From Nitrospirota bacterium (lineage in GTDB: Bacteria; Nitrospirota; Nitrospiria; Nitrospirales; Nitrospiraceae): a DNA stretch of 64,000 nt. The stretch is from NCBI GenBank assembly GCA_026387665.1, contig JAPLLG010000007.1:124001-188000 (forward strand), in the 5' to 3' direction. Each line of letters begins with the position of its first letter. Position 1 is the first letter of the stretch. Shown piece by piece: positions 1 through 64,000 of this stretch. Below the pieces are notes generated by a model. That model had not been told where the DNA came from. It saw only the letters and a list, made by a program, of their open reading frames with translations, and did no database searches. The translations under genes were made by a program, and so were the position numbers.

Positions 1-106
1 GCCTGTGCCGCTGTTTGCCCTCATTCAGCCAGACCCGACACATCAGGCGAACGTGACACTCTTGCTGCCGAATGAAGTGTCGCTCTCCATCACCTCGCTG
101 AACTAG
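1..106 (+). CDS. C-terminal end of an unidentified protein (partial)
   Basis: The frame beginning at base 2 is open from the window edge to the TAG at 104-106 and gives 34 residues ending ...EVSLSITSLN. The rest of the gene lies outside the window and no family can be recognised from this tail. The stop codon is followed directly by CAGGCTGCTG and then a full R1 element, the arrangement seen at several other gene ends in the window, which supports this being a real gene end. Confidence 0.5.
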   Translation, partial: PVPLFALIQPDPTHQANVTLLLPNEVSLSITSLN

Positions 107-116
107 CAGGCTGCTG

Positions 117-244
117 GCAGGATGCTGAAAAAGTTCGCCAGCTTTGTTCTCGCCTCGAAAGCATCCTCAACGTAGCCCTGAGGCTACGCCTCCGGTGCTT
201 TCATCGGCTGCGGCCGCGCTGGACAAACTTTTTGAGCATCCTGC
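117..244 (+). repeat. R1 palindromic element, copy 1
   Basis: About 128 bp. The ends GCAGGATGCT and AGCATCCTGC pair exactly. Internal arms GAAAGCA/TGCTTTC and the central GTAGCC/GGCTAC hairpin also pair. The inner stem CGCCAGC/GCTGGAC is bounded by A-rich and T-rich tracts, so each strand resembles an intrinsic terminator. It sits between the left-edge partial gene and the convergent tRNA nucleotidyltransferase gene. Confidence 0.85.
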
Positions 245-251
245 TGGTTTA

Positions 252-1571
252 TCAGCAATCACCGCGAACGCCGAGCCGCTTCTGAACGAAGGCTCGTTCT
301 TCCGCCTCGCTGGTGATCATTCCGTCGATCCGCGCATCCAGTAATTTTCCCAAAATGGTCCCGTACTGAGGTCCCGGCGTCAACCCCATGGTCTGAAGAT
401 CCTTCCCCTTCAATACCGTTGTGATCACCCTGCTCTTCTCATAGGCCACCAAATAGCGCCTCAACAGGCTCAATCGCGCTGCCTGTTGACGGCTAATCTG
501 TTTCGCCAGAAGCAACACGAGGGCCTCGTCCGGGAAATCTACCAAAAGGCGATAGACCTGCGATGGCCGTAGGGTTCCTCTATCGGTGAGTCTCTTCAGT
601 ACGCGATCGACCCTTTTCCCTCCGGCACTCACCTTAGTCGCCTGCTCGCGTGAGCAGGCCAGCCGCTTGATGATCGCAGCGATCACGACTGGGCTGGACT
701 CGCTCGACAGGGCCATGAGGTAGACGATCGGCCGATCGATCACCGCATCAGGGAATCGCCTGCCCCACCAGGCAAGCGCCTTGGGAACGGCCGTGACCAC
801 TCGCGTCACCGTCGCCGTGGCGCACAGACAGCGGTGGAGGAAGCGAAGCAACTGCAACTGCGTCAGCCGCACAATCGCGCGCACCGGATCCTGCTCGGCG
901 AACAGCAACAGAATTTCGTTCTGCAAACGTGGGCCGGAGAGCTGCTGGATCAGATTCGTGGAGGCCGCTTGCGTCAGTAGACGCAAGGTACCAGGCTCAA
1001 GGCGAAACCTGAACCGTTGTTCGAACCGGATCGCCCTGAAGATGCGAGTGGGATCGTCCTGAAAACTGCCCGGATGCAACACACGAATCGTACGCCCACG
1101 AAGATCGCGCTGCCCTCCGTAGACATCGAGCAACCGTCCGAACTGCCCAGGATTGAGTTGCATTGCGATGGCATTGATGGTGAAGTCCCGCCGGTAGAGA
1201 TCCTCCTCGATCGATGCAGGCTGGACCGCCGGCAGAAGAGCAGGCTCCGCGTAGGACTCCCGCCTGGTCGTCGCGATATCCATTTTGAGCCCGTCCGGGA
1301 AGACCAGCCGCGCCGTCGCAAACCGTTCAAACACCGCCAGCCCCGTTCGGTATCGATCAGCCACCGCCCGCGCAAAGGCGATTCCATCCCCTTCCACTGC
1401 CAGATCGAGGTCCAGTGTCACATGCCCGAGCAACAGGTCGCGAACCACACCGCCCACGACATAGACGTGACAGCCCCGTTGATCCCCGAGCTCCCCAATC
1501 TCTCGCAGCAGCCCTACGATCCGAGCAGGAAGCCGTTCGAGCAGCGCCGGGCGAAGTCTCTGCTGTGCCAT
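252..1571 (-). CDS. CCA tRNA nucleotidyltransferase / poly(A) polymerase family protein
   Basis: Class II nucleotidyltransferase of the family that adds CCA (or only CC or A) to tRNA 3' ends. The N-terminal catalytic head has GGVVRD at about residues 40-45 and LDLDLAVEG just after, supplying the metal-binding acidic residues. The RRDFTINAIA segment and the DPTRIFRAIRF segment are typical of the family. The C-terminal part carries a GKDLQTMGLTPGPQYG-type motif. Length, 439 aa, is normal. The ATG at 1571 is used; a GTG 18 bp upstream (1589) is possible. Sequence alone does not separate CCA-adding from A-adding or poly(A) activity. The gene is convergent with R1 copy 1. Confidence 0.85.
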   Translation of the reverse strand: MAQQRLRPALLERLPARIVGLLREIGELGDQRGCHVYVVGGVVRDLLLGHVTLDLDLAVEGDGIAFARAVADRYRTGLAVFERFATARLVFPDGLKMDIATTRRESYAEPALLPAVQPASIEEDLYRRDFTINAIAMQLNPGQFGRLLDVYGGQRDLRGRTIRVLHPGSFQDDPTRIFRAIRFEQRFRFRLEPGTLRLLTQAASTNLIQQLSGPRLQNEILLLFAEQDPVRAIVRLTQLQLLRFLHRCLCATATVTRVVTAVPKALAWWGRRFPDAVIDRPIVYLMALSSESSPVVIAAIIKRLACSREQATKVSAGGKRVDRVLKRLTDRGTLRPSQVYRLLVDFPDEALVLLLAKQISRQQAARLSLLRRYLVAYEKSRVITTVLKGKDLQTMGLTPGPQYGTILGKLLDARIDGMITSEAEERAFVQKRLGVRGDC

Positions 1572-1732
1572 GGGCCTAGAAGCTTGCACAATGGTTCACT
1601 CGCATGGCCGCATTGTAGCAACCCCGCGTTATATTCGAAACCACACGAGTCGATTTGAAGGGATGAGGTCGACGTGACAGAGGGGGACAGGCTCAAACAG
1701 AAGGGGAGGCCGCAGACGGACGAAAACCACGT

Positions 1733-2164
1733 TCACTCTAATGAGACGTGACCGACTCCCGTTGGCACCCTGGGCGGTGATTCAACACAGGAGGCCTGCA
1801 ACGCATTCTGAACCAGCGCAAGAACCTCTTGGAAGTTAAATGGCTTGAGGAGGTAGGCCACGGCCCCTAACTGCAGGACATCGTCAGCGGACTCGACACT
1901 CCCTCCGCCACTCATCACAATCACTTTGACGTCTCTTCCGGCCGCTCGTATCCGTCGCAGCAACTCAATCCCGCTGTAGTCGGGAAGCCCGACATCCATG
2001 ATGACGAGATCGATCGGGTTCTGGACAACGAGTTCAAGAGCTGCAGCAGCGGTCTCCGCACTCTCGACTTGATAGAAGGGACGAAGAATCATCATCAGAG
2101 CCGCACAGGGCTCTTCTTGATCTTCGACGATCAGAATGCGCTGCTCAGATAAGCGTGCCGTCAT
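1733..2164 (-). CDS. Stand-alone response regulator receiver protein
   Basis: 143-aa single receiver domain with no output domain. It has the acidic pair in LIVEDQEE near residues 14-15, the phospho-acceptor Asp57 in LVIMDVGLPD and the conserved Lys in YLLKPF, so it should be phosphorylatable. Such proteins act by protein contact or as phosphorelay intermediates. No histidine kinase gene is adjacent, so the partner is unknown. The ATG at 2164 follows a GGAGGG ribosome site; a GTG 3 bp earlier is also in frame. An 8-bp inverted repeat encloses the ribosome site (separate entry). Confidence 0.85.
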   Translation of the reverse strand: MTARLSEQRILIVEDQEEPCAALMMILRPFYQVESAETAAAALELVVQNPIDLVIMDVGLPDYSGIELLRRIRAAGRDVKVIVMSGGGSVESADDVLQLGAVAYLLKPFNFQEVLALVQNALQASCVESPPRVPTGVGHVSLE

Positions 2165-2170
2165 CACACC

Positions 2171-2200
2171 CTCCAGTCTGAATCACTATCCTGACTGGAG
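2171..2200 (-). promoter_or_regulatory. Inverted repeat covering the ribosome site of the receiver gene
   Basis: CTCCAGTC at 2171-2178 and GACTGGAG at 2193-2200 are perfect 8-bp complements with a 14-base spacer, just upstream of the receiver ATG. In the mRNA the GGAG of the Shine-Dalgarno would be in the stem. It could be a translational switch or a dyad operator. Confidence 0.45.
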
Positions 2201-2227
2201 AATATTACATTGCAAGTTAATTTTCTA

Positions 2228-2258
2228 CTAGGTCCATTTGCACTCTAGGTCCATTTGC
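2228..2258. repeat. Tandem 14-bp direct repeat in the 2.17-2.68 kb intergenic region
   Basis: CTAGGTCCATTTGC occurs twice, at 2228-2241 and 2245-2258, so the units start 17 bp apart. The 515-bp region between the receiver gene and the secreted-protein gene otherwise shows no convincing gene. The spacing suggests a repeated binding site, but no regulator is known. Confidence 0.45.
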
Positions 2259-2683
2259 CCATTTTAGAGAGGGAAAACCCTAGTCGTCATGACATTTCTA
2301 ACGACTCAGAATGTTCCCCTCCGCTGGCTGTGAATAGCCAGAACAAAGTCTCGCCATAACAACGCAGGATTGATTCCACGTAGATGAATATCATGAGACT
2401 CAGATGGCCCGCCGGCACAACTTTCAGAAATTTGCGGCATCGGTAAGGGTCAGCTGAAGTGAATATAAACCGTGATGAATGGGCCTCAACCAATTTTGAG
2501 CAGATTTGCACAGACCGCCGCCGCCTTTTCTCCATTTTTTCGTCTAGATACATGCCCCACTCTCAATTGACTTCTAACCGTCAGCAACATACAGATTTCA
2601 GGGTCAGTCCATCTGGCATGTGGCTTGCTCACTGGAAGTTCCAGACGTGCACACTGTCCAAACTTTTACAGGAGGTTCCCGCG

Positions 2684-3070
2684 ATGGAGACGAACAGCAA
2701 GAGACAGGTTCTGCCGATCCTTATTGCCACCCTGGCTATCATGGTTCTGGCAACAGCGCCAGCGATGGCGAGTAGTTCCAAGAAGTCTCATTCGTCTGCC
2801 GCAGCGGCTGCCTCGTCGCTCGGATCTGTCCCAGCCACTCCGGCGGCGCCGAAGTGGGGACAGCACGACAGCAAACCCGGTCCGGCCTGGAGAACTATCG
2901 GCGGAACCATTAAGGATGTCGAAGGCGACGTGTACACGATTGAAGACTTCGAGAGCAAGCGAGTCCAGATGTACGTCGGCCGGGGCACGAAGTATCTCAA
3001 GAAGAAGAATGTCGGGGACACTGTCCGCGCTGAAATTACGCGAGGCGGCTTCGCGAATTCTATTCAGTAA
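2684..3070 (+). CDS. Small secreted protein, unknown function
   Basis: 128 aa. The start is set by AGGAGG at 2670-2675, eight bases before the ATG; an in-frame upstream extension is ignored. Residues 1 to about 29 form a signal peptide ending at ...TAPAMA. A Ser/Ala/Pro-rich linker follows, then a small domain (about 65-128) containing GGTIKDVEGDVYTIEDF and VGRGTKYLKKKNVGDTVRAEI. The pattern looks like a small beta-barrel of the secreted DUF type that binds an unknown ligand. No family is assigned. A terminator-like hairpin follows the stop. Confidence 0.7.
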   Translation: METNSKRQVLPILIATLAIMVLATAPAMASSSKKSHSSAAAAASSLGSVPATPAAPKWGQHDSKPGPAWRTIGGTIKDVEGDVYTIEDFESKRVQMYVGRGTKYLKKKNVGDTVRAEITRGGFANSIQ

Positions 3071-3120
3071 CCCACATTTTGAATCCGCGCACCCACTTCC
3101 AGCGTGGTGGTGTCCAGGAG

Positions 3121-3147
3121 CGGGCTGACCCTAAACAGGTCAGCCCG
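3121..3147 (+). terminator. Hairpin after the small secreted protein gene
   Basis: CGGGCTGACC and GGTCAGCCCG form a near-perfect 10-bp stem around a 7-base loop, about 50 bp downstream of the stop and followed by TTCCCTAT. The T run is weak. It lies between converging genes and could serve both. Confidence 0.55.
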
Positions 3148-3176
3148 TTCCCTATAAGCCACCAGACAACACAGGC

Positions 3177-3935
3177 TCACCGAGACGACTCCTTCATTGA
3201 TTTCAGAAAGACAATATCGCCGTAGTAGGCCGTGGCCCGCTCCTTGGTATTGTCCGTATCCGTCATGATCGCCACGCCGTTAATTATCGGGGGCTCCTCC
3301 CCGAACGTGGCCTTGTAGTCCTCGTAGATGTTCCGTTCCTCCTCGACCCAGGTTCCAACTTTTTGCGGCCCGCTCTCCACCACGATCATTCGCGCAAAGC
3401 TCGTATAGGCATTCTCGACGATCGTGCCGATTGGCGTGTTCCTGTCCCAAATGTAATTGAGGGCCCCGATCGGGATGTCCCCAAAGATCACACGGCCCGC
3501 CTTGTATTGAAGCTTTTTGGCGAAGCTGGTCTTTTCCGGGTCATACTCAAAGGTGACGTAGAGCCTGGCGGGATAATCGTCTCCATCTTTTCTCGTCACA
3601 TCGCTCCGCGCCAAGACCTTCTCCACCCTCCAGCGCCAGCAAATGATCGGATAGTCCCTGGGATCGATCCTGACCTCTTTCGTCAGACCGGAAGCAGAGG
3701 CATCGCTCGTGGCCTTGACCACGACGATCTCGCCATCTTTCACCAATTCGTAGCGGGTCTGTTTGGGGATCTTCTTAAACGTGAGAGGTTTCCAGCCCTC
3801 CGGCAACGCCTGCCCCACAGTCCCGCTAGAAAACTTCCCCACCTCGATCACGGACGGAGATTCAGCCCTCGCAGCCACAGGCGCAATCAGCAACCCCATC
3901 ACCACAAGCACAAACGGCCAGGCCCCTCTTTTCAT
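3177..3935 (-). CDS. DUF3047 family exported protein
   Basis: About 252 aa from the chosen ATG. The N-terminus MKRGAWPFVLVVMGLLIAP followed by VAARA is a clear signal peptide. The body has features I associate with DUF3047: the ICWRWRVEKVL segment, a DDYPARLYVTFEY motif, LNYIWDRNTPIGT and a C-terminal ATAYYGDIVFL. The family is periplasmic and of unknown role. In-frame ATGs lie upstream at 3968 and 4010; the start at 3935 is preferred because it opens directly on the signal peptide and has GGAG upstream. Confidence 0.75.
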   Translation of the reverse strand: MKRGAWPFVLVVMGLLIAPVAARAESPSVIEVGKFSSGTVGQALPEGWKPLTFKKIPKQTRYELVKDGEIVVVKATSDASASGLTKEVRIDPRDYPIICWRWRVEKVLARSDVTRKDGDDYPARLYVTFEYDPEKTSFAKKLQYKAGRVIFGDIPIGALNYIWDRNTPIGTIVENAYTSFARMIVVESGPQKVGTWVEEERNIYEDYKATFGEEPPIINGVAIMTDTDNTKERATAYYGDIVFLKSMKESSR

Positions 3936-4029
3936 CCATCTCCGCAATGCGAGCGGGCCCACCCTCATCCCCTTCTCATTCAGCAAGGATTTCCATACCC
4001 TTCGTCCCATCCACTTTTACAAAGAGGAT

Positions 4030-4110
4030 GGGACGGTTATCCTGACGTGTGCGCGTCCAACGAGGGCCTTCTGAGGCCGCGCGTTGCGCGAGCACTGGGA
4101 TAACCGTCCC
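4030..4110 (+). repeat. R2 palindromic element, copy 1
   Basis: Outer arms GGGACGGTTATCC and GGATAACCGTCCC pair exactly. The inner core CAACGAGGGCC...GGCCGCGCGTTG pairs apart from one or two positions. It lies upstream of the DUF3047 gene and next to a second copy. Confidence 0.75.
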
Positions 4111-4165
4111 TCTCCCATCTCTCCCATCTCTCCCATCTCTTCCTTCTCTGCCTTCTCTTCCTGCA
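4111..4165. repeat. Pyrimidine-rich short tandem repeat
   Basis: Four to five units of a TCTCCCATC-like 9-mer pass into TTCCTTCTCTGCC-type repeats. It fills the space between R2 copies 1 and 2. No gene is present; slipped-strand variation in copy number is possible. Confidence 0.7.
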
Positions 4166-4170
4166 GAGTG

Positions 4171-4253
4171 GGCCTGGTTCGCCTTCGACTGCGCGCATCG
4201 AACGAGCACCGCTTTATCGTGCGCGTTCTGCAAGCAAGGAAGGCGACCAGGCC
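4171..4253 (+). repeat. R2 palindromic element, copy 2
   Basis: Outer arms GGCCTGGTTCGCCTT and AAGGCGACCAGGCC pair, and the core is GAACGAGCAC...GTGCGCGTTC. Its outer arms differ completely from those of copy 1 only 60 bp away, yet both pair. It ends at the stop of the flavin reductase gene. Confidence 0.75.
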
Positions 4254-4257
4254 CGCC

Positions 4258-5829
4258 CTATCCCCTCCTCAGCCAGGCAAACAACTTCACCAGCAGAGCC
4301 TTCGTGCGCGGAGTAAAATGCGCCTTCCGCCAGAGGTTCACTACCTTCTTATTCACCTCTGCCTGCGTCGGGTAGGGATGGATCGTCCCGGCGATCACCT
4401 TGGCACCGGCTCCCGCCTTCATCAGCACGGAAAATTCGTTGATCATCTCTCCCGCATGGGCCGCGACGATCGTTGCCCCCAGAATCTTGTCGGAGCCTTT
4501 CTGGATATGCACCCGCGCGAACCCTTCCTCTTCTCCGTCGAGGATCGCGCGATCCACTTCGTCCAACTTGACCGTGTAGGTTTCCACCTCCAGACCTTGG
4601 GCCTTCGCATCCGCCTCGTACAGACCCACATGGGCGATCTCCGGCTCAGTGAAAGTACACCAGGGCATGATCAACGAATCCACATTCGCGTAGGCCAAGC
4701 CGACGGGATGGGGGAAGAGCGCATTCTGAATGACGATCTGCGCCATCGCATCGGCTGCATGGGTAAACTTATACTTGGAGCAAATGTCCCCGGCGGCGAA
4801 GATACGGGGATTCGTCGTCTGGAGCCGACCATTCACCCTCACACCGGTCTTATCGTATTCGACCCCGACCGCCTCCAGCCCAAGCCCCTCCACATTCGGC
4901 GTGCGCCCGGCGCCGACGAGGATTTCATCCACCGTCACGTCATAGCCCTGGCCATGGGATTCGACCGTCAACCGCTTACCGCTCTCCGTACTGGCCACAC
5001 GAAGATCCTTGCCGCAACAGAGCAGCTGGACACCGTCTCGAAGGAGGGATTGCTGGACGACCTGCGCTCCGTCCCGATCTTCATTCGGCATCACCCCGTG
5101 CAGCGCCTCGACCAGATAGACCTGGCTGCCGAAACGAGCAAAGACCTGAGCCAGTTCGCATCCGATCGGCCCAGCTCCAATGACAGCCAGGCGGGATGGA
5201 AGTTCGCTCAGGGAAAAGACCGTTTCGTTCGTCAGGTAGCCTGCTTCTGAGAGGCCTGGAATGGACGGAGCGGAAGCCCTTGCCCCGGTGCAGATTGCGG
5301 CCTTAGCGAACCTCACGGTCCTGTTGCCGGCTGGCCCTGTGATTGAGACGGTCTCTCTATCGACAAACTTAGCATCGCCAATATAGACATCCACCCCGAG
5401 CGACTTGTACCGATGGGCGGAATCATTGTAGCTGATCCGCGCGCGCAGCTTCCGCATCCGAGCCATGACGGCGCCAAAGTCATAGGTCACGCCGGGAGGA
5501 ATATGAATTCCGAATTCTTCCGTCCGCTTAAGATCGGACCAGGCCTTCGCCGCCCGGATCAGGCCCTTGGAGGGCACGCAGCCGACGTTCAAACAGTCGC
5601 CGCCCATCAAGCGCCGCTCGATCAAGGCCACCTTCGCCCCGAGGCCCGCTGCAATGACCGCCGTAATCAGTCCAGCAGTCCCGGCCCCGATCACCACGAG
5701 GTTGCATCGGTCGGTTGAATCGGGATTCACCCAGGTCGGCGGATGGACATTCTCGAGGAGCGTCCGGTTGTACTCGTCGTCCGGGAGCATCAAAGGTTCT
5801 TCCTGGCGACTCATCGTAGCGATCCCCAT
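4258..5829 (-). CDS. FAD-dependent pyridine nucleotide-disulfide oxidoreductase (mercuric-reductase-like)
   Basis: 523 aa, class I flavin disulfide reductase. An N-terminal extension of about 40 residues precedes the FAD-binding VVIGAGTAGL motif. The redox disulfide CLNVGCVPSK, a second nucleotide fold (VIGAGPIGCELAQ), an FAD-contacting FAAGDI and the C-terminal HPYPTQAEV dimerisation motif (catalytic His) are all present. It lacks the N-terminal metal-binding domain and C-terminal Cys pair of true MerA, so mercury reduction is unlikely. It is followed on the same strand from a TVP38/TMEM64 gene, a pairing common in bacteria; the substrate is unknown. An ATG at 5814 is an alternative start. 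Confidence 0.85.
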   Translation of the reverse strand: MGIATMSRQEEPLMLPDDEYNRTLLENVHPPTWVNPDSTDRCNLVVIGAGTAGLITAVIAAGLGAKVALIERRLMGGDCLNVGCVPSKGLIRAAKAWSDLKRTEEFGIHIPPGVTYDFGAVMARMRKLRARISYNDSAHRYKSLGVDVYIGDAKFVDRETVSITGPAGNRTVRFAKAAICTGARASAPSIPGLSEAGYLTNETVFSLSELPSRLAVIGAGPIGCELAQVFARFGSQVYLVEALHGVMPNEDRDGAQVVQQSLLRDGVQLLCCGKDLRVASTESGKRLTVESHGQGYDVTVDEILVGAGRTPNVEGLGLEAVGVEYDKTGVRVNGRLQTTNPRIFAAGDICSKYKFTHAADAMAQIVIQNALFPHPVGLAYANVDSLIMPWCTFTEPEIAHVGLYEADAKAQGLEVETYTVKLDEVDRAILDGEEEGFARVHIQKGSDKILGATIVAAHAGEMINEFSVLMKAGAGAKVIAGTIHPYPTQAEVNKKVVNLWRKAHFTPRTKALLVKLFAWLRRG

Positions 5830-5839
5830 GTTCTTTTAC

Positions 5840-5872
5840 ATTTCACGTTTCACGCCTCGCGTTTCACGAAGT
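5840..5872. repeat. TTTCACGTTTCACG repeat (family R4)
   Basis: Three tandem TTTCACG-like units lie between the reductase start and the TVP38 gene stop. The same wording recurs inside the chimeric element at 6714-6854 and, in the opposite sense, at 46265-46300. Confidence 0.55.
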
Positions 5873-5877
5873 TGTGG

Positions 5878-6594
5878 TCATAGTGGCTTGGCTGCAAACT
5901 TCTTATAGAGGACGGGCGCCAGCGCCAGGAGCCCGAGCAACGTGAAGGCCAACAACACGTTCGGCGAGGCAATCTCGCGCAATGAATTGATCGACCCGAG
6001 CTGCCGCCCCGCATAGGCAAACACGAAACTTCCGGGGACGATGCCGATGGCGGTCGCAGCCACGTAGGTACCGAGGCTCACCCTCGTCAAACCGGACACC
6101 ATGTTAACGAGAAAGAATGGAAAGAGCGGGATGAGCCGCAAGGTCATCAGGTAACTGAAGGCGTTCTTCGCGAATCCCGCCTGGATCGGGCCGAGCAGTC
6201 CTCCGAATTTCCGCTCCACCCAATCATGCAGGAGATAACGCGCGGACAGAAAGGCCAGAGTCGCACCGGTCGTGGCCCCCAGATTCGCAAAGAGGGTCCC
6301 CCACAGACTGCCGAAAAGAAACCCTCCGGCGAGCGTCATGATCGCAGCGCCAGGGAGCGACAAGCCGGCAACCGCAATATAAGTCAGGACAAACAGTCCG
6401 GCCGCAATCGCATAATGTGCGTCCGTGAAGGCCAGCATCTGGTCGCGATGCTCTTGCAAGGAACCCAGAGAAAGAAACCGCCCGAGATCAAAATACAAGA
6501 ACAGACCGATCGCCAGGGCGAGGGCCGCCACGATCAGGATCTTGCCCCGGCTCGACCCGCGCGCAGGAATAGTCGTTGTCATGGAGTTCGTCAT
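5878..6594 (-). CDS. TVP38/TMEM64 family membrane protein (VTT domain)
   Basis: 238 aa, integral membrane. TM1 lies near residues 19-36; further hydrophobic segments follow around GLFVLTYIAVAGLSLPGAA, a re-entrant GGFLFGSLWGTLFANLGATTG segment, the FFLVNMVSGL region and the C-terminus. The AGGFLFG...G pattern followed by RLIPLFPFFLVN is diagnostic for the DedA/VTT superfamily, whose members move lipids or ions. It probably forms a transcription unit with the reductase downstream. The ATG at 6582 is an alternative start. Confidence 0.85.
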   Translation of the reverse strand: MTNSMTTTIPARGSSRGKILIVAALALAIGLFLYFDLGRFLSLGSLQEHRDQMLAFTDAHYAIAAGLFVLTYIAVAGLSLPGAAIMTLAGGFLFGSLWGTLFANLGATTGATLAFLSARYLLHDWVERKFGGLLGPIQAGFAKNAFSYLMTLRLIPLFPFFLVNMVSGLTRVSLGTYVAATAIGIVPGSFVFAYAGRQLGSINSLREIASPNVLLAFTLLGLLALAPVLYKKFAAKPL

Positions 6595-6713
6595 GGTTCT
6601 GTGCCGGATATCATGGGGACTCCTCTCATGGGTGTCAATCGGGGCGATGCGCCGATAGGTCCAATGGGCGGCTTGTCAGGAGTGCTGCTGCTCCCGTACT
6701 CTAGCAACATCAA

Positions 6714-6854
6714 CAGGCTGTTCAAAAAGGCCGTCCCATTCACGCGTGAAACGTAAAAGGTGAAACGTTTCGGAGGGGGAGCACTCGGCAGCCCTACGTC
6801 TCACCCTCACGTCTTACCTTTCACGGTTCGTGAGAGCGTTTTTCCAACAGCCTG
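6714..6854. repeat. Chimeric R1 element with a foreign core
   Basis: The left end CAGGCTGTTCAAAAAGGCCGTCC and right end GCGTTTTTCCAACAGCCTG are R1 termini. The usual middle (GTACGTTGAG and its hairpin) is missing. In its place is a different hairpin made from TGAAACGTAAAAGGTGAAACG and a matching TTACCTTTCACG arm, wording shared with family R4. Confidence 0.65.
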
Positions 6855-6872
6855 CTGGGCTAGGAGGTGACG

Positions 6873-7517
6873 ATGGACCAAAACGACCGACTCATCAAAA
6901 CCAAGGAACAATGGGCCAAGGCCCGCCGGGGCGGCGAAGAACGGGAAGTGTTTTACGAAGGAGATGATCGCCTGCCTCCGGGGCAACATCTCGTCGAGAC
7001 CTGGCCTGTGCTCGATCTCGGATTCAAGCCGGAGATCCCCCTCTCGGAATGGCAACTTACGATCGGTGGAGCCGTCACCAATCCTGCTACCTGGACCTGG
7101 GAAGAATTCCTCGCCCAACCCCAATTCAAAGATGTTTCTGACTTTCACTGCGTCACAAGCTGGAGCCGCTTCGACAACGAGTGGGAAGGGGTCAGCTTCA
7201 AACACATCATCGCCATGGTGAAGCCTCTGCCATCGGCCAAGTTCGTCCTTTTCAAATCGTTCGACGACTACACGACCAATTTACCGATTGAAGCCTGCGA
7301 CGACCAGGACGTGCTCCTGACCTACAAATGGAACGGCAGGCCCCTCACGAAGGAGCACGGAGGCCCGGTTCGCGTGATTGTCCCCAAACGCTATGCCTGG
7401 AAAGGCGCCAAGTGGGTGAAGGAGATTACCTTTTCGGAGCAGGATGAGAAGGGCTTCTGGGAGGTGCGAGGCTACTCGAACACGGCCTTCCCCTGGAAAA
7501 ACGATCGGCACGGATGA
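6873..7517 (+). CDS. Sulfite-oxidase-like molybdopterin oxidoreductase
   Basis: 214 aa. The start is fixed by AGGAGG ending five bases before the ATG. The protein is a compact molybdopterin-binding domain of the sulfite oxidase/YedY superfamily. The expected Mo-ligating Cys is Cys93 in DFHCVTSWS, followed by W/F-rich segments, LLTYKWNGRPLTKEHGGPVR and KGAKWVKEI, which bind the cofactor. It has no signal peptide or Tat motif, so it is probably cytoplasmic, unlike YedY. The substrate is unknown. The final ...YSNTAFPWKNDRHG is typical of these short homologues. Confidence 0.85.
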   Translation: MDQNDRLIKTKEQWAKARRGGEEREVFYEGDDRLPPGQHLVETWPVLDLGFKPEIPLSEWQLTIGGAVTNPATWTWEEFLAQPQFKDVSDFHCVTSWSRFDNEWEGVSFKHIIAMVKPLPSAKFVLFKSFDDYTTNLPIEACDDQDVLLTYKWNGRPLTKEHGGPVRVIVPKRYAWKGAKWVKEITFSEQDEKGFWEVRGYSNTAFPWKNDRHG

Positions 7518-7528
7518 CACGGTCGGCC

Positions 7529-7551
7529 CACGCCCCTAATCGAGGGGCGTG
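7529..7551. terminator. GC hairpin between convergent genes
   Basis: CACGCCCCT and AGGGGCGTG form a perfect 9-bp stem with a 5-base loop. It overlaps the last codons of the DUF3565 gene and lies just past the sulfite-oxidase-like stop. No T run follows, so termination is only suggested. Confidence 0.4.
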
Positions 7552-7751
7552 ACGCTCGGGACTTCCGCTTCGTCACACTTCTTGCAGTTCAAGGTCTCTC
7601 CGAGATGCTGGCTCCTGCCTGCCTCTGTCAGAACCCAGGGCCGATTCGTCATCGGCGGCTGATGGCGCACATGCTGCCCATGGCCACAGTGCAGATCTGC
7701 CACCCAATCGCCATATTCGTCCAGATGAAACCCGACAATAGGCTGCTGCAT
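7536..7751 (-). CDS. DUF3565 family small protein
   Basis: 71 aa. The order GFHLDEYGDWVADLHCGHGQHVRH, then NRPWVLTEAGR, then LNCKKC matches DUF3565. A CGHGQH segment and a terminal CxxC suggest a zinc site. The function is unknown. It is convergent with the sulfite-oxidase-like gene and divergent from the dehydrogenase gene. Confidence 0.8.
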   Translation of the reverse strand: MQQPIVGFHLDEYGDWVADLHCGHGQHVRHQPPMTNRPWVLTEAGRSQHLGETLNCKKCDEAEVPSVTPLD

Positions 7752-7839
7752 GCCAACCCCTCCGTCATATCCCGTTATCGATTTCTTACGGTCATGCTAC
7801 ACTCGTGCGCATGCTAACACGAGCAGAGGAGCAGGCGTG

Positions 7840-8739
7840 ATGGGGCAGGCTAAGGCAACAATCGGCTTCGTGGGAATTGGACGGATGGGAGCCAACATGG
7901 CCCGCCGGTTAAGGGATCAACAGGAAACTATCGTCGCCTTGTACGATAGGGATCAGGCCAAGGTCACCGACCTTGCGGTCGAGCTCGGCTGTGAAGCGGC
8001 GGCAACCCCTGCCAACGTCGCAGAACTCGCCGACATCATCTTCACGGTGGTGTCCGACGATGCGGCGATGCGCCAGATCTTTTCCGAGACCGGCACGGAG
8101 AGTCTTCTCTGTCGCGCCAAGAACCGGCTCTTCATCAACTGCGCCACCCTTTCGCCGGCTGTGCATGTCGAGATCTACACGCTCGTAACACAACGGGGAG
8201 GCCAAAGCCTCGAAGCCTGCATGGCCAGCAGCATCACGCAAGCGCGCCAGGGCTCGCTCTACCTTATGTGCGGCGGTCGCCCCGATGTGTTCGAAACCGC
8301 GAAGCCGCTCTTGGAAAAATTGAGTGCGCACCTCCGCTACATCGGACCGGCAGGAGAGGCCGCGAAGGTCAAAACGCTCGTCAACATGGTGATGAACAGC
8401 AACACGGCCGCCCTGGCGGAAGGGCTCGGGCTTGGGGAAGCACTCGGCCTGGACCTGACCCTGTTGCGAGACATCTTCGCCCAAACGGGAGCCGCGTCGC
8501 GCGTGCTGGAAACTGACGCCGAGGATATGCAGAACCGCGCCCATGACTGTTACTTTTCGGCGGCCCATGCGGCCAAGGACTCGGGTATCGCTCTCGCGTT
8601 AGCGAAGGACGCAGGTCTCACAGTCCCGTTAGCTCAGGCGACCTACAAGCAATACCAGCGGCTGATCGCACTCGGCAAAGGTGAGTTGGACAAGTCTGCC
8701 ATTTCTGAGCTCACCTTCAAAGACCGGGCATCCCAATAG
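7840..8739 (+). CDS. NAD(P)-dependent 3-hydroxyisobutyrate dehydrogenase family oxidoreductase
   Basis: 299 aa beta-hydroxyacid dehydrogenase. The N-terminal Rossmann fold opens with IGFVGIGRMGANMARRL. The substrate-contact motif appears as EACMASSITQARQGSLYLMCGG, and the catalytic Lys is in GEAAKVKTLVNMVMNSN. The C-terminal helical domain contains the AKDSGIALALAKDAG segment. Members reduce short aldehyde acids (glyoxylate, succinic semialdehyde) or oxidise 3-hydroxyisobutyrate; the substrate cannot be told here. The start ATG at 7840 has GAGG about 10 bases upstream; a longer in-frame extension is unlikely. Confidence 0.85.
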   Translation: MGQAKATIGFVGIGRMGANMARRLRDQQETIVALYDRDQAKVTDLAVELGCEAAATPANVAELADIIFTVVSDDAAMRQIFSETGTESLLCRAKNRLFINCATLSPAVHVEIYTLVTQRGGQSLEACMASSITQARQGSLYLMCGGRPDVFETAKPLLEKLSAHLRYIGPAGEAAKVKTLVNMVMNSNTAALAEGLGLGEALGLDLTLLRDIFAQTGAASRVLETDAEDMQNRAHDCYFSAAHAAKDSGIALALAKDAGLTVPLAQATYKQYQRLIALGKGELDKSAISELTFKDRASQ

Positions 8740-8839
8740 ATACGTCGCTCGCCTCACCAGCCCTAACCCTCCAAGGCAGCTACGCTGCCAGGTTCCACGA
8801 GTGGCGTTCTTCCTACACGTATCCTGTCGATGGAAAGAC

Positions 8840-9298
8840 TTATCGTTTCTCAAAAGGAAGCTCTGGCCTCTGACTGGCAGGAAAGTAGCTCCACAACTTC
8901 TCCTCATTTTCGTCGAAGCTGCCGAGAAAGGTCACATAACGATCGAGGGTGCGAAACTCGGCCAGCGTGATCGTGCAATGCCGCGCGTCAATGACGCGGG
9001 CATCGAACTGGCCCACCACATAGAGCAAACCCGTTCGCGTTAAATAGAGGTTCCGCCGGCTCGCATAGCCGGTATTGGGGAACAGGTCCTCCTCGATGGA
9101 GCAGCCTCCTGGCCCAACGAGCGCGAGATGAAGGTCGTGCCGGGACAAAAACGGATTGGTGGCGAGTCTGGTGATCGTCACGCGCACCTGATCTGCAGGA
9201 AACTCGACAGAAGCCGGCACCGGCACATCGCTATTGCAGGCCGTCAGCACAACCAGGAGGAGGCTCGCCAGCCCCCTCACAGGAGAGGCCCAGCTCAC
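8840..9298 (-). CDS. Putative lipoprotein, unknown function
   Basis: 152 aa. A hydrophobic N-terminus ends in LTAC at about residue 21, a lipobox, so it should be lipidated and membrane anchored. The mature part holds two further Cys (GPGGCSIEE and DARHCTITLAEF) that could form a disulfide. No family is recognised. Its ATG overlaps the stop of the upstream GlcG-like gene by four bases (ATGA), so the two are translationally coupled. Confidence 0.7.
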   Translation of the reverse strand: MSWASPVRGLASLLLVVLTACNSDVPVPASVEFPADQVRVTITRLATNPFLSRHDLHLALVGPGGCSIEEDLFPNTGYASRRNLYLTRTGLLYVVGQFDARVIDARHCTITLAEFRTLDRYVTFLGSFDENEEKLWSYFPASQRPELPFEKR

Positions 9299-9843
9299 TT
9301 GGCTGCCGGAATTTTCTGCGCCGCGTCGATCGCATCCAGCCCCGCCTGAGCACAGGCATCGTCCAGATGCGCGCCTGGCGCTCCACCGACACCGATCCCT
9401 CCGACCACCTCACCGCCGATCTCGATCGGCAAGCCGCCCCCCAGGATCAAGACCTGATCGTTCATCTCGCGAAGGGCCTGCAAGGTCGGCACCTTATTGA
9501 TCAGCTCCGCTAACTCGGTCGTCGAACGGCGCAGACTGGCAGCGGTGTAGGCCTTCTTCCTGCTGCTATCAACCGTATGGGGCCCGGCCCCATCGGCTCT
9601 GACCATGGCGCGCAACACGCCGGCCCGGTCCACGACCGACACACTCACCTTATACCCGTCTTTTTTGCAGGCCTCTAACGATGCCTGGATCGCCTTGCCG
9701 GCCATACCCATCGGCAGAACCGACTCTTTCGGTAATTCATCAGCAGCCGGCGCCTCAGCAGGCAGCAACGCAAGCGATGCCACGATCATGAACCGACAGG
9801 CCACAGTGACAGAAAACCGATGCTGCACGTAAGCGTAGGCCAT
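9295..9843 (-). CDS. GlcG/HbpS family (haem-degrading domain) exported protein
   Basis: 182 aa. Starts at the ATG with AGGAG upstream. Residues 1 to about 34 form a signal peptide ending LLPAEAPAA. The mature part is a GlcG/HbpS domain (formerly DUF336): VSVSVVDRAGVLRAMVRADGAG, SSRKKAYTAASLRRST, ILGGGLPIEIGGEVVGGIGVGGAPG. Family members bind haem or small cofactors and occur free or beside redox genes. It is in an operon with the lipoprotein at 8840-9298. Confidence 0.85.
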   Translation of the reverse strand: MAYAYVQHRFSVTVACRFMIVASLALLPAEAPAADELPKESVLPMGMAGKAIQASLEACKKDGYKVSVSVVDRAGVLRAMVRADGAGPHTVDSSRKKAYTAASLRRSTTELAELINKVPTLQALREMNDQVLILGGGLPIEIGGEVVGGIGVGGAPGAHLDDACAQAGLDAIDAAQKIPAAK

Positions 9844-9957
9844 GGGTCTATCTCCTGGTTGCAAAGGGAAGCAGTCTGCAAGAGCGTACGAAGGCCCGAC
9901 AGGCCTGTCAAGGGGACCACGGTGGATCAGGGATTGAGGAGGTAGAACGCGAGCTTG

Positions 9958-10215
9958 TCAGCTCCAGATGACGCGTTCTTGATTGAGGAGGTAATCAATC
10001 ACTTCGATGCTATTACGCATCTGGATCTGCGCCTTTTCAGACATAGGGAGGACGGCACCGACCAACTTACCTGATTCAATATCGTCGAGCGACGGGATTC
10101 CGTCCACTCCACGTCTTTCAAGCTCTTGTCGATAACTTGCCACGGTCGCTCTCCTATTTGTTTGACTGAGCATGGAACAGAGCAATTCCCACGCCAAAGA
10201 CTTACGATCCATCAA
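9958..10215 (-). CDS. Small hypothetical protein
   Basis: 85 aa, mostly helical, charged at the start (MMDRKSLAWELL) and ending EVIDYLLNQERVIWS. No family is recognised. It lies on the same strand as its neighbours with normal codon use. An antitoxin-like or regulatory role is possible, but no partner gene adjoins it. Confidence 0.5.
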   Translation of the reverse strand: MMDRKSLAWELLCSMLSQTNRRATVASYRQELERRGVDGIPSLDDIESGKLVGAVLPMSEKAQIQMRNSIEVIDYLLNQERVIWS

Positions 10216-10299
10216 CTTACGCTAGATTTTAAGCATAGCACATAGAAAACCGGCCTGACGGTAGATCTCTATCTCATTGATTCAATGCTGTTTATTGAT

Positions 10300-11328
10300 C
10301 TATCGCGTGGCAGCGCTGGCGGCTGGAGCCAGGGCGCCAAGGTAGGGGAACCGACCGATTTTAAGAAGCGGCGTATCGAGACGCAGGCGAAAATCGTCAT
10401 GTTCCGGGTCAATAAAGGAGGGGTCCCCGGTAATATCTGACAGGGCCTTGAGCTCCGGAGCCGGTTGGTTCGGGTTGCCAGGCCGCAGATAATCCCCATC
10501 CCTGTTGTAGAACGCATTGAAAGACGTGCTGGTCTGACTGGAGGACGCGATCAGAAACCCTACTCCGTTCAGCCCGACTACATTGCCAGTGACGTCGCTC
10601 TGGGATTGCCCAAGAAACGCCGCCCCTCCGCCGTTCTTGACCAAGGTATTGCTCACGATCGCGGCGCGGGCATGGCCGCTGACCACCACCGCTTCAAAAA
10701 GACTCCTAGTAATGACATTCCGCTCCAACCGCACATTGGACTTGCCGGCAATCGAAACCCCATGGTCGTTATCATGGATCACATTCCCGACCATGATCGC
10801 CTCTGAGTCGGCAAACTGCACGCCGGTCGTTTCGCTCCCGCCGATGAGACAGTCTTCGATCCGCACATCATGGACCTGCTGGCTGAACAACATCCCGTTG
10901 ATGGTGAGCCGACGAAGGACCAGCCCCTGCCCGTTGAACAGGCCGACCGCATGGCCGCCATGATCGTTGATGGTCATATCGCTGATTTCAATGTCCGTCG
11001 CCCCATAAGGCCACTTCCCCACATGGAGCGCGCCCACCACGATGTCGCGCCCCAGGATCGTCACCTGATCGACGCCGGCCCCGACGAACTTGATCTTCTC
11101 TTTGCTGTGAATGGTCACGTCCTGAGCATACCGGCCTGCCTTGACGAAAACGGTGTCGCCTTTCCTGGCTGCATCCACAGCCTCTTGAAGGGACTGGAAA
11201 TCTCCTGTCCCGTCAAGCGCCACGACAATGGTCCGAGGACCCATTGGAGGCCCCTCGTCCGCCAAACCCAGGCTAAAGCCCGATAGCCCAACAGCTGCAA
11301 TGAAACTCAAAACCAGAAACCTTTTCAT
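10300..11328 (-). CDS. Exported right-handed parallel beta-helix protein
   Basis: 342 aa with a signal peptide (MKRFLVLSFIAAVGLSGFSLG). GDFQSLQEAVDAARKGDTVFVKAGRY is the entry segment of pectinesterase/NosD-like right-handed beta-helices, followed by repeated short strands (VRLERNVITRSLFEAVVVSG and similar). It should be periplasmic or surface located and may bind carbohydrate. Catalytic Asp residues of pectin esterases are not evident, so an enzyme activity is not assigned. Confidence 0.8.
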   Translation of the reverse strand: MKRFLVLSFIAAVGLSGFSLGLADEGPPMGPRTIVVALDGTGDFQSLQEAVDAARKGDTVFVKAGRYAQDVTIHSKEKIKFVGAGVDQVTILGRDIVVGALHVGKWPYGATDIEISDMTINDHGGHAVGLFNGQGLVLRRLTINGMLFSQQVHDVRIEDCLIGGSETTGVQFADSEAIMVGNVIHDNDHGVSIAGKSNVRLERNVITRSLFEAVVVSGHARAAIVSNTLVKNGGGAAFLGQSQSDVTGNVVGLNGVGFLIASSSQTSTSFNAFYNRDGDYLRPGNPNQPAPELKALSDITGDPSFIDPEHDDFRLRLDTPLLKIGRFPYLGALAPAASAATR

Positions 11329-11412
11329 GGAGAAACTCTTACAGGCCAGCCCCTCTAGAAGTCAATCGTGGTTTGTTGTGAGGCGCACATTCGCGTGCTA
11401 TGCTCCGCCCCC

Positions 11413-12015
11413 ATGATTGTGATCGGCCTCACAGGCGGCGTCGCTACCGGCAAAAGCACCGTCGCCAAGATGTTCCAGCAATGCGGCGCGGTCGTGATCG
11501 ATGCCGATCTGCTGGCGCGGCAGGTCGTCGGGCCAGACAAACCGGCCTGGCGAGCCATCGTCAACACGTTCGGCAAGACCATCCTCAATCCTGACCGCAG
11601 CCTCAATCGCCACGCGCTCGGAGTCATCGTCTTTCGCCATCCAGCGAAACGCCTGGTGCTGGAAGCCATCATTCACCCCCGCGTCGCCCGCGAGCAAGCC
11701 AGGCTGACGAAACAGGCCGCACGAACAGACCCTCGGGCGGTGGTGATCTACGACGTACCGCTCCTCTTTGAAGCCGGCATCGACAAGCGAGTTGACCAGA
11801 CCATCGTCGTCACAGCAGACCGAACGGCCCAGGTTTCCCGTCTCAAAAAACGAAACGGCCTCTCCCGCGCCGAAGCCCTGCACCGCATCAAGAGCCAAAT
11901 GCCCTTGGCCAAGAAAGTCCGGCGAGCGGACCACGTGCTGGATGGAACCCTCCCTCGTCCCACGCTCCGCAAGCACGTCAGCCAGTTATTCACGCGCCTG
12001 CGCCTGCTCGCGTAA
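11413..12015 (+). CDS. coaE: Dephospho-CoA kinase
   Basis: 200 aa. Last step of coenzyme A synthesis: phosphorylates the 3'-OH of dephospho-CoA with ATP. The P-loop is GLTGGVATGKST near the N-terminus, followed by the IDADLLARQVV motif, a VVIYDVPLLFEAG segment and TADRTAQVSRLKKRNGLS in the lid. Length is normal. The start at ATG 11413 gives the canonical MIVIGLTGG opening. A thioredoxin reductase gene follows 51 bp downstream on the same strand. Confidence 0.95.
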   Translation: MIVIGLTGGVATGKSTVAKMFQQCGAVVIDADLLARQVVGPDKPAWRAIVNTFGKTILNPDRSLNRHALGVIVFRHPAKRLVLEAIIHPRVAREQARLTKQAARTDPRAVVIYDVPLLFEAGIDKRVDQTIVVTADRTAQVSRLKKRNGLSRAEALHRIKSQMPLAKKVRRADHVLDGTLPRPTLRKHVSQLFTRLRLLA

Positions 12016-12066
12016 CGCCCCTCCTGCTCCGTGCATTCCCTCCGCCCCCTGTGTTAAGTTTTCGCC

Positions 12067-12993
12067 ATGCGCAACGTCGTCATCATCGGCTCAGGGCCTG
12101 CCGGACTCACTGCCGCAATCTATGCAGCGCGGGCAAATCTCTCCCCCCTGCTCATCGAAGGCTGGCAATCGGGCGGGCAACTGACCACCACGACCGAAGT
12201 CGAGAACTACCCGGGCTTTGCCAAAAGCATCATGGGCCCTGAACTGATGAAAGAGATGCGGGCGCAGGCAGAACGATTCGGCACGGAGTTCCTGACCGGC
12301 GAAGCTACAGCGGTTGAGCTCGCGCGAAGGCCCTTCACCCTCACGATCGACGCCGAACAGACCCTACAGACCAAAACCCTCATCATTGCGACCGGCGCGT
12401 CGGCCATTCAAATCGGCTTGAAGAACGAAGCGCGCCTCACGGGGCACGGCGTCTCTACCTGCGCCACTTGCGACGGATTCTTCTTCAAGGGCAAGGAGCT
12501 GATCGTCGTCGGCGGCGGCGACAGTGCGATGGAGGAAGCCACCTTCCTCACTAAATTCGCCAGCAAGCTCACCGTGGTCCATCGCCGTGACAAACTCCGC
12601 GCGTCGAAGGTCCTCCAGGATCGCGCGATGAAAAACGAAAAGATTGCCTTCCTCTGGAACTCCGCCGTCGAAGATATTCTGGGCGCCGATGTGGTGACAG
12701 GCGTGAGCGTGAAAAACCTTGTGACCGGCAAGGTCGCAGAGGTGCCGTGCGCCGGAGTCTTCGTCGCGATCGGGCACCGCCCCAATACCGCTCTGTTCAA
12801 CGGCCAATTAGACCTGGATGCCAAAGGTTACATCCACACGACAGAGGGAAGCGCCACAAGCGTGCCAGGTGTCTTCGCCGCCGGCGATGTGCAGGATTCA
12901 AAGTACCGGCAAGCCGTCACCGCCGCCGGCTCAGGCTGCATGGCCGCCATCGACGCCGAGCGCTTTCTAGAATCGGGCAGTCATAACCTCTAA
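12067..12993 (+). CDS. trxB: Thioredoxin reductase
   Basis: 308 aa. NADPH-dependent flavoprotein that reduces thioredoxin. FAD-binding IIGSGPAGLTAAIYAAR at the N-terminus, redox-active CATCDGF in the middle, an NADPH-binding VVGGGDSAMEEA and the terminal FAAGDVQDSKYRQAVTAAGSGCMAA motif are all present. The second Cys pair motif (CATC) is the low-molecular-weight bacterial type. Downstream of coaE; R1 copy 2 begins nine bases after the stop. Confidence 0.95.
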   Translation: MRNVVIIGSGPAGLTAAIYAARANLSPLLIEGWQSGGQLTTTTEVENYPGFAKSIMGPELMKEMRAQAERFGTEFLTGEATAVELARRPFTLTIDAEQTLQTKTLIIATGASAIQIGLKNEARLTGHGVSTCATCDGFFFKGKELIVVGGGDSAMEEATFLTKFASKLTVVHRRDKLRASKVLQDRAMKNEKIAFLWNSAVEDILGADVVTGVSVKNLVTGKVAEVPCAGVFVAIGHRPNTALFNGQLDLDAKGYIHTTEGSATSVPGVFAAGDVQDSKYRQAVTAAGSGCMAAIDAERFLESGSHNL

Positions 12994-13001
12994 ATCCTCC
13001 G

Positions 13002-13127
13002 CGGGATGCTCAAAATGGTCGTCCAGCAAGGCCGCAGGCGAGGCACATACCGGAGGCGTACCCTCGGGGGTACGTTGAGGATTGTGTCGAGCCGAGAACG
13101 ACGTTGGCGGCCATTTTCAGCATCCCG
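13002..13127 (-). repeat. R1 palindromic element, copy 2
   Basis: The ends CGGGATGCT and AGCATCCCG pair exactly. The central GTACCCTCGGGGGTAC hairpin and the CACA/TGTG mid-arms are retained. It fills the space between trxB and thiI and ends eight bases before the thiI ATG, so the thiI mRNA lacks an obvious Shine-Dalgarno outside it. Confidence 0.85.
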
Positions 13128-13134
13128 ATAAACT

Positions 13135-14313
13135 ATGCGCTGCGCCATCGTCCATTACCACGAAATCGCCCTCAAGGGCCGCAACCGCGAATATTTCGAA
13201 GAGCGGCTCGTGCGCAATATCCAATGGATGCTGAAGGACCTCGGCGTCAAACGCGTCGAAAATCTCCGCAGCCGGATTCGCGTGGTCCTGCCAGACGGGA
13301 TTCCGGACCAGACCATCATCGAGCGGCTCACCAAAGTCTTCGGGATCGCCAACTTTTCGCTCGCCCATGGGTTGCCGCTCGACCTGGCCCACCCGGACCT
13401 GGGAGCGCTCAGCCAGGCAGTCATCGAATCGCTCCAATCAGAATCCTTTTCCACCTTTCGCGTCTCGGCGAAACGGGCCGACAAACGTTTGACGCTCACC
13501 TCCATGGAAGTCGCGCGGGACGTCGGCGCCGCTGTCTGTGACGCAACCGGCAAGAAAGTCAGCCTGAAGGATCCCGACCTCACGGTCTATCTCGAACTGC
13601 TCTCCAAAGAAGCCTACTACTCGATCAAAAAGATTCAGGGGCCTGGCGGAATGCCGGTGGGGGTCAGCGGAAAGGTCGCCTGCTTGATTTCCGGAGGGAT
13701 CGATTCTCCGGTCGCAGCCTATCGCATGATGAAGCGAGGATGCCGGGCCCTCTTCGTCCACTTCTCCGGCCGCCCTCTCGTGAGTCGCGCCTCGGAAGAG
13801 AAAGTTCGTGAACTGGTGCAGCTCCTCACGGCCCATCAATACACGTCGAAACTCTACGTCATTCCGTTCGGGGAGATTCAACGGGACATTGTGGCGAGCG
13901 CGCCAGCCCCCTATCGCGTGGTGCTCTACCGGCGCGTCATGATCCGCATTGCGCAGGAGTTAGCCAAACAAGAACATTGTTGGGGACTGGTCACGGGCGA
14001 TAGCTTGGGGCAGGTGGCGTCGCAGACACCGGAAAATCTGACGGTCATCGAAGAGGCTGCAGAGCTGCCTCTCTTACGGCCGCTGATCGGCATGGACAAA
14101 CTGGAGATCACCGACCAGGCAGAGCAGATCGGCAGCTTCGCCATCTCGATCGAGCCGGATCAAGATTGCTGCTCGCTCTTTACCCCACCCCACCCCAGCA
14201 CAAAAACCAGACTCGAGGACATTCTGAGAATCGAACAAATGTTCGACATCGACGCGCTAGTAAAGCAAGGCCTCGACAAAGCTGAATTGTCCCAATTCAC
14301 CTTCCCCCAGTAG
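13135..14313 (+). CDS. thiI: tRNA 4-thiouridine synthase ThiI
   Basis: 392 aa. Adenylates U8 of tRNA and transfers sulfur to make s4U; in some bacteria it also supplies sulfur for thiamine. An N-terminal ferredoxin-like plus THUMP region leads to the PP-loop ACLISGGIDSPVAAY (residues about 180-195) and ends in ...TKTRLEDILRIEQMF. The C-terminal rhodanese domain of the E. coli form is absent, as in many other bacteria. It lies far from thiC in this window. Confidence 0.92.
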   Translation: MRCAIVHYHEIALKGRNREYFEERLVRNIQWMLKDLGVKRVENLRSRIRVVLPDGIPDQTIIERLTKVFGIANFSLAHGLPLDLAHPDLGALSQAVIESLQSESFSTFRVSAKRADKRLTLTSMEVARDVGAAVCDATGKKVSLKDPDLTVYLELLSKEAYYSIKKIQGPGGMPVGVSGKVACLISGGIDSPVAAYRMMKRGCRALFVHFSGRPLVSRASEEKVRELVQLLTAHQYTSKLYVIPFGEIQRDIVASAPAPYRVVLYRRVMIRIAQELAKQEHCWGLVTGDSLGQVASQTPENLTVIEEAAELPLLRPLIGMDKLEITDQAEQIGSFAISIEPDQDCCSLFTPPHPSTKTRLEDILRIEQMFDIDALVKQGLDKAELSQFTFPQ

Positions 14314-14334
14314 CAGGCTGCCCCCAAAAGACCG
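14314..14334. repeat. R1 terminal fragment after thiI
   Basis: CAGGCTGCCCCCAAAAGACCGT immediately follows the thiI stop TAG and resembles one R1 end. No matching second end was found, so this is a remnant. Confidence 0.4.
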
Positions 14335-14348
14335 TGAAGCGTACCTCG

Positions 14349-14455
14349 TTGGGGATAGAGCGTATGGCTTATGGCATGTAGCTGGCAGCAAAGACGCCCA
14401 CTCTCCTATTCTGACCATACGCTATCGGCTATACGCCATATGCTCTTCTCTTCGG
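14349..14455. repeat. Hairpin of family R3
   Basis: AGAGCGTATGGCTTAT near the left end pairs with ATACGCCATATGCTCT at the right end. The wording AGCGTATAGC(C/T)GATAGCG recurs at 57621-57690. The region between thiI and the SRPBCC gene holds no ORF of interest. Confidence 0.5.
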
Positions 14456-14501
14456 ACGAGATACGAACGACGCTTCACGAACGACGAACTAAGAGCCTCA
14501 C

Positions 14502-15062
14502 TCATCGCCCCGACTGCCGCACCTGCGCGAGCGCCTTGTCCTTCACGATTCGAAAATGCGCGTCCAGATCTCGTTTCATCGCAACCGCGACAAGCCAATC
14601 AGGCACCACCGACTCGATCTCGACGAGCAGTTCGAACTCGGCATGGGTCTGAGATCCACCCTCGACTGGAGTCAATTTCCACCGGCGATGATACCGGGTG
14701 AAATCTCCGCCTTTCAGATCTGACACCAACTCTCCGTTTGATAACAGCCTCGATTCCGTCACCAGCCGGCGCTCCCCCGGCAACAGAGCATGCTCAATCC
14801 GTACATCCAGCGTGGTGACTCCATCCTGGACTTTCAAGTCGGCAATCTTCATCCGCACGTCGAACAGTGCCGGCCAATGGGCATAATCGGTAAGGATCGC
14901 CTGGATCACCGAAACAGGCGCGGGAAAGAGGACTGTGGCCGTCGCCTTCACGCCACCGGTCGGTTCCGTCCGAACATCCAACAAGACCGGCTCAGCCGCA
15001 TGGCTCCAGCCGGACCAGCCGAAGACAAAGCAAAACATGAGGACTAATGCACGCCACAACAT
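14502..15062 (-). CDS. Exported SRPBCC (START-like) family protein
   Basis: 186 aa from the ATG that opens the signal peptide MLWRALVLMFCFVFGWSGWS; a 15-residue upstream extension is in frame but less likely. The mature domain shows the START/polyketide-cyclase layout: KATATVLFPAPVSVIQAIL, ALFDVRMKIADLKV, HRRWKLTPVEGGSQTHAEFEL and a C-terminal helix MKRDLDAHFRIVKDKALAQV. Such domains bind hydrophobic ligands. The role is unknown. The ATG has no clear Shine-Dalgarno but an A/T-rich TATATAAT lies just upstream. Confidence 0.7.
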   Translation of the reverse strand: MLWRALVLMFCFVFGWSGWSHAAEPVLLDVRTEPTGGVKATATVLFPAPVSVIQAILTDYAHWPALFDVRMKIADLKVQDGVTTLDVRIEHALLPGERRLVTESRLLSNGELVSDLKGGDFTRYHRRWKLTPVEGGSQTHAEFELLVEIESVVPDWLVAVAMKRDLDAHFRIVKDKALAQVRQSGR

Positions 15063-15116
15063 GACGCGATTATATATGAGAGCCGGACAAGTACTAGCTG
15101 GAGGCAAAACTATTTC

Positions 15117-15245
15117 GCAGGATGCTCAAAATGACTGTCCAGCGAGGCCGCAGCCGATGAAAGCACCGGAGGCGTACCCTCCAGGGGTACGTTGAGGATG
15201 CTTTCAAGGTGAGAACGAAGCTGGCGGTCATTTTCAGCATCCTGC
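15117..15245 (-). repeat. R1 palindromic element, copy 3
   Basis: The ends GCAGGATGCT/AGCATCCTGC, mid-arms GAAAGCA/TGCTTTC and the GTACCCTCCAGGGGTAC hairpin all pair. Unusually, it lies between two divergent genes, where their promoters would be expected. Confidence 0.85.
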
Positions 15246-15300
15246 AATAGGCAGAAACGTGATTGACGCATCCAAATATCTCTGTGCTAGGATGCGAACG

Positions 15301-15666
15301 ATGAAACAATTACTCCTCATATTACTTATGCTCATCGGCCTCTGGAGCCAGTCTGCAGAGGCTCAGGCACAATCTCTCTCCGAATCGACCGCCACCACCG
15401 AACAGTCTTGCAGTTTCGGGATGGCCAAGGGCGAGGCCTCGCAGAACTGTCACGTCCCCTTCCCCACTGGCTGCCTCGTGGCCAACGTCCCAGGCACAGA
15501 CAAACCCTGGACGACCATCTCCAAGGGCGGCAAAACCTTCTGCCGCTTCGACGACAAAGCCACGGACTGGAAAACCAAGATCACCGGCTCCTGCGGCCGC
15601 TGCAAATCCGACCATTGTTCGGTCCAATTTATTGTCCGATTTGATTGTTCCCAACAAGCCCACTAG
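15301..15666 (+). CDS. Small secreted cysteine-rich protein
   Basis: 121 aa. A signal peptide (MKQLLLILLMLIGLWSQSAEA) precedes about 100 residues with eight Cys, including CSFGMAKGEASQNCHVPFPTGC and GSCGRCKSDHCSVQFIVRFDC. An even number of Cys after export suggests disulfide bonds. No family is recognised. The gene ends two bases before the queG start. A TTGACG...TAGGAT pair lies just upstream, so transcription may begin very close to the ATG. Confidence 0.7.
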   Translation: MKQLLLILLMLIGLWSQSAEAQAQSLSESTATTEQSCSFGMAKGEASQNCHVPFPTGCLVANVPGTDKPWTTISKGGKTFCRFDDKATDWKTKITGSCGRCKSDHCSVQFIVRFDCSQQAH

Positions 15667-15668
15667 CC

Positions 15669-16676
15669 ATGTCTTTGGCTAACGCCATCAAACGCGAAGC
15701 CCTATCGCTGGGTTTCGACGCAGTCGGCATCAGTCGAGTCGCGGGCAGCAGTCAGCCTGATTCGTCTCTACCCCCTGGCCCCGCTACTCCGCTATCCCAT
15801 CTCTTATTCAGTCGTCTCACGGAATGGCTCAGCCTGGGCTACTACGGCACGATGGCCTGGATGACTCGCGATCCCTCACGGCGAAGCAATCCGCAACTGG
15901 TCTTGCCAGGCTGTCGATCGATGGTCTCAGTCGGGATGAACTACTACACGGACAATCGCGCGAACGAGCAGCCTGGCATGGGCCGCATTGCCCGTTACGC
16001 CTGGGGGAAGGATTACCATACGGTGATGAGCCAGCGGCTCTCGCAACTCGAAGCGAAGATCGCAGCTTTGGCGCCTGGCGTGACCACCAAACCCTACGTC
16101 GATACAGGCCCGATCATGGAAAAGGCCTGGGCGCAGCAGGCGGGCCTCGGCTGGATCGGCAAACATTCCAACCTCGTCTCAGCCGAATCTGGCTCCTGGC
16201 TCCTGCTCGGAGAAATTCTGACGACCCTGGATCTGGAACCGGATGAACCGGCCACAGATCTCTGCGGAAGCTGCACCCTCTGTATTCAGGCCTGTCCGAC
16301 CGGCGCCATCGTCGAGCCCTATGTCGTCGATGCCAGACGCTGCATCTCCTACCTGACCATCGAACTGCGTGGTGACCGAGAGGTCATTTCCAACGAGCTT
16401 GCTGCTCAAATGGGCAATCGCATCTTCGGCTGCGACGATTGCCTGGACGTCTGTCCCTTCAATCTTCGAGCGGACGCAACGAATGAACCAGCCTTTCTCC
16501 CCAGCCCCTTAACCCTCGCCCCCAGCCTCCAGGCCCTGGCTCAGATCAGCGAGGAAAGTTTTGCTGCGACGTTCAAAGAGAGCCCCCTCAAACGAGCCAA
16601 ACGAAGCGGCCTCCTCCGTAATGTAGGGATTGCACAGGAGAATCTCACGCGACAGACAGGGAGCCAGGCCTCATAG
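15669..16676 (+). CDS. queG: Epoxyqueuosine reductase
   Basis: 335 aa. Cobalamin-dependent iron-sulfur enzyme reducing epoxyqueuosine in tRNA to queuosine, the last step of the pathway. Two 4Fe-4S sites are seen: CGSCTLCIQACPTGAI and CDDCLDVCPFN. The N-terminal catalytic region includes YGTMAWM, VSVGMNYYT and a YVDTGPIMEKAWAQQAGLGWIGKH segment. The start at ATG 15669 is two bases after the stop of the upstream secreted protein gene. Confidence 0.93.
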   Translation: MSLANAIKREALSLGFDAVGISRVAGSSQPDSSLPPGPATPLSHLLFSRLTEWLSLGYYGTMAWMTRDPSRRSNPQLVLPGCRSMVSVGMNYYTDNRANEQPGMGRIARYAWGKDYHTVMSQRLSQLEAKIAALAPGVTTKPYVDTGPIMEKAWAQQAGLGWIGKHSNLVSAESGSWLLLGEILTTLDLEPDEPATDLCGSCTLCIQACPTGAIVEPYVVDARRCISYLTIELRGDREVISNELAAQMGNRIFGCDDCLDVCPFNLRADATNEPAFLPSPLTLAPSLQALAQISEESFAATFKESPLKRAKRSGLLRNVGIAQENLTRQTGSQAS

Positions 16677-16727
16677 CCCGCCCCTTTCTTCTTGGAGGAA
16701 AGAGGAGTAGGCTAATTTCAGTGCTTA

Positions 16728-16853
16728 GCAGGATACTCAAAAGGGCCGTCCAGCAAGGCCGGAGGCGAATCAAAACCGGAGGCGTACCCTCGGGGGTACG
16801 TTGAGGATTTCGATGAGTCGAGAACGATGCTGGCGGACGTTTTCAGCATCCTG
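16728..16853 (-). repeat. R1 palindromic element, copy 4
   Basis: The ends GCAGGATACT and AGCATCCTG pair apart from one position; the central GTACCCTCGGGGGTAC hairpin is intact. It lies between queG and the sigma-54 activator gene, 25 bp before the activator ATG. Confidence 0.85.
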
Positions 16854-16878
16854 ATGGTGGTTCGCGGGGAGGCGATTC

Positions 16879-18231
16879 ATGCATCCTCCAATCCTGCTGC
16901 TCATCTCAGCCAATCCTCTCGTGTCACTGTTACTTGAACAGACCCTCGACCGCCGCGCCACCATCCTTCCCGCTACCACAACCGAAGAGGCTCTACGCCT
17001 CCTGAAAGATCAAACAGACCTGAAGCTCGTCATCTGCGACGAGAGCCAGGGGCGGATTGCGAGCCAAGCAATTCTCTCTCAGGCCAGACGCACCGGACAG
17101 AACCTCCCGATCATCATCCTCGGAACAGACGGATCAGCAAAAGCCGCTGTCGAAGCGTTACACCGTGGCGCCACAGACTATCTCGCTCAACCGGTCACAA
17201 CGAAGGATCTCCAGACTGCCATCCAGAAGACCCACGCCTTCGACGCGCCAGAGCCCCAAGCGCGGGCAGAGCGCCCCTTCGCATTCGATCAGATCGTCAG
17301 CCGGTCTTCCCAGATGAAACTGCTGAAACATCTGGCAACCGAAGTCGCCCAAACCGATGCGACCGTCCTCATCACCGGCGAAAGCGGCACCGGCAAAGAG
17401 CTCTTTGCCCGGGGGATCCATGCCTCCAGCCCCCGGTTCAAAGGCCCCTTCGTGGCCCTCAATTGTGCCGGCATTCCCGAGCACCTCCTCGAATCGGAAC
17501 TGTTCGGCTATCAACGAGGCGCCTTTACCGATGCGAAGCAGGCCAAGCCTGGACGGTTCCAACAAGCGGAGGGAGGCACGCTGTTCCTGGACGAAATCGG
17601 TGAGATGAGCCCGTCCGCCCAGGCCAAGCTCTTACGCGTGATGGAAACTCACCAGGTCGATCCGCTGGGAGACACGCGCAGCATTCACGTCAACATTCGC
17701 GTGATCGCCGCCACGAACGAAGACTTGCCGGCTCAGATCAAAGCCGGGCGATTTCGCCTGGACCTCTACTATCGGCTGAACGTCTACCAGCTCCGCATCC
17801 CGCCGCTCCGCGAACGGCCGGAAGATATCGAGCCGATTCTAACTTCGTTCTTAGATGTTGCCCGCCGCGATCATGGCTGTCGCATCAAGGGCATCACCCA
17901 AGCCGCTCTGACTATCTTGCAAGGCCACGACTGGCCCGGCAATGTGAGGGAGCTGCACAATGTCGTCGAAGGACTCACGATCACATGTAGAGATGAGATG
18001 ATCCAGCCGGACCACCTCCCAGCTTCAGTGCGAGATACCGGATCGGCAGGATCGAATGGAGAAATCGAGAAGACCTCGCTCCTGGCCTTTGGCCTCTCGG
18101 CTCAGGAGATGGAAAAGAAGCTGCTGAAAGAAGCGCTACAGCAAACAGGCGGCAACATCTCCGAAGCCAGCAGACTCCTCAAGATCACGCGCAATACGCT
18201 CCGGTATCGCATGGCCAAGTACCACCTCTAA
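16879..18231 (+). CDS. Sigma-54-dependent NtrC-family activator with atypical receiver
   Basis: 450 aa. Domain order: receiver-like (1 to about 120), AAA+ (about 138-370), Fis-type HTH (about 400-450). The receiver keeps Asp54 (VICDESQG) but lacks the acidic pair at the start (LISANP) and has Gln104 where the invariant Lys should be (YLAQPV). AAA+ features: Walker A GESGTGKE at 167-174, the sigma-54-contact loop as GAFTDA (214-219) rather than GAFTGA, and LFLDEIGE as Walker B. The HTH is GGNISEASRLLKITRNTLRYR. It should open sigma-54 promoters, but control by phosphorylation is doubtful. No kinase gene adjoins. Confidence 0.88.
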   Translation: MHPPILLLISANPLVSLLLEQTLDRRATILPATTTEEALRLLKDQTDLKLVICDESQGRIASQAILSQARRTGQNLPIIILGTDGSAKAAVEALHRGATDYLAQPVTTKDLQTAIQKTHAFDAPEPQARAERPFAFDQIVSRSSQMKLLKHLATEVAQTDATVLITGESGTGKELFARGIHASSPRFKGPFVALNCAGIPEHLLESELFGYQRGAFTDAKQAKPGRFQQAEGGTLFLDEIGEMSPSAQAKLLRVMETHQVDPLGDTRSIHVNIRVIAATNEDLPAQIKAGRFRLDLYYRLNVYQLRIPPLRERPEDIEPILTSFLDVARRDHGCRIKGITQAALTILQGHDWPGNVRELHNVVEGLTITCRDEMIQPDHLPASVRDTGSAGSNGEIEKTSLLAFGLSAQEMEKKLLKEALQQTGGNISEASRLLKITRNTLRYRMAKYHL

Positions 18232-18357
18232 CAGGCTGTTGAAAAATCCCGCCAGCTTCGTTCTCAGCTCGCAAGAATCCTCAACGTACCCCTGAGGGTA
18301 CGCCTCCGGTTCTTGCTCCGCCTGCGGCCTCGCTGGACGGTCTTTTTGAACAGCCTG
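18232..18357 (+). repeat. R1 palindromic element, copy 5
   Basis: Starts directly after the activator stop codon (TAA then CAGGCTGTTG). The ends CAGGCTGTT and AACAGCCTG, the mid-arms GCAAGAA/TTCTTGC and the GTACCCCTGAGGGTAC hairpin all pair. Confidence 0.88.
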
Positions 18358-18454
18358 CCCATGAAAATACTGAGACAAGAAGGAACGGGCGCCCTGGATG
18401 GTCCCTTTCGCTCACAGAGTGCGCACGATCAGAAGGATGGAAAGGACGGAAGTG

Positions 18455-18640
18455 CTAAGGCTTCGGAACTTCTAAGTCTTTGCAGATCTTAAAAACGAGG
18501 AAATCGTTGATCTCTCGATGGCGGGGGACGGTTGACGTTTTGCCGGCGGAGCGGTTCACCTACACATTATGGCTTCCGCCTTCACGAAGAAGCTGGACAC
18601 CGTAGCGTTCGAGGTGACGAATCAAATCGATCCGTTTCAT
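18455..18640 (-). pseudogene. hicA: hicA mRNA-interferase toxin with premature stop
   Basis: Read on the minus strand from the ATG at 18640 (ATGA overlap with hicB), 61 codons carry the HicA signature: MKRIDLIRHLERYG, the catalytic-His segment GGSHNV, then a TAG at 18562-18560, then NRSAGKTSTVPRHREINDFL and ...KICKDLEVPKP. The stop stands where intact HicA proteins usually have Tyr (GGSH.-Y-VNR). The rest of the frame is undamaged. A full-length toxin cannot be made without readthrough or an alternative start, so it is called a pseudogene. Confidence 0.8.
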
Positions 18641-18858
18641 GAAATGGAGGCGAGATGCTCCCGGATCACGGTCTTGCTCCCGAGAGATTCTTCCGCTAAC
18701 GCACGGTTAGATTCCAGGACCAGTTGAGCGGCCTCTTGAAGATTGGTCCGGGCTTCATCAAGCGTGTCTCCCTGCGTGTTTGCGCCGGGCAACTCCTCGA
18801 CAAACGCGATATACCCTTCCGGCACTTGCTGGAAAACGGCGGTCAACTGTTCCTTCAT
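18637..18858 (-). CDS. hicB: HicB family antitoxin
   Basis: 73 aa. The start at 18858 is set by AAGGAGG seven bases upstream. The short HicB core is present (GYIAFVEELPGANTQGDTLDEARTNLQEAAQLVLE). This version lacks a C-terminal DNA-binding domain. The gene order antitoxin then toxin and the four-base ATGA overlap are typical. HicB normally binds and neutralises HicA, which is broken here. Confidence 0.85.
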   Translation of the reverse strand: MKEQLTAVFQQVPEGYIAFVEELPGANTQGDTLDEARTNLQEAAQLVLESNRALAEESLGSKTVIREHLASIS

Positions 18859-18929
18859 AACTGTGTCCTCCTTACGCGTGCAGTACAATAGCGAAAATAG
18901 GCCATGCCCACTCTCACCCTAGAAAGGAG

Positions 18930-19015
18930 CGGCCAAGTACCCTTCTTGCTCCCAGAACACGCAGGATGAAACAGTGCTCGTTCAATGCACGCAACCAAGG
19001 ATCGAGCAGGCCACC
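18930..19015 (-). repeat. R2 palindromic element, copy 3
   Basis: Degenerate copy on the minus strand, recognised by GAACGAGCAC, GTGTTCTGGGAGCAAG and flanking arms. It lies between hicB and the IS30 remnant and appears to form the broken end of that remnant. Confidence 0.5.
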
Positions 19016-19049
19016 CGTCAGAATGTACAATTGCAAGGCCCGACCCCGT

Positions 19050-19526
19050 TTCGTCGCCGGGCGTCATATGGGGGATCTGACCCCGTCGATCCGTCCCTCC
19101 CGACCGAGGCCGACGCGCCTTGCGCGCCTGACGCAGTGCGGCCAGCATTTCGCTCCGCAGCGTGCCGCGTGGCAGCACATACAAGCCCGCGTAGATGGTC
19201 TCGGCCGACAGCTATTTACCCCTATCGTCAGGATACGCGCGTTTGAGCCGTCCGGCAATCTGCTCGGGCGAACAGCCCTTGGCCAGCTGCGTCCGCACGT
19301 ACTGCCACAGCCAGGGATCCAGGAGTTTGCGCGACCGCCGCGGCTGACGAGCTCGAGCCGACGCCAGGGTCTGCGCCGTGCAGGCCCGATACGGTCCCCG
19401 CACCGCGTTCCGGGCGTGCTCGCGGCTCACGGTGCTGGGCGCTCGCCTCAACACCGTCGCCATCGTCCGCAACGAATGGCCGCGGGCCAGCCCCAGACTC
19501 AAGGTTTCACGTTCTTCAGCACTCAT
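19050..19526 (-). pseudogene. IS30-family transposase remnant
   Basis: The frame from 19526 reads MSAEERETLSLGLARGHS, an HTH, ...GCSPEQIAGRLKRAYPDD, then an in-frame TAG at 19214-19212, then SAETIYAGLYVLPRGTLRSE and ...GGTDRRGQIPHM. This is the N-terminal half of an IS30 transposase. Homology stops at about 19060; the DDE catalytic region, inverted repeats and a complete 5' end were not found. It is dead and lies beside the hicAB remnant. Confidence 0.75.
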
Positions 19527-19739
19527 GTGTCTACAGGATCTCGTTCACATGGCAACACCGTAACCCATCAGGGCTTGAAGTGTTGCACTTGGATTTAGAA
19601 CTCAAGCTTGGTGCAAATACGGCTTGGACGTTCATCCACCTCTTTTCTGAGAACCACAAATACCACTTTGAGGGGAGTCCATGATCGAGTATTATGCTTC
19701 GCGGACGTCAAACTTGACGACCCCGTATGAGGTGAACCC

Positions 19740-20303
19740 ATGAGACGGCGTGCACAGTTAATCCTTGCGGTAGTCCTATTAGCCGCCTCACTGCTGTTTG
19801 TGGGGTGTTCCAATCCGCTCAATCAAGCCACTTATCAGAAGTATAGGAAGATGGGTGAAACGGCTTCGGCTGCAGGCAACTGGGAAAGAGCGGAAGAGGC
19901 GTATTATCGGGCTGGGGTAAATGTGAAAATCGGCTATCTGGGACCAGCATATGAGGCTGACGCCTCTTATAACCTGGGACGTGTGAAACGGGTCCTGGGA
20001 AAGTTTGATGAATCTGAAGCCCTTCTGAAGCGGGCACTGGAACTTGATGAGGAATTGATTGGAAAGGATGGATTGCAAGTTGGCTATGTATTGGTTGAAC
20101 TTGCTGTAACATACTATTATGCGAAGAAATATGAAAAAGGGATACCATTACTCGATAGGCTTGAGCCAATGCTCGGCCAATATAAGACAGGCCAGGTACG
20201 AGCCTTCATGAAACAGACCTATCAAACCTATGCAGGAGAGTTAGCACGCCGAGGAATGCCGGAGAAAGCACAACACTTTGAGACAATAGCCGCGTCTTTA
20301 TAG
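19740..20303 (+). CDS. TPR-containing lipoprotein
   Basis: 187 aa. The signal sequence ends in LLFVGC (Cys23), a lipobox. Four TPR-like helical pairs follow, for example WERAEEAYYRAG, ASYNLGRVKRVLGKFDESEALLKRALEL and LVELAVTYYYAKKYEKGIPLL. The base composition is visibly more A/T-rich than its neighbours. The partner proteins are unknown. A GAGGTG ribosome site precedes the ATG. The 629 bp after it, to 20932, hold no gene. Confidence 0.75.
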   Translation: MRRRAQLILAVVLLAASLLFVGCSNPLNQATYQKYRKMGETASAAGNWERAEEAYYRAGVNVKIGYLGPAYEADASYNLGRVKRVLGKFDESEALLKRALELDEELIGKDGLQVGYVLVELAVTYYYAKKYEKGIPLLDRLEPMLGQYKTGQVRAFMKQTYQTYAGELARRGMPEKAQHFETIAASL

Positions 20304-20932
20304 CTGCTTTTGGCCAAAAATAAATTGAAAGGTGTTCGTTCCGAGTCTACCCAGTCTGCTAGCTAGCTATGGATATCCTGGATGCCTGGAGCTTGATGGC
20401 TTTAAATTCAATTCCTCTTCACATAGTAAGACAAGGTGTGAATTGCACATTCACAGCCTCTCCCTAACTCATTGCGGTAGCAAGGCTATCTTGAACCTGT
20501 GGCTCAAGTCTGGCTGACATGAGGGCGGGCTAAGGGTCTCCCAACTGCGCGTGTCCAGGGACGGTACCGCGAGACGGGCAGGACAGGCGGGAAAAGCGAG
20601 AAACGAGGACTGGTTCATCTGGTCTATCTGGTCTGTCTCGTTTATCTGGTTGGCTAGACCGGAAATCCCACCAGAAAAACCAGACAGACGATCCTGCTCG
20701 TTCTACAAACACAGGACCAACGTGAGCGCCCCTCCCATTCCCGTCTAAATAGATCGTGCCGAAAACTTTTTCACCAAAGACCGTTGATTTCCACTTCAAC
20801 TGAATAATCTCTATTGCTATCCGTTCCTATCCATTCATTCTCGACGAGCCAGCACCTCCATCCTCAAGGCTTCCCCTCCACCACCGATAGTACCTAGGTC
20901 TACTAACAGAATGACTCACGCACGAGGGTTCC
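20304..20932. other. Gene-free intergenic region
   Basis: No convincing gene. It contains a TTTTGGCCAAAA palindrome after the lipoprotein stop and, at about 20608-20665, a run of TCTGGTCTATCTGGTCTGTCTCGTT-like units (GGTCTATCT words) also seen at 58222-58262. An 89-codon minus-strand frame here follows the repeat and was rejected. Confidence 0.6.
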
Positions 20933-21607
20933 TTGCTTCACTGGCCGCCATCGATACAGACGCGCGCGCTCATTGCGACAGGTGTACTGTTGTTCTCCCT
21001 CATCGAGGGACAGGCCTACGGCGCACCGCGGCAGCAATTGATTCCCGTCCTGGGCGTCACGACCGGCCAGAACCGGATCGGCACGGTCGTCTATGTGATG
21101 GTGTCATTCGAGGAGCGGCAAGATCAGACTGGCCTGAGGCTGCAGTTCCACACGACACCGGGCCGGTTTTCGACCTTGGCCCAGACGTCGATCGAACAGG
21201 CAATTAGGCGGAGCGCGCAATCCCTGGGGACTTCCACCGACTCCTGGGCGGTCGAACTTTCGGTCTTCTATATCGGCATGACTGTCGACGGGAATAGTTT
21301 GTCGGCGATGGTGAGCCTGAGCGTCGCAGCCATGGCACAAGGAAAGACGGTGCCGACCGGTTATGTGATGACGGGAACGGTCACTCCCGATGGAGGGATC
21401 GGTGCGGTGGGATTTGTTCCGTTGAAAGTGCAGGCGGCCCAGGCGGCGAACCTGCGCCGGGTCGTAGTCTCACGACTGAATGCGCCAGCCGGAAGCCCTG
21501 CCGGCTCGATCCATGTCTCGCCGGTGCAATCGGTACGAGAAGCCCTGGATGCCCTCACCGACTCCTCGCCGCTGAAGCCGGCTAATGCCGAAGCTGAACT
21601 ACAGTAA
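20933..21607 (+). CDS. Exported Lon-like (S16) Ser/Lys protease-domain protein
   Basis: 224 aa from a TTG start; no ATG is available after the in-frame stop at 20912, and GAGGG lies five bases upstream. The N-terminus has a hydrophobic stretch (ALIATGVLLFSLIEG) ending in AYGA, a likely signal peptide. The region from about 100 to 185 resembles the Lon proteolytic domain: SLSAMVSLSVAAMAQGKTVP after VDGNS (Ser as nucleophile), then TGTVTPDGGIGAVGFVPLKVQAAQAA (Lys as partner). No AAA+ domain is present. Its 3' end overlaps the convergent mutS2 by 26 bp. Confidence 0.7.
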   Translation: MLHWPPSIQTRALIATGVLLFSLIEGQAYGAPRQQLIPVLGVTTGQNRIGTVVYVMVSFEERQDQTGLRLQFHTTPGRFSTLAQTSIEQAIRRSAQSLGTSTDSWAVELSVFYIGMTVDGNSLSAMVSLSVAAMAQGKTVPTGYVMTGTVTPDGGIGAVGFVPLKVQAAQAANLRRVVVSRLNAPAGSPAGSIHVSPVQSVREALDALTDSSPLKPANAEAELQ

Positions 21608-23996
21608 CTCCGTCTCCTCCTTCTGCACGATCACCAGGCCTGGTGCCTGCGACATAGGGGGAATCTTTCAAATAGTCTCGCAACGATGCTTTCAGTTTCC
21701 CTGTGCCATGGCCATGAATGATGCGGAGAAACGGCACGGCAGCCATCGTCGCGCGATCCAGCGCCGCCACCACTTGATCCAGCGCCTCGTCCGCCGCCCT
21801 CCCTCGCACATCCACGACCGTCTGCTCATCCAACCCCATCCCGCCTCCTAGCTGGAGCCGGCGCGGAGTCGATGGGGCTGATGCCGGCTTCGACGGGGCG
21901 GCCTGTCCCCTTGCGAGGCCGACGAGATTCGCCACGGTGGCCAGCAGTTCCCCAGCCCCCACCTTCACCCTCACTCTTTTCTTCCCCTGCGGTGCTTCGA
22001 GAAGCGTGCCGGTCATGCCGAGCCCGCCGATCTCCACCTGATCTCCCATCCCCAACTGCTCAAGCGGAATCGGCGTGCCGGCCGGGGCCAATTCAGCTCT
22101 CGTTTGCGCCTCCAGCTCGAACAACCGTTGCTTCGCCGCCTTGGCCTTGATCAACTTCTGCTCGCCCTTGACTGTATCGACCGTGGCTTGCACTTCCGCC
22201 CGCGCGCGACTGAACTGCTCGCTCAATTTTCTCTTCAGGCCCCGCTGCGCTTCCTTTTCTGTCTCTTCCAGATGGGCCAGCTGCGCCTTGGCTCGCTGCT
22301 CCGCCTGCTCCGCTTCACGTCTCGCCTCAACGGCGCGGGCCAAATCGTCGGCCAACTGCCGTTGCGTGGCTTGCAGATCGTGCAACATCGTTTCCATGGC
22401 CCGCTCGTCTTTATGGAGCTTCAGCCTCGCCTCATCCAGCAAGGCCCGGTCCATCCCCAACCGGCCTGCAATCTCCAGCGCAGAGGAGCCGCCCGGCACC
22501 CCCATGAAGAGCCGATAGGTCGGCGAGAGGGTTGCCACGTCGAACTCGACGCTGGCGTTCGCGAAGCCGGGCATCGTATGGGCCAAAGCCTTCAATGATC
22601 CGTAGTGGGTGGTCGCGACGACTTTCATTCCCAGCGTGGCCAGCCGGCAGAGCAAGGCTTCGGCCAGGGCCGCTCCTTCTGATGGATCGGTCGAGGTGAC
22701 CGGCTCATCAAGGAGGACCAGCCATTGCCGCGGCTCAGCCTCTTCGTCGCTATTCCGCTGCTGCTCCGTTTCATCGAGCAACTGAATCATCTGGGTCATG
22801 TGAGCCGAGAAGCTGGAGAGGTCGCGGGCCAGGTCCTGGGCATCGCCGATATCGGCATAGACGTCGGAGAAGAAGGCCATCTCTGATTCTGCCTCACAGG
22901 GCAAATGCAGTCCTGCACGGACCATCAAGGCAAAGAGCCCGACGATCTTGAGGGTGACGGTCTTGCCTCCCGTATTGGGACCGGAGATGACCAGCACCTG
23001 GATCGATTCATCCAGGAGAATATCGTTGGCCACCACCTGCCCTTTCGACAACACAAGCAAGGGATGCCGGGCCTGCAGCAATTTCACGCGCCCATCATCG
23101 TTGAGCCCGACTGGATGGGCCTTGAGTTGGCGGCCGAATGAAGCCCGCGCGGCAATCCCATCCAGCATAGCCAGGGCATCGAGCCCCGCCAACATGAGCT
23201 CTGCCTGTGCTGCGACGAGGGAAGACAGCTCCCGCAGGATGCGCCGCACTTCCCGCTCGATCTCTAAATCTGCCACTTTGATGGAATTGTTCAGCTCGAC
23301 CAGCTCGCGCGGCTCGATAAACACCGTGGCCCCGCTGGCCGAGACATCATGCACAATCCCCGGCACCCGTCCCCTCATATCGGTTTTCACCGGAATGACA
23401 TAACGGCCTTCCCGCTGGGCGAAATACTGTTCTTGGAGGATCTCCTCGAAGCGGCGCGAGTGGAGCATCTGATCCACCTGATGCCGGATCTGCTGTTTGA
23501 GCGAATGGGCCTGATGGGTCAAGCGCCGCAATTCCGGCGTCGCCGACTCCTTGATCGAACCGTCCTGATGGATCGCGTCATCCAGCGCGGCCTTCACGGG
23601 GCGCAGGACCTCGACCGACCGTAAGGACTGCGCGACAGATGCCAAAGCAGGAGCGACCTGCTGATGCCGTTCCACAAAACGGCCGCTCTCCTCCAGCAAC
23701 TCCAGCACGATCGCGCAATCGCGGAGTTCCAATATTTCCAACGAGGCCCCTTTGCTCGCCCGGGCAAGCGGATCGCGAATATCCGGAAAGGACAAGACCG
23801 GCAGGCCCTCACCGGCATCTTGCAGCCGTCCCATCTCCGTCGTTTCCTGCTGGCGCCGTTGTGTATCCTCCAGATCCGTCGCCAAGTCGAGGGCGCGACA
23901 ACGCGCCGCCCCCATCGTGGACCTGGCATGGCCAGCCAAAGCCTCCAGCAATCTCGGCCACTCCAACACCTGCGTGGTCTTCTCGAACAGATTCAC
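21582..23996 (-). CDS. mutS2: Endonuclease MutS2
   Basis: 804 aa from a GTG with GAGG upstream; a longer ATG-started frame (24065) adds 23 residues and looks unlikely. The MutS core and clamp run to about 320. The ATPase has Walker A SGPNTGGKTVTLK and a LVLLDEPVTSTDPSEGAAL Walker B. A coiled region (DDLARAVEARREAEQAEQR) precedes a C-terminal Smr domain (VVDVRGRAADEALDQ... HGHGTGKLKASLRDYL). In other bacteria MutS2 acts on branched DNA and collided ribosomes. Confidence 0.93.
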   Translation of the reverse strand: MNLFEKTTQVLEWPRLLEALAGHARSTMGAARCRALDLATDLEDTQRRQQETTEMGRLQDAGEGLPVLSFPDIRDPLARASKGASLEILELRDCAIVLELLEESGRFVERHQQVAPALASVAQSLRSVEVLRPVKAALDDAIHQDGSIKESATPELRRLTHQAHSLKQQIRHQVDQMLHSRRFEEILQEQYFAQREGRYVIPVKTDMRGRVPGIVHDVSASGATVFIEPRELVELNNSIKVADLEIEREVRRILRELSSLVAAQAELMLAGLDALAMLDGIAARASFGRQLKAHPVGLNDDGRVKLLQARHPLLVLSKGQVVANDILLDESIQVLVISGPNTGGKTVTLKIVGLFALMVRAGLHLPCEAESEMAFFSDVYADIGDAQDLARDLSSFSAHMTQMIQLLDETEQQRNSDEEAEPRQWLVLLDEPVTSTDPSEGAALAEALLCRLATLGMKVVATTHYGSLKALAHTMPGFANASVEFDVATLSPTYRLFMGVPGGSSALEIAGRLGMDRALLDEARLKLHKDERAMETMLHDLQATQRQLADDLARAVEARREAEQAEQRAKAQLAHLEETEKEAQRGLKRKLSEQFSRARAEVQATVDTVKGEQKLIKAKAAKQRLFELEAQTRAELAPAGTPIPLEQLGMGDQVEIGGLGMTGTLLEAPQGKKRVRVKVGAGELLATVANLVGLARGQAAPSKPASAPSTPRRLQLGGGMGLDEQTVVDVRGRAADEALDQVVAALDRATMAAVPFLRIIHGHGTGKLKASLRDYLKDSPYVAGTRPGDRAEGGDGVTVVQLRH

Positions 23997-24163
23997 TGAT
24001 ACCTCATGGAAAAACGTCTCAGACTGAGATCGCCGAACTCTAACGAACCACCAACAGAGACGCAAGGCAGAAGGCCGCGCACCGCGCGCCGGTTCTGTCA
24101 GCGGCCGATGCGGGCTGCAGCGAAACTCCTGTGATCCGGCGCGGAGTTACCGCCCTCTATGGC

Positions 24164-25265
<1,102 letters not shown>

Positions 25266-25287
25266 GGATTAGCGGACACATCGCCGG

Positions 25288-26487
25288 ATGAACCTACGCA
25301 AACAAACGATCGACGATATCTCGCTGAAGGGCAAACGGGTCATTATCCGGGCCGACTTCAACGTCCCCTTGGATGATTCGCACCAAATCACCGACGACAC
25401 CCGCATTCGTTCGACCCTGCTGACCATCAATCGAGCCGTGGACGACGGAGCCAAGGTGATCCTCTGTTCGCACCTGGGCCGCCCGAACGGAACGTTCAAC
25501 CCCAAGTACAGCCTGGCCCCGGTGGCCAAACGTCTGGGGCGGCTCCTGGGCAAAGAGATTCTCTTTGCGCCCGATTGCATCGGCCCGGCGGTGGAAAAGC
25601 TTGTCGCCACGATGAAGCCGGGCGACGTGCTGCTCCTCGAAAACCTCCGGTTCCATAAGGGTGAAGAGCAAAACGACGACGCCTTCTCGAAGGCACTGGC
25701 ATCCCTCGGCGACGTCTACATCAACGACGCCTTCGGCGCCGCGCACCGAGCCCATGCCTCCACCGTCGGTATCACCAAATTCATTCCCGTTTCGGCCGCC
25801 GGCTTCCTCCTCAAGAAGGAAATCGAATATCTCGAGGGAGCCGTCGAAAACCCCGTCCGGCCCTTTGTCGCCATTCTCGGCGGAGCGAAAGTATCCGGGA
25901 AGATCGGTGTCATCGAGAATCTGGGCAAACGCGTCGACAAAGTTATTATCGGCGGCGGCATGGCCTTCACCTTCCTCAAGGCGAAGGGGCTGGAAATCGG
26001 CAACTCCCTGGTCGAAAACGACATGCTGGACTTCGCCAAAGGCATCGAGGAACATGCCCTCTCCCGCGGCGTGAAATTCTATCTCCCGGTCGATTGCGTC
26101 GTTGCGGCCAGCCGCGAGCTTGGCGCGGAGTCGAAGATCGTTCCGGTCCAGGAAATCCCCAAAGGCTGGTATGCCCTCGACATCGGCCCTGCTTCCGTCA
26201 AACTGTTCAACGAAGCGGTCCAAAACGCGAAGACGATTCTGTGGAACGGACCGATGGGCGTCTTTGAAATCGATGCCTATGCCCGAGGGACGCTCGCCAT
26301 GGCTCACACGGTGGCCAACGCCTATGCCCTCACGATCGTCGGCGGAGGCGAAACGGCCTTAGCCGTCCATCGAGCCGGCGAATCGGAGAATATGTCGTTC
26401 ATCTCGACCGGCGGCGGCGCCGCGTTGGAGTTGCTCGAAGGCAAACAACTTCCGGGCTTGACCGCCCTCCCGGATCGAGTCGAGTAA
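25288..26487 (+). CDS. pgk: Phosphoglycerate kinase
   Basis: 399 aa. Transfers phosphate between 1,3-bisphosphoglycerate and [12 protein letters not shown] at the N-terminus, HLGRPNG, the [15 protein letters not shown] hinge region, WNGPMGVFE and a C-terminal GGGETA and [20 protein letters not shown] loop are all present. Second in the gap-pgk-tpiA-secG operon. Confidence 0.97.
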
Positions 26488-26537
26488 TCGCCTCGTCGTA
26501 AGTTCACGCCCGCGACACCATCCATATCGAGAAATCT

Positions 26538-27308
26538 GTGCGCACACCCCTCATCGTCGGCAACTGGAAGATGAATAAGACGGCCTCGGAGGCCGCAGCC
26601 TTCATTCGCGACCTCCTGGAACGGCTGACCCCATCCCCCAAGGCCGATGTGGCCCTGGCGCCGCCCTTTACCTCCCTTGAATCGGCTACTAAGGCCCTCG
26701 GTCCCTCCTCCTGGATCAGCCTCGGCGCCCAGAACCTCCATTGGGAGCAGCAGGGCGCCTTCACGGGAGAGGTGTCCGCTTCGATGTTACGCGAGCTGGG
26801 CTGCCGCTATGTGATCGTCGGCCATTCGGAGCGTCGCGTACTCTTCGGCGAACGGGACGAGACGATTCAGAAGAAAGTCCGGGCAGCCCTGGCGCAGGGA
26901 CTCTCTCCGATCCTCTGCGTGGGAGAATCCCTGGCTGAGCGGGAGGCGGGCAAGACGGAATCGGTCGTCACGGCTCAGTTAAACCGCAGCCTGGCAGGGC
27001 TGAGCCAGCAGGACCTCGCGACCGTCACCATCGCCTACGAGCCGGTCTGGGCCATCGGCACAGGACGGGCCGCCACCACGGAGCAGGCCGTGGCAGTCCA
27101 TCGGTCCATCCGCTCGTTCGTGGAAACAGGCTGGAACAGCACAACTGCCGTTGCCATGAGAATTCTCTACGGAGGGAGCGTCACGCCTCAGAACGCCGAG
27201 TCGCTGCTCGCCTCGGAGGCGATCGATGGGGCATTAGTGGGCGGGGCTTGTCTCAATCCCGATTCCTTTGCTACAATCGTGCGCATTGCTCAGACACGAC
27301 GTGCTTAA
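26538..27308 (+). CDS. tpiA: Triose-phosphate isomerase
   Basis: 256 aa, GTG start (MRTPLIVGNWKMNKT, the canonical opening). Catalytic residues in the WKMNKT segment, the His in VIVGHSERR and the Glu in AYEPVWAIGTG are present. The phosphate-binding GGSVTPQNAESLL and DGALVGGACL are present. Third in the glycolytic operon, 50 bp after pgk. Confidence 0.97.
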   Translation: MRTPLIVGNWKMNKTASEAAAFIRDLLERLTPSPKADVALAPPFTSLESATKALGPSSWISLGAQNLHWEQQGAFTGEVSASMLRELGCRYVIVGHSERRVLFGERDETIQKKVRAALAQGLSPILCVGESLAEREAGKTESVVTAQLNRSLAGLSQQDLATVTIAYEPVWAIGTGRAATTEQAVAVHRSIRSFVETGWNSTTAVAMRILYGGSVTPQNAESLLASEAIDGALVGGACLNPDSFATIVRIAQTRRA

Positions 27309-27322
27309 CTGATCGGAGTGCC

Positions 27323-27667
27323 ATGTATACGTTGCTCATCGTCATCCATGTATTCATCTGTTTTCTCATGATCGGCGCGATCCTCTTGCAGTCCGGCAAG
27401 GGCGCTGAGATCGGCGCATCGTTCGGCGGCTCCAGCCAGACCGTCTTCGGAAGCCGTGGCCCAGCCAACTTCTTGAGCAAGTTCACGGTCGCCGTTGCCG
27501 CCATCTTCATGCTGACCTCCTTCAGCCTTGCCATCATGGCCAAAGAGCGGACCTTCTCCTCCACGGTCATCGATCTCAAGAAGAAAGAGACCTCTCAGAC
27601 CGCTCCGGTGACCCCGGCCACAACTCCGGCAGCTCCCGCTGCTGCCGACGCGGCTCCCGCTCATTAG
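27323..27667 (+). CDS. secG: Preprotein translocase subunit SecG
   Basis: 114 aa. Two TM segments (about 3-22 and 53-73) around the conserved LLQSGKGAEIGASFGG...FGSRG loop, which defines SecG. The C-terminal 35 residues are Ala/Pro/Thr-rich. The gene follows tpiA by 14 bp, an order seen in many bacteria. R1 copy 6 starts directly after the stop. Confidence 0.93.
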   Translation: MYTLLIVIHVFICFLMIGAILLQSGKGAEIGASFGGSSQTVFGSRGPANFLSKFTVAVAAIFMLTSFSLAIMAKERTFSSTVIDLKKKETSQTAPVTPATTPAAPAAADAAPAH

Positions 27668-27791
27668 GCGGACGCTGAAAAGGTCCGCCAACTTCGTTCT
27701 CGCATCGTTCAGACCCTCAACGTACCTTACGGGTGCGCCTCGGCCCTTCACTCGCTGCGGCCTTGCTGGACGGCTCTTTTGAGCGTCCGGC
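27668..27791 (+). repeat. R1 palindromic element, copy 6
   Basis: Starts at the base after the secG stop. The ends GCGGACGCT and AGCGTCCGGC pair almost completely. The mid-region and central hairpin are degenerate. Confidence 0.8.
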
Positions 27792-27892
27792 AACATCAAG
27801 AAATCGACATGCACGAGGCTGGTCGCAGGGACGCAGGAACTGACGCTCCTGCACCTCTACTGATCACACCTGATCGTTGAAATCGTAAGACG

Positions 27893-28807
27893 CTAAATGC
27901 GGGTAAGCCAGGCTGCGTGGGAAGGATCCTCCCCGCGCACGATGGCAAAGAACTTCTTTTGCAGAGCTTGGGTAATGGGACCGGGCTTTCCGGTTCCAAT
28001 GCGGCGATTGTCAATCTCCCGCACCGGGGTCAGCTCGGCCGCCGTCCCGGTCACGAACACTTCATCGGCGATATACATGTCATCGCGCGTGAATCGCTCT
28101 TCGGCCACGGCAATCCCCTGCTCCCGCGCCAGGTCAATGACGGAGCTTCTGGTGATGCCGTCGAGGATCGAGGTGAGCGGCGTGGTCTTGATCCGCCCCT
28201 TCCGCACGATGAAGATGTTCTCCCCAGTCCCTTCGGACACATAGCCCTCGGTATCGAGCAGGATGGCCTCATCGTAGCCGTCGATTTTGGCTTCCCGCTT
28301 CGCGAGGATCGAATTCACGTAGTAGCCGGAAATCTTCCCCCTCGTCATCGACACGTTGACGTGATGACGGGTAAAGGAGGATACGCGGGCCCTCATCCCG
28401 TTCGCCAGGGCGTCGTCTCCGAGGTAGGCGCCCCAGGTCCAGGCCGCAATGGCCAGCTTGATCGGATTGTCCCCCGGATAGACCCCCATCGCTCCATGCC
28501 CGATATAGACGAGCGGACGGATATAACAGGCTTCCAGCTTATTGATCTTCACGGTCTCCACAATGGCCTCGGCGACCTGCTTCCTGTCGAAGGGCAGCTG
28601 CATCATGCCGATATGGGAGGAATCGAACAGCCGATCGACATGTTCCTGCAGCCGGAAAATCGCCGAGCCGGACTTCCCCTTGTAGCAACGAATCCCCTCG
28701 AACGCCGCCAATCCATAATGGAGCGAATGGGTCATCACATGGACCTGTGCGTCCGCCCAATTGACGAACGCCCCGTCCATCCAAATTTTTCCTTGTGGTT
28801 CAAGCAT
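27893..28807 (-). CDS. ilvE: Branched-chain amino-acid aminotransferase
   Basis: 304 aa from the ATG at MLEPQGKIWMDG; an upstream 30-residue extension in frame is ignored. Fold-type IV PLP aminotransferase. The PLP Lys lies in RGKISGYYVNS. SEGTGENIFIV and GITRSSVIDLAREQGI, the phosphate-binding segments, and FVTGTAAELTPV match IlvE. It reversibly transaminates leucine, isoleucine and valine. Not grouped with other branched-chain genes here. Confidence 0.92.
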   Translation of the reverse strand: MLEPQGKIWMDGAFVNWADAQVHVMTHSLHYGLAAFEGIRCYKGKSGSAIFRLQEHVDRLFDSSHIGMMQLPFDRKQVAEAIVETVKINKLEACYIRPLVYIGHGAMGVYPGDNPIKLAIAAWTWGAYLGDDALANGMRARVSSFTRHHVNVSMTRGKISGYYVNSILAKREAKIDGYDEAILLDTEGYVSEGTGENIFIVRKGRIKTTPLTSILDGITRSSVIDLAREQGIAVAEERFTRDDMYIADEVFVTGTAAELTPVREIDNRRIGTGKPGPITQALQKKFFAIVRGEDPSHAAWLTRI

Positions 28808-28931
28808 AGCAACGAAGACGAACCGGTGAATGATGTGAGCGCCGAAAGCGGAATATAGCAGCGGGCTGGAAGAAGCGTCAAGCAAACGGGCGCGCAACCC
28901 CCACAGGCACGAAGGAGCGAAAGAAAGACGG

Positions 28932-29306
28932 CTAGGCAGGCCTCTGAGAGGCGCGAAGCTGCTGGCTCAATATATGGGCGATATGTGTCGCGGCGGACGG
29001 ATTGATGCGGACAAAGCCTAGGCCGAAATCATACCCATTCACCCAGCGGACCGTGGCCCGTTCAATTTCTATCGTCGGGCCACCGTCTGTCAGCTCAAAG
29101 CGGAGCGACAGTTCGAGGCCCGGCGTCACGGCATGTTCACCTTGAATACGCATCCCTGTATGGGACAGATTCGTCACCACACCCTTCCCCACACAATCCC
29201 CGCTCAGATAATAGAGCCCGCACTGGGTCGGGATGCGGCGGTAGGGACGGAGCACAAATCGCGTGCCTTTCGGCTGAGGCAGATGAGACTTCGGTGCGAC
29301 GGCCAT
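28932..29306 (-). CDS. PilZ domain protein
   Basis: 124 aa single PilZ domain. The c-di-GMP-binding signature is present: RPYRRIPT near the N-terminus (RxxxR) and NLSHTGMRIQ (D/NxSxxG) about 28 residues later. It probably acts as a small c-di-GMP receptor. The target is unknown and no diguanylate cyclase adjoins it. It is divergent from rplU. Confidence 0.85.
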   Translation of the reverse strand: MAVAPKSHLPQPKGTRFVLRPYRRIPTQCGLYYLSGDCVGKGVVTNLSHTGMRIQGEHAVTPGLELSLRFELTDGGPTIEIERATVRWVNGYDFGLGFVRINPSAATHIAHILSQQLRASQRPA

Positions 29307-29466
29307 AATTTATCTCCAATCCCAGGCGTAGCGTGACAATGACACAGCAGCATACGCCCAGGAATCAGCCCAAGATAGCCAACGAACAGGTTAACCCGAA
29401 GGAGGGGGAAAGGGCTGAAGAGGAGCCAGCGGGCGGGGAAATATCCGTGGGGGACGAGCCTTTGCC

Positions 29467-29496
29467 TTGACAGGCCTCAAGCCCCTATGTTACACA
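29467..29496 (+). promoter_or_regulatory. Putative sigma-70 promoter of rplU-rpmA
   Basis: TTGACA at 29467-29472 with TACACA at 29491-29496 (18-bp spacer); GTTACA two bases upstream is an alternative -10. It lies about 30 bp before the rplU ATG. Confidence 0.6.
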
Positions 29497-29525
29497 ATCA
29501 TCTTCTGTAACGGAGGCAGGGGTCT

Positions 29526-29840
29526 ATGTACGCAATCATTGAAACGGGCGGCAAGCAGTATCGGGTGGAAACTGGATCTTTGGTCCAGGTGGAGTCTCTT
29601 CCCGGCGAAATCGGGGGGACGATCGAAATCGGCGAAGTCAGGCTGGTTCACGGCGAAAAAGGCATGGTCGTCGGGCAACCGCTGGTCAAAGGGGCCATCG
29701 TCAAAGCCGAAATTATCGACCAGGACCGGACTCGCTCCATCACCATCTTCAAGAAACAACGGCGCAAGAACTATCGGCGGACCCGTGGCCATCGCCAGGG
29801 CTTCACCAAGCTGCGCATTACCGGTATCGAAACAGCTTAA
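29526..29840 (+). CDS. rplU: 50S ribosomal protein L21
   Basis: 104 aa. Opens MYAIIETGGKQYRVETG and contains KKQRRKNYRRTRGHRQ, which contacts 23S rRNA, as in L21. Followed 12 bp later by rpmA, then obgE and proB on the same strand, a widespread ribosomal-GTPase gene order. Confidence 0.97.
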   Translation: MYAIIETGGKQYRVETGSLVQVESLPGEIGGTIEIGEVRLVHGEKGMVVGQPLVKGAIVKAEIIDQDRTRSITIFKKQRRKNYRRTRGHRQGFTKLRITGIETA

Positions 29841-29852
29841 CGAGGATCAGTC

Positions 29853-30122
29853 ATGGCAACAAATAAAGGCGGCGGATCAACACGAAACGGGCGCGACAGT
29901 AATCCACAGTACCTTGGCGTCAAGGCCTATGCTGGGGAGACCGTCACGGCCGGATCCATCCTGATCCGTCAGCGCGGAACGAGATTCTTCCCCGGGTTCA
30001 ACGTGGGCCTCGGTAAAGACCATACCCTCTTCGCCCTCATTACGGGGATCGTGAAGTTCGAACGCGGCCGCGGACGGAAGAAGATCAGCGTCTATGCTGA
30101 CTCCGTGCCGGCGGTTTCCTAA
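29853..30122 (+). CDS. rpmA: 50S ribosomal protein L27
   Basis: 89 aa. The N-terminus [22 protein letters not shown] followed by GVKAYAGE is diagnostic of L27, whose tail reaches the peptidyl transferase centre. [25 protein letters not shown] follows. There is no N-terminal extension of the type cleaved in Firmicutes. Confidence 0.97.
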
Positions 30123-30160
30123 CGCATTCTTTCCTCTTTTCTCGTCACAGCTTCGTACCC

Positions 30161-30206
30161 GCGAGGACTCCCGGCATGACTGTACGTGCAGCGGGATGTT
30201 CCTCGC
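30161..30206 (+). other. Long hairpin between rpmA and obgE
   Basis: GCGAGGA and TCCTCGC at the two ends pair exactly, and an inner CCCGGCATG / CGTGCAGCGGG arm pairs with interruptions. No T run follows. It could be an RNA processing site or partial terminator separating ribosomal from GTPase expression. Confidence 0.4.
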
Positions 30207-30250
30207 AGGCAGCGATCCCTCAGCCTTCACACTGAAGAAACGGTGCGCCG

Positions 30251-31276
30251 ATGTTTGTTGATGAAGTCCGTATCCGCATCACTGCCGGTCGTGGCGGGGA
30301 CGGTTCATGCAGTTTTCGGCGTGAAAAGTTCGTGCCTCGCGGCGGACCTGACGGCGGCGATGGCGGCGATGGCGGGAATGTCATATTCGAAGCGTCGCCT
30401 CGCATGACGACGCTCCTCGACCTCCGGTACCAAAAACATTACGAAGCCGAAGTCGGTCGCCAGGGAGGCGCAGCCAACTGCTCCGGAAGAACCGGGGAAG
30501 ATGTGGTGGTGGTTCTGCCTGTCGGCACCGTCATCTACGACGATGAGACCGGCGACGTATTGGCCGACCTGGTCACGGCGGGACAGCGCTTCGTGGCAGC
30601 CCACGGAGGCCATGGAGGACGAGGGAACAACCACTTCGCGACTCCGACCAACCGCACGCCCACAGAGTTTGAACTCGGCACAGAAGGCGAAGTCAAATCC
30701 CTCCGGCTTGAGCTGAAACTGCTGGCCGACGTTGGACTGGTGGGCTTTCCCAATGCCGGAAAATCGACGCTCATCTCCGTCATCTCAGCGGCCAGGCCGA
30801 AGATCGCCGACTATCCCTTCACTACGCTGGTGCCGAATCTCGGGATCGTGCGCTGGGGAGAAAAGGGCAGCTTCGCCGTTGCAGACATTCCCGGAATCAT
30901 CGAAGGCGCCCATGAAGGCAAGGGACTGGGACTCCGGTTCCTCCGGCATATCGAACGGACGTCATTCTTGTTGTACATGGTCGACGTCTCGGAATGGGCC
31001 CCCGAAGAACCGGTCAAAAGCTTCGAGGTCATGCGCCAGGAACTCGCCGCCTACGATGAACCGATCACCGCACGCCCCTTTGCCGTGGTGGCGACGAAAA
31101 TCGATGCGGCGGGAGATGGCGCGCGCCTGCGCGAGTTGCAGAAATACTGTAAGCGCCATCGCTACCCCTGCCTCGCGATCTCTGCCGCCACGAGAGAAGG
31201 GCTGACAGAACTCGTCAACTATGTGGGGCAACAGGTTACGCAGCTGCGAACCACACCATGCGAGATCAGCTCTTAA
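30251..31276 (+). CDS. obgE: GTPase ObgE/CgtA
   Basis: 341 aa. The glycine-rich Obg domain opens the protein (FVDEVRIRITAGRGGDGSCSF). The G domain follows with GFPNAGKSTLISVIS, DIPGIIEGAHEGKGLG and ATKID. It acts in 50S subunit assembly. No third C-terminal domain is apparent. Its 3' end overlaps proB by 19 bp, so the two are coupled. Confidence 0.95.
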   Translation: MFVDEVRIRITAGRGGDGSCSFRREKFVPRGGPDGGDGGDGGNVIFEASPRMTTLLDLRYQKHYEAEVGRQGGAANCSGRTGEDVVVVLPVGTVIYDDETGDVLADLVTAGQRFVAAHGGHGGRGNNHFATPTNRTPTEFELGTEGEVKSLRLELKLLADVGLVGFPNAGKSTLISVISAARPKIADYPFTTLVPNLGIVRWGEKGSFAVADIPGIIEGAHEGKGLGLRFLRHIERTSFLLYMVDVSEWAPEEPVKSFEVMRQELAAYDEPITARPFAVVATKIDAAGDGARLRELQKYCKRHRYPCLAISAATREGLTELVNYVGQQVTQLRTTPCEISS

Positions 31277-32379
31277 AGCAAGCCACCCGCATCGTCATCA
31301 AAGTCGGGAGCAGTCTCGTTGCGTCCCGAGAGACCGGGCTGCGCCCGGAACGGATCGATCGGCTTGCGGATGAAATCGCGGCCCTCCGGTCCAGCGGTCG
31401 TGAAGTCCTGATCGTTTCCTCCGGCGCGATCGTTTCCGGCATCAAGAAGCTGGGCCTGACGGAATATCCCAAAAGTCTCCCCGTGAAGCAGGCGGCCGCC
31501 GCAGTCGGCCAGAGCCGGCTCATGTGGGCCTATGAGAAATCCTTCGAACGGCTCGATATCAAAGTGGCGCAGATCCTCCTGACGCACCAGGACCTGGCCG
31601 ATCGACGGCGCTTCCTCAATGCCCGCCATACCCTGAACGCCCTGATCGGATTCGGCGTCATCCCCGTTATCAACGAAAACGATACGGTGGCTGTGGATGA
31701 GATTCGCGTGGGGGACAACGACACCCTGGCAGCCGAAGTCGCCCATTTGGTCGACGCGGAACTGCTCATCATCCTCTCCGATATCGATGGCCTGTTCACG
31801 GAAGACCCGCGCAAAAATCCCGCTGCCACCCTGATTCCTCTGATCCAGGACATTACCGAAGACATTGAACAGCGGGCCGGCGTCTCCAGCACCTTCGAGG
31901 GGACCGGAGGCATGGCCACGAAAGTCCGGGCTGCCAAGAAAGTCAGCGAGTATGGCGTAGCCACCCTGATCATGAACGGGCAAGAAGCCGGCCTCCTCAC
32001 GACAGTTTTGGCCGGCGGCCCGGGCGGCAGCCTCTTCCTCGCGAAGGAACGCCGCTTCACCAGCCGCAAACATTGGATCGCTTTCACCCTCAGGCCCCGA
32101 GGCACCCTGACGCTCGACGCAGGGGCGGTCGAGGCCCTGGCCAAACGGGGCAAGAGCCTCCTGGCCTCCGGCATCCTGGAAACCGGCGGTCCGTTTGAAG
32201 CGGGCGATGCGGTCAGTTGCCTCGACCAGGATGGCAAAGAGTTCGCGAAAGGACTCGTGAACTTCTCGTCCGACCTGCTCGCAAAGATCAAAGGGCTCAA
32301 GACAACCGAAATCCAGCAGCAACTCGGGCCTCAGGAGTATGAAGAAGTCATACACCGGGACAACCTCGTCATCCTCTAG
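31258..32379 (+). CDS. proB: Glutamate 5-kinase
   Basis: 373 aa. First step of proline synthesis. Amino-acid kinase domain IVIKVGSSLVASRE... VSSGAIVSGIKKLG, NENDTVAVDEI, DIDGLFTEDPR and a GTGGMATKVRAAKKVSEYG motif, then a C-terminal PUA domain (about 285-365). Start overlaps obgE; R1 copy 7 begins directly after the TAG. proA was not seen in the window. Confidence 0.95.
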   Translation: MRDQLLKQATRIVIKVGSSLVASRETGLRPERIDRLADEIAALRSSGREVLIVSSGAIVSGIKKLGLTEYPKSLPVKQAAAAVGQSRLMWAYEKSFERLDIKVAQILLTHQDLADRRRFLNARHTLNALIGFGVIPVINENDTVAVDEIRVGDNDTLAAEVAHLVDAELLIILSDIDGLFTEDPRKNPAATLIPLIQDITEDIEQRAGVSSTFEGTGGMATKVRAAKKVSEYGVATLIMNGQEAGLLTTVLAGGPGGSLFLAKERRFTSRKHWIAFTLRPRGTLTLDAGAVEALAKRGKSLLASGILETGGPFEAGDAVSCLDQDGKEFAKGLVNFSSDLLAKIKGLKTTEIQQQLGPQEYEEVIHRDNLVIL

Positions 32380-32502
32380 CAGGATGCTGAAAAATTCCGC
32401 AAGCGGCGCTCTCGCATCGCTCAGAGGCTCAACGTACCACAAGGCTACGCTTCGCCTCTTCGCTCGCTGCGGCCTTGCTGGACGGCCTTTTTGAGCATCC
32501 TG
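32380..32502 (+). repeat. R1 palindromic element, copy 7
   Basis: Begins at the base after the proB stop (TAG then CAGGATGCTG). The ends CAGGATGCT and AGCATCCTG pair exactly; the inner arms are partly degenerate. Confidence 0.85.
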
Positions 32503-32612
32503 AGGTTATTCAAACTCCGGCACGATACGAAATATTCCAACCATGTTTGTGTGCGTACCGAGTTTTTCCGCAGCCTACTAGATGTGCATACGGAGATCCG
32601 AGTGCTGAGATT

Positions 32613-33356
32613 ATGATGTCGACCAACTCTGATTCTCAGCCTTCAGTGCCCAGCACCAAGCACTCAGGCATTCTTCGGCTAGGACTCCTCGGCGGCAGCT
32701 TCAACCCCATACACAACGGTCACCTGGCCATTGCGCGCCAGACGCGCGAGGCCCTCGGACTCGACCGGATCCTCTTCATTCCCACGGGACACCCTCCCCA
32801 TAAACACAATGCCAGCCTGGCCCCGACCCAAGACCGGTACGAAATGGTCCGTCTGGCCATCGCCTCAGACCCGACGCTGGCCATCTCGGATGTCGAACTC
32901 CGCCGGCCAGGCAAGTCCTACTCCATCGACACAGTTCGCCTGCTGCAGCAAGAATATGGCGCGCAGACCCAGCTCTTCTTCCTGGTCGGGCTCGATGCCT
33001 TTCTGGATTTTCCCTCCTGGCGTGACCCGCAAGCCTTGCTGGAGCTCTGCCAGTTCGTCATCCTCTCCAGGCCAGGCCAGTCGTTTCGTTCTCTGTCCAC
33101 GGTCCGACTGCTTCCACCGATTCCCTACCCCTCCCTGGCGGACCTGGATGCAGAGCGAATTTCCCAAATCACAGCGCCACTCGGCACGCAGGGCCTGATC
33201 TGTCTCAAACTACCGCCCTGCCCGATCTCCGCATCGGATATTCGCTCGCGCATCAGACAAGGACTCCCCGTTGCAAATCTATTGCCGCCCCCGGTGGAAT
33301 CTTATATACTCCAGCATCATCTCTACCAAGAGGACCGCGATCACACGAACCGCTAG
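32613..33356 (+). CDS. nadD: Nicotinate-nucleotide adenylyltransferase
   Basis: 247 aa. Adenylates nicotinate mononucleotide to deamido-NAD. The nucleotidyltransferase signature LGGSFNPIHNGHLAIA, the GHPPHKH segment and the ISASDIRSRIRQG motif are present. Two consecutive ATGs (32613, 32616) are possible starts; the first is given. A TTG-started rsfS frame overlaps its 3' end. nadA is at 53.3 kb in the same window. Confidence 0.92.
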   Translation: MMSTNSDSQPSVPSTKHSGILRLGLLGGSFNPIHNGHLAIARQTREALGLDRILFIPTGHPPHKHNASLAPTQDRYEMVRLAIASDPTLAISDVELRRPGKSYSIDTVRLLQQEYGAQTQLFFLVGLDAFLDFPSWRDPQALLELCQFVILSRPGQSFRSLSTVRLLPPIPYPSLADLDAERISQITAPLGTQGLICLKLPPCPISASDIRSRIRQGLPVANLLPPPVESYILQHHLYQEDRDHTNR

Positions 33357-33843
33357 ATCCACGGCCCTCGCCATTGCACAGGGCATGCTTGATAAGAAGG
33401 CCACCGACGTCATCGTCCTCCAGGTTGCGCCTCTGACCTCCGTTGCCGATTACCTGGTCATCGGCTCTGCAGATTCGGATCGCCAGGCCAGCGCGATCGC
33501 CGATCACATCAACGGCGTCCTCGCGCGCTCCGGATCCAAAGCACGCAGCATCGAAGGCGCAAGAAATTCGCAATGGGTCCTGATGGACTTCGGCGACGTC
33601 ATCGCGCATATTTTCCGGCAAGACGTCCGGGGCCATTACGCCCTCGAACGGCTGTGGGCCGACGCGAAACGCATCCCCGTGTCTGACGAACCACCGGTCG
33701 TAGAACAGGCGGCAGCCCCAGAGCCGGCAAAGAAGCCGAAAAAAATACCGGTGAAAAAAGCGCCGACCCAAAAGGTCCCAGCGAAAAAGGCCCCGGCCAA
33801 AAAAGCACCGATGAAGAAGGCGCCGACGAAGAAAAAGGCCTAG
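33271..33843 (+). CDS. rsfS: Ribosomal silencing factor RsfS with Lys/Ala/Pro-rich tail
   Basis: 190 aa from the TTG at 33271, the farthest start. The RsfS core is clear: AIAQGMLDKKATDVIVL, VADYLVIGSADSDRQ, WVLMDFGDVIAHIF. It binds L14 and stops subunit joining in starvation. The last about 45 residues repeat KKAP/KK motifs, resembling histone-H1-like tails, unusual for RsfS. The start is uncertain: in-frame ATGs occur only within or after the core, and the region overlaps nadD. nadD-rsfS is a common order. Confidence 0.8.
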   Translation: MQIYCRPRWNLIYSSIISTKRTAITRTARSTALAIAQGMLDKKATDVIVLQVAPLTSVADYLVIGSADSDRQASAIADHINGVLARSGSKARSIEGARNSQWVLMDFGDVIAHIFRQDVRGHYALERLWADAKRIPVSDEPPVVEQAAAPEPAKKPKKIPVKKAPTQKVPAKKAPAKKAPMKKAPTKKKA

Positions 33844-33847
33844 CCCG

Positions 33848-35248
33848 ATGCTCCGACTGCTCACCACCATTTTCCTGATCTGCCTCGGCATCTTCCTCTA
33901 CAGCTATTTCCGCGAATTGAACCCTGGGACGGTCGACATCAAGACCAGCCCCTCCATCCAGTTTCAATTGAGCCCCGTCACCCTCGTCGTCTTCTCCATG
34001 GCCCTCGGCGCCGTGCTCGTCACCTTGGCCGTGGGCATGAGACAAACCGCCCATGCCATCGGCAACTGGCGCAGCGCGCGGCTATTGCGGCGCAAGGAAA
34101 AGATCGACGCGTTCCATCGTGAAGGCACCCATGCCTTCATGTCCAAGCGCACCGTCGAAGCCATCGGCCTCTTCGAGAAGGCCCTGGCCATGGACCCGAA
34201 TCGCGTTGACTCGCTGCTCTGGCTGGGAAACATTTACCGCGCGGAGGACAACTTCGCGGAGGCGATCCGGCTCCATCAACGAGCGAACCGCGTCGACGAT
34301 CGCAACATCGAAATCCTGCTGGAGCTGGCGAAAGACTTAGAAGGCGCCAAACGTTATGAAGACGCCTTGCAGGCTCTGCACAAAATGCTCCGGATCGAAC
34401 CGGATAACCTGACGGCGCTCATTCGCGAGCGCGACCTCTTGATCCGGCTTGAAAAATGGAGCGAGGCGCTCGAAATCCAGCACCGGCTCCTCAAGGCCAA
34501 CCTGCCTGAACCGGAACGCAAGGCCGAGGCCCATCTCCTCACCGGCTGCACCTATGAAGTGGGGCGGCAGCTACTGGAGCGGGGCCACCCGGACAAAGCA
34601 CGGCGCTACTTCCGCGGCGCCATCAAGAAAGACCGAACATTTCTGCCCGCCTATATCGGTATCGGCGAAATCCTCATCCGGGAAGGCAAAACCAAACAGG
34701 CCGTTGAAATCCTTAAAAAGGTCTATGCCAAGACCCGTAGCATCATCATCCTGCACCGGCTCGAAGAACTCTTTCTCGAGCAAGGCGAACCAGGTGAAAT
34801 TATCCGGGTCTATCAGGACGCCCTTCATCAGGACCCGAACAATCCGGCCCTGCAGTTTTATTTGGGCAAACTCTACTATCGACTGGAAATGGTCGACGAA
34901 GCCTTCGACATCCTCTCGACCGTCGAAGGAATCCAGGATCAGCTGGTCGATTACCACAAAATCATGGCCAATCTGTTCCTGCGCAAGCAGCACATGGAGC
35001 AGGCCGTCGTGGAACTCAAGAAAGCCCTCCACTTCAAGAAACGCGTCGTCGTCCCCTACGTCTGCACCGCCTGCCAGCAGGAATCGACCGAATGGTCCGG
35101 ACGCTGCCGCCGTTGCGGAACCTGGAATACCTTCGTGGCATTGCCCTGGCCGAATGCCGGCCAAACGGTCTCCACTCAAGACAGCGGCCCCCTCCAGGTC
35201 TCTGAAGTCCCCTACCAGGGCATTGCTTCTCCCTTCGAAACCGTGTAG
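33848..35248 (+). CDS. LapA/LapB-like fusion: two TM segments, TPRs and rubredoxin-like zinc domain
   Basis: 466 aa. Domain order: TM1 (about 2-18), periplasmic loop, TM2 (about 44-64), a LapA-like (DUF1049) pair; then TPR helices from about 95 to 395; then a rubredoxin-type metal domain with Cys406, Cys409, Cys420, Cys423 (VCTACQQ...CRRCG). In enterobacteria LapA and LapB are separate and LapB regulates LPS synthesis through LpxC/FtsH. Here one chain has both, judged by eye. ATG is four bases after the rsfS stop. The final about 40 residues are unlike known LapB. Confidence 0.75.
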   Translation: MLRLLTTIFLICLGIFLYSYFRELNPGTVDIKTSPSIQFQLSPVTLVVFSMALGAVLVTLAVGMRQTAHAIGNWRSARLLRRKEKIDAFHREGTHAFMSKRTVEAIGLFEKALAMDPNRVDSLLWLGNIYRAEDNFAEAIRLHQRANRVDDRNIEILLELAKDLEGAKRYEDALQALHKMLRIEPDNLTALIRERDLLIRLEKWSEALEIQHRLLKANLPEPERKAEAHLLTGCTYEVGRQLLERGHPDKARRYFRGAIKKDRTFLPAYIGIGEILIREGKTKQAVEILKKVYAKTRSIIILHRLEELFLEQGEPGEIIRVYQDALHQDPNNPALQFYLGKLYYRLEMVDEAFDILSTVEGIQDQLVDYHKIMANLFLRKQHMEQAVVELKKALHFKKRVVVPYVCTACQQESTEWSGRCRRCGTWNTFVALPWPNAGQTVSTQDSGPLQVSEVPYQGIASPFETV

Positions 35249-35332
35249 GTTTTCAGCCAGTCCGGCTGCCTGACAGAGGCACAGCCATCCGCATCGCAAT
35301 CAATTCAACTTCTACAGATGATGGAGTCTCCC

Positions 35333-36328
35333 ATGGTCGACTATCAGGATTTCGCTGCTAAAGCCTTGCGCGACGAGACGCTGACGAGAAACGAATGCCA
35401 GGCCGTGCTCGACACTCCCGATGAACGATTGCTGGAACTTCTCCAGGCCGCCTTTACCGTTCGATCCCGCTATTTTGGCAAGACCGTGCGCCTCCAGATG
35501 TTGCAAAACGCCAAGAGCGGAGCCTGCCAGGAAGATTGTCACTACTGCTCACAATCTGCGACCTCCACCGCCCCCATCGAGCGCTACAACCTCTTGCCCC
35601 AAAAGCAGATGATCGACGGAGCCAGACAAGCAGCCGCCTCAAAGGCCCAACGCTATTGCATCGTCATCAGCGGCCGGAGTCCGTTGGATCGGGAAATCGA
35701 CGAAATCGCAGGAGCTGTCCGCTCCATCAAGCAGGAGATTCCGATTCAGATTTGCTGTTCACTGGGCCTCATGAGCGAGCAACAGGCCAAGCGACTGAAG
35801 GAAGCGGGAGTCGATCGGGTGAATCACAACTTGAATACAAGCGAAGCCTTTCATTCCTCCATCTGCAGCACCCACACGTTCCAAGACCGGCTCAACACCA
35901 TCCAGAACGCGCGAGCGGCAGGATTGGAGATCTGCTCCGGCGGGATCGTGGGCATGGGAGAGAAGGACGAGGACCTCATCGACCTAGCCATGGCCCTGAT
36001 CGACGTGAAACCTGACTCGATTCCGCTCAACACGCTCCATCCAGCCACTGGCACGCCGCTGGAGAACTGTGACAATCTGACCCCTCAACGCTGCCTGAAA
36101 GTGCTCTGCCTCTTCAGGTTCCTGCACCCACGCACCGAACTCCGCGTGGCCGGAGGCCGTGAGCATAATCTACGGAGTCTCCAGCCCTTGGCACTCTATC
36201 CAGCCGATTCCATCTTCGTGAACAACTACCTCACAACGCCAGGAGCCCCCGCTCCAGAAGTCTGGGGCATGATCGAAGATCTCGGCTTTAAAATTGAAGT
36301 CGAGCATCAGCAACCGGTCGCAAAGTAG
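35333..36328 (+). CDS. bioB: Biotin synthase
   Basis: 331 aa from the ATG with GGAG six bases upstream; ATGs 15 and 12 bp earlier are alternatives. Radical SAM enzyme inserting sulfur into dethiobiotin. The 4Fe-4S motif CQEDCHYCSQS (CxxxCxxC), RYCIVISGR, NHNLNTS, GGIVGMGE, and the C-terminal GGREHNLRSLQPLALYPADSIFVNNYLTTPG are present. The last 33 residues are encoded a second time after the downstream TA genes. Other bio genes are not adjacent. Confidence 0.95.
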   Translation: MVDYQDFAAKALRDETLTRNECQAVLDTPDERLLELLQAAFTVRSRYFGKTVRLQMLQNAKSGACQEDCHYCSQSATSTAPIERYNLLPQKQMIDGARQAAASKAQRYCIVISGRSPLDREIDEIAGAVRSIKQEIPIQICCSLGLMSEQQAKRLKEAGVDRVNHNLNTSEAFHSSICSTHTFQDRLNTIQNARAAGLEICSGGIVGMGEKDEDLIDLAMALIDVKPDSIPLNTLHPATGTPLENCDNLTPQRCLKVLCLFRFLHPRTELRVAGGREHNLRSLQPLALYPADSIFVNNYLTTPGAPAPEVWGMIEDLGFKIEVEHQQPVAK

Positions 36329-36422
36329 GAAACGGGTCCAGACACCCATCTCTCTCCCCACCCAACTCCCTTGGCACAGGGAATGGCTTGCCGTAGTCGA
36401 AATCTTGGGATAGAGTACCTCC

Positions 36423-36710
36423 ATGCGAAGCTCTACCAGTGTGCTGCAAAAAGCAATCCCCGCGACAGAGATCAAGCGACGAGGGCTTTCCGCCATCGAC
36501 AAAGCTCTGAAACGCGGCCCGGTCCATGTCCTCAGGGGCAAGGAGCCCACCTACGTCATCATGGCAGAAGAGCAGTATCGGGAATTGTCTGAGCGATATC
36601 GCAAATCGTACGTGAGCCGAATCCGCCGATCTTTAGAAGATCTCAAGGAAGGACGTGTCCGTCACGTCACAGCGCAAACACTCATCGACGAACTCCGACT
36701 CAAATCCTGA
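36423..36710 (+). CDS. Phd/YefM-family antitoxin
   Basis: 95 aa. The Phd/YefM opening is clear: AIPATEIKRRGLSAIDKAL... VHVLRGKEPTYVIMAEEQYREL. The N-terminal part would bind the operator, and the C-terminal helix ERYRKSYVSRIRRSLEDLKEG would bind the toxin. The TGA at 36708-36710 overlaps the toxin ATG by one base. It lies within a segment flanked by two copies of the bioB 3' tail. Confidence 0.85.
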   Translation: MRSSTSVLQKAIPATEIKRRGLSAIDKALKRGPVHVLRGKEPTYVIMAEEQYRELSERYRKSYVSRIRRSLEDLKEGRVRHVTAQTLIDELRLKS

Positions 36711-36985
36711 TGTATACGCTGGTCACGACCAGCTATTTCGATCGGCGCGCGGCCAAGTTCACGCGAGCCCACCCCCAGCTAAAGAAACCGCTTGCCAAAG
36801 TTCTCAGCAGTCTGGAAACCGATCCCTTTCAGCCACATCTCCGATTGCATGCACTCAAAGGAGAATTGGAAGGGCTGCACGCCGTCAGCGTGACTCATTC
36901 GTACCGCGTCACTCTCACGTTGAGAGTGACCAAGAAAGAGATCATCCTGCTTGATATCGGAACCCATGATGAAGTCTATCGATAA
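36710..36985 (+). CDS. RelE/ParE-superfamily toxin (YafQ/mRNA-interferase type)
   Basis: 91 aa. The RelE fold is seen: TSYFDRRAAKFTRAHPQLKKPLAKVLSSL, HALKGELEGLHAVSVTHSYRVTLTL and a terminal LDIGTHDEVYR. Conserved His/Arg and Tyr residues typical of RNA-cleaving members (SYRVTL, HDEVYR) are present, and the frame is undamaged. It is the only intact toxin of the three TA modules in the window. Confidence 0.85.
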   Translation: MYTLVTTSYFDRRAAKFTRAHPQLKKPLAKVLSSLETDPFQPHLRLHALKGELEGLHAVSVTHSYRVTLTLRVTKKEIILLDIGTHDEVYR

Positions 36986-37008
36986 CATGGGCAAGGAGGA
37001 CGAAACGG

Positions 37009-37111
37009 CTACCTCACGACACCAGGCGCGCCAGGACCAGAAGTCTGGGGCATGATCGAAGATCTCGACTTTAAAATTGAAGTCGAGCATCAGCAACCGG
37101 TCGCGAACTAA
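37009..37111 (+). pseudogene. Duplicate of the bioB 3' end
   Basis: This 103-bp stretch, ending in TAA, reads YLTTPGAPGPEVWGMIED... QQPVAN in the right frame and matches bioB 36226-36328 with about a dozen base changes, nearly all silent at protein level (three residue changes seen). It has no start. With the bioB tail it brackets the TA pair as direct repeats about 680 bp apart. Confidence 0.85.
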
Positions 37112-37126
37112 CAGGCCACCGCTTCT

Positions 37127-39739
37127 CTATTCCTCGCGCAATCCTTCGACCAGCGGCTGCCTGGCGGCCCAGCGAGCCGGCCAATAGCCAGCCACCAGGG
37201 CAGAGGTGAGTGCGAGTGCGACTGCCTGTAAAATTACTCCGCCTGGAACCGTCATCTGAATCGTCCATCCAAAGGACTGTTTGTTGACCACGTGGATGAG
37301 CAGGAGGGCCAGCAGCAGCCCCCCCACAACGCCCAGCACCGCCCCGATCAGCCCGAGATAGGCCGCTTCCCACAAAACTAACCGTTCGACCTGCCTCGTA
37401 CTGGCGCCGATCGCCCGCAAGGTGGCGAACTCACGTCGCCGCTCCAGCACGGCCGTCACTAATGTATTGACGATGCCTAGCACCGCCACCAATACAGCAA
37501 TGGCCTCCAGGACATAGGTCAGGACGAAGGTCCGATCGAAGATATCGAGAATCTCTTTCCGCAGCTCATGGTTTCTGATCACCAAAGGCGAAACCGTCAC
37601 TCCGTCCAGCCCTGCAACCTGCGCGACAATCGATTGCCTGACTTGTTTCGCATCGGCCCCGGCAGCCAGGTAGACAGGAAACACGGTCACCCGGTCGTCC
37701 TGCCAATATCGTTGATACCAGGTTCGATCCATCACCATCTTTCCTCCGTCGGTCGCGTAATCGTAGAAGATTCCCTCGACCGACAAAGCCACTGGCCCAG
37801 TCTGCGTCATGATTGAAACCTGGCTTCCCTCGTGAAGCCCCAGTCGAGTCGCCAACACTTCCGACAGGAGGACGCCTCCAGTCTCGGCGGCACGCTGCAA
37901 CGCCACGGTCGAGTCTCCATGAACCATCAGATACCGGCTACGCTGCGCATGGAGCAGAAGATCGCGCGAGACCAACGAGACTGTCTGGCCCGCCACTTCC
38001 ACATGCACCTCCCGGTAGGTATCGACTGCAGCAACGCCCTCGATTGCCGACAGGGTCGCCAGCCAGTTCCCAGGGAGGGAACGGGACGCCTGCCCTGCTT
38101 GCTTGCCCTGGAGCCAGGATTGCGGAGCCACGATGAGATCGGCCATCACGGTCTCGTTCACCCAGACCTCAACCGTGCCACGAAAACTGCGAACCATCAC
38201 GGCCACACCGATCATGATCGACAGTCCCACCATCAAGGCCGACACCGTCACCGCATTCCTGCCAGGATGGCGCGCAGCCTGGTCCGCCGCAATAAGCCGG
38301 AGGCTCCCCCCGAGCGCCATCGTCTTGTTCTTGTTGTAAGAGCGCCAGCTCAGCGCTTTAATACAAATAGGCGCAAGACAGGAGAGGGCTCCCAGGAGAC
38401 AGACCGTCGCGAGATAGCCAAAGAGCGGCAGGCCTCCGACCGGGCCCATCAGTGAACAGAGGCCTGCCAACACCAACAATGCCAGGCTGATCCACCCGAA
38501 GAGACCGGCCCTCAGTTGATTCGTTATTTCATAGTCTCCCGGCGCCAAGGCACGAACCGTCACGGTCCTGCCTGCCTCCAGACTGGGACCCAAGGCCCCC
38601 ACCATTGAGATCAAGGTTCCGAGCAACAGTCCCTTCGCTACGGCCAGAAATGTTGACAGGTCGAACGACAGGATCAACCAGCCTGACGTCACCGGCGCGT
38701 AAAGATCTGAGATCGTCCGGCTCACCAGCGACACCAGCCCGCTGCCCAGCCAGACCCCGCCGAGCCCCCCCAGCAGCCCTCCCAGAAGACCGAGCAGCCC
38801 TGCTTCCATGAGAAACAGACCGGCAACCCGCTGCTCCGTCATGCCGAGCGCACGATAGATGCCGATCTCGCGTCTCCGTTGCGCCACGGCAAAGGCCATC
38901 GTGTTGTAGATTAAGAACATCCCGACGAGCAGCCCCACCCAGCTCAAGACCGTCAGATTGAGCTGGAAGGCCCGCACCATATTTTCAATCTGCTTCGTCC
39001 GTTGCGCCGGCCGTTGCACGACCAAATGGGGTGGAACCACCGCCCGCACCGAGACCGCAATCTCATCGAGCGGTCGGCCAGGCTGCGTCACCAGCTCGAT
39101 CCGGCCCAATCGCCCGACTGAGTGGAACAGCAGCTGCGCCGCCGCAATATCCATGACGGCCAGCCGATCCCAGAGGGACGAACGGGACTCGTCGTTGTGA
39201 AGGAGCCCGGCGACTCGCAGTTGCACGAGACGCCCTCCCGCCGTCGCCTCGACAAGACTCCCGACTCCCAGGTTCCAGTCGGCCGCAACCTGGCGGCCAA
39301 GATAGAGCGAGTCTGGAGCCAACAGGGTCTCCAGCGCCTCTTCTGCATCAGCCTGGATCTGAAATCCCCGGGTCCCGGCCTCCGCGAGGAGATCCAACCC
39401 CACGATCTGAAGCGCCTGCCCTCGCTGTTCCCCCTGGGTCAGCACGACCGAATCTTCAATAACCGGAGAGGCGCTCACCACCCCCTCGACCGCACGGACC
39501 GCCGTGATCACCGATTCATCCACTCCGAGATCATGACCTGCAATTTCCAATGAAGCAGGCCCGGCGACCGTTGTGACCGTTTGCTCGAAGGATCGTAGTA
39601 CGTGAATATTCGCCGTCCCGATGGCCACGGAAGCCAGGACACCCAGGGCCACCCCGGCAATGCTCAGCAATGCGCGAAACGGCTTCTGGCTTGCATGGGC
39701 GCGGATCAAGGCGATATGGAACGCGAGTGGTATAGTCAT
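37127..39739 (-). CDS. Large FtsX-domain ABC transporter permease
   Basis: 870 aa. N-terminal TM, a large extracytoplasmic domain, then two FtsX modules (TM clusters around 265-400 and 430-530, and 750-870). QKPFRALLSIAGVALGV and RRREIGIYRALGMTEQRVAGL are FtsX-type motifs; a second set is RREFATLRAIGASTRQVERL. Such duplicated permeases belong to lipoprotein- or lipid-exporting ABC systems. The likely ATPase partner is at 41106-41822, with the DHOD-like gene and HTH gene in between. Confidence 0.85.
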   Translation of the reverse strand: MTIPLAFHIALIRAHASQKPFRALLSIAGVALGVLASVAIGTANIHVLRSFEQTVTTVAGPASLEIAGHDLGVDESVITAVRAVEGVVSASPVIEDSVVLTQGEQRGQALQIVGLDLLAEAGTRGFQIQADAEEALETLLAPDSLYLGRQVAADWNLGVGSLVEATAGGRLVQLRVAGLLHNDESRSSLWDRLAVMDIAAAQLLFHSVGRLGRIELVTQPGRPLDEIAVSVRAVVPPHLVVQRPAQRTKQIENMVRAFQLNLTVLSWVGLLVGMFLIYNTMAFAVAQRRREIGIYRALGMTEQRVAGLFLMEAGLLGLLGGLLGGLGGVWLGSGLVSLVSRTISDLYAPVTSGWLILSFDLSTFLAVAKGLLLGTLISMVGALGPSLEAGRTVTVRALAPGDYEITNQLRAGLFGWISLALLVLAGLCSLMGPVGGLPLFGYLATVCLLGALSCLAPICIKALSWRSYNKNKTMALGGSLRLIAADQAARHPGRNAVTVSALMVGLSIMIGVAVMVRSFRGTVEVWVNETVMADLIVAPQSWLQGKQAGQASRSLPGNWLATLSAIEGVAAVDTYREVHVEVAGQTVSLVSRDLLLHAQRSRYLMVHGDSTVALQRAAETGGVLLSEVLATRLGLHEGSQVSIMTQTGPVALSVEGIFYDYATDGGKMVMDRTWYQRYWQDDRVTVFPVYLAAGADAKQVRQSIVAQVAGLDGVTVSPLVIRNHELRKEILDIFDRTFVLTYVLEAIAVLVAVLGIVNTLVTAVLERRREFATLRAIGASTRQVERLVLWEAAYLGLIGAVLGVVGGLLLALLLIHVVNKQSFGWTIQMTVPGGVILQAVALALTSALVAGYWPARWAARQPLVEGLREE

Positions 39740-39901
39740 CTAGGGCCTAGACAGGGAATGAACCGCGCAAATCATGGTGGACGAGGAACGAAGACGAATG
39801 ACAATACGTAGGCTGGCAACAGGGCTCTGCACAAATGAGTCGTTTCGTTTACAGCGATACATACCTTTGCTAGACTTGCGTGAGTTGATGAGGAGAGATT
39901 G

Positions 39902-40177
39902 ATGATGAGCGAAAAAACTGCCCTGATCCACAAAATCCAGCCCCTGCAAGAGGAAAGCGACGCCGACCTCCTCACCCCTCGGCAGCGTGACATCCTTCGT
40001 CTCGTGGCGAGCGGGCAGACGAACCGTGAAATTGCGGAAGTGCTGGAGATCAGCGTGCGCACGGTCGAAGTGCACCGATTCAACTTAATGCGACGATTGA
40101 ACGTGAGGAACGTGGCGCAACTGCTCAGACGGGCGCTGCAACTGGGCCTCCTGGCCAAGACGTTCGGGACGAAGTAG
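39902..40177 (+). CDS. LuxR/GerE-type HTH protein without receiver
   Basis: 91 aa. A LuxR HTH is clear: LLTPRQRDILRLVASGQTNREIAEVLEISVRTVEVHRFNLMRRL. Only about 27 residues precede it, so there is no receiver domain. AGGAG at 39891-39895 is six bases before the ATG at 39902 (39905 is also possible). Targets are unknown. It runs against the strand of the ABC genes on both sides and converges with the DHOD-like gene, ending two bases before it. Confidence 0.82.
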   Translation: MMSEKTALIHKIQPLQEESDADLLTPRQRDILRLVASGQTNREIAEVLEISVRTVEVHRFNLMRRLNVRNVAQLLRRALQLGLLAKTFGTK

Positions 40178-40179
40178 AT

Positions 40180-41106
40180 CTACAATTCCTTCAGCTTGCC
40201 CCGGCAGTCCTCCAGCTTCGTATAGCCCTTCTTGCTGAGCTGGGCCGCCAGCTCCGTTTCCAACCGGACGAACACACCGAGCCCCTCTTCGACCAAGACC
40301 GTCCCGATCTGCACAGCCGAGGCGCCACAGAGCACATGTTCGAAGGCATCCACCCCATTGACCACGCCGCCGGTCCCGATAATCGGGATGCGCCCTTCGA
40401 AAATCTTCCAAAAGGCCCGGACATTGGCCAGTGCGACCGGCTTGATGATCGTGCCACCCAACCCGCCGAACCCGCCCTTTGGCTTGATGACGACCTCCTC
40501 GCGCTCAGGATCGACCACGAGCCCGTTACCGACCGAGTTGATCAGGTTGAGAAAATCGACCCCGCAGCGGCCGATCACGTCGCCCATGACTTTGTGATGG
40601 GCCGGATCGAAGTAGGGCGGCAGCTTAACCCCCATCGGGACCGTGATCACCTTGCGAACCCGCTTCAACAGACGCTCGGAGGCTTCTGCGTCATAGCCGA
40701 TCTGGGGCTTGCCTGGAATGTTGGGGCAGGAGAGATTGACCTCGATCAAATCAGGCTTTGCCGCATTAATCGTGGCTGCGATCGTCAAAAAATCGTCTTC
40801 ACAAAGGCCGGCCACGCTGGCGATGACCGGTTTCCCAAGCGTCTTCAACTCAGGAATGAGCGCAGCGTAGACCTTGTATCCGAGGTTCGGCAAGCCCATG
40901 GAATTGATGGAGCCGCCGGAAAATCCATAATACCTGGGCGCGGGATTGCCGTCGCGCGGTTCGACCGTCATCGACTTGGTGACGATGGCGCCGGCATGGG
41001 ACCGGCCCAGGGCCAGCAGCTCCTCACGCGTGACACAGAGGGCTCCAGAAGCATTCATGATGCAACTGGGGAATCGCACGCCGGCAATCGTAATCGAAAG
41101 ATCCAT
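40180..41106 (-). CDS. Dihydroorotate dehydrogenase, class 1A-like
   Basis: 308 aa. FMN barrel of the PyrD family with class-1A features: VTKSMTVEPRDGNPAPR, GSINSMGLPNLG and catalytic Cys in VNLSCPNIPGKPQ; C-terminal TGGVVNGVDAFEHVLCGASAVQIGT. Class 1A uses fumarate as electron acceptor. The ATG at 41106 overlaps the stop of the ABC ATPase (TGATG), so the gene is coupled to it. It could be the cell's PyrD or act on another substrate. Confidence 0.85.
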   Translation of the reverse strand: MDLSITIAGVRFPSCIMNASGALCVTREELLALGRSHAGAIVTKSMTVEPRDGNPAPRYYGFSGGSINSMGLPNLGYKVYAALIPELKTLGKPVIASVAGLCEDDFLTIAATINAAKPDLIEVNLSCPNIPGKPQIGYDAEASERLLKRVRKVITVPMGVKLPPYFDPAHHKVMGDVIGRCGVDFLNLINSVGNGLVVDPEREEVVIKPKGGFGGLGGTIIKPVALANVRAFWKIFEGRIPIIGTGGVVNGVDAFEHVLCGASAVQIGTVLVEEGLGVFVRLETELAAQLSKKGYTKLEDCRGKLKEL

Positions 41107-41822
41107 CACGCTCCTATCGTAAGAGGCTCGCGCGACGTTTTCGCCACGAGCTGCCCATCCTTCATGGTCCAGACATAATCGGCTGCGTCCGCCGCCGCGA
41201 CACTGTGGGTGACTAATAAAACGGTTTGGCGAAAACGCTGCACCAGCGACCGGAGGAGGAGAATGATCTCCGCTCCATGCTGGGAATCCAAATTGCCGGT
41301 CGGCTCGTCGGCCAGAATGATCTGGGGCCGATGCACGATCGCGCGCGCCATCGCCACCCGCTGTTGTTCCCCGCCAGAGAGCTCGCTGGGGCGATGGTGG
41401 CGCCGCGCCGTCATCGAGACCAACTCCAGCACTTCTTCGACGCGGGTTTGGACCGATGTCCCTCGCTCTCCGCGCAACAACAGGGGGAACGCAACATTCT
41501 CCGCCGCCGTCAGTCCGGGAATCAAATGAAACGCCTGGAAGATAATCCCGACCGTATCCCGCCTGATCCTCGTCCAGTCATCGCTCGTAAACCGGCTGGT
41601 CGACCGGCCTTCAAGAAAGATCTCTCCCGAAGTCGGCGCATCCAGCCCTGCAACGAGGTTGAGTAAAGTGCTTTTCCCGCAACCGCTGGGGCCGATAAAT
41701 GCGCAGAAGTCTCCCTCTGCCACTTCGACCGTGACCCGATCGAGCCCGGTGATGATATCGCCGCCCCGCTCATACTGTTTCGATACCTGGTCGAGCCTCA
41801 CCATGCTGAGCGACTTCTCCAT
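41106..41822 (-). CDS. ABC transporter ATP-binding protein (LolD/MacB-like)
   Basis: 238 aa from an ATG with AAGG upstream; a longer in-frame extension starts at 41957. Walker [11 protein letters not shown]-loop [11 protein letters not shown], signature [14 protein letters not shown], Walker [14 protein letters not shown] and LLVTHSV H-loop are complete. The LolD/MacB-type LDSQHG region suits an FtsX permease partner, probably 37127-39739. It is coupled to the DHOD-like gene downstream. Confidence 0.9.
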
Positions 41823-41944
41823 TCCTAGCCTTGCAACCTGCCGCCTTCGTATATCACAACCATTTATAGAGCAACAACCTTGACTGGCGCGGCCTATTCT
41901 CTTAGAAGAAACACAGAGCAACGTTGAGGAGAGCGCCTCCTGCG

Positions 41945-42760
41945 ATGTTACGTGCATGCACCAAGGATCGGTTCATTGGCTGGTGCCGCCAGGCCCTCCG
42001 GTTTGTCTTGCCGGTGGAATGTCTGAGCTGTGGGACTGAGCTCGGCACTGACCCGGTCCCCTGCTTCTGTACAATGTGCTGGCAGAGCATCCGCCCGCTC
42101 CAGCAACCGGCTTGCGCCATCTGCGATCAGCCCTTTGTCTCGCCAGCTGCCACGACCTATACGCCGAACCATCACTGTCAACATTGTCAGGAGCGGCCTC
42201 CGGCCTTTCAACGGGCCTGGACCCTCTTCCCCTACCTTCCACCCCTGAAGGACGCCATCTGCTCGTTCAAGTATCACGGCACATATACACTCGCCAAGCC
42301 GCTCGCGCGCCTCATGATCGACGCCCTGCCTGGCGAGATCGACGCCGATATGATTATCCCTGTCCCCTTACACTCAATCCGCTTGCGAGGACGGGAGTTT
42401 AACCAATCCTTGCTGCTAGCCGATCAGCTCGGACGTCATCTAGCTCGCCCGGTTTCAGCCACCCACCTCGTCAGGATCACCGCCACCGATCCCCAAACCA
42501 CATTGACAAGACAGGCACGACTGAAAAATCTTCGGAAAGCCTTTACCGTCCGCAGGCCCCAAGATCTCACGGGGAAACGCATCCTCCTCGTGGATGATGT
42601 CTTCACCACCGGCACAACATTGCACGAATGCGCAAAAACTCTCCGACAAGCCGGCAGCGGGCCGGTCTTTGCCCTGACGTTGGCCAGGACTATTGAGACG
42701 GACCTGGTGCCGGATCGACTCGTGGCCGAACAGGCAGCACGATCCTCTGGCAGAGGTTGA
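41945..42760 (+). CDS. ComF family protein (phosphoribosyltransferase with zinc-finger N-terminus)
   Basis: 271 aa. The N-terminus has Cys pairs (CLSCGTE, CTMCW, CAICDQPF, CQHC), then the ComF segment PLKDAICSFKYHG, and the PRTase motif RILLVDDVFTTGTTL. ComF is needed for DNA uptake in some bacteria. Only this com-type gene is present in the window, so competence is not implied. ATG at 41945 has GAGGAG about 14 bases upstream. Confidence 0.88.
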   Translation: MLRACTKDRFIGWCRQALRFVLPVECLSCGTELGTDPVPCFCTMCWQSIRPLQQPACAICDQPFVSPAATTYTPNHHCQHCQERPPAFQRAWTLFPYLPPLKDAICSFKYHGTYTLAKPLARLMIDALPGEIDADMIIPVPLHSIRLRGREFNQSLLLADQLGRHLARPVSATHLVRITATDPQTTLTRQARLKNLRKAFTVRRPQDLTGKRILLVDDVFTTGTTLHECAKTLRQAGSGPVFALTLARTIETDLVPDRLVAEQAARSSGRG

Positions 42761-42789
42761 AACAACCAAACAGCACCATAGCTTTCCCT

Positions 42790-42914
42790 CAGGCTGCTCA
42801 AAAAGGCCGTCCAGCAAGGCCGCAGCCGATGAACGCACCGGAAGCGTAGCCTCTGGCTACGTTGAGGATGCTTTCGAGGCGAGAACGACGCTGGCGGATT
42901 TTTTCAGTAGCCTG
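42790..42914 (-). repeat. R1 palindromic element, copy 8
   Basis: The ends CAGGCTGCT and AGTAGCCTG pair with one change; the central hairpin is GTAGCC/GGCTAC instead of the more common GTACCC/GGGTAC, a compensatory change. Confidence 0.85.
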
Positions 42915-42931
42915 CCAGAGCCGGATGGCAC

Positions 42932-42946
42932 TGACATGCACTGTCA
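42932..42946. promoter_or_regulatory. Inverted repeat near the HTH/mraZ promoter
   Basis: TGACA (42932-42936) and TGTCA (42942-42946) with a 5-base centre, 11 bp upstream of the predicted -35 box. A possible operator for the small HTH protein or MraZ that follows. Confidence 0.35.
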
Positions 42947-42957
42947 TGCATTTTCAC

Positions 42958-42986
42958 TTGACAGATTGCTCACATTTTCCTACCCT
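42958..42986 (+). promoter_or_regulatory. Putative sigma-70 promoter upstream of the HTH gene
   Basis: TTGACA at 42958-42963 and TACCCT at 42981-42986 with a 17-bp spacer. It would transcribe the HTH gene, mraZ and the RusA-like gene. Confidence 0.5.
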
Positions 42987-43044
42987 GACGACAGTATCCG
43001 AAGCCTCGTGAGGCATATGGATCCCTATTGCACCAGGTTTTTGA

Positions 43045-43242
43045 ATGGCCAACGAGCCCAAGAGCGAGCTGATGACGGCGGAGGAGACCTGCCGTTATCT
43101 CAAGATCACTTCGCGCACGCTCTACCGCTATCTACGGAGTCGCCAGATTCCCGCCTTCAAGCTTGGGAAAGAATGGCGCTTCGTACGTTCGGATCTGGAA
43201 CAGTGGATTCGCGATCGCACCAAAGCCCAGCTGGCGTCGTAA
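43045..43242 (+). CDS. Excisionase-like (helix-turn-helix 17) DNA-binding protein
   Basis: 65 aa. MTAEETCRYLKITSRTLYRYLRSRQIPAFKLGKEWRFVRSDLEQWI is the winged-helix/MerR-like domain common in small regulators and in excisionases. No integrase is nearby. It runs straight into mraZ (17 bp gap), suggesting an operon with MraZ. Confidence 0.85.
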   Translation: MANEPKSELMTAEETCRYLKITSRTLYRYLRSRQIPAFKLGKEWRFVRSDLEQWIRDRTKAQLAS

Positions 43243-43258
43243 CGAACAGGACCCATTG

Positions 43259-43699
43259 ATGTTTGCCGGTGAGTACCTCTGCAAAGTGGATGAGAAGGGA
43301 CGGTTTATCGTCCCCTCGCCCATTCGTGAGCAGGTCGAGTCGGACGGACAGGCGGTCGTCTTCCTCAAAGGCCCGGAAGAATCGACGCTCATCTACTCGA
43401 TGAGAGAGTGGGAGAAAGTCCTCGAACGGACGAAAGCCACGCTCGATGAAGACCAGAGCCGGCTGTTCATGCACCACATCGTGTCGGAAGCCGGCACATC
43501 AGAGCTCGACAAGGCCGGACGCATCCTGATTCCCAGCCGCCTCAGAAAACTCATCCCCTTGGATGAGGACCAGGAAATCATTCTCGTCGGCCTGTACCAT
43601 CGCATGGAAATCTGGAATCCAAGCGAATGGCGTCGCTACCTCGCCAGATCCGAAGAGCGATACGAACAGAACATGTCCAAAATTCTCAATCTCCTCTAA
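43259..43699 (+). CDS. mraZ: MraZ-family transcription regulator, outside a dcw cluster
   Basis: 146 aa with two SpoVT/AbrB-type domains (DEKGRFIVPSPIREQV at about 11-26; DKAGRILIPSRLRKLI at about 84-99) that give MraZ its ring structure. MraZ usually heads the division-cell-wall operon. Here rsmH, ftsL and other dcw genes do not follow, so it is an orphan. The ATG is 17 bp after the HTH gene stop; an in-frame upstream extension overlaps it and is not used. Confidence 0.88.
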   Translation: MFAGEYLCKVDEKGRFIVPSPIREQVESDGQAVVFLKGPEESTLIYSMREWEKVLERTKATLDEDQSRLFMHHIVSEAGTSELDKAGRILIPSRLRKLIPLDEDQEIILVGLYHRMEIWNPSEWRRYLARSEERYEQNMSKILNLL

Positions 43700-43708
43700 G
43701 CTAGCGCC

Positions 43709-44260
43709 ATGCCAATTTTCCGGCGCCAGACCCGGCTTCTCTCTTCTCCCCGCGCCGTTCGCGTGACCTCCTACCGGAACCCCGACAAGAAAGTGGCCGC
43801 ACCACGAACTGCGGCGAAAACCACTCCCCGTTCCCTCATGCCAGCAGCTCCATCAGCACAACCACAGGCCGGGAATCATGCGATAGCCCTGACCCTCCCG
43901 ATGCCCCCCAGCGTGAACCATCAATATGCCACGGTGAACGGACGGAGATTGCTCTCTGCTGCTGGTCGCGCCTATAAGGCCCAGGTAGGACAAGTCGTCT
44001 GGCTGAAACTGGCACAATCCCCTCACCGAACTGCCCTGCTGGCAGGACTCCAGTCCGAGTGGCTCGCCCTCTCCATCAGATTTTATTTTACGTCGGGTCT
44101 CCGACGGGACGTGGATGGCGGGCTCAAGATCGCGCAGGACGCCCTCTGCGATGGGCTCGGCCTCAACGACAACCGCATCGTCGAAACCCACCTCTACAAA
44201 CACATCGACAAGGACAACCCTCGCATCGAAGTGCATTTAGCCCCGGCATCCGCCTCCTAG
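43709..44260 (+). CDS. RusA-family Holliday-junction resolvase-like endonuclease
   Basis: 183 aa. The C-terminal 125 residues match RusA: LTLPMPPSVNHQYATVNGRR, and RRDVDGGLKIAQDALCDGLGLNDNRI with catalytic Asp residues. An N-terminal basic, low-complexity extension of about 55 residues (RRQTRLLSSPRAVR, then Ala/Pro-rich) is unusual; a later start could remove it. RusA is typically phage-borne, but no phage genes are nearby. Confidence 0.78.
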   Translation: MPIFRRQTRLLSSPRAVRVTSYRNPDKKVAAPRTAAKTTPRSLMPAAPSAQPQAGNHAIALTLPMPPSVNHQYATVNGRRLLSAAGRAYKAQVGQVVWLKLAQSPHRTALLAGLQSEWLALSIRFYFTSGLRRDVDGGLKIAQDALCDGLGLNDNRIVETHLYKHIDKDNPRIEVHLAPASAS

Positions 44261-44294
44261 CAGACGGCACGGGCACTGATCAAAGTATCCTCGT

Positions 44295-45530
44295 TTATTC
44301 GTACCGGAGCGCTTCGATAGGATTCAGCCTGGCGGCCTTGTTGGCAGGATACAGGCCGAAGAACAGCCCAACGACGAGCGAGAAGAAGAACGCGACCACG
44401 ATCACGTCGCCGGAAATGATGGTCGGCCAGCCGGCGATGACCGTCGTCAACTTGGCTCCGGCGATCCCCAGCGCGATCCCCAAGACCCCTCCCACCAGGC
44501 TCAAGGTCATGGCCTCGATCAGAAACTGCATCATGATGTGGTGGCGCTTGGCTCCCACTGCCATCCGGACACCGATCTCTCTCGTCCGTTCCGTCACGGA
44601 CACCAGCAAGATATTCATGATGCCGATCCCCCCGACCAGCAGCGACACGGAGGCGATGGCAAACAACATCATCGTCAAGGTCTCACTGGTGCCCTCTTGC
44701 ACCTTCCCGATATCGACCTGGGTCCGGATCGTGAAGTCGTCGTTCTGCTCAGTCTGGAGCCGGTGCCGCGCCCGCAAGATCTCCCGAATCTGCTCGACCG
44801 CCTGAGGCAAATCTTCAACCTGATCGGTCGAGCCGAACATGGCCCCGACGGACCCGATAAACGACGTCCCGAACACCTTCCGTTCCGCCGTGCTGAAGGG
44901 AATGAAGATCACATCGTCCTGGTCGGAGCCCTGAGAGGACTGGCCTTTCGGCGTCAGAACCCCGATGACGCGGAACGGCACGTTCTTAATGCGAATCACC
45001 GCCCCCACCGGCTCTTCGCCAGGCTCAAAGAGGTTCTCCACGATCGTCTGGCCGATGAGCGCGACCCGGGCTGCGCTGTCCAAATCCGTCTGGGTAAAGG
45101 GACCGCCGCTCGTAAAGGACCAATCTCGAATGGTGAGGTAGCTTGGGGAGATCCCGTTAATCGGTCCGTTCCAGTTTTTGTTCCCATAGACGATTTGCAT
45201 GACATCGCGCCGTGACCAGCCGGTGTCGGTCAGCAAGGGAATGCGTTTTCTCAGCTCCAAGGCGTCGGATACGGTCAGCGTCACGGCGCTCCCCTGACTA
45301 CCCCGGACCCCGCTCGCAGAGGTCACCCCGGGAAAGATGATGATGACGTTCGTGCCCATCGTCGCGATCTGCGCCTGCACGGCCCGCTTAGCCCCCTCGC
45401 CGATGCTCACCATCGCAATGACCGCCGCCACGCCGATGACGATCCCCAGCATCGTGAGACCGGCGCGCAGTCGGTTCCGTCCGAGGATCCGCAGGGCCGT
45501 CATGATCGTGAGCCAGACAAACGCCGCCAT
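44295..45530 (-). CDS. MacB-like ABC transporter permease
   Basis: 411 aa. One TM near the start (after FVWLTIMTALRILGRNRLRAGLTMLGIVIG), a periplasmic MacB_PCD domain, then three TM segments in the FtsX domain with RTREIGVRMAVGAKRHHI. Ends ...NPIEALRYE, the family C-terminus. Its ATG directly follows the ATPase stop (TAGATG). Third gene of a macA-ATPase-permease operon. Confidence 0.92.
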   Translation of the reverse strand: MAAFVWLTIMTALRILGRNRLRAGLTMLGIVIGVAAVIAMVSIGEGAKRAVQAQIATMGTNVIIIFPGVTSASGVRGSQGSAVTLTVSDALELRKRIPLLTDTGWSRRDVMQIVYGNKNWNGPINGISPSYLTIRDWSFTSGGPFTQTDLDSAARVALIGQTIVENLFEPGEEPVGAVIRIKNVPFRVIGVLTPKGQSSQGSDQDDVIFIPFSTAERKVFGTSFIGSVGAMFGSTDQVEDLPQAVEQIREILRARHRLQTEQNDDFTIRTQVDIGKVQEGTSETLTMMLFAIASVSLLVGGIGIMNILLVSVTERTREIGVRMAVGAKRHHIMMQFLIEAMTLSLVGGVLGIALGIAGAKLTTVIAGWPTIISGDVIVVAFFFSLVVGLFFGLYPANKAARLNPIEALRYE

Positions 45531-46256
<726 letters not shown>

Positions 46257-46264
46257 CGTCCTAT

Positions 46265-46300
46265 CTCGTGAAACGTGAGAGGTGAAACGTACAACGCGTC
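46265..46300. repeat. R4 repeat between macA and the ATPase gene
   Basis: CGTGAAACGTGAGAGGTGAAACGT: the reverse complement has the TTTCACGTTTCACG words of 5840-5872. It lies inside the operon just upstream of the ATPase start. Confidence 0.5.
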
Positions 46301-46308
46301 ACAGGTGG

Positions 46309-47586
46309 CTACAGGCCCCGGTTGCGCGAAGAGCCCTTCTGGCCGCCGCTCCCGAATCCCGGTGGCAGATCCTTTCCGCCCCGCTCACCTTTGGGTCGCT
46401 CGATTCCCACAATCACCGGCGTCCCCTCGGATAATTCCTCCGACACAATCTCCGTGGCCACCCCGTCAGAAATGCCCGTTTGAACCTGAATCGGCTCAGG
46501 CTCTCCAGACGGTCCCTGCTTCCAGATGGTTCGATTGATTGCCGTGGCCCCTCTGTTGGCGCCTACCTGAGGCTCTGCGCTCTTCGCCTTGGCCGGTTTA
46601 CCGCCTGACGCAGCACGATCGGACGGACCGGCGGTCGGAGGCGTGAATCGCAAGGCGGCATTCGGCACCTTGAGCACGGCGTCTCGTTGCGCCACCACGA
46701 TGGAGACATTTGCCGTCATGCCAGGCTTCAGCCGGAGGTCTTGATTATCGACGTTGACCACGACGTTATAGGTCACCACATTTTGCACATTGATCGGGGC
46801 AAGACGGACCTGACGGATCGTGCCGGAAAATTGATGGCCGGGATAAGCATCGACGGTAAAGGTCGCTTCTTTCCCTTCGGTGATCCCACCGATATCGGAC
46901 TCGCTGACGTTCGTATCGACCTGCATCTTTGTCAAATCGAGCGCGATCAGGAAAAGGTTCGGTGTGGCGAAACTGGCCGCAATCGTCTGACCGACCTCCA
47001 CGGTTCGCGCTACGACGATCCCGTTCACCGGCGACCGGATGACGGTGTACTTCAAATCCAGCTCTGCGGCATTCAACGCCGCCTCTGCCTGTTTCACCTG
47101 CGCCACAGCCACGTTGACTTGGGCCTCGGCCGATTGGAAATTCGTCGTCGCCACATCCACGTCGTTCTGCGACACGTACTGCTGCGCCACCAGCGACTTC
47201 ACCCGATCCAACTCGCGCTTGCGCTGCGCCAGATCGGTTTTGGCCCGCGAGACATTCGCTTTCGACATTTCAAGATTGCTGGCTGCTTGATCGCGGCGGG
47301 CTTTGAAGGGTTCCGGGTCGATCAGAGCTACGATGTCGCCGGCCTTGACCACCGAATTGAAATCGGCATGCAGACTTTTGATCATGCCGGACACTTGGGT
47401 CCCGACCTGAACCGACACGACCGGATTGATCGTGCCCGTCGCCGTCACGAGCGACACGACGGAGCCTCGCTCAACCACGGCGCTCCGATAACGGACCGGC
47501 GCTTTCCGCTCCCCATTGAAGAAAACATAACCGCCGATGGCGGCTCCAACGGCCAGCACTCCGACGATCAAAATAGCACGACGCAT
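46309..47586 (-). CDS. MacA-like periplasmic adaptor (membrane fusion protein)
   Basis: 425 aa. An N-terminal TM (ILIVGVLAVGAAIGGYVFF) anchors it. The barrel-sandwich lipoyl region is VSVQVGTQVSGMI and a mirrored YTVIRSPVNGIVVARTVEVGQ, around a coiled-coil hairpin (SNLEMSKANVSRAKTDLAQRK). The C-terminus has a Gly/Lys-rich tail (about 400-425). ATG at 47586; the preceding TTG is also in frame. First gene of the operon. Confidence 0.9.
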   Translation of the reverse strand: MRRAILIVGVLAVGAAIGGYVFFNGERKAPVRYRSAVVERGSVVSLVTATGTINPVVSVQVGTQVSGMIKSLHADFNSVVKAGDIVALIDPEPFKARRDQAASNLEMSKANVSRAKTDLAQRKRELDRVKSLVAQQYVSQNDVDVATTNFQSAEAQVNVAVAQVKQAEAALNAAELDLKYTVIRSPVNGIVVARTVEVGQTIAASFATPNLFLIALDLTKMQVDTNVSESDIGGITEGKEATFTVDAYPGHQFSGTIRQVRLAPINVQNVVTYNVVVNVDNQDLRLKPGMTANVSIVVAQRDAVLKVPNAALRFTPPTAGPSDRAASGGKPAKAKSAEPQVGANRGATAINRTIWKQGPSGEPEPIQVQTGISDGVATEIVSEELSEGTPVIVGIERPKGERGGKDLPPGFGSGGQKGSSRNRGL

Positions 47587-47678
47587 CAATTCGTTCTCCA
47601 GTTCCCCCGTCTACGTGAGTGGCATTGTATCAACAGGGCCGAAGGGAATCACCTGGCAGCGACGATCCCAACAACAAA

Positions 47679-47708
47679 CAGGCCGTCCACCACACGATGG
47701 ACGGCCTG
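47679..47708 (-). terminator. Intrinsic terminator after the HhH lipoprotein gene
   Basis: An 11-bp perfect stem (CAGGCCGTCCA / TGGACGGCCTG) with an 8-base loop, followed on the minus strand by TTTGTTGTTGG. It lies 25 bp past the stop of the lipoprotein gene and separates it from macA. Confidence 0.75.
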
Positions 47709-47732
47709 TCAAACTGCGCACCATGCCTTCGA

Positions 47733-48437
47733 TTAAGGACCGACGCTGATCCGATCCTTGATCATGTCGAAAATATCTTTAGTCACCACGTTCTTCGCCA
47801 CCAACTCACCCTTCACCCGGTAGGGGCGGTTGGCCACGATACGATCGGCCACGTCCTTGGGGAGACCGAGCACCAACACGATGTCCCCGACAGAAGCCTT
47901 ATTGATGTTCATGGAAGACGACAAGGCTTGAGGCGCGCTCGTCACAGGAGGGACAGGGGCCGCAACCGATGGGACGCTCGGAGTCGGAACGGCAGACTCG
48001 AGCGCTCCCGCCGCGGAGCGGGACTGGTCCTTGAGCTCTTTCTGATACCGGGCGACCAGGGACTTGAGCGTTTGATTGTGCCGCTTCACATCCTCATATT
48101 CCTGATGCACCGCCCGGTTCTGCAGGGCGAATTGCCTGATGCGATCTTCGAGTTCTTTAATTCGGCTCTCGGCGCTGCCGCGCTCCTTGTCGCGCCCGTG
48201 CTGGATACGCTCCAGCTCGTCGTGAGCGACTTGAGCCTCATTCCCGAACTTCGAGTTGAGATCCTTGAGCGTCTTGACTTGTTGTTCCAGCGAGTTCTTC
48301 TGCGCGCGAAGCTTCTCCAACTCGGACCGGGCCGAGTCGACATCGACCACCGCTTCATCATATTTCTTTTGAGAGACACACCCGACCATCGATACTGCGC
48401 CGATCATCACGACCGCCGCCATCCATCCTGATTTCAT
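47733..48437 (-). CDS. Coiled-coil lipoprotein with C-terminal helix-hairpin-helix domain
   Basis: 234 aa. Lipobox VSMVGC at about residue 20. A coiled coil from about 24 to 140 (DSARSELEKLRAQKNSLEQQ, RIKELEDRIRQF). A Pro/Ala/Ser linker, then about 60 residues, SSMNINKASVGDIVLVLGLP KDVADRIV..., that resemble the ComEA-type helix-hairpin-helix. The pairing of a lipoprotein anchor with a DNA-binding-type fold is unusual. A possible promoter precedes it. Confidence 0.78.
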   Translation of the reverse strand: MKSGWMAAVVMIGAVSMVGCVSQKKYDEAVVDVDSARSELEKLRAQKNSLEQQVKTLKDLNSKFGNEAQVAHDELERIQHGRDKERGSAESRIKELEDRIRQFALQNRAVHQEYEDVKRHNQTLKSLVARYQKELKDQSRSAAGALESAVPTPSVPSVAAPVPPVTSAPQALSSSMNINKASVGDIVLVLGLPKDVADRIVANRPYRVKGELVAKNVVTKDIFDMIKDRISVGP

Positions 48438-48548
48438 GCAAACCTCCCATCCACTAAACGTGGCACCTGCAACAGATACCAGCTACCGCCCTCATCCAAC
48501 AGGCCTGTCGAGAGAAGAGGATCGTCCGGCACCTATACGTATGGTGTT

Positions 48549-48577
48549 GATGTATGCCAAGCCCCTCACTTTGTCAA
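48549..48577 (-). promoter_or_regulatory. Possible promoter of the HhH lipoprotein gene
   Basis: On the minus strand TTGACA (48577-48572) and TACATC (48554-48549) with a 17-bp spacer, about 110 bp before the ATG. The -10 box is a weak match. Confidence 0.35.
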
Positions 48578-48718
48578 CAGATTTGCCAGTCGCCCGACCC
48601 CGCAGACCGGCGTGGAGGGCTGAGATCAATTCTCCGCCTGCTTGACGGACCGTCACCACTTTGTGAATATGCGCCAGATACGCAGTCCGCACTGTCACCT
48701 GTCTCAGAAAGAGATCGC

Positions 48719-49597
48719 ATGAACGAATGGGGCCCCGGTCTCGCCACGATCCTCGGTATCGTGGAGGGGCTGACAGAGTTTCTCCCTGTCTCGTCGACCG
48801 GCCACTTGATTCTCGTTGGGCATGCCTTGGGATTCGAAGGAGATCTCGCAGCCAGCGCGGAAATTTCAATCCAGCTTGGCGCCATCCTCGCCGTCATCGC
48901 CTATGAGCGGCAGAAGCTGGCCTTCATAACCGGACAAGCCTGGCGTGAACGGCAGGAGGCCTCGGCCATGATCCGAGCCCGTGGCGCCACCTCCTGGACG
49001 GCAACCCTGCAAGCATCGTGGGTGGCCCACCGGAATCTCTGGTTTCTCCTCGGACTCGGGCTCGCCTTTCTCCCGGCAGCGGCGATCGGGTTCCTCACCC
49101 ATAGCTGGATCAAGAGCCATCTCTTTACGCCACAAACCGTCGCCATCTCCTCCATCGTCGGGGGCCTGATCATTCTTGCTGTCGAGGCCCGCCGTAATCA
49201 GCCAACGGTCCAACAGCTTGAACAAGTCAGCTTGCGATCGGCCTTCTGGATCGGTATGGCCCAATGCGCCTCATTACTACCAGGCATGTCCCGATCCGGC
49301 TCCACGATCATCGGAGGGCTCTTGGTCGGGCTGGACCGGAAAGTCGCGACGGAATATTCTTTCTTCCTCGCCCTTCCGACCCTCATCGCGGCGACCTGCT
49401 ATCAAATGTGGAAATCTCGGGACCTCTTCCGGCAGGAGGACTATCTGGCGCTCGGAGTCGGGATGCTGGTGTCGTTCGCCGTCGCCTGGATCGTCATCGC
49501 CGCCTTCCTCACCTTCGTGAAGCGCCATACGCTCCGCCCCTTCGCCTACTACCGAATCGTGATGGGCATTGCCGTATTCTACATCTTCGGGTTTTAA
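48719..49597 (+). CDS. uppP: Undecaprenyl-diphosphatase
   Basis: 292 aa, polytopic. Recycles undecaprenyl pyrophosphate for cell-wall synthesis. Both active motifs are seen: EGLTEFLPVSSTGHLIL near the start and PGMSRSGSTI in the second half. The ATG at 48719 has AAAGAG upstream; a long in-frame N-terminal extension is rejected. R1 copy 9 begins 11 bases after its stop. Confidence 0.93.
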   Translation: MNEWGPGLATILGIVEGLTEFLPVSSTGHLILVGHALGFEGDLAASAEISIQLGAILAVIAYERQKLAFITGQAWRERQEASAMIRARGATSWTATLQASWVAHRNLWFLLGLGLAFLPAAAIGFLTHSWIKSHLFTPQTVAISSIVGGLIILAVEARRNQPTVQQLEQVSLRSAFWIGMAQCASLLPGMSRSGSTIIGGLLVGLDRKVATEYSFFLALPTLIAATCYQMWKSRDLFRQEDYLALGVGMLVSFAVAWIVIAAFLTFVKRHTLRPFAYYRIVMGIAVFYIFGF

Positions 49598-49608
49598 TAG
49601 AGCGCTCA

Positions 49609-49732
49609 CAGGCTGCTCAAAAAGCCCGTCAGCAAGGCCGCAGGCGAGTGGAAACCGGAGGCGTACCCTCAGGGGTACGTTGAGGATTTCGATGAGCCGA
49701 GAACGAAGCTGGCGGGATTTTTCAGCAGCCTG
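49609..49732 (-). repeat. R1 palindromic element, copy 9
   Basis: Fills the space between convergent uppP and lspA. Its A-end abuts the lspA stop codon directly (TAG then CAGGCTGCTG on the minus strand). Ends CAGGCTGCT/AGCAGCCTG and the GTACCCTCAGGGGTAC hairpin pair exactly. Confidence 0.9.
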
Positions 49733-50254
49733 CTAGGAAGCGGGAGGAAACCCTTGAGACAAGAGTGCTTCGTCTTTCTTTTCGAAAGCAAAGTGAATAA
49801 TCAAGAAGACCACCCCCACGCTAATCGCCGAATCTGCGACATTGAAGGCAGGCCAATGGTAGGAGTTCACATAGACATCGAGGAAGTCGATTACCTCCCC
49901 ATACCGTAACCGATCGATCAGATTCCCGATCGCCCCTCCCAGGACCCCGGAAATACTGAGCTGCCCCACCCAATCCTTTTCCGGCAACCGGAAGAGGATC
50001 GTCCCCAGCAGGGCCAGAGCAATCAGCGACGTCACCCCGAAGAACACCATCCGAAAAGCATTGCTGCTGCCGGCCAGCAGCCCGAAGGCGGCGCCGGGGT
50101 TGCGGATGTAGGTTAGGCTGAAGAAATCCTGAACGATCGGGATGGATTCATGCAGCCGCATCGACTGCATGATGGACAGTTTCGTCACCTGATCGATCAC
50201 GATGATCGTGCCGGCGAGCAGGGCCAGGAACGCATAGCGAAAAGACCGTCGCAT
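49733..50254 (-). CDS. lspA: Lipoprotein signal peptidase (prolipoprotein signal peptidase II)
   Basis: 173 aa, four TM segments. Catalytic Asp residues lie in GNLIDRLRYG and FNVADSAIS. Cleaves lipobox proteins such as those at 8840, 19740 and 47733. Its ATG overlaps the ileS stop (TGATG), an arrangement common for ileS-lspA. An upstream in-frame start at 50284 is not used. Confidence 0.95.
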   Translation of the reverse strand: MRRSFRYAFLALLAGTIIVIDQVTKLSIMQSMRLHESIPIVQDFFSLTYIRNPGAAFGLLAGSSNAFRMVFFGVTSLIALALLGTILFRLPEKDWVGQLSISGVLGGAIGNLIDRLRYGEVIDFLDVYVNSYHWPAFNVADSAISVGVVFLIIHFAFEKKDEALLSQGFPPAS

Positions 50255-53067
50255 CACTGCACCGCCTCCACACAACGTTCGCACAAGGTGGCGTGACTCG
50301 CGTCTTCCCCCACTGCCTCACGATAATTCCAGCAGCGTTCGCATTTTCCAAACGAGGACTTCGTCGCCACAATCGCCAGTGGGCCTTTGGCCGCGCCACT
50401 GGCAATCAACTTCACCTGCGAAACGATGAAGAGCGTGGTCAAGTCCTTTTGATAGGACTGGAGAAACTCATAGCTATCAGCATCGGCTCGAAGTTCCACC
50501 GATGCCTCCAGCGAGGACCCGATCACTTTGTCACGTCGACTGCCTTCCAACACGCCCTGCACTTGTGTGCGGTAGCCCAAGAGCTTCTCCCATCGCTGAG
50601 CCAGCTCGGCATCCTGCCATTGAAGCTGGACCTCCGGGAATGTACTCAGATGGACGCTGCTCACGCCCTGCTTCCCTCCCGGTTGAGTCGCCAGGGTCCG
50701 CCAGATCTCTTCCGCCGTAAAGCTCAAGACCGGCGCCATCAGCTTCGTCATGGCCACGAGGATCTCGAAGAGCACCGTCTGCGATCCGCGCCGCAAGGGC
50801 GAATCGGCCCGGAAGGTATAGAGACGATCCTTCAGAATATCGAGGTACACAGAGCTCAGATCCACCGAACAGAAATTGTTGAGCGCGTGGAAGATCGTGT
50901 GAAACTCAAAGTCGTCGTAGGACTTTCTGACCCGCAGGATCAGCTCGCTCAGCCGATGCAGAGCCCAACGGTCCAGCTCGGGCAATTGCTCATAGGGGAT
51001 GCGATCCTTCTCCGGATCGAAGTCGTACAGATTGCTCAGCAGGAAGCGGCAGGTGTTCCGGATCTTTCGATAGGCCTCGATCATATGGGTCAGGATTTCC
51101 GGAGAAATTCTGAGATCGTCGCGATAGTCCTGCGCCGAGACCCACAGACGCAGAATTTCCGCGCCAGACTGTTTGATTACGTCCTGCGGCGCGACGACGT
51201 TCCCCGCCGACTTGGACATCTTCTTGCCCTGCCCATCAAGAACAAAACCGTGGGTCAGCACGGCTTTGTAGGGCGCGCGGCGATCCGTCACGACACCAGC
51301 CAGCAAAGCGCTATGGAACCAGCCACGATGCTGATCCGACCCTTCAAGGTAGAGATCGGCCGGCCACCACTTGCGCGGCTTTAGCACCGCCGCATAACTG
51401 ACCCCCGACTCGAACCAGACGTCGAGAATATCCCGTTCCTTTTCGAAATCAGTCCCCCCGCACTTCGGACAGGCCGTGCCCTTGGGTAACAGCTCGGCAG
51501 CCGATTGCTCGAACCAGACGTCGGCCCCTTTGGATTCCATCAAGGTCGCCAGATGCTCGATCACGGTCGGATCTGCCAAGACAGACCGACAACCGGTACA
51601 GGTAAAGCCTGGAATCGGCACACCCCAGACCCGCTGCCGCGACAAACACCAATCGGGGCGGTTCTGGATCATCCCGTTAATCCGATCGCGGCCGTAGGAG
51701 GGAATCCAGCGGACCCGTTCGATCTCCGCCAGCGCTTCTTTCCTGAGATCGTTCGTCTCCATCGACACGAACCATTGTTCGGTGGCGCGGAAGATGACGG
51801 GATTCTTGCAGCGCCAACAGTGGGGATAGGAATGGTTCAGCGAGCCATGGCCCAGCAACCGTCCATTGGCCTGGAGGAACTCCACGATCTTCGGATTTGC
51901 CTTCAAGACATGCTGGCCGGCAAATTCCTTCACGATTTCGGTAAAGCGCCCGCCGTTGTCCACCGGCGCCAGAATCTCCAACTTTTCTCCCGCCGACGCC
52001 TTGGCATTGTGTTCCAGGACGAGGATGTAGTCCTCCATACCGTGGCCTGGCGCAATATGAACGCAGCCGGTTCCCTGCTCGAGCGTCACGAAATCGCCGA
52101 GCAGAATCGGCGAGAGGCCGGTGCTCATGGGCCGTTGGGTCTCGATCCCTTCGAATCCTTCTTTCCCCTTCTTCACCCCGAATACTCGCGTCCCTTCGAG
52201 CTTGCAGCCCTTCGCCATGCTCTCGACCAGCTTCTCCGCCACGATCAAGACCTCGTCGCCGACCTGGACGAAGGCATAGTCGATATCACCATGGAGACAG
52301 ACCGCTTGATTGGCCGGGAGGGTCCAGGGAGTCGTCGTCCAGATCACGACAGAGACCAGCTTGATGCCGCCGGGGAATGAAATGCCGGGGAAGGTCTTGC
52401 TCAGCACCGTGGGCGACGTAACCAGCGGGAACTTCACATAGACCGAGGGAGAGGTGTGATCTTCATATTCGACTTCCGCCTCGGCCAGGGCTGTCTGGTC
52501 CGCCGTGCACCAGAGCACCGGCTTCAGTCCCTTGTAGACACCGCCCCGCTCCACAAACTTTCCGAACTCGCGAATGATCGTGGCCTCATAGCCGGGATTC
52601 ATCGTGAGATAGGGACGCTGCCAATCGCCCAGAATGCCGAGCCGCTGAAACTCTTCCCGCTGAATCGTATAAAACTTCTCCGCATATTCACGGCAGAGCT
52701 TGCGGATAGCCGGAGTATCGAGCGTCTTTTTCTTGTCACCAAGCTCTTTGAGCACTTGATGTTCGATCGGCAGACCATGGCAATCCCACCCAGGCACATA
52801 GGGCACCTGGAAGCCGGCCATCGTCTTGGATTTGATGATGATGTCTTTGAGGATCTTGTTCAGCGCATGGCCGATATGGATGCGGCCATTGGCGTAGGGC
52901 GGCCCATCATGCAAGACATACAGAGGCCGGCCCTTACCCGCTTCCTGAATCTGTTCGTACAACCGTTCCTGCTCCCACGAAGCCAGGAGCTCAGGCTCCC
53001 GCTGCGGCAGATTCGCCTTCATGGGGAAATCGGTCTTGGGGAGATTAAGCGTTGCCTTGTAATCCAT
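50254..53067 (-). CDS. ileS: Isoleucyl-tRNA synthetase
   Basis: 937 aa. Class I synthetase with HIGH-type motif ([15 protein letters not shown]), KMSKS loop ([12 protein letters not shown]), editing-domain segment [13 protein letters not shown] and a C-terminal zinc site (CERCWNYRE... LCERCVEAV). The motif [10 protein letters not shown] and zinc tail are of the type-1 (bacterial) form. Downstream gene lspA is coupled. Transcription starts beyond 53067, with no promoter assigned. Confidence 0.97.
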
Positions 53068-53166
53068 AGCCTATCTGGTCTCTCTAGAGAATCTGCGCAC
53101 GTGATGGGAATCAGGGGTAGGAATATACCGGAATGGCAGCCAGGGCACCAGCCCATAGCGTTGATG

Positions 53167-53289
53167 CGGGATCGTCAAAAACGTCTTCCAGCAAGGCCGC
53201 AGCGAGCGAAAGGCCGAGGCGTACCCGGAGGGTACGTTGAGGGTCTGAGCGACGCGAGAACGAAGCTGAAGGCGTTTTTCACGATCCCG
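53167..53289 (-). repeat. R1 palindromic element, copy 10
   Basis: A-end abuts the nadA stop codon directly on the minus strand (TAG then CGGGATCGTG). The ends CGGGATCGT and ACGATCCCG pair exactly although their sequence differs at several positions from the usual CAGGCTGCT/AGCAGCCTG. Confidence 0.88.
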
Positions 53290-54393
53290 CTAGCTGACCG
53301 CCATCATGCGATCAAGCGCAATCTTCGCCCACCGCTTTTCATCGTCCGGCACGACGATGTGGTTCACGACATGGCCTTCAACAAGGTTCTCCAGAGCCCA
53401 GCAGAGATGGGCTCCATCGATCCGGAACATCGTCGCGCACTGGCAAACCGTGGAAGAGAGGAAGAAAATCTTCTTGTCGGTGAGATCCCGCTTCAATCGA
53501 TTGACCAGGTTCAATTCCGTTCCCACCGCCCAGACAGACCCGGCGGGCGCCGCCGTCACCGTCTTGATGATGAACTCGGTTGATCCTGAGAGGTCCGCCT
53601 TATTGACGACATCCTCGTGGCATTCCGGATGGACGATGACCTTCCCGTCCGGATACTGTTTGCGGAAATTGTCGATATGCACGGGCTGGAACATCTGGTG
53701 CACACTGCAATGGCCTTTCCAGAGAATGAGTTTTGCCCGCTTGATCGCCTCACGGCTATTGCCCCCGTTGGGTTGATAGGGGTCCCAGACGATCATCTCT
53801 TCTCGCGGCAATCCCATCTTGTTGGCCGTATTGCGGCCCAGGTGCTCGTCCGGGAAAAAGAGGATTTTCCCCCGCCTGGCCCAGCACCATTCCATCACCG
53901 CCCTCGCGTTGGAAGAGGTGCAGGTGATCCCGCCATGTTCGCCGCAAAAGGCCTTGAGCACTGCGGCAGAGTTCACATAGACCGCCGGCATGACCGTCTC
54001 TTCTACGGGGATGATCCGTCCCAACTCCTCCCAACATTGATCGACCTGTTCGATGGCCGCCATGTCCGCCATGGAACAGCCTGCCGCCATATCAGGAAGG
54101 ATGACCGTTTGTTTGGAGCGGCTCAGGATATCGGCGGTCTCGGCCATGAAATGCACGCCGCAAAACACGATGTAGGGTCGCTCTGACCGCTCAGCTGCCA
54201 GTTTTGACAAGAGAAGAGAATCCCCACGGAAGTCCGCATGTTCAATGACTTCATCCCGTTGATAATTATGGCCCAGGATCATGACCCGGTCGCCGAGCAC
54301 ACGTTTTGCCTCAACCGTCCGGCGGAAGAGTTCCTCCGCAGACAGTTGCTGGTAGTCCGTGATCGGTTTCGGAAGTGTCGAGATAATTTGCAT
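53290..54393 (-). CDS. nadA: Quinolinate synthase NadA
   Basis: 367 aa. Condenses iminoaspartate and dihydroxyacetone phosphate using a 4Fe-4S cluster. Cys ligand regions: VFCGVHFMAETADIL, ITCTSSNA and STVCQCATMFR. VILPDMAAGCSMADM, HPECHEDVV and YCNH-like GHNYQRDEVIE are typical. Start at the ATG with AGGG five bases before. nadB and nadC are not in the window. Confidence 0.95.
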   Translation of the reverse strand: MQIISTLPKPITDYQQLSAEELFRRTVEAKRVLGDRVMILGHNYQRDEVIEHADFRGDSLLLSKLAAERSERPYIVFCGVHFMAETADILSRSKQTVILPDMAAGCSMADMAAIEQVDQCWEELGRIIPVEETVMPAVYVNSAAVLKAFCGEHGGITCTSSNARAVMEWCWARRGKILFFPDEHLGRNTANKMGLPREEMIVWDPYQPNGGNSREAIKRAKLILWKGHCSVHQMFQPVHIDNFRKQYPDGKVIVHPECHEDVVNKADLSGSTEFIIKTVTAAPAGSVWAVGTELNLVNRLKRDLTDKKIFFLSSTVCQCATMFRIDGAHLCWALENLVEGHVVNHIVVPDDEKRWAKIALDRMMAVS

Positions 54394-54526
54394 AGCTTCC
54401 CTAGCAAAATGACAGACCACACCATTCTACGTTAGGGGTCACCGACAATCAATGAACCGGCCCTGCGAGGAAGTCCTACACCGGCGATGGTCCACTCGGT
54501 TCGCCCCCGATAGGCCTAATACCCCG

Positions 54527-54555
54527 TTGACAACGGAGGGGGCCAGCGATACGAT
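54527..54555 (+). promoter_or_regulatory. Sigma-70 promoter of the TPP riboswitch-thiC unit
   Basis: TTGACA at 54527-54532 and TACGAT at 54550-54555 with a 17-bp spacer. Start of transcription would be near 54562, exactly at the riboswitch. Confidence 0.75.
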
Positions 54556-54562
54556 TCTTGCT

Positions 54563-54652
54563 CGAAGCTAGGGGAGCCACGTGGCTGAGAGTCCGCCCGA
54601 ACGGACGACCCTCAGAACCTGACCTGGGTAATACCAGCGTAGGGAAGCGAGA
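54563..54652 (+). promoter_or_regulatory. TPP (THI-box) riboswitch
   Basis: Contains the conserved TPP aptamer words in order: AGGGGAGCC, CTGAGA, an arm with CCCGAACGG, ACCCTCAGAACCTGACCTGG, and GGTAATACCAGCGTAGGGAAG. It is followed by a terminator and thiC, so thiamine pyrophosphate should switch off thiC. Confidence 0.95.
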
Positions 54653-54678
54653 ACAACCAGACACTGTTGGTCTCTCTG

Positions 54679-54708
54679 CCGCACCCCTTTTCTCGGTGCG
54701 GTTTTTTT
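54679..54708 (+). terminator. Riboswitch expression-platform terminator
   Basis: CCGCACC and GGTGCGG pair with a 9-base loop, then seven T residues. It is just downstream of the TPP aptamer and 49 bp before the thiC ATG, as in transcriptional TPP riboswitches. Confidence 0.85.
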
Positions 54709-54723
54709 ATTTCTGATTACTAA

Positions 54724-56670
<1,947 letters not shown>

Positions 56671-56791
56671 GACTGTTCAAAATGGCTTTCCGGCAAGGCC
56701 GCAGGCGAGACCAAACCGGAGGCGTACCCTCAGGGGTACGTTGAGGATTTGGTAGAGCCGAGAACGAAGCCGGAAGTCATTTTCAGCAGTC
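56671..56791 (-). repeat. R1 palindromic element, copy 11
   Basis: Starts at the base after the thiC stop and ends 17 bases before thi4. The mid-arms ACCAAA/TTTGGT pair perfectly and differ from every other copy; the central GTACCCTCAGGGGTAC hairpin is intact. Ends GACTGTT/CAGCAGTC pair partly. Confidence 0.85.
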
Positions 56792-56808
56792 GACGAAGGG
56801 AAGACACA

Positions 56809-57612
56809 ATGGCAAAGCCACCAACACCAGCCCCACTACGAGAAAAAGATATTACCCGTCACATCGCGCGGGAATATTACAAAGAATTCGATCAGCTCAT
56901 CGAAAGCGATGTGATCATCGTCGGGGCCGGGCCGTCCGGCTTGATCTGCGCCCATGACCTGGCTGAAATGGGATTCAAGACGGTCGTCGTCGAACAGAGC
57001 CTCGCCCTGGGCGGCGGCTTCTGGTCTGGCGGCTATCTCATGAACAAGGCCACGATCTGCGAACCGGCCAATGAAATCCTTGAAGAAATCGGCGTGCCCT
57101 GCAAGAAGATTACGGAATGCGCAGGCATGTACATGGTCGATCCCCCTCATGCCACCGGCGCGTTGATCGCCGCGGCCTATCGAGGCGGGGCGAAGATCAT
57201 GAACCTCACGCGAGTGGTGGATCTCATCATCCGGCGCGACGGGATCCTCGAAGGGGTGGTGGTCAACAGCACGACGGCAGAAATGGCAGGCCATGACATC
57301 ATCCATGTGGACCCGATCGCCCTCGAAAGCAAAATCGTGGTGGATGCGACAGGCCATGATGCCATCGTCGTGGAACTCTTGCATAAGCGGAATCTCCACA
57401 AGGCAGTCCCCGGCAACGGAGCCATGTGGGTCGCGCAATCGGAACAGGAAATCATGGACCGGACCGGCGAAGTCTACCCCAACTGTTTCGTAATCGGGTT
57501 GGCCGTGGCGGCAGTCTACGGCACGCCCCGCATGGGTCCGGCCTTCGGCTCGATGTTACTCTCAGGGCGCTACGGGGCTGAGCTGATTAAGAAGAAACTG
57601 AAACAAGAGTAG
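56809..57612 (+). CDS. thi4: Thi4-family thiazole synthase (probable sulfide-using, His-type)
   Basis: 267 aa. FAD/NAD-binding VIIVGAGPSGLICAHDL (GxGxxG at 39-44). The protein resembles Thi4, which makes the thiazole half of thiamine from NAD and glycine. The residue that is the sulfur-donating Cys in yeast Thi4 (TQSCMDP) aligns with His166 (DIIHVDP), as in archaeal enzymes that use free sulfide catalytically. ATG at 56809. It follows thiC after R1 copy 11; no ThiG or ThiS was seen. Confidence 0.9.
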   Translation: MAKPPTPAPLREKDITRHIAREYYKEFDQLIESDVIIVGAGPSGLICAHDLAEMGFKTVVVEQSLALGGGFWSGGYLMNKATICEPANEILEEIGVPCKKITECAGMYMVDPPHATGALIAAAYRGGAKIMNLTRVVDLIIRRDGILEGVVVNSTTAEMAGHDIIHVDPIALESKIVVDATGHDAIVVELLHKRNLHKAVPGNGAMWVAQSEQEIMDRTGEVYPNCFVIGLAVAAVYGTPRMGPAFGSMLLSGRYGAELIKKKLKQE

Positions 57613-57620
57613 GAGCGTAT

Positions 57621-57690
57621 AGCTGATAGCGAATGGCTAATAGCACGGACTCGGACGCTTCGAACTGCTATTAGCCATAAGCCATCAGCT
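57621..57690. repeat. R3 hairpin between thi4 and the TPR gene
   Basis: AGCTGATAGCGAATGGCTAATAG pairs with CTATTAGCCATAAGCCATCAGCT except at three positions, with a 21-base loop. Its words recur at 14349-14455. Confidence 0.6.
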
Positions 57691-57703
57691 CTTGAGGCTA
57701 CAC

Positions 57704-58219
57704 ATGGATGTACAAGATTTCCTCATACAAGGCGGCGGCCGCGAAGAAGACAAGCGTGAAGCTTGGCAGCTATTCCAGCAGGCCTATGAACGGCAGATGA
57801 AAGGCGAGCTGGAAGCAGCCGTCTCTCTCTACAAGCAATCGCTTGAGACTCACCCGACCGCCGAGGCCCATACCTTCCTCGGCTGGACCTATAGCTTCAT
57901 GGGACGGCTCGATGATGCCATCGAGGAATGTCACAAGGCCATCTCGCAGGACCCGGACTTCGGCAACCCCTACAACGATATCGGGGCCTATCTGATCGAA
58001 AAGGGCGAACTGAACGAAGCGATTGTCTGGTTCGAGAAGGCCCTGCAGGCGAAACGGTATGAAAGCCCGGCCTTCCCCCACCTCAACCTGGGTCGCGTCT
58101 ACGAGCGCAAGGGCCGATGGACCGAAGCTATCGACTCTTATAAGAAAGCCCTGGCCCTCAATCCCAATTATTCCTTGGCGAAAAAAGCACTGGGACGATT
58201 GATCAGTTCACTCAACTGA
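57704..58219 (+). CDS. TPR-repeat protein
   Basis: 171 aa, cytoplasmic. Four TPR units, for example AWQLFQQAYERQMKGELEAAVSLYKQSL, FLGWTYSFMGRLDDAIEECHKAIS, NPYNDIGAYLIEKGELNEAIVWFEKAL and HLNLGRVYERKGRWTEAIDSYKKALAL. Likely a protein-interaction adaptor. In front of the pseudo-receiver and ygfZ on the same strand. Confidence 0.85.
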   Translation: MDVQDFLIQGGGREEDKREAWQLFQQAYERQMKGELEAAVSLYKQSLETHPTAEAHTFLGWTYSFMGRLDDAIEECHKAISQDPDFGNPYNDIGAYLIEKGELNEAIVWFEKALQAKRYESPAFPHLNLGRVYERKGRWTEAIDSYKKALALNPNYSLAKKALGRLISSLN

Positions 58220-58221
58220 AC

Positions 58222-58262
58222 TGGTCTATCTGGTCTGGCTGGTCTATCTCGTCTGTCTCGTT
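58222..58262. repeat. GGTCTATCTGGTC repeat run
   Basis: Tandem GGTCTATCT/GGTCTGGCT/GTCTGTCTC words after the TPR gene. Related runs lie at 20608-20665 and, inverted, at 58328-58362 inside the next gene. Confidence 0.55.
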
Positions 58263-58311
58263 CAGTCATGAAGAAGATCCATCAACTCTGATCCGAAAGC
58301 AGACCCACACA

Positions 58312-58728
58312 ATGACCACGCATTCTCACCAGACCGACAAGACAGACCAGATAGATCAGAAGACCATCCTCGTCGGCGTCACCGACATCTTTTTTCACAC
58401 CAAAGTCCGCGACGCTCTGATGGCGAAGGGCTACAAGTTCGAGCGGGCTCGTACGCAACAGGACATCGCCGAGAAGGCATCCACAAACAGCCCCGCCGCG
58501 GTGATTTTGAATATGAACGACGAGACCCTGAACGCCTTTCAAGCCTTGGAAACGCTCGCAGCCGACGCGCAGCTCAAAACCATTCCCATCCTTGCCTTCG
58601 CCAATCACGAAGAAGTCGATACCTTTAACCGGGCCAGAGCGCTGGGCGTAACCAAAATCGTCTCGCGCAATGAGTTCTCCGCTCGATTGAAAGATCTGGT
58701 CGAAGAAGTCGTAGGGAATCACGCATGA
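58312..58728 (+). CDS. Degenerate receiver-like protein
   Basis: 138 aa. A receiver fold is suggested by ILVGVTDIFFHTKVRDALMAKGYKFERA, VILNMNDE and KTIPILAFANHEEVDTFNRARALGVTKIVSRNEF. The acidic pair is missing, the phospho-acceptor position is Asn (LNMND) and the conserved Lys is Arg/Ser (KIVSRN). It is therefore unlikely to be phosphorylated. Residues 5-16 (HQTDKTDQIDQ) are translated from the dispersed repeat, so the true start could be later. Stop overlaps the ygfZ ATG (ATGA). Confidence 0.65.
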   Translation: MTTHSHQTDKTDQIDQKTILVGVTDIFFHTKVRDALMAKGYKFERARTQQDIAEKASTNSPAAVILNMNDETLNAFQALETLAADAQLKTIPILAFANHEEVDTFNRARALGVTKIVSRNEFSARLKDLVEEVVGNHA

Positions 58729-59816
58729 AACAGTCACGCCTCCACGATCACCACACGAAGCTCGGCGCCACCTTTGAAGAGGCCGCAGACTGGAACATGC
58801 CCGCGCACTATGGCAAATGGGTCGAGGAATATCAGGCGGTGCGCCAGGCCGTCGGCCTCTCAGACCTCTCGCACCGGGGCAAGATCCGCGTCACCGGCGA
58901 CGACCGCGTGAAGTGGCTGCAAGGCCTCATCAGCAACGATATCCTCCCGCTTCAGCCTGGCCAGGGCCGCTATTCGAGCTTCCTCACACACAAGGGCAAG
59001 ATGCTCGGCTATTTCCGGGTCTATGTCCTGGCCGACAGCCTGTGGGTGGAAGATGTCGGCGAGGTCGGCGACGCCACCATCCAAGCGCTCAAAAAATTTC
59101 TGCTCTACGGCATCAAAGCGAAGATGGAAAACTGCGCAGAATCCTGGGGACTTTTGCTCGTCAGCGGGCCCAAAGCCTGCGCGACCGTCAGCGCCGCCTT
59201 TGGCGTGGAGATGAGCGACCTCAAGCCAGTGAGCGCCGTCGCAGCCCAGATCGGCGGGCATGCAGCCTTCGTCCTGCGCACAGAGGAAACCGGAGAAATT
59301 GACATCGAAGTATTACTGCCCGCCGAGGCCCTCAACACGGCCTGGGAGCGCCTCATGGAGGCAGGGGCGACATATGGCATCAAAGCCATCGGAGGTCTCG
59401 CTCGTGAGGCCCTCCGCATCGAAGCAGGCCTACCCAAGGCAGGACCGGACCTCAACGAAGAAATCGTCCCGCCGGAAGCGAATCTGGAAGGAAAAGCCTT
59501 CAGCTTGAATAAGGGCTGCTACCCGGGGCAGGAAGTCGTAGCGAGGATGGATACCTACGGCAACGTACGGCGGCACTTAGTCGGGCTGGTCATGAAGGGC
59601 TCGACCATCCCGCCGAGAGGCGCCAAGCTCTTCAGCGGAGACCGTGAACTCGGCTGGGTCAGCAGTGCGACCCAGTCACCTCAGATGAAGGCCCCCATCG
59701 CCCTGGCATTCCCGCTTCGGGACTTTTCAGCCCCCGGCACAATCCTCACCGTTGAAGTCGATGGCGCTCGTCATGATGCGACGGTGCAGGCTCTCCCCTT
59801 CTACCGTCGCGCCTGA
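58725..59816 (+). CDS. ygfZ: YgfZ/GcvT-domain folate-dependent protein
   Basis: 363 aa. The YgfZ signature NKGCYPGQEVVARM is present, with the Cys needed for iron-sulfur cluster maintenance. The upstream region VGLSDLSHRGKIRVTGDDRVKWLQGL is GcvT-like. Known members help assemble or repair certain Fe-S enzymes with folate. Overlaps the pseudo-receiver gene by four bases. R1 copy 12 follows its stop. Confidence 0.92.
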   Translation: MKQSRLHDHHTKLGATFEEAADWNMPAHYGKWVEEYQAVRQAVGLSDLSHRGKIRVTGDDRVKWLQGLISNDILPLQPGQGRYSSFLTHKGKMLGYFRVYVLADSLWVEDVGEVGDATIQALKKFLLYGIKAKMENCAESWGLLLVSGPKACATVSAAFGVEMSDLKPVSAVAAQIGGHAAFVLRTEETGEIDIEVLLPAEALNTAWERLMEAGATYGIKAIGGLAREALRIEAGLPKAGPDLNEEIVPPEANLEGKAFSLNKGCYPGQEVVARMDTYGNVRRHLVGLVMKGSTIPPRGAKLFSGDRELGWVSSATQSPQMKAPIALAFPLRDFSAPGTILTVEVDGARHDATVQALPFYRRA

Positions 59817-59821
59817 CCCCT

Positions 59822-59946
59822 CAGGCTGCTGAAAAATCCCGCCAGCTTCGTTCTCGCGTCGCTCAGACCCTCAACGTACCCAGAAGGGTACGCCTCCGGT
59901 TTCGACTCGCCTACGGCCTTGCTGGACGGTCTTTTTGAGCGTCCTG
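59822..59946 (+). repeat. R1 palindromic element, copy 12
   Basis: Five bases after the ygfZ stop and just past the stop of the minus-strand gene at 59954. The outer ends CAGGCTGCT/AGCGTCCTG pair partly, and the central GTACCCAGAAGGGTAC hairpin is exact. Confidence 0.82.
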
Positions 59947-59953
59947 CAAATCC

Positions 59954-60436
59954 CTACTTTTCGGGGTTCCTGACAGATGAGACCGCACTGGCAAAGGCCA
60001 GAAGGCTCGTCCGCTCTTCGTCTTCCAGCGCCAACAAGAGGTGGGCCTCTTCGGCATGCATCAGACGGAGGCTCAAGAACGGCTCTTCCTTGCGCTTTTC
60101 CTTGTTGTCCCACATGGCATCGATCACCTGGACTTTGTCCAACTGACCGACCGAGACCACATCGTAACGGAAATAGGAATCGCCGATGACCATATCGAAC
60201 ACCACATTCCCGGCGGTCAGCAGCACCAGGTTGAAGCGCCCCTGATCTTCGTAGCCCTCGGGCAAAAACTTGTTGATGTGGCAACGTGCAACTTTGCGGT
60301 CACCCAGGGCAGCGCGGATCTTTTCCTTCAACGCCGGGTAATCGATCTGCATGGCCTTTTCATCAGCATTCGTGGCCGCCGCTGCGGCATTCTGCGCCTT
60401 TTCAAAAATCTCATCCGCCGACATCAAACCCGCCAT
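59954..60436 (-). CDS. Conserved-looking cytoplasmic protein, unknown function
   Basis: 160 aa from the ATG with AAGGA upstream (an ATG two codons earlier also exists). Charged, mixed alpha/beta: ALKEKIRAALGDRKVARCHINKFLP, FNLVLLTAGNVVFDMVIGDSYFRYDVVSVGQLDKVQVIDAMW. No family is recognised. The last residues are near R1 copy 12. Probably a real protein given length and normal codon use. Confidence 0.6.
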   Translation of the reverse strand: MAGLMSADEIFEKAQNAAAAATNADEKAMQIDYPALKEKIRAALGDRKVARCHINKFLPEGYEDQGRFNLVLLTAGNVVFDMVIGDSYFRYDVVSVGQLDKVQVIDAMWDNKEKRKEEPFLSLRLMHAEEAHLLLALEDEERTSLLAFASAVSSVRNPEK

Positions 60437-60463
60437 GTGCATATTCCTTTCATCCGAACCCTG

Positions 60464-60712
60464 TTAACTCGCGGTACGCCTGGTCTTCACGGCCCTGGCT
60501 ACGCCGACCAATCCCAGGCCGGCCCACGCAAACTCCAAAAAAATAAATTCCACCCGCTGATCCGCAATCGCAACAATCCCCAGTAACAACGACCCGACGA
60601 TATTCAGTGCAAGGTAACCCGCATCCAATTCACGCCAGACCCCGCCCTGAATCAAGCCATAAGCCGACAGGACCATCAGAGCGCCCAGCACGGAAATTAC
60701 CTGTAAGAGCAT
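60464..60712 (-). CDS. Small membrane protein (CBU_0592-like)
   Basis: 82 aa with three hydrophobic segments (LQVISVLGALMVLSAYGLI, GYLALNIVGSLLLGIVAIA, FIFLEFAWAGLGLVGVA). Similar short proteins are labelled CBU_0592 family, a name assigned from memory. The start is the ATG with GAGG six bases before; an in-frame 49-residue upstream extension is not used. The function is unknown. Confidence 0.65.
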   Translation of the reverse strand: MLLQVISVLGALMVLSAYGLIQGGVWRELDAGYLALNIVGSLLLGIVAIADQRVEFIFLEFAWAGLGLVGVARAVKTRRTAS

Positions 60713-60930
60713 CACGAACCTCGCCTGGGCCCCATTCACGCATAGAGAGGACCGTGTACCGTAACTGGCCGCCAGCCTATATTTCAAGAGGATTTTCCAG
60801 AAAGCCCTGGTTGCGAGCTCAGCAGAAACTGGGACGCAGTGCGCGACCAGCCGATTCAAGCCAGCGGGCGACCAGGTTGATAATCAGCCCGTCCGTCCTG
60901 CATACTATGGACTCTGAACCGGAGGATGGA

Positions 60931-61170
60931 ATGCACGACCTGACCTGCATGATCAAAGGCTGCCAAACAAGAGTCTATGCCCCAGCCGGCACGCACAGTA
61001 TCTGCCGTGAACACTTCCTCGCCTATCTCACCTGGCGCCGCCGCAAAGGCCCGCAGATGTTCATGAAGTATGCAGGGATGACAATGGAAGAACGTGACCC
61101 CCTCGTAGCCGAATGGGCCAGCACCATCCGAGTCGAAGAAGCCCCCACCGCCGCCACACCGAAATCCTAA
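60931..61170 (+). CDS. Small Cys/His-containing protein, unknown function
   Basis: 79 aa. The start follows GGAGG five bases before. CMIKGCQTRV and YAPAGTHSICREHFLAYLTWRRRKGP could bind a metal through Cys and His. No family is recognised. The alternative start at 60907 is 24 bp upstream. Confidence 0.6.
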   Translation: MHDLTCMIKGCQTRVYAPAGTHSICREHFLAYLTWRRRKGPQMFMKYAGMTMEERDPLVAEWASTIRVEEAPTAATPKS

Positions 61171-61224
61171 CGCCCCCACGCCTTCACACAAGAACACGGT
61201 TCCTGTCGCAAAGAATTTGGAGCG

Positions 61225-62040
61225 TCAAGAGCTAGTGGCCTCTTGCTGAGGCGTGACCTCTTCAAGGCGAAAAGGATTTATTTTCGTTATATACCGTCTT
61301 GATATTCCGCCCCCACTCCGAGTTGTAACCTGAATGTCGAGCTCATAATGATAGTGCCCTGGAGGCCCTATCAGCGGATGCTCCTGCTCGACCCATTGAA
61401 ATTGAAGCCAAGGCTGAGTTCTCGCATTCCAAACCCATTGCACAACATCTATATATTCACAATCTCTTGCATTAATGCTGAATTCCTTCTTGGGTGGCTC
61501 TGGAGGATTATTTCCTTTTAGATGGAGGGCGGCTGGTAGCTTCCCATCAAATAATGATTCGCATTTCTCTTCTGTAACCAACCGAACTCCCATCAATTTA
61601 GCCTTAACACCATCAATCTCATCAAATGCTTCATTCTGAACTCCTAGGCGGAGCAACTTGAAATTATCACCTTCGTGATAATACGGAGGGACCTCATTCC
61701 CTTTGCATAATATCGAAATGACCGGCTTCAGCTTGCCCTCAAGAGCACTTTTCTCATCTATTAGACCGGCAATCTTCTGGTCTTTTTCTCTACAAATCAA
61801 AATTGGTGCGCGAAATACATTTATCAGGAAAATGGCCACTGCAATTGAAGCAATTGCGCCTAACCCAGCCGCCGCCAAGTTCATCTCGCCAAAGACCACA
61901 TTCCCTTTACCAAACAGCCATAAATAAAACCATATAATTGGGACCGCCGAAGCAGAGATAACAAGAAGACGTAATTTCTTATGCCAATCCAGCACCTTGC
62001 ATGTTTCTGTATAGGCCCTACTAAAGAACATAAAGACCAT
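61225..62040 (-). CDS. Membrane-anchored protein, orphan, low G+C
   Basis: 271 aa. Two N-terminal TM segments (about 27-44 and 52-74), a short helix (IAGLIDEKSALEGKL), and a soluble C-terminal domain of about 170 residues with LYFT-free, acidic and basic stretches. No family is recognised. Codon use is A/T-rich unlike its neighbours, so it was probably acquired by transfer. Both sides hold R2 or TA material. Confidence 0.65.
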   Translation of the reverse strand: MVFMFFSRAYTETCKVLDWHKKLRLLVISASAVPIIWFYLWLFGKGNVVFGEMNLAAAGLGAIASIAVAIFLINVFRAPILICREKDQKIAGLIDEKSALEGKLKPVISILCKGNEVPPYYHEGDNFKLLRLGVQNEAFDEIDGVKAKLMGVRLVTEEKCESLFDGKLPAALHLKGNNPPEPPKKEFSINARDCEYIDVVQWVWNARTQPWLQFQWVEQEHPLIGPPGHYHYELDIQVTTRSGGGISRRYITKINPFRLEEVTPQQEATSS

Positions 62041-62356
62041 CGCGCGCTCCCTTTGAAAGGTTACGCAATCATATCGGTTAGCTCTGCATCAAATAAATAA
62101 TTTCGACCGCATTACGGTTATGGGCTGATTAGTTCCCCCACTCCGCCCGTCGAACGGGCACTCTGCCTTTTCTCTTTCCACCCTCTCAATGGGGGAGTGG
62201 CCTGCCAGCTCTCACAGTGCGCGCGTCGATCGAGGCCCTTCCACGGGCGCGCGATCCGCGAGCACAGAGAGCGGCAGCCTGCTACCCCCTCAAACCCGAT
62301 CCGTTCGAAGAGACTCGACACTCGCCGTTTTTCCACCCTCTGTCCCCATCTAACGG
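62041..62356. other. Intergenic region with R2 copy 4
   Basis: No gene supported. R2 copy 4 occupies 62191-62287. The remaining stretch is A/T-rich near the orphan gene and otherwise featureless. Confidence 0.55.
62191..62287 (+). repeat. R2 palindromic element, copy 4
   Basis: Core GATCGAGGCCC...GGGCGCGCGATC, a third variant in which both arms changed together. Outer arms GCCAGCTCTC/GAGAGCGGC and GGGGG/CCCCC also pair. Confidence 0.7.
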
Positions 62357-62646
62357 TCACCCCCTCGACTTCCAATAGCCGGGACGGCGACTTTGGTGTG
62401 CGACAGCCTCAATGCACAGAACATCGCCTATGACGCTGTAGTATAGGGTGAAGGGGAACGGGTCAGAATGAACTTTCGAAGGCCGGGACCGACGGAAGTC
62501 CCGATCTCAGGTTGATCGAGCAACAACTCAGTTGCGTAGCGGATCTCGGATTCAAAACGCTCGCCTAAACCTGAGACTTGTTTGTCGTAAAACACAGCGG
62601 CTTCGATGAGTTCCACCTCCGCTTCGGGGTGGAACTCCAGTCTCAT
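62357..62646 (-). pseudogene. ParE/RelE-family toxin with frameshift
   Basis: The first frame reads MRLEFHPEAEVELIEAAVFYDK... GLRKFILTR and then goes off into SPSPYTTAS and a stop at 62428. In the +1 frame the sequence continues as FPFTLYYSVIGDVLCIEAVA then HQSRRPGYWKSRG and stops at 62357. Together they make a full ParE-like protein of about 96 aa, so one base (a T in CGT-TTC) is missing. It may be a true mutation or a sequencing error. The antitoxin gene overlaps its ATG. Confidence 0.82.
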
Positions 62647-62876
62647 TTCTTGAGGCGGGCGCGAAGGCTTCGAAAGACTTCTCTGGCAGGTATCGTCTTC
62701 ACTTTCCCTTCAACAATCTCACGATGCCGTCGTTCTGCCTCTAGTGCCCAAGCCTGCTCAACATCGGCGTCAGCCGGGCCATCGAGCTCGGCAATCAGGG
62801 AGCGAAGCAATTCGGCTTTATCTTCGGGACTCAGCGCTCGAATCCTGGCTTCAATCTCAGCGACATCGGTTGACAT
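62643..62876 (-). CDS. Antitoxin of a ParE-type TA module (addiction module component family)
   Basis: 77 aa. ADVEIEAR... ALSPEDKAELLRSLIAELDG fits the short unstable-antitoxin family (PF09720). ATGA overlap with the toxin gene. The frame is intact, unlike the toxin. Confidence 0.85.
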   Translation of the reverse strand: MSTDVAEIEARIRALSPEDKAELLRSLIAELDGPADADVEQAWALEAERRHREIVEGKVKTIPAREVFRSLRARLKK

Positions 62877-63000
62877 GGCGACCTCCGTGCTACCGGCTAT
62901 TTCTCACTGAACGAGACTCTAGCCAGAGGACCCTAAGTTGTCAATGACTCCCCTGTCCATTTCTTTTCTTCCGCCCCCCCCTAAAACAATGGGGAAGGGA

Positions 63001-63055
63001 GCTGGCTGGTCTCCGATTGCGCGCGTCCAACGAGGGCCTTCTCAGGCCGCGCACT
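63001..63055 (+). repeat. R2 element, truncated copy 5
   Basis: Core CAACGAGGGCC...GGCCGCGC present; the right arm is missing. Directly precedes copy 6. Confidence 0.55.
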
Positions 63056-63078
63056 CTTTCTCCCACCCCACATCCCAG

Positions 63079-63174
63079 GGAAGGCGGACTGACCGTTTTC
63101 TACTGCGCGCGTCGAACGAGCACCTTCTGAGCGTGCGCGTTCCGTGAGCAAAGAAAATGATCAGCCTGCCTTCC
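63079..63174 (+). repeat. R2 palindromic element, copy 6
   Basis: Outer arms GGAAGGCGGACTGACC and GATCAGCCTGCCTTCC pair with few mismatches; core GAACGAGCAC...GTGCGCGTTC. Confidence 0.75.
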
Positions 63175-63178
63175 AGCC

Positions 63179-63571
63179 CTACCCCATGACTGCACTTCCA
63201 TGATGATGTATCAGCAACCACTCGTCTCCGATCCGCTCGAAGAGATTCGTGGCTAACACCTGCGCCTCCTGCGGCTCCTCGGATTGATGGGTGGTGATGT
63301 GCTCCACACAGACGACCCAGGCCATATCACCCGCCACCTGCACCATCACGTCGCTGAGTTCGAACGTCATCGAAAAGGTGTTATTGAAGATCAAGACCCA
63401 GGAATCGCGGACCGCAGGCCAATCCGATCGCAATGACCAACCGGGATGGATGCAGGTGACGTATTCCTGATGCGCCCAGACCTTATCCATCTCATTGATG
63501 TCGAGACTGCCAAACGCGGCATAGAATGCGTGATTCGCTTTATTCACTTCTTCGATGCGCTGTTCCAGCAT
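63179..63571 (-). CDS. SnoaL-like / NTF2-fold protein
   Basis: 130 aa. AFYAAFGSLDINEMDKVWAH... GWSLRSDWPAVRDSWVLIF... ELSDVMVQVAGDMAWVVCVE... ATNLFERIGDEWLLIHHHGS is the layout of DUF4440/SnoaL-like NTF2 folds. It may bind or convert a small molecule. Flanked on both sides by R2 copies. Confidence 0.8.
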   Translation of the reverse strand: MLEQRIEEVNKANHAFYAAFGSLDINEMDKVWAHQEYVTCIHPGWSLRSDWPAVRDSWVLIFNNTFSMTFELSDVMVQVAGDMAWVVCVEHITTHQSEEPQEAQVLATNLFERIGDEWLLIHHHGSAVMG

Positions 63572-63647
63572 GAGGACTCCTTGCCTGAGAAAAGTGCCGT
63601 ATCATACTGCAATCACCGAGAGAAGGGCGAGGGGGACGGAAATAGCC

Positions 63648-63721
63648 AGGCCACCCTTCTTGCTCGCAGAACGCGCACGCTCGGAAGGTGCTCGTCCGAT
63701 GCGCGCAGGGAAGGATGGCCT
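63648..63721 (-). repeat. R2 palindromic element, copy 7
   Basis: Inverted orientation. Arms AGGCCACCCTTC and GGAAGGATGGCCT pair; the core GAACGCGCAC...GTGCTCGTCC shows the same pairing in reverse. Confidence 0.65.
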
Positions 63722-63768
63722 CGCTATTCTCTTTATTAGGTAGGAGAAGCAAGAAAAGCTCGATCTTG

Positions 63769-63808
63769 CAGGCTGCTCAAAAAGCCTGTCAGCAAGGCCG
63801 CCGAGGTT
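63769..63808. repeat. Truncated R1 element at the junction with R2
   Basis: CAGGCTGCTCAAAAAGCCTGTCAGCAAGGCCGCCGAGG is one end of an R1 element. It stops abruptly 12 bases before R2 copy 8, so the rest was lost or replaced. Confidence 0.65.
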
Positions 63809-63820
63809 TCCCTCTCTCTA

Positions 63821-63916
63821 AAAGGGTGGCCTGGTCGATCCTCGATTGCGCGCGTCGAACGAGCACCTTCCGAGCGTGCGCGTTCCGCGAGCAGGAGGAC
63901 GACCAGGCTACCCTTT
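63821..63916 (+). repeat. R2 palindromic element, copy 8
   Basis: Arms AAAGGGTGGCCTGGTCG and CGACCAGGCTACCCTTT pair with one mismatch and the core is GAACGAGCAC...GTGCGCGTTC. This is the cleanest R2 copy. Confidence 0.8.
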
Positions 63917-63926
63917 CCTTCATTTT

Positions 63927-64000
63927 TCAGCCGCCTGTCCGCTTGGAGGTTTGCCGATCGACCACCCAGACCCCTGCCAGGATCAGCGCGATACCGAGGA
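63927..64000 (-). CDS. C-terminal end of a membrane protein (partial, transporter-like)
   Basis: Read on the minus strand, the window edge runs into ...LGIALILAGVWVVDRQTSKRTGG and a TGA at 63929-63927. A hydrophobic helix followed by a short basic tail resembles the end of an EamA/DMT-type permease. The rest is outside the window. Confidence 0.5.
   Translation of the reverse strand, partial: LGIALILAGVWVVDRQTSKRTGG

Follow-up and report, generated by a model that had tools for sequence, protein, structure and literature searches.

A putatively non-suicide THI4 thiazole synthase encoded with thiC behind a TPP riboswitch in the Nitrospiria

Introduction

How does a THI4-family thiazole synthase obtain its sulfur when histidine stands where suicide enzymes carry their donor cysteine, and to which branch of the family does such an enzyme belong? 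Plant THI4 destroys itself in each reaction, and a catalytic substitute for it is an engineering goal (PMC8454699). That non-Cys THI4s exist is already known, and one from a congener of the organism studied here has already been tested. The question arises again in a stretch of 64,000 nucleotides from a Nitrospirota contig (hereafter the window), where an earlier note, made from the letters alone, had pointed to a His-type thi4 next to a riboswitch-driven thiC. Here we follow that observation through the window, the source genome (a Nitrospira, 2.64 Mb, 99.8% complete) and 61 related genomes drawn from the genus, family and order, together with sequences from elsewhere in the class.

Results

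The ATG-initiated open reading frame at 56809..57612 on the forward strand encodes 267 residues and is a full-length Thi4 of the ADP-thiazole synthase family, long-loop His type. It scores 249.3 bits against TIGR00292 (cut-off 148.3 bits), covering profile positions 1-254 of 254, and 214 bits against PF01946, and its predicted model (pLDDT 95.6) superposes on all eight of the eight solved THI4 entries with Z of 33-39 and rmsd of 1.1-1.8 Å. The identity proposed in the earlier note is borne out by these scores and by the fit of the model, and assignment of the gene to the THI4 family of thiazole synthases is confirmed. By structure, the closest PDB entries are methanogen THI4s, in a database that holds no prokaryotic Cys-type structure to compete with them; by sequence, the nearest named records are Nitrospira MAGs. 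Comparison with relatives gave dN/dS (omega) values of 0.01-0.06, and thi4 is under strong purifying selection. A longer reading frame from a TTG start at 56749 was rejected, as the extension consists of repeat DNA.

Upstream of thi4, on the same strand, a TPP riboswitch aptamer (RF00059) occupies 54560..54662 (cmscan 72.1 bits, E 3.1e-12) and is the sole one in the genome. Just 5' of it lies a sigma70-like promoter, TTGACA-17-TACGAT, at 54527..54555 (+), which matches the consensus at 10 of 12 positions in a scan where about one site of such quality is expected by chance. Behind the aptamer, at 54678..54709 (+), an intrinsic terminator with an 8-bp stem, a 9-nt loop and a U run folds at -13.9 kcal/mol (z -4.9); no shuffled sequence folds as well, and the 9-nt loop places it outside a consensus scan. 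This terminator is probably the expression platform of the riboswitch. It is followed by thiC (54757..56670, +), encoding a phosphomethylpyrimidine synthase of 637 residues (NF006763 1064.6 bits, TIGR00190 717 bits).

In the Nitrospirales thiC adjoins thi4 in 47 of 49 loci, and the two exceptions sit close to the end of a contig; in the other families of the class it lies by thi4 in all ten loci, nine times in tandem and once divergently. A TPP riboswitch was found in 56 of the 61 related genomes, each of which, with a single exception, has just one, and in the eight genomes measured it sits approximately 2.0-2.2 kb 5' of thi4. The gap between thiC and thi4 holds a repeat copy here and in near relatives but is only 12 nt in several others; because of this 12-nt gap and the conserved neighbourhood, thiC and thi4 very likely form an operon. 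The order riboswitch, thiC, thi4 that had been read from the window is thus supported by the RF00059 and thiC scores and kept across order and class.

The repeat copy in the gap (56676..56795, +) is a palindromic interspersed element of about 115 bp, found by blastn and capable of forming a hairpin of -58.9 kcal/mol. Its core is GGCGTACCCTCAGGGGTACG. Including this copy the window holds 12 blastn matches, others being, for example, at 13010-13122, 15126-15239, 16737-16848, 49632-49728 and 53175-53278.

Residue 166 of Thi4 (codon 57304..57306, +) is histidine. It aligns with the donor Cys of Arabidopsis Thi1 (QSCMDP), with Met158 of the Thermovibrio enzyme and with the His of the methanogen enzymes, and the donor Cys is absent, with His instead, from all 93 sequences sampled (83 of 83 from the order and 10 of 10 from the rest of the class); the claim that His166 stands in place of the donor Cys is upheld by these alignments. 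Two residues further on, Asp168 (57310..57312, +) and, beyond it, His183 (57355..57357, +) are metal ligands by homology with Asp160 and His175 of T. ammonificans THI4 (alignment; PMC8454699). Asp168, His183, Glu62 and Arg241 are invariant in our alignments; the same paper assigns metal ligation to the Asp and His and substrate contact to the Glu and Arg. In the Haloferax Cys-type Thi4, exchange of Cys for Ala abolishes function (PMC4215014). His166 itself is no evidence of mechanism, since PMC8454699 reports that exchange of the residue at the donor position of T. ammonificans THI4 has no effect. The only cysteine conserved across the class is Cys47, with Cys98 mostly kept.

The earlier note had likened the enzyme to archaeal His-type THI4s. 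By descent this likeness is not supported. In the Thi4s of the order and class eight residues separate the positions of Glu158 and His166, the same number as in Cys-types, whereas almost all members of a short-loop clade, methanogen and Thermovibrio enzymes included, have five. The nearest relatives outside the class, at 47-52% identity, are Cys-types from Planctomycetota, Dadabacteria, Nitrososphaerota and others. In an unrooted tree from which the loop was left out, the class groups with the Cys-types (98/98), and the short-loop His clade stands separate and excludes the class (100/99). Alignment columns, counted in a way that does not depend on the root, agree: 24 are common to the class and the Cys-types only, 7 to the class and the short-loop clade only, and 6 to the Cys-types and the short-loop clade only.

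Whether the class lies within the Cys-types or beside them is a finer matter. The Cys-types do not come together as a single clade in any bootstrap tree, but an AU test on the careful tree does not strictly reject such a clade (p=0.078). An earlier AU test on a quick tree, now superseded by the careful one, did not reject it either and pointed the opposite way. Taking both tests together, nesting of the class Thi4s inside the Cys-types is favoured, not proven. Given the p of 0.078, the His could instead be a retained older state, and the unrooted tree could accommodate both a His that replaced Cys and an older His with the long loop already present. One class member (L209) reads MPKGTAHVDP at this site, between LPREITCVDP of Cys-types and GHDIIHVDP of Nitrospira.

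The earlier note had also seen neither ThiG nor ThiS. For the window this stands; for the genome it does not, as a whole-genome search located a thiS-thiG-thiE cluster on another contig (C8), with an intact ThiG (377 bits) adjoined by ThiS and ThiE, and a second thiE on contig C3. The search for thiG, thiS, thiF and thiH that the note had proposed therefore has a mixed outcome: thiG, thiS and two MoeB/ThiF-like activating enzymes are present, and no ThiH scores above cut-off. ThiG was found in 51 of the 61 related genomes and full-length Thi4 in all but about five; at least one relative, G013, has ThiG and no full-length Thi4 match, while G008, G058 and G059, each 98-99% complete, have Thi4 and no ThiG match. 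With ThiG in the same genome and in so many relatives, Thi4 is not the only thiazole enzyme, and the view of it as the one route to thiazole is not supported.

The ThiG route is itself unusual. In none of the 61 genomes does a ThiO or a ThiH exceed either curated cut-off. The single ThiH-like protein of the source genome (55 bits; window positions 35318-36328) is BioB. A canonical ThiO is ruled out throughout the 61 genomes, a handful of relatives having other DAO-family proteins far below the cut-off. Judged by the known enzymes, the route apparently has no source of glycine imine (dehydroglycine). Nor does ThiS end in GG: 16 residues follow GGG in this genome, and a tail of 1 to 16 or more residues, just one in some, was present in 20 of 20 genomes read, so that the carrier would need trimming before use. 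Our literature search on ThiS tails cleaved by JAMM proteases returned nothing useful. We read the thiSG-thiE locus as a second, unregulated and perhaps incomplete thiazole route. The stop codon of thiS (L011:7979-8239, contig C8) lies inside the start of thiG; the tails were compared over ThiG loci L072-L090.

The two activating enzymes, both MoeB, are encoded in a cluster on contig C2 (L071:7313-12354). Its other members are a cysteine synthase (CysK), a threonine synthase, a MoaD/CysO-like carrier whose last residues are AGG, and a JAMM protease resembling desampylases; the set is suggestive of a sulfur module of the CysO-Mec type.

Discussion

We consider it probable that the Thi4 of this locus is a non-suicide enzyme drawing its sulfur from outside, encoded in a thiC-thi4 operon under riboswitch control, its activity being putative. 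We propose that at low TPP transcription would pass the terminator behind the riboswitch, that ThiC would then make the pyrimidine, and that Thi4, with a metal bound by Asp168 and His183, would assemble NAD and glycine into the adenylated thiazole. Since there is no donor Cys and no other active-site Cys is conserved class-wide, the sulfur would come from outside the protein, presumably as sulfide or persulfide, and an enzyme fed in this manner would be a multiple-turnover one. Dependence on sulfide is a reasonable inference from these residues.

Two groups of characterised enzymes frame this proposal. The methanogen and Thermovibrio non-Cys THI4s (PDB 4Y4M, 4Y4N, 6HK1 and 7RK0; PMC8454699) share the fold, the Asp/His ligands, the TIGR00292 match and the lack of a donor Cys, but their loop is three residues shorter and they form a separate clade. 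Prokaryotic Cys-type THI4s (Haloferax HvThi4, PMC4215014; loci L096-L112) share the loop length, the 24 columns and the position in the tree, and Pro156, as in these enzymes, occurs in most class members from other orders; they differ in having the donor Cys where the whole class sampled has His. Closer still is the THI4 of Nitrospira defluvii, from the same genus, which Joshi et al. 2021 (PMC8454699) list among non-Cys THI4s and which is very likely an ortholog of the present enzyme. It supplies the sole experimental datum on this genus: in the same paper it rescued E. coli dthiG poorly or not at all. Lack of a metal or of a sulfur partner in that host is one possible cause. This result counts against our proposal, as does the loss of function of the Haloferax Cys-type on exchange of Cys for Ala.

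The behaviour of the N. defluvii enzyme also bears on the reading in which most thiazole is made through ThiS-ThiG, the part of Thi4 being minor, or conditional upon circumstances such as low oxygen and high sulfide. Given that ThiG is intact with ThiS and ThiE adjoining, that two MoeB/ThiF-like enzymes are encoded, that ThiG is widespread in the relatives and present in G013, which has no full-length Thi4 match, and that the congener's Thi4 did little or nothing in E. coli (PMC8454699), this reading has support, and the presence of ThiG means that Thi4 is not provably needed. Against it, the known dehydroglycine sources ThiO and ThiH are both missing, ThiS carries its tail in every genome read, the riboswitch is placed at thiC-thi4 and not at thiSG, and three nearly complete genomes have Thi4 but no ThiG match. 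On balance we think it unlikely.

We give far less credence to three further readings. That the enzyme belongs to the lineage of the archaeal sulfide-dependent His-type THI4s would account for a His at the same position and for methanogen structures being the closest in a PDB without prokaryotic Cys-type entries; with a loop three residues longer, Cys-types as the closest relatives outside the class, and both tree and shared columns (24 to 7) against it, such descent is very improbable. Equally hard to sustain is a suicide enzyme whose donor has moved. Cys84 and Cys226 are invariant in 83 of 83 Nitrospirales sequences and Cys104 is present in 82 of 83, so that each might be thought a replacement, but elsewhere in the class position 84 is Ala, 104 is absent and 226 is Leu or Val, with the same His166; the donor was thus lost without them, and a relocated Cys was rejected as a general answer. 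Finally, Thi4 might no longer be a thiazole synthase and might act on NAD or a sugar phosphate. Some His-type homologues were formerly called ribose-1,5-bisphosphate isomerases (PMC4215014), and the feeble showing of N. defluvii Thi4 in E. coli (PMC8454699) would fit. The fixed place of the gene in a TPP-controlled thiC operon and the retention of all known ligands speak against another reaction, which we hold to be the least probable of all.

Returning to a non-suicide Thi4 supplied with external sulfur, what is new is the class-wide His form that belongs with the suicide lineage, and its coexistence with a ThiSG system lacking ThiO and ThiH; in the literature searched we found no paper stating either. 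Tentatively, and with some doubt, we suggest that the Nitrospiria, on one occasion and within the Cys clade, made a suicide THI4 non-suicide, or else retained a pre-Cys long-loop state, and that this form became fixed in the thiC operon beside ThiSG without ThiO or ThiH. Non-Cys plant THI4s (Joshi et al. 2020, ref. 5 of PMC8454699) reportedly also lost the Cys within a suicide lineage and are putatively catalytic; they are eukaryotic, unlike the Nitrospiria enzyme.

If this is true, bacteria would offer a natural example of the change that crop engineers seek in plant THI4. The catalytic THI4s tested so far and present in our tree belong to the distant short-loop clade, and a Cys-clade enzyme without Cys, fixed across a class that includes aerobic nitrifiers, would be a closer engineering model. 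The same reading would also imply either that dehydroglycine comes from a novel source or that two thiazole synthases share the work, and ThiSG without ThiO or ThiH beside Thi4 points to a gap in the thiazole pathway as known, one that can be tested. Outside the class, Thr occupies the donor position of a Coatesbacteria Thi4 (L105:4001-4807) that sits on a long branch next to the Cys-types, perhaps another instance of Cys loss.
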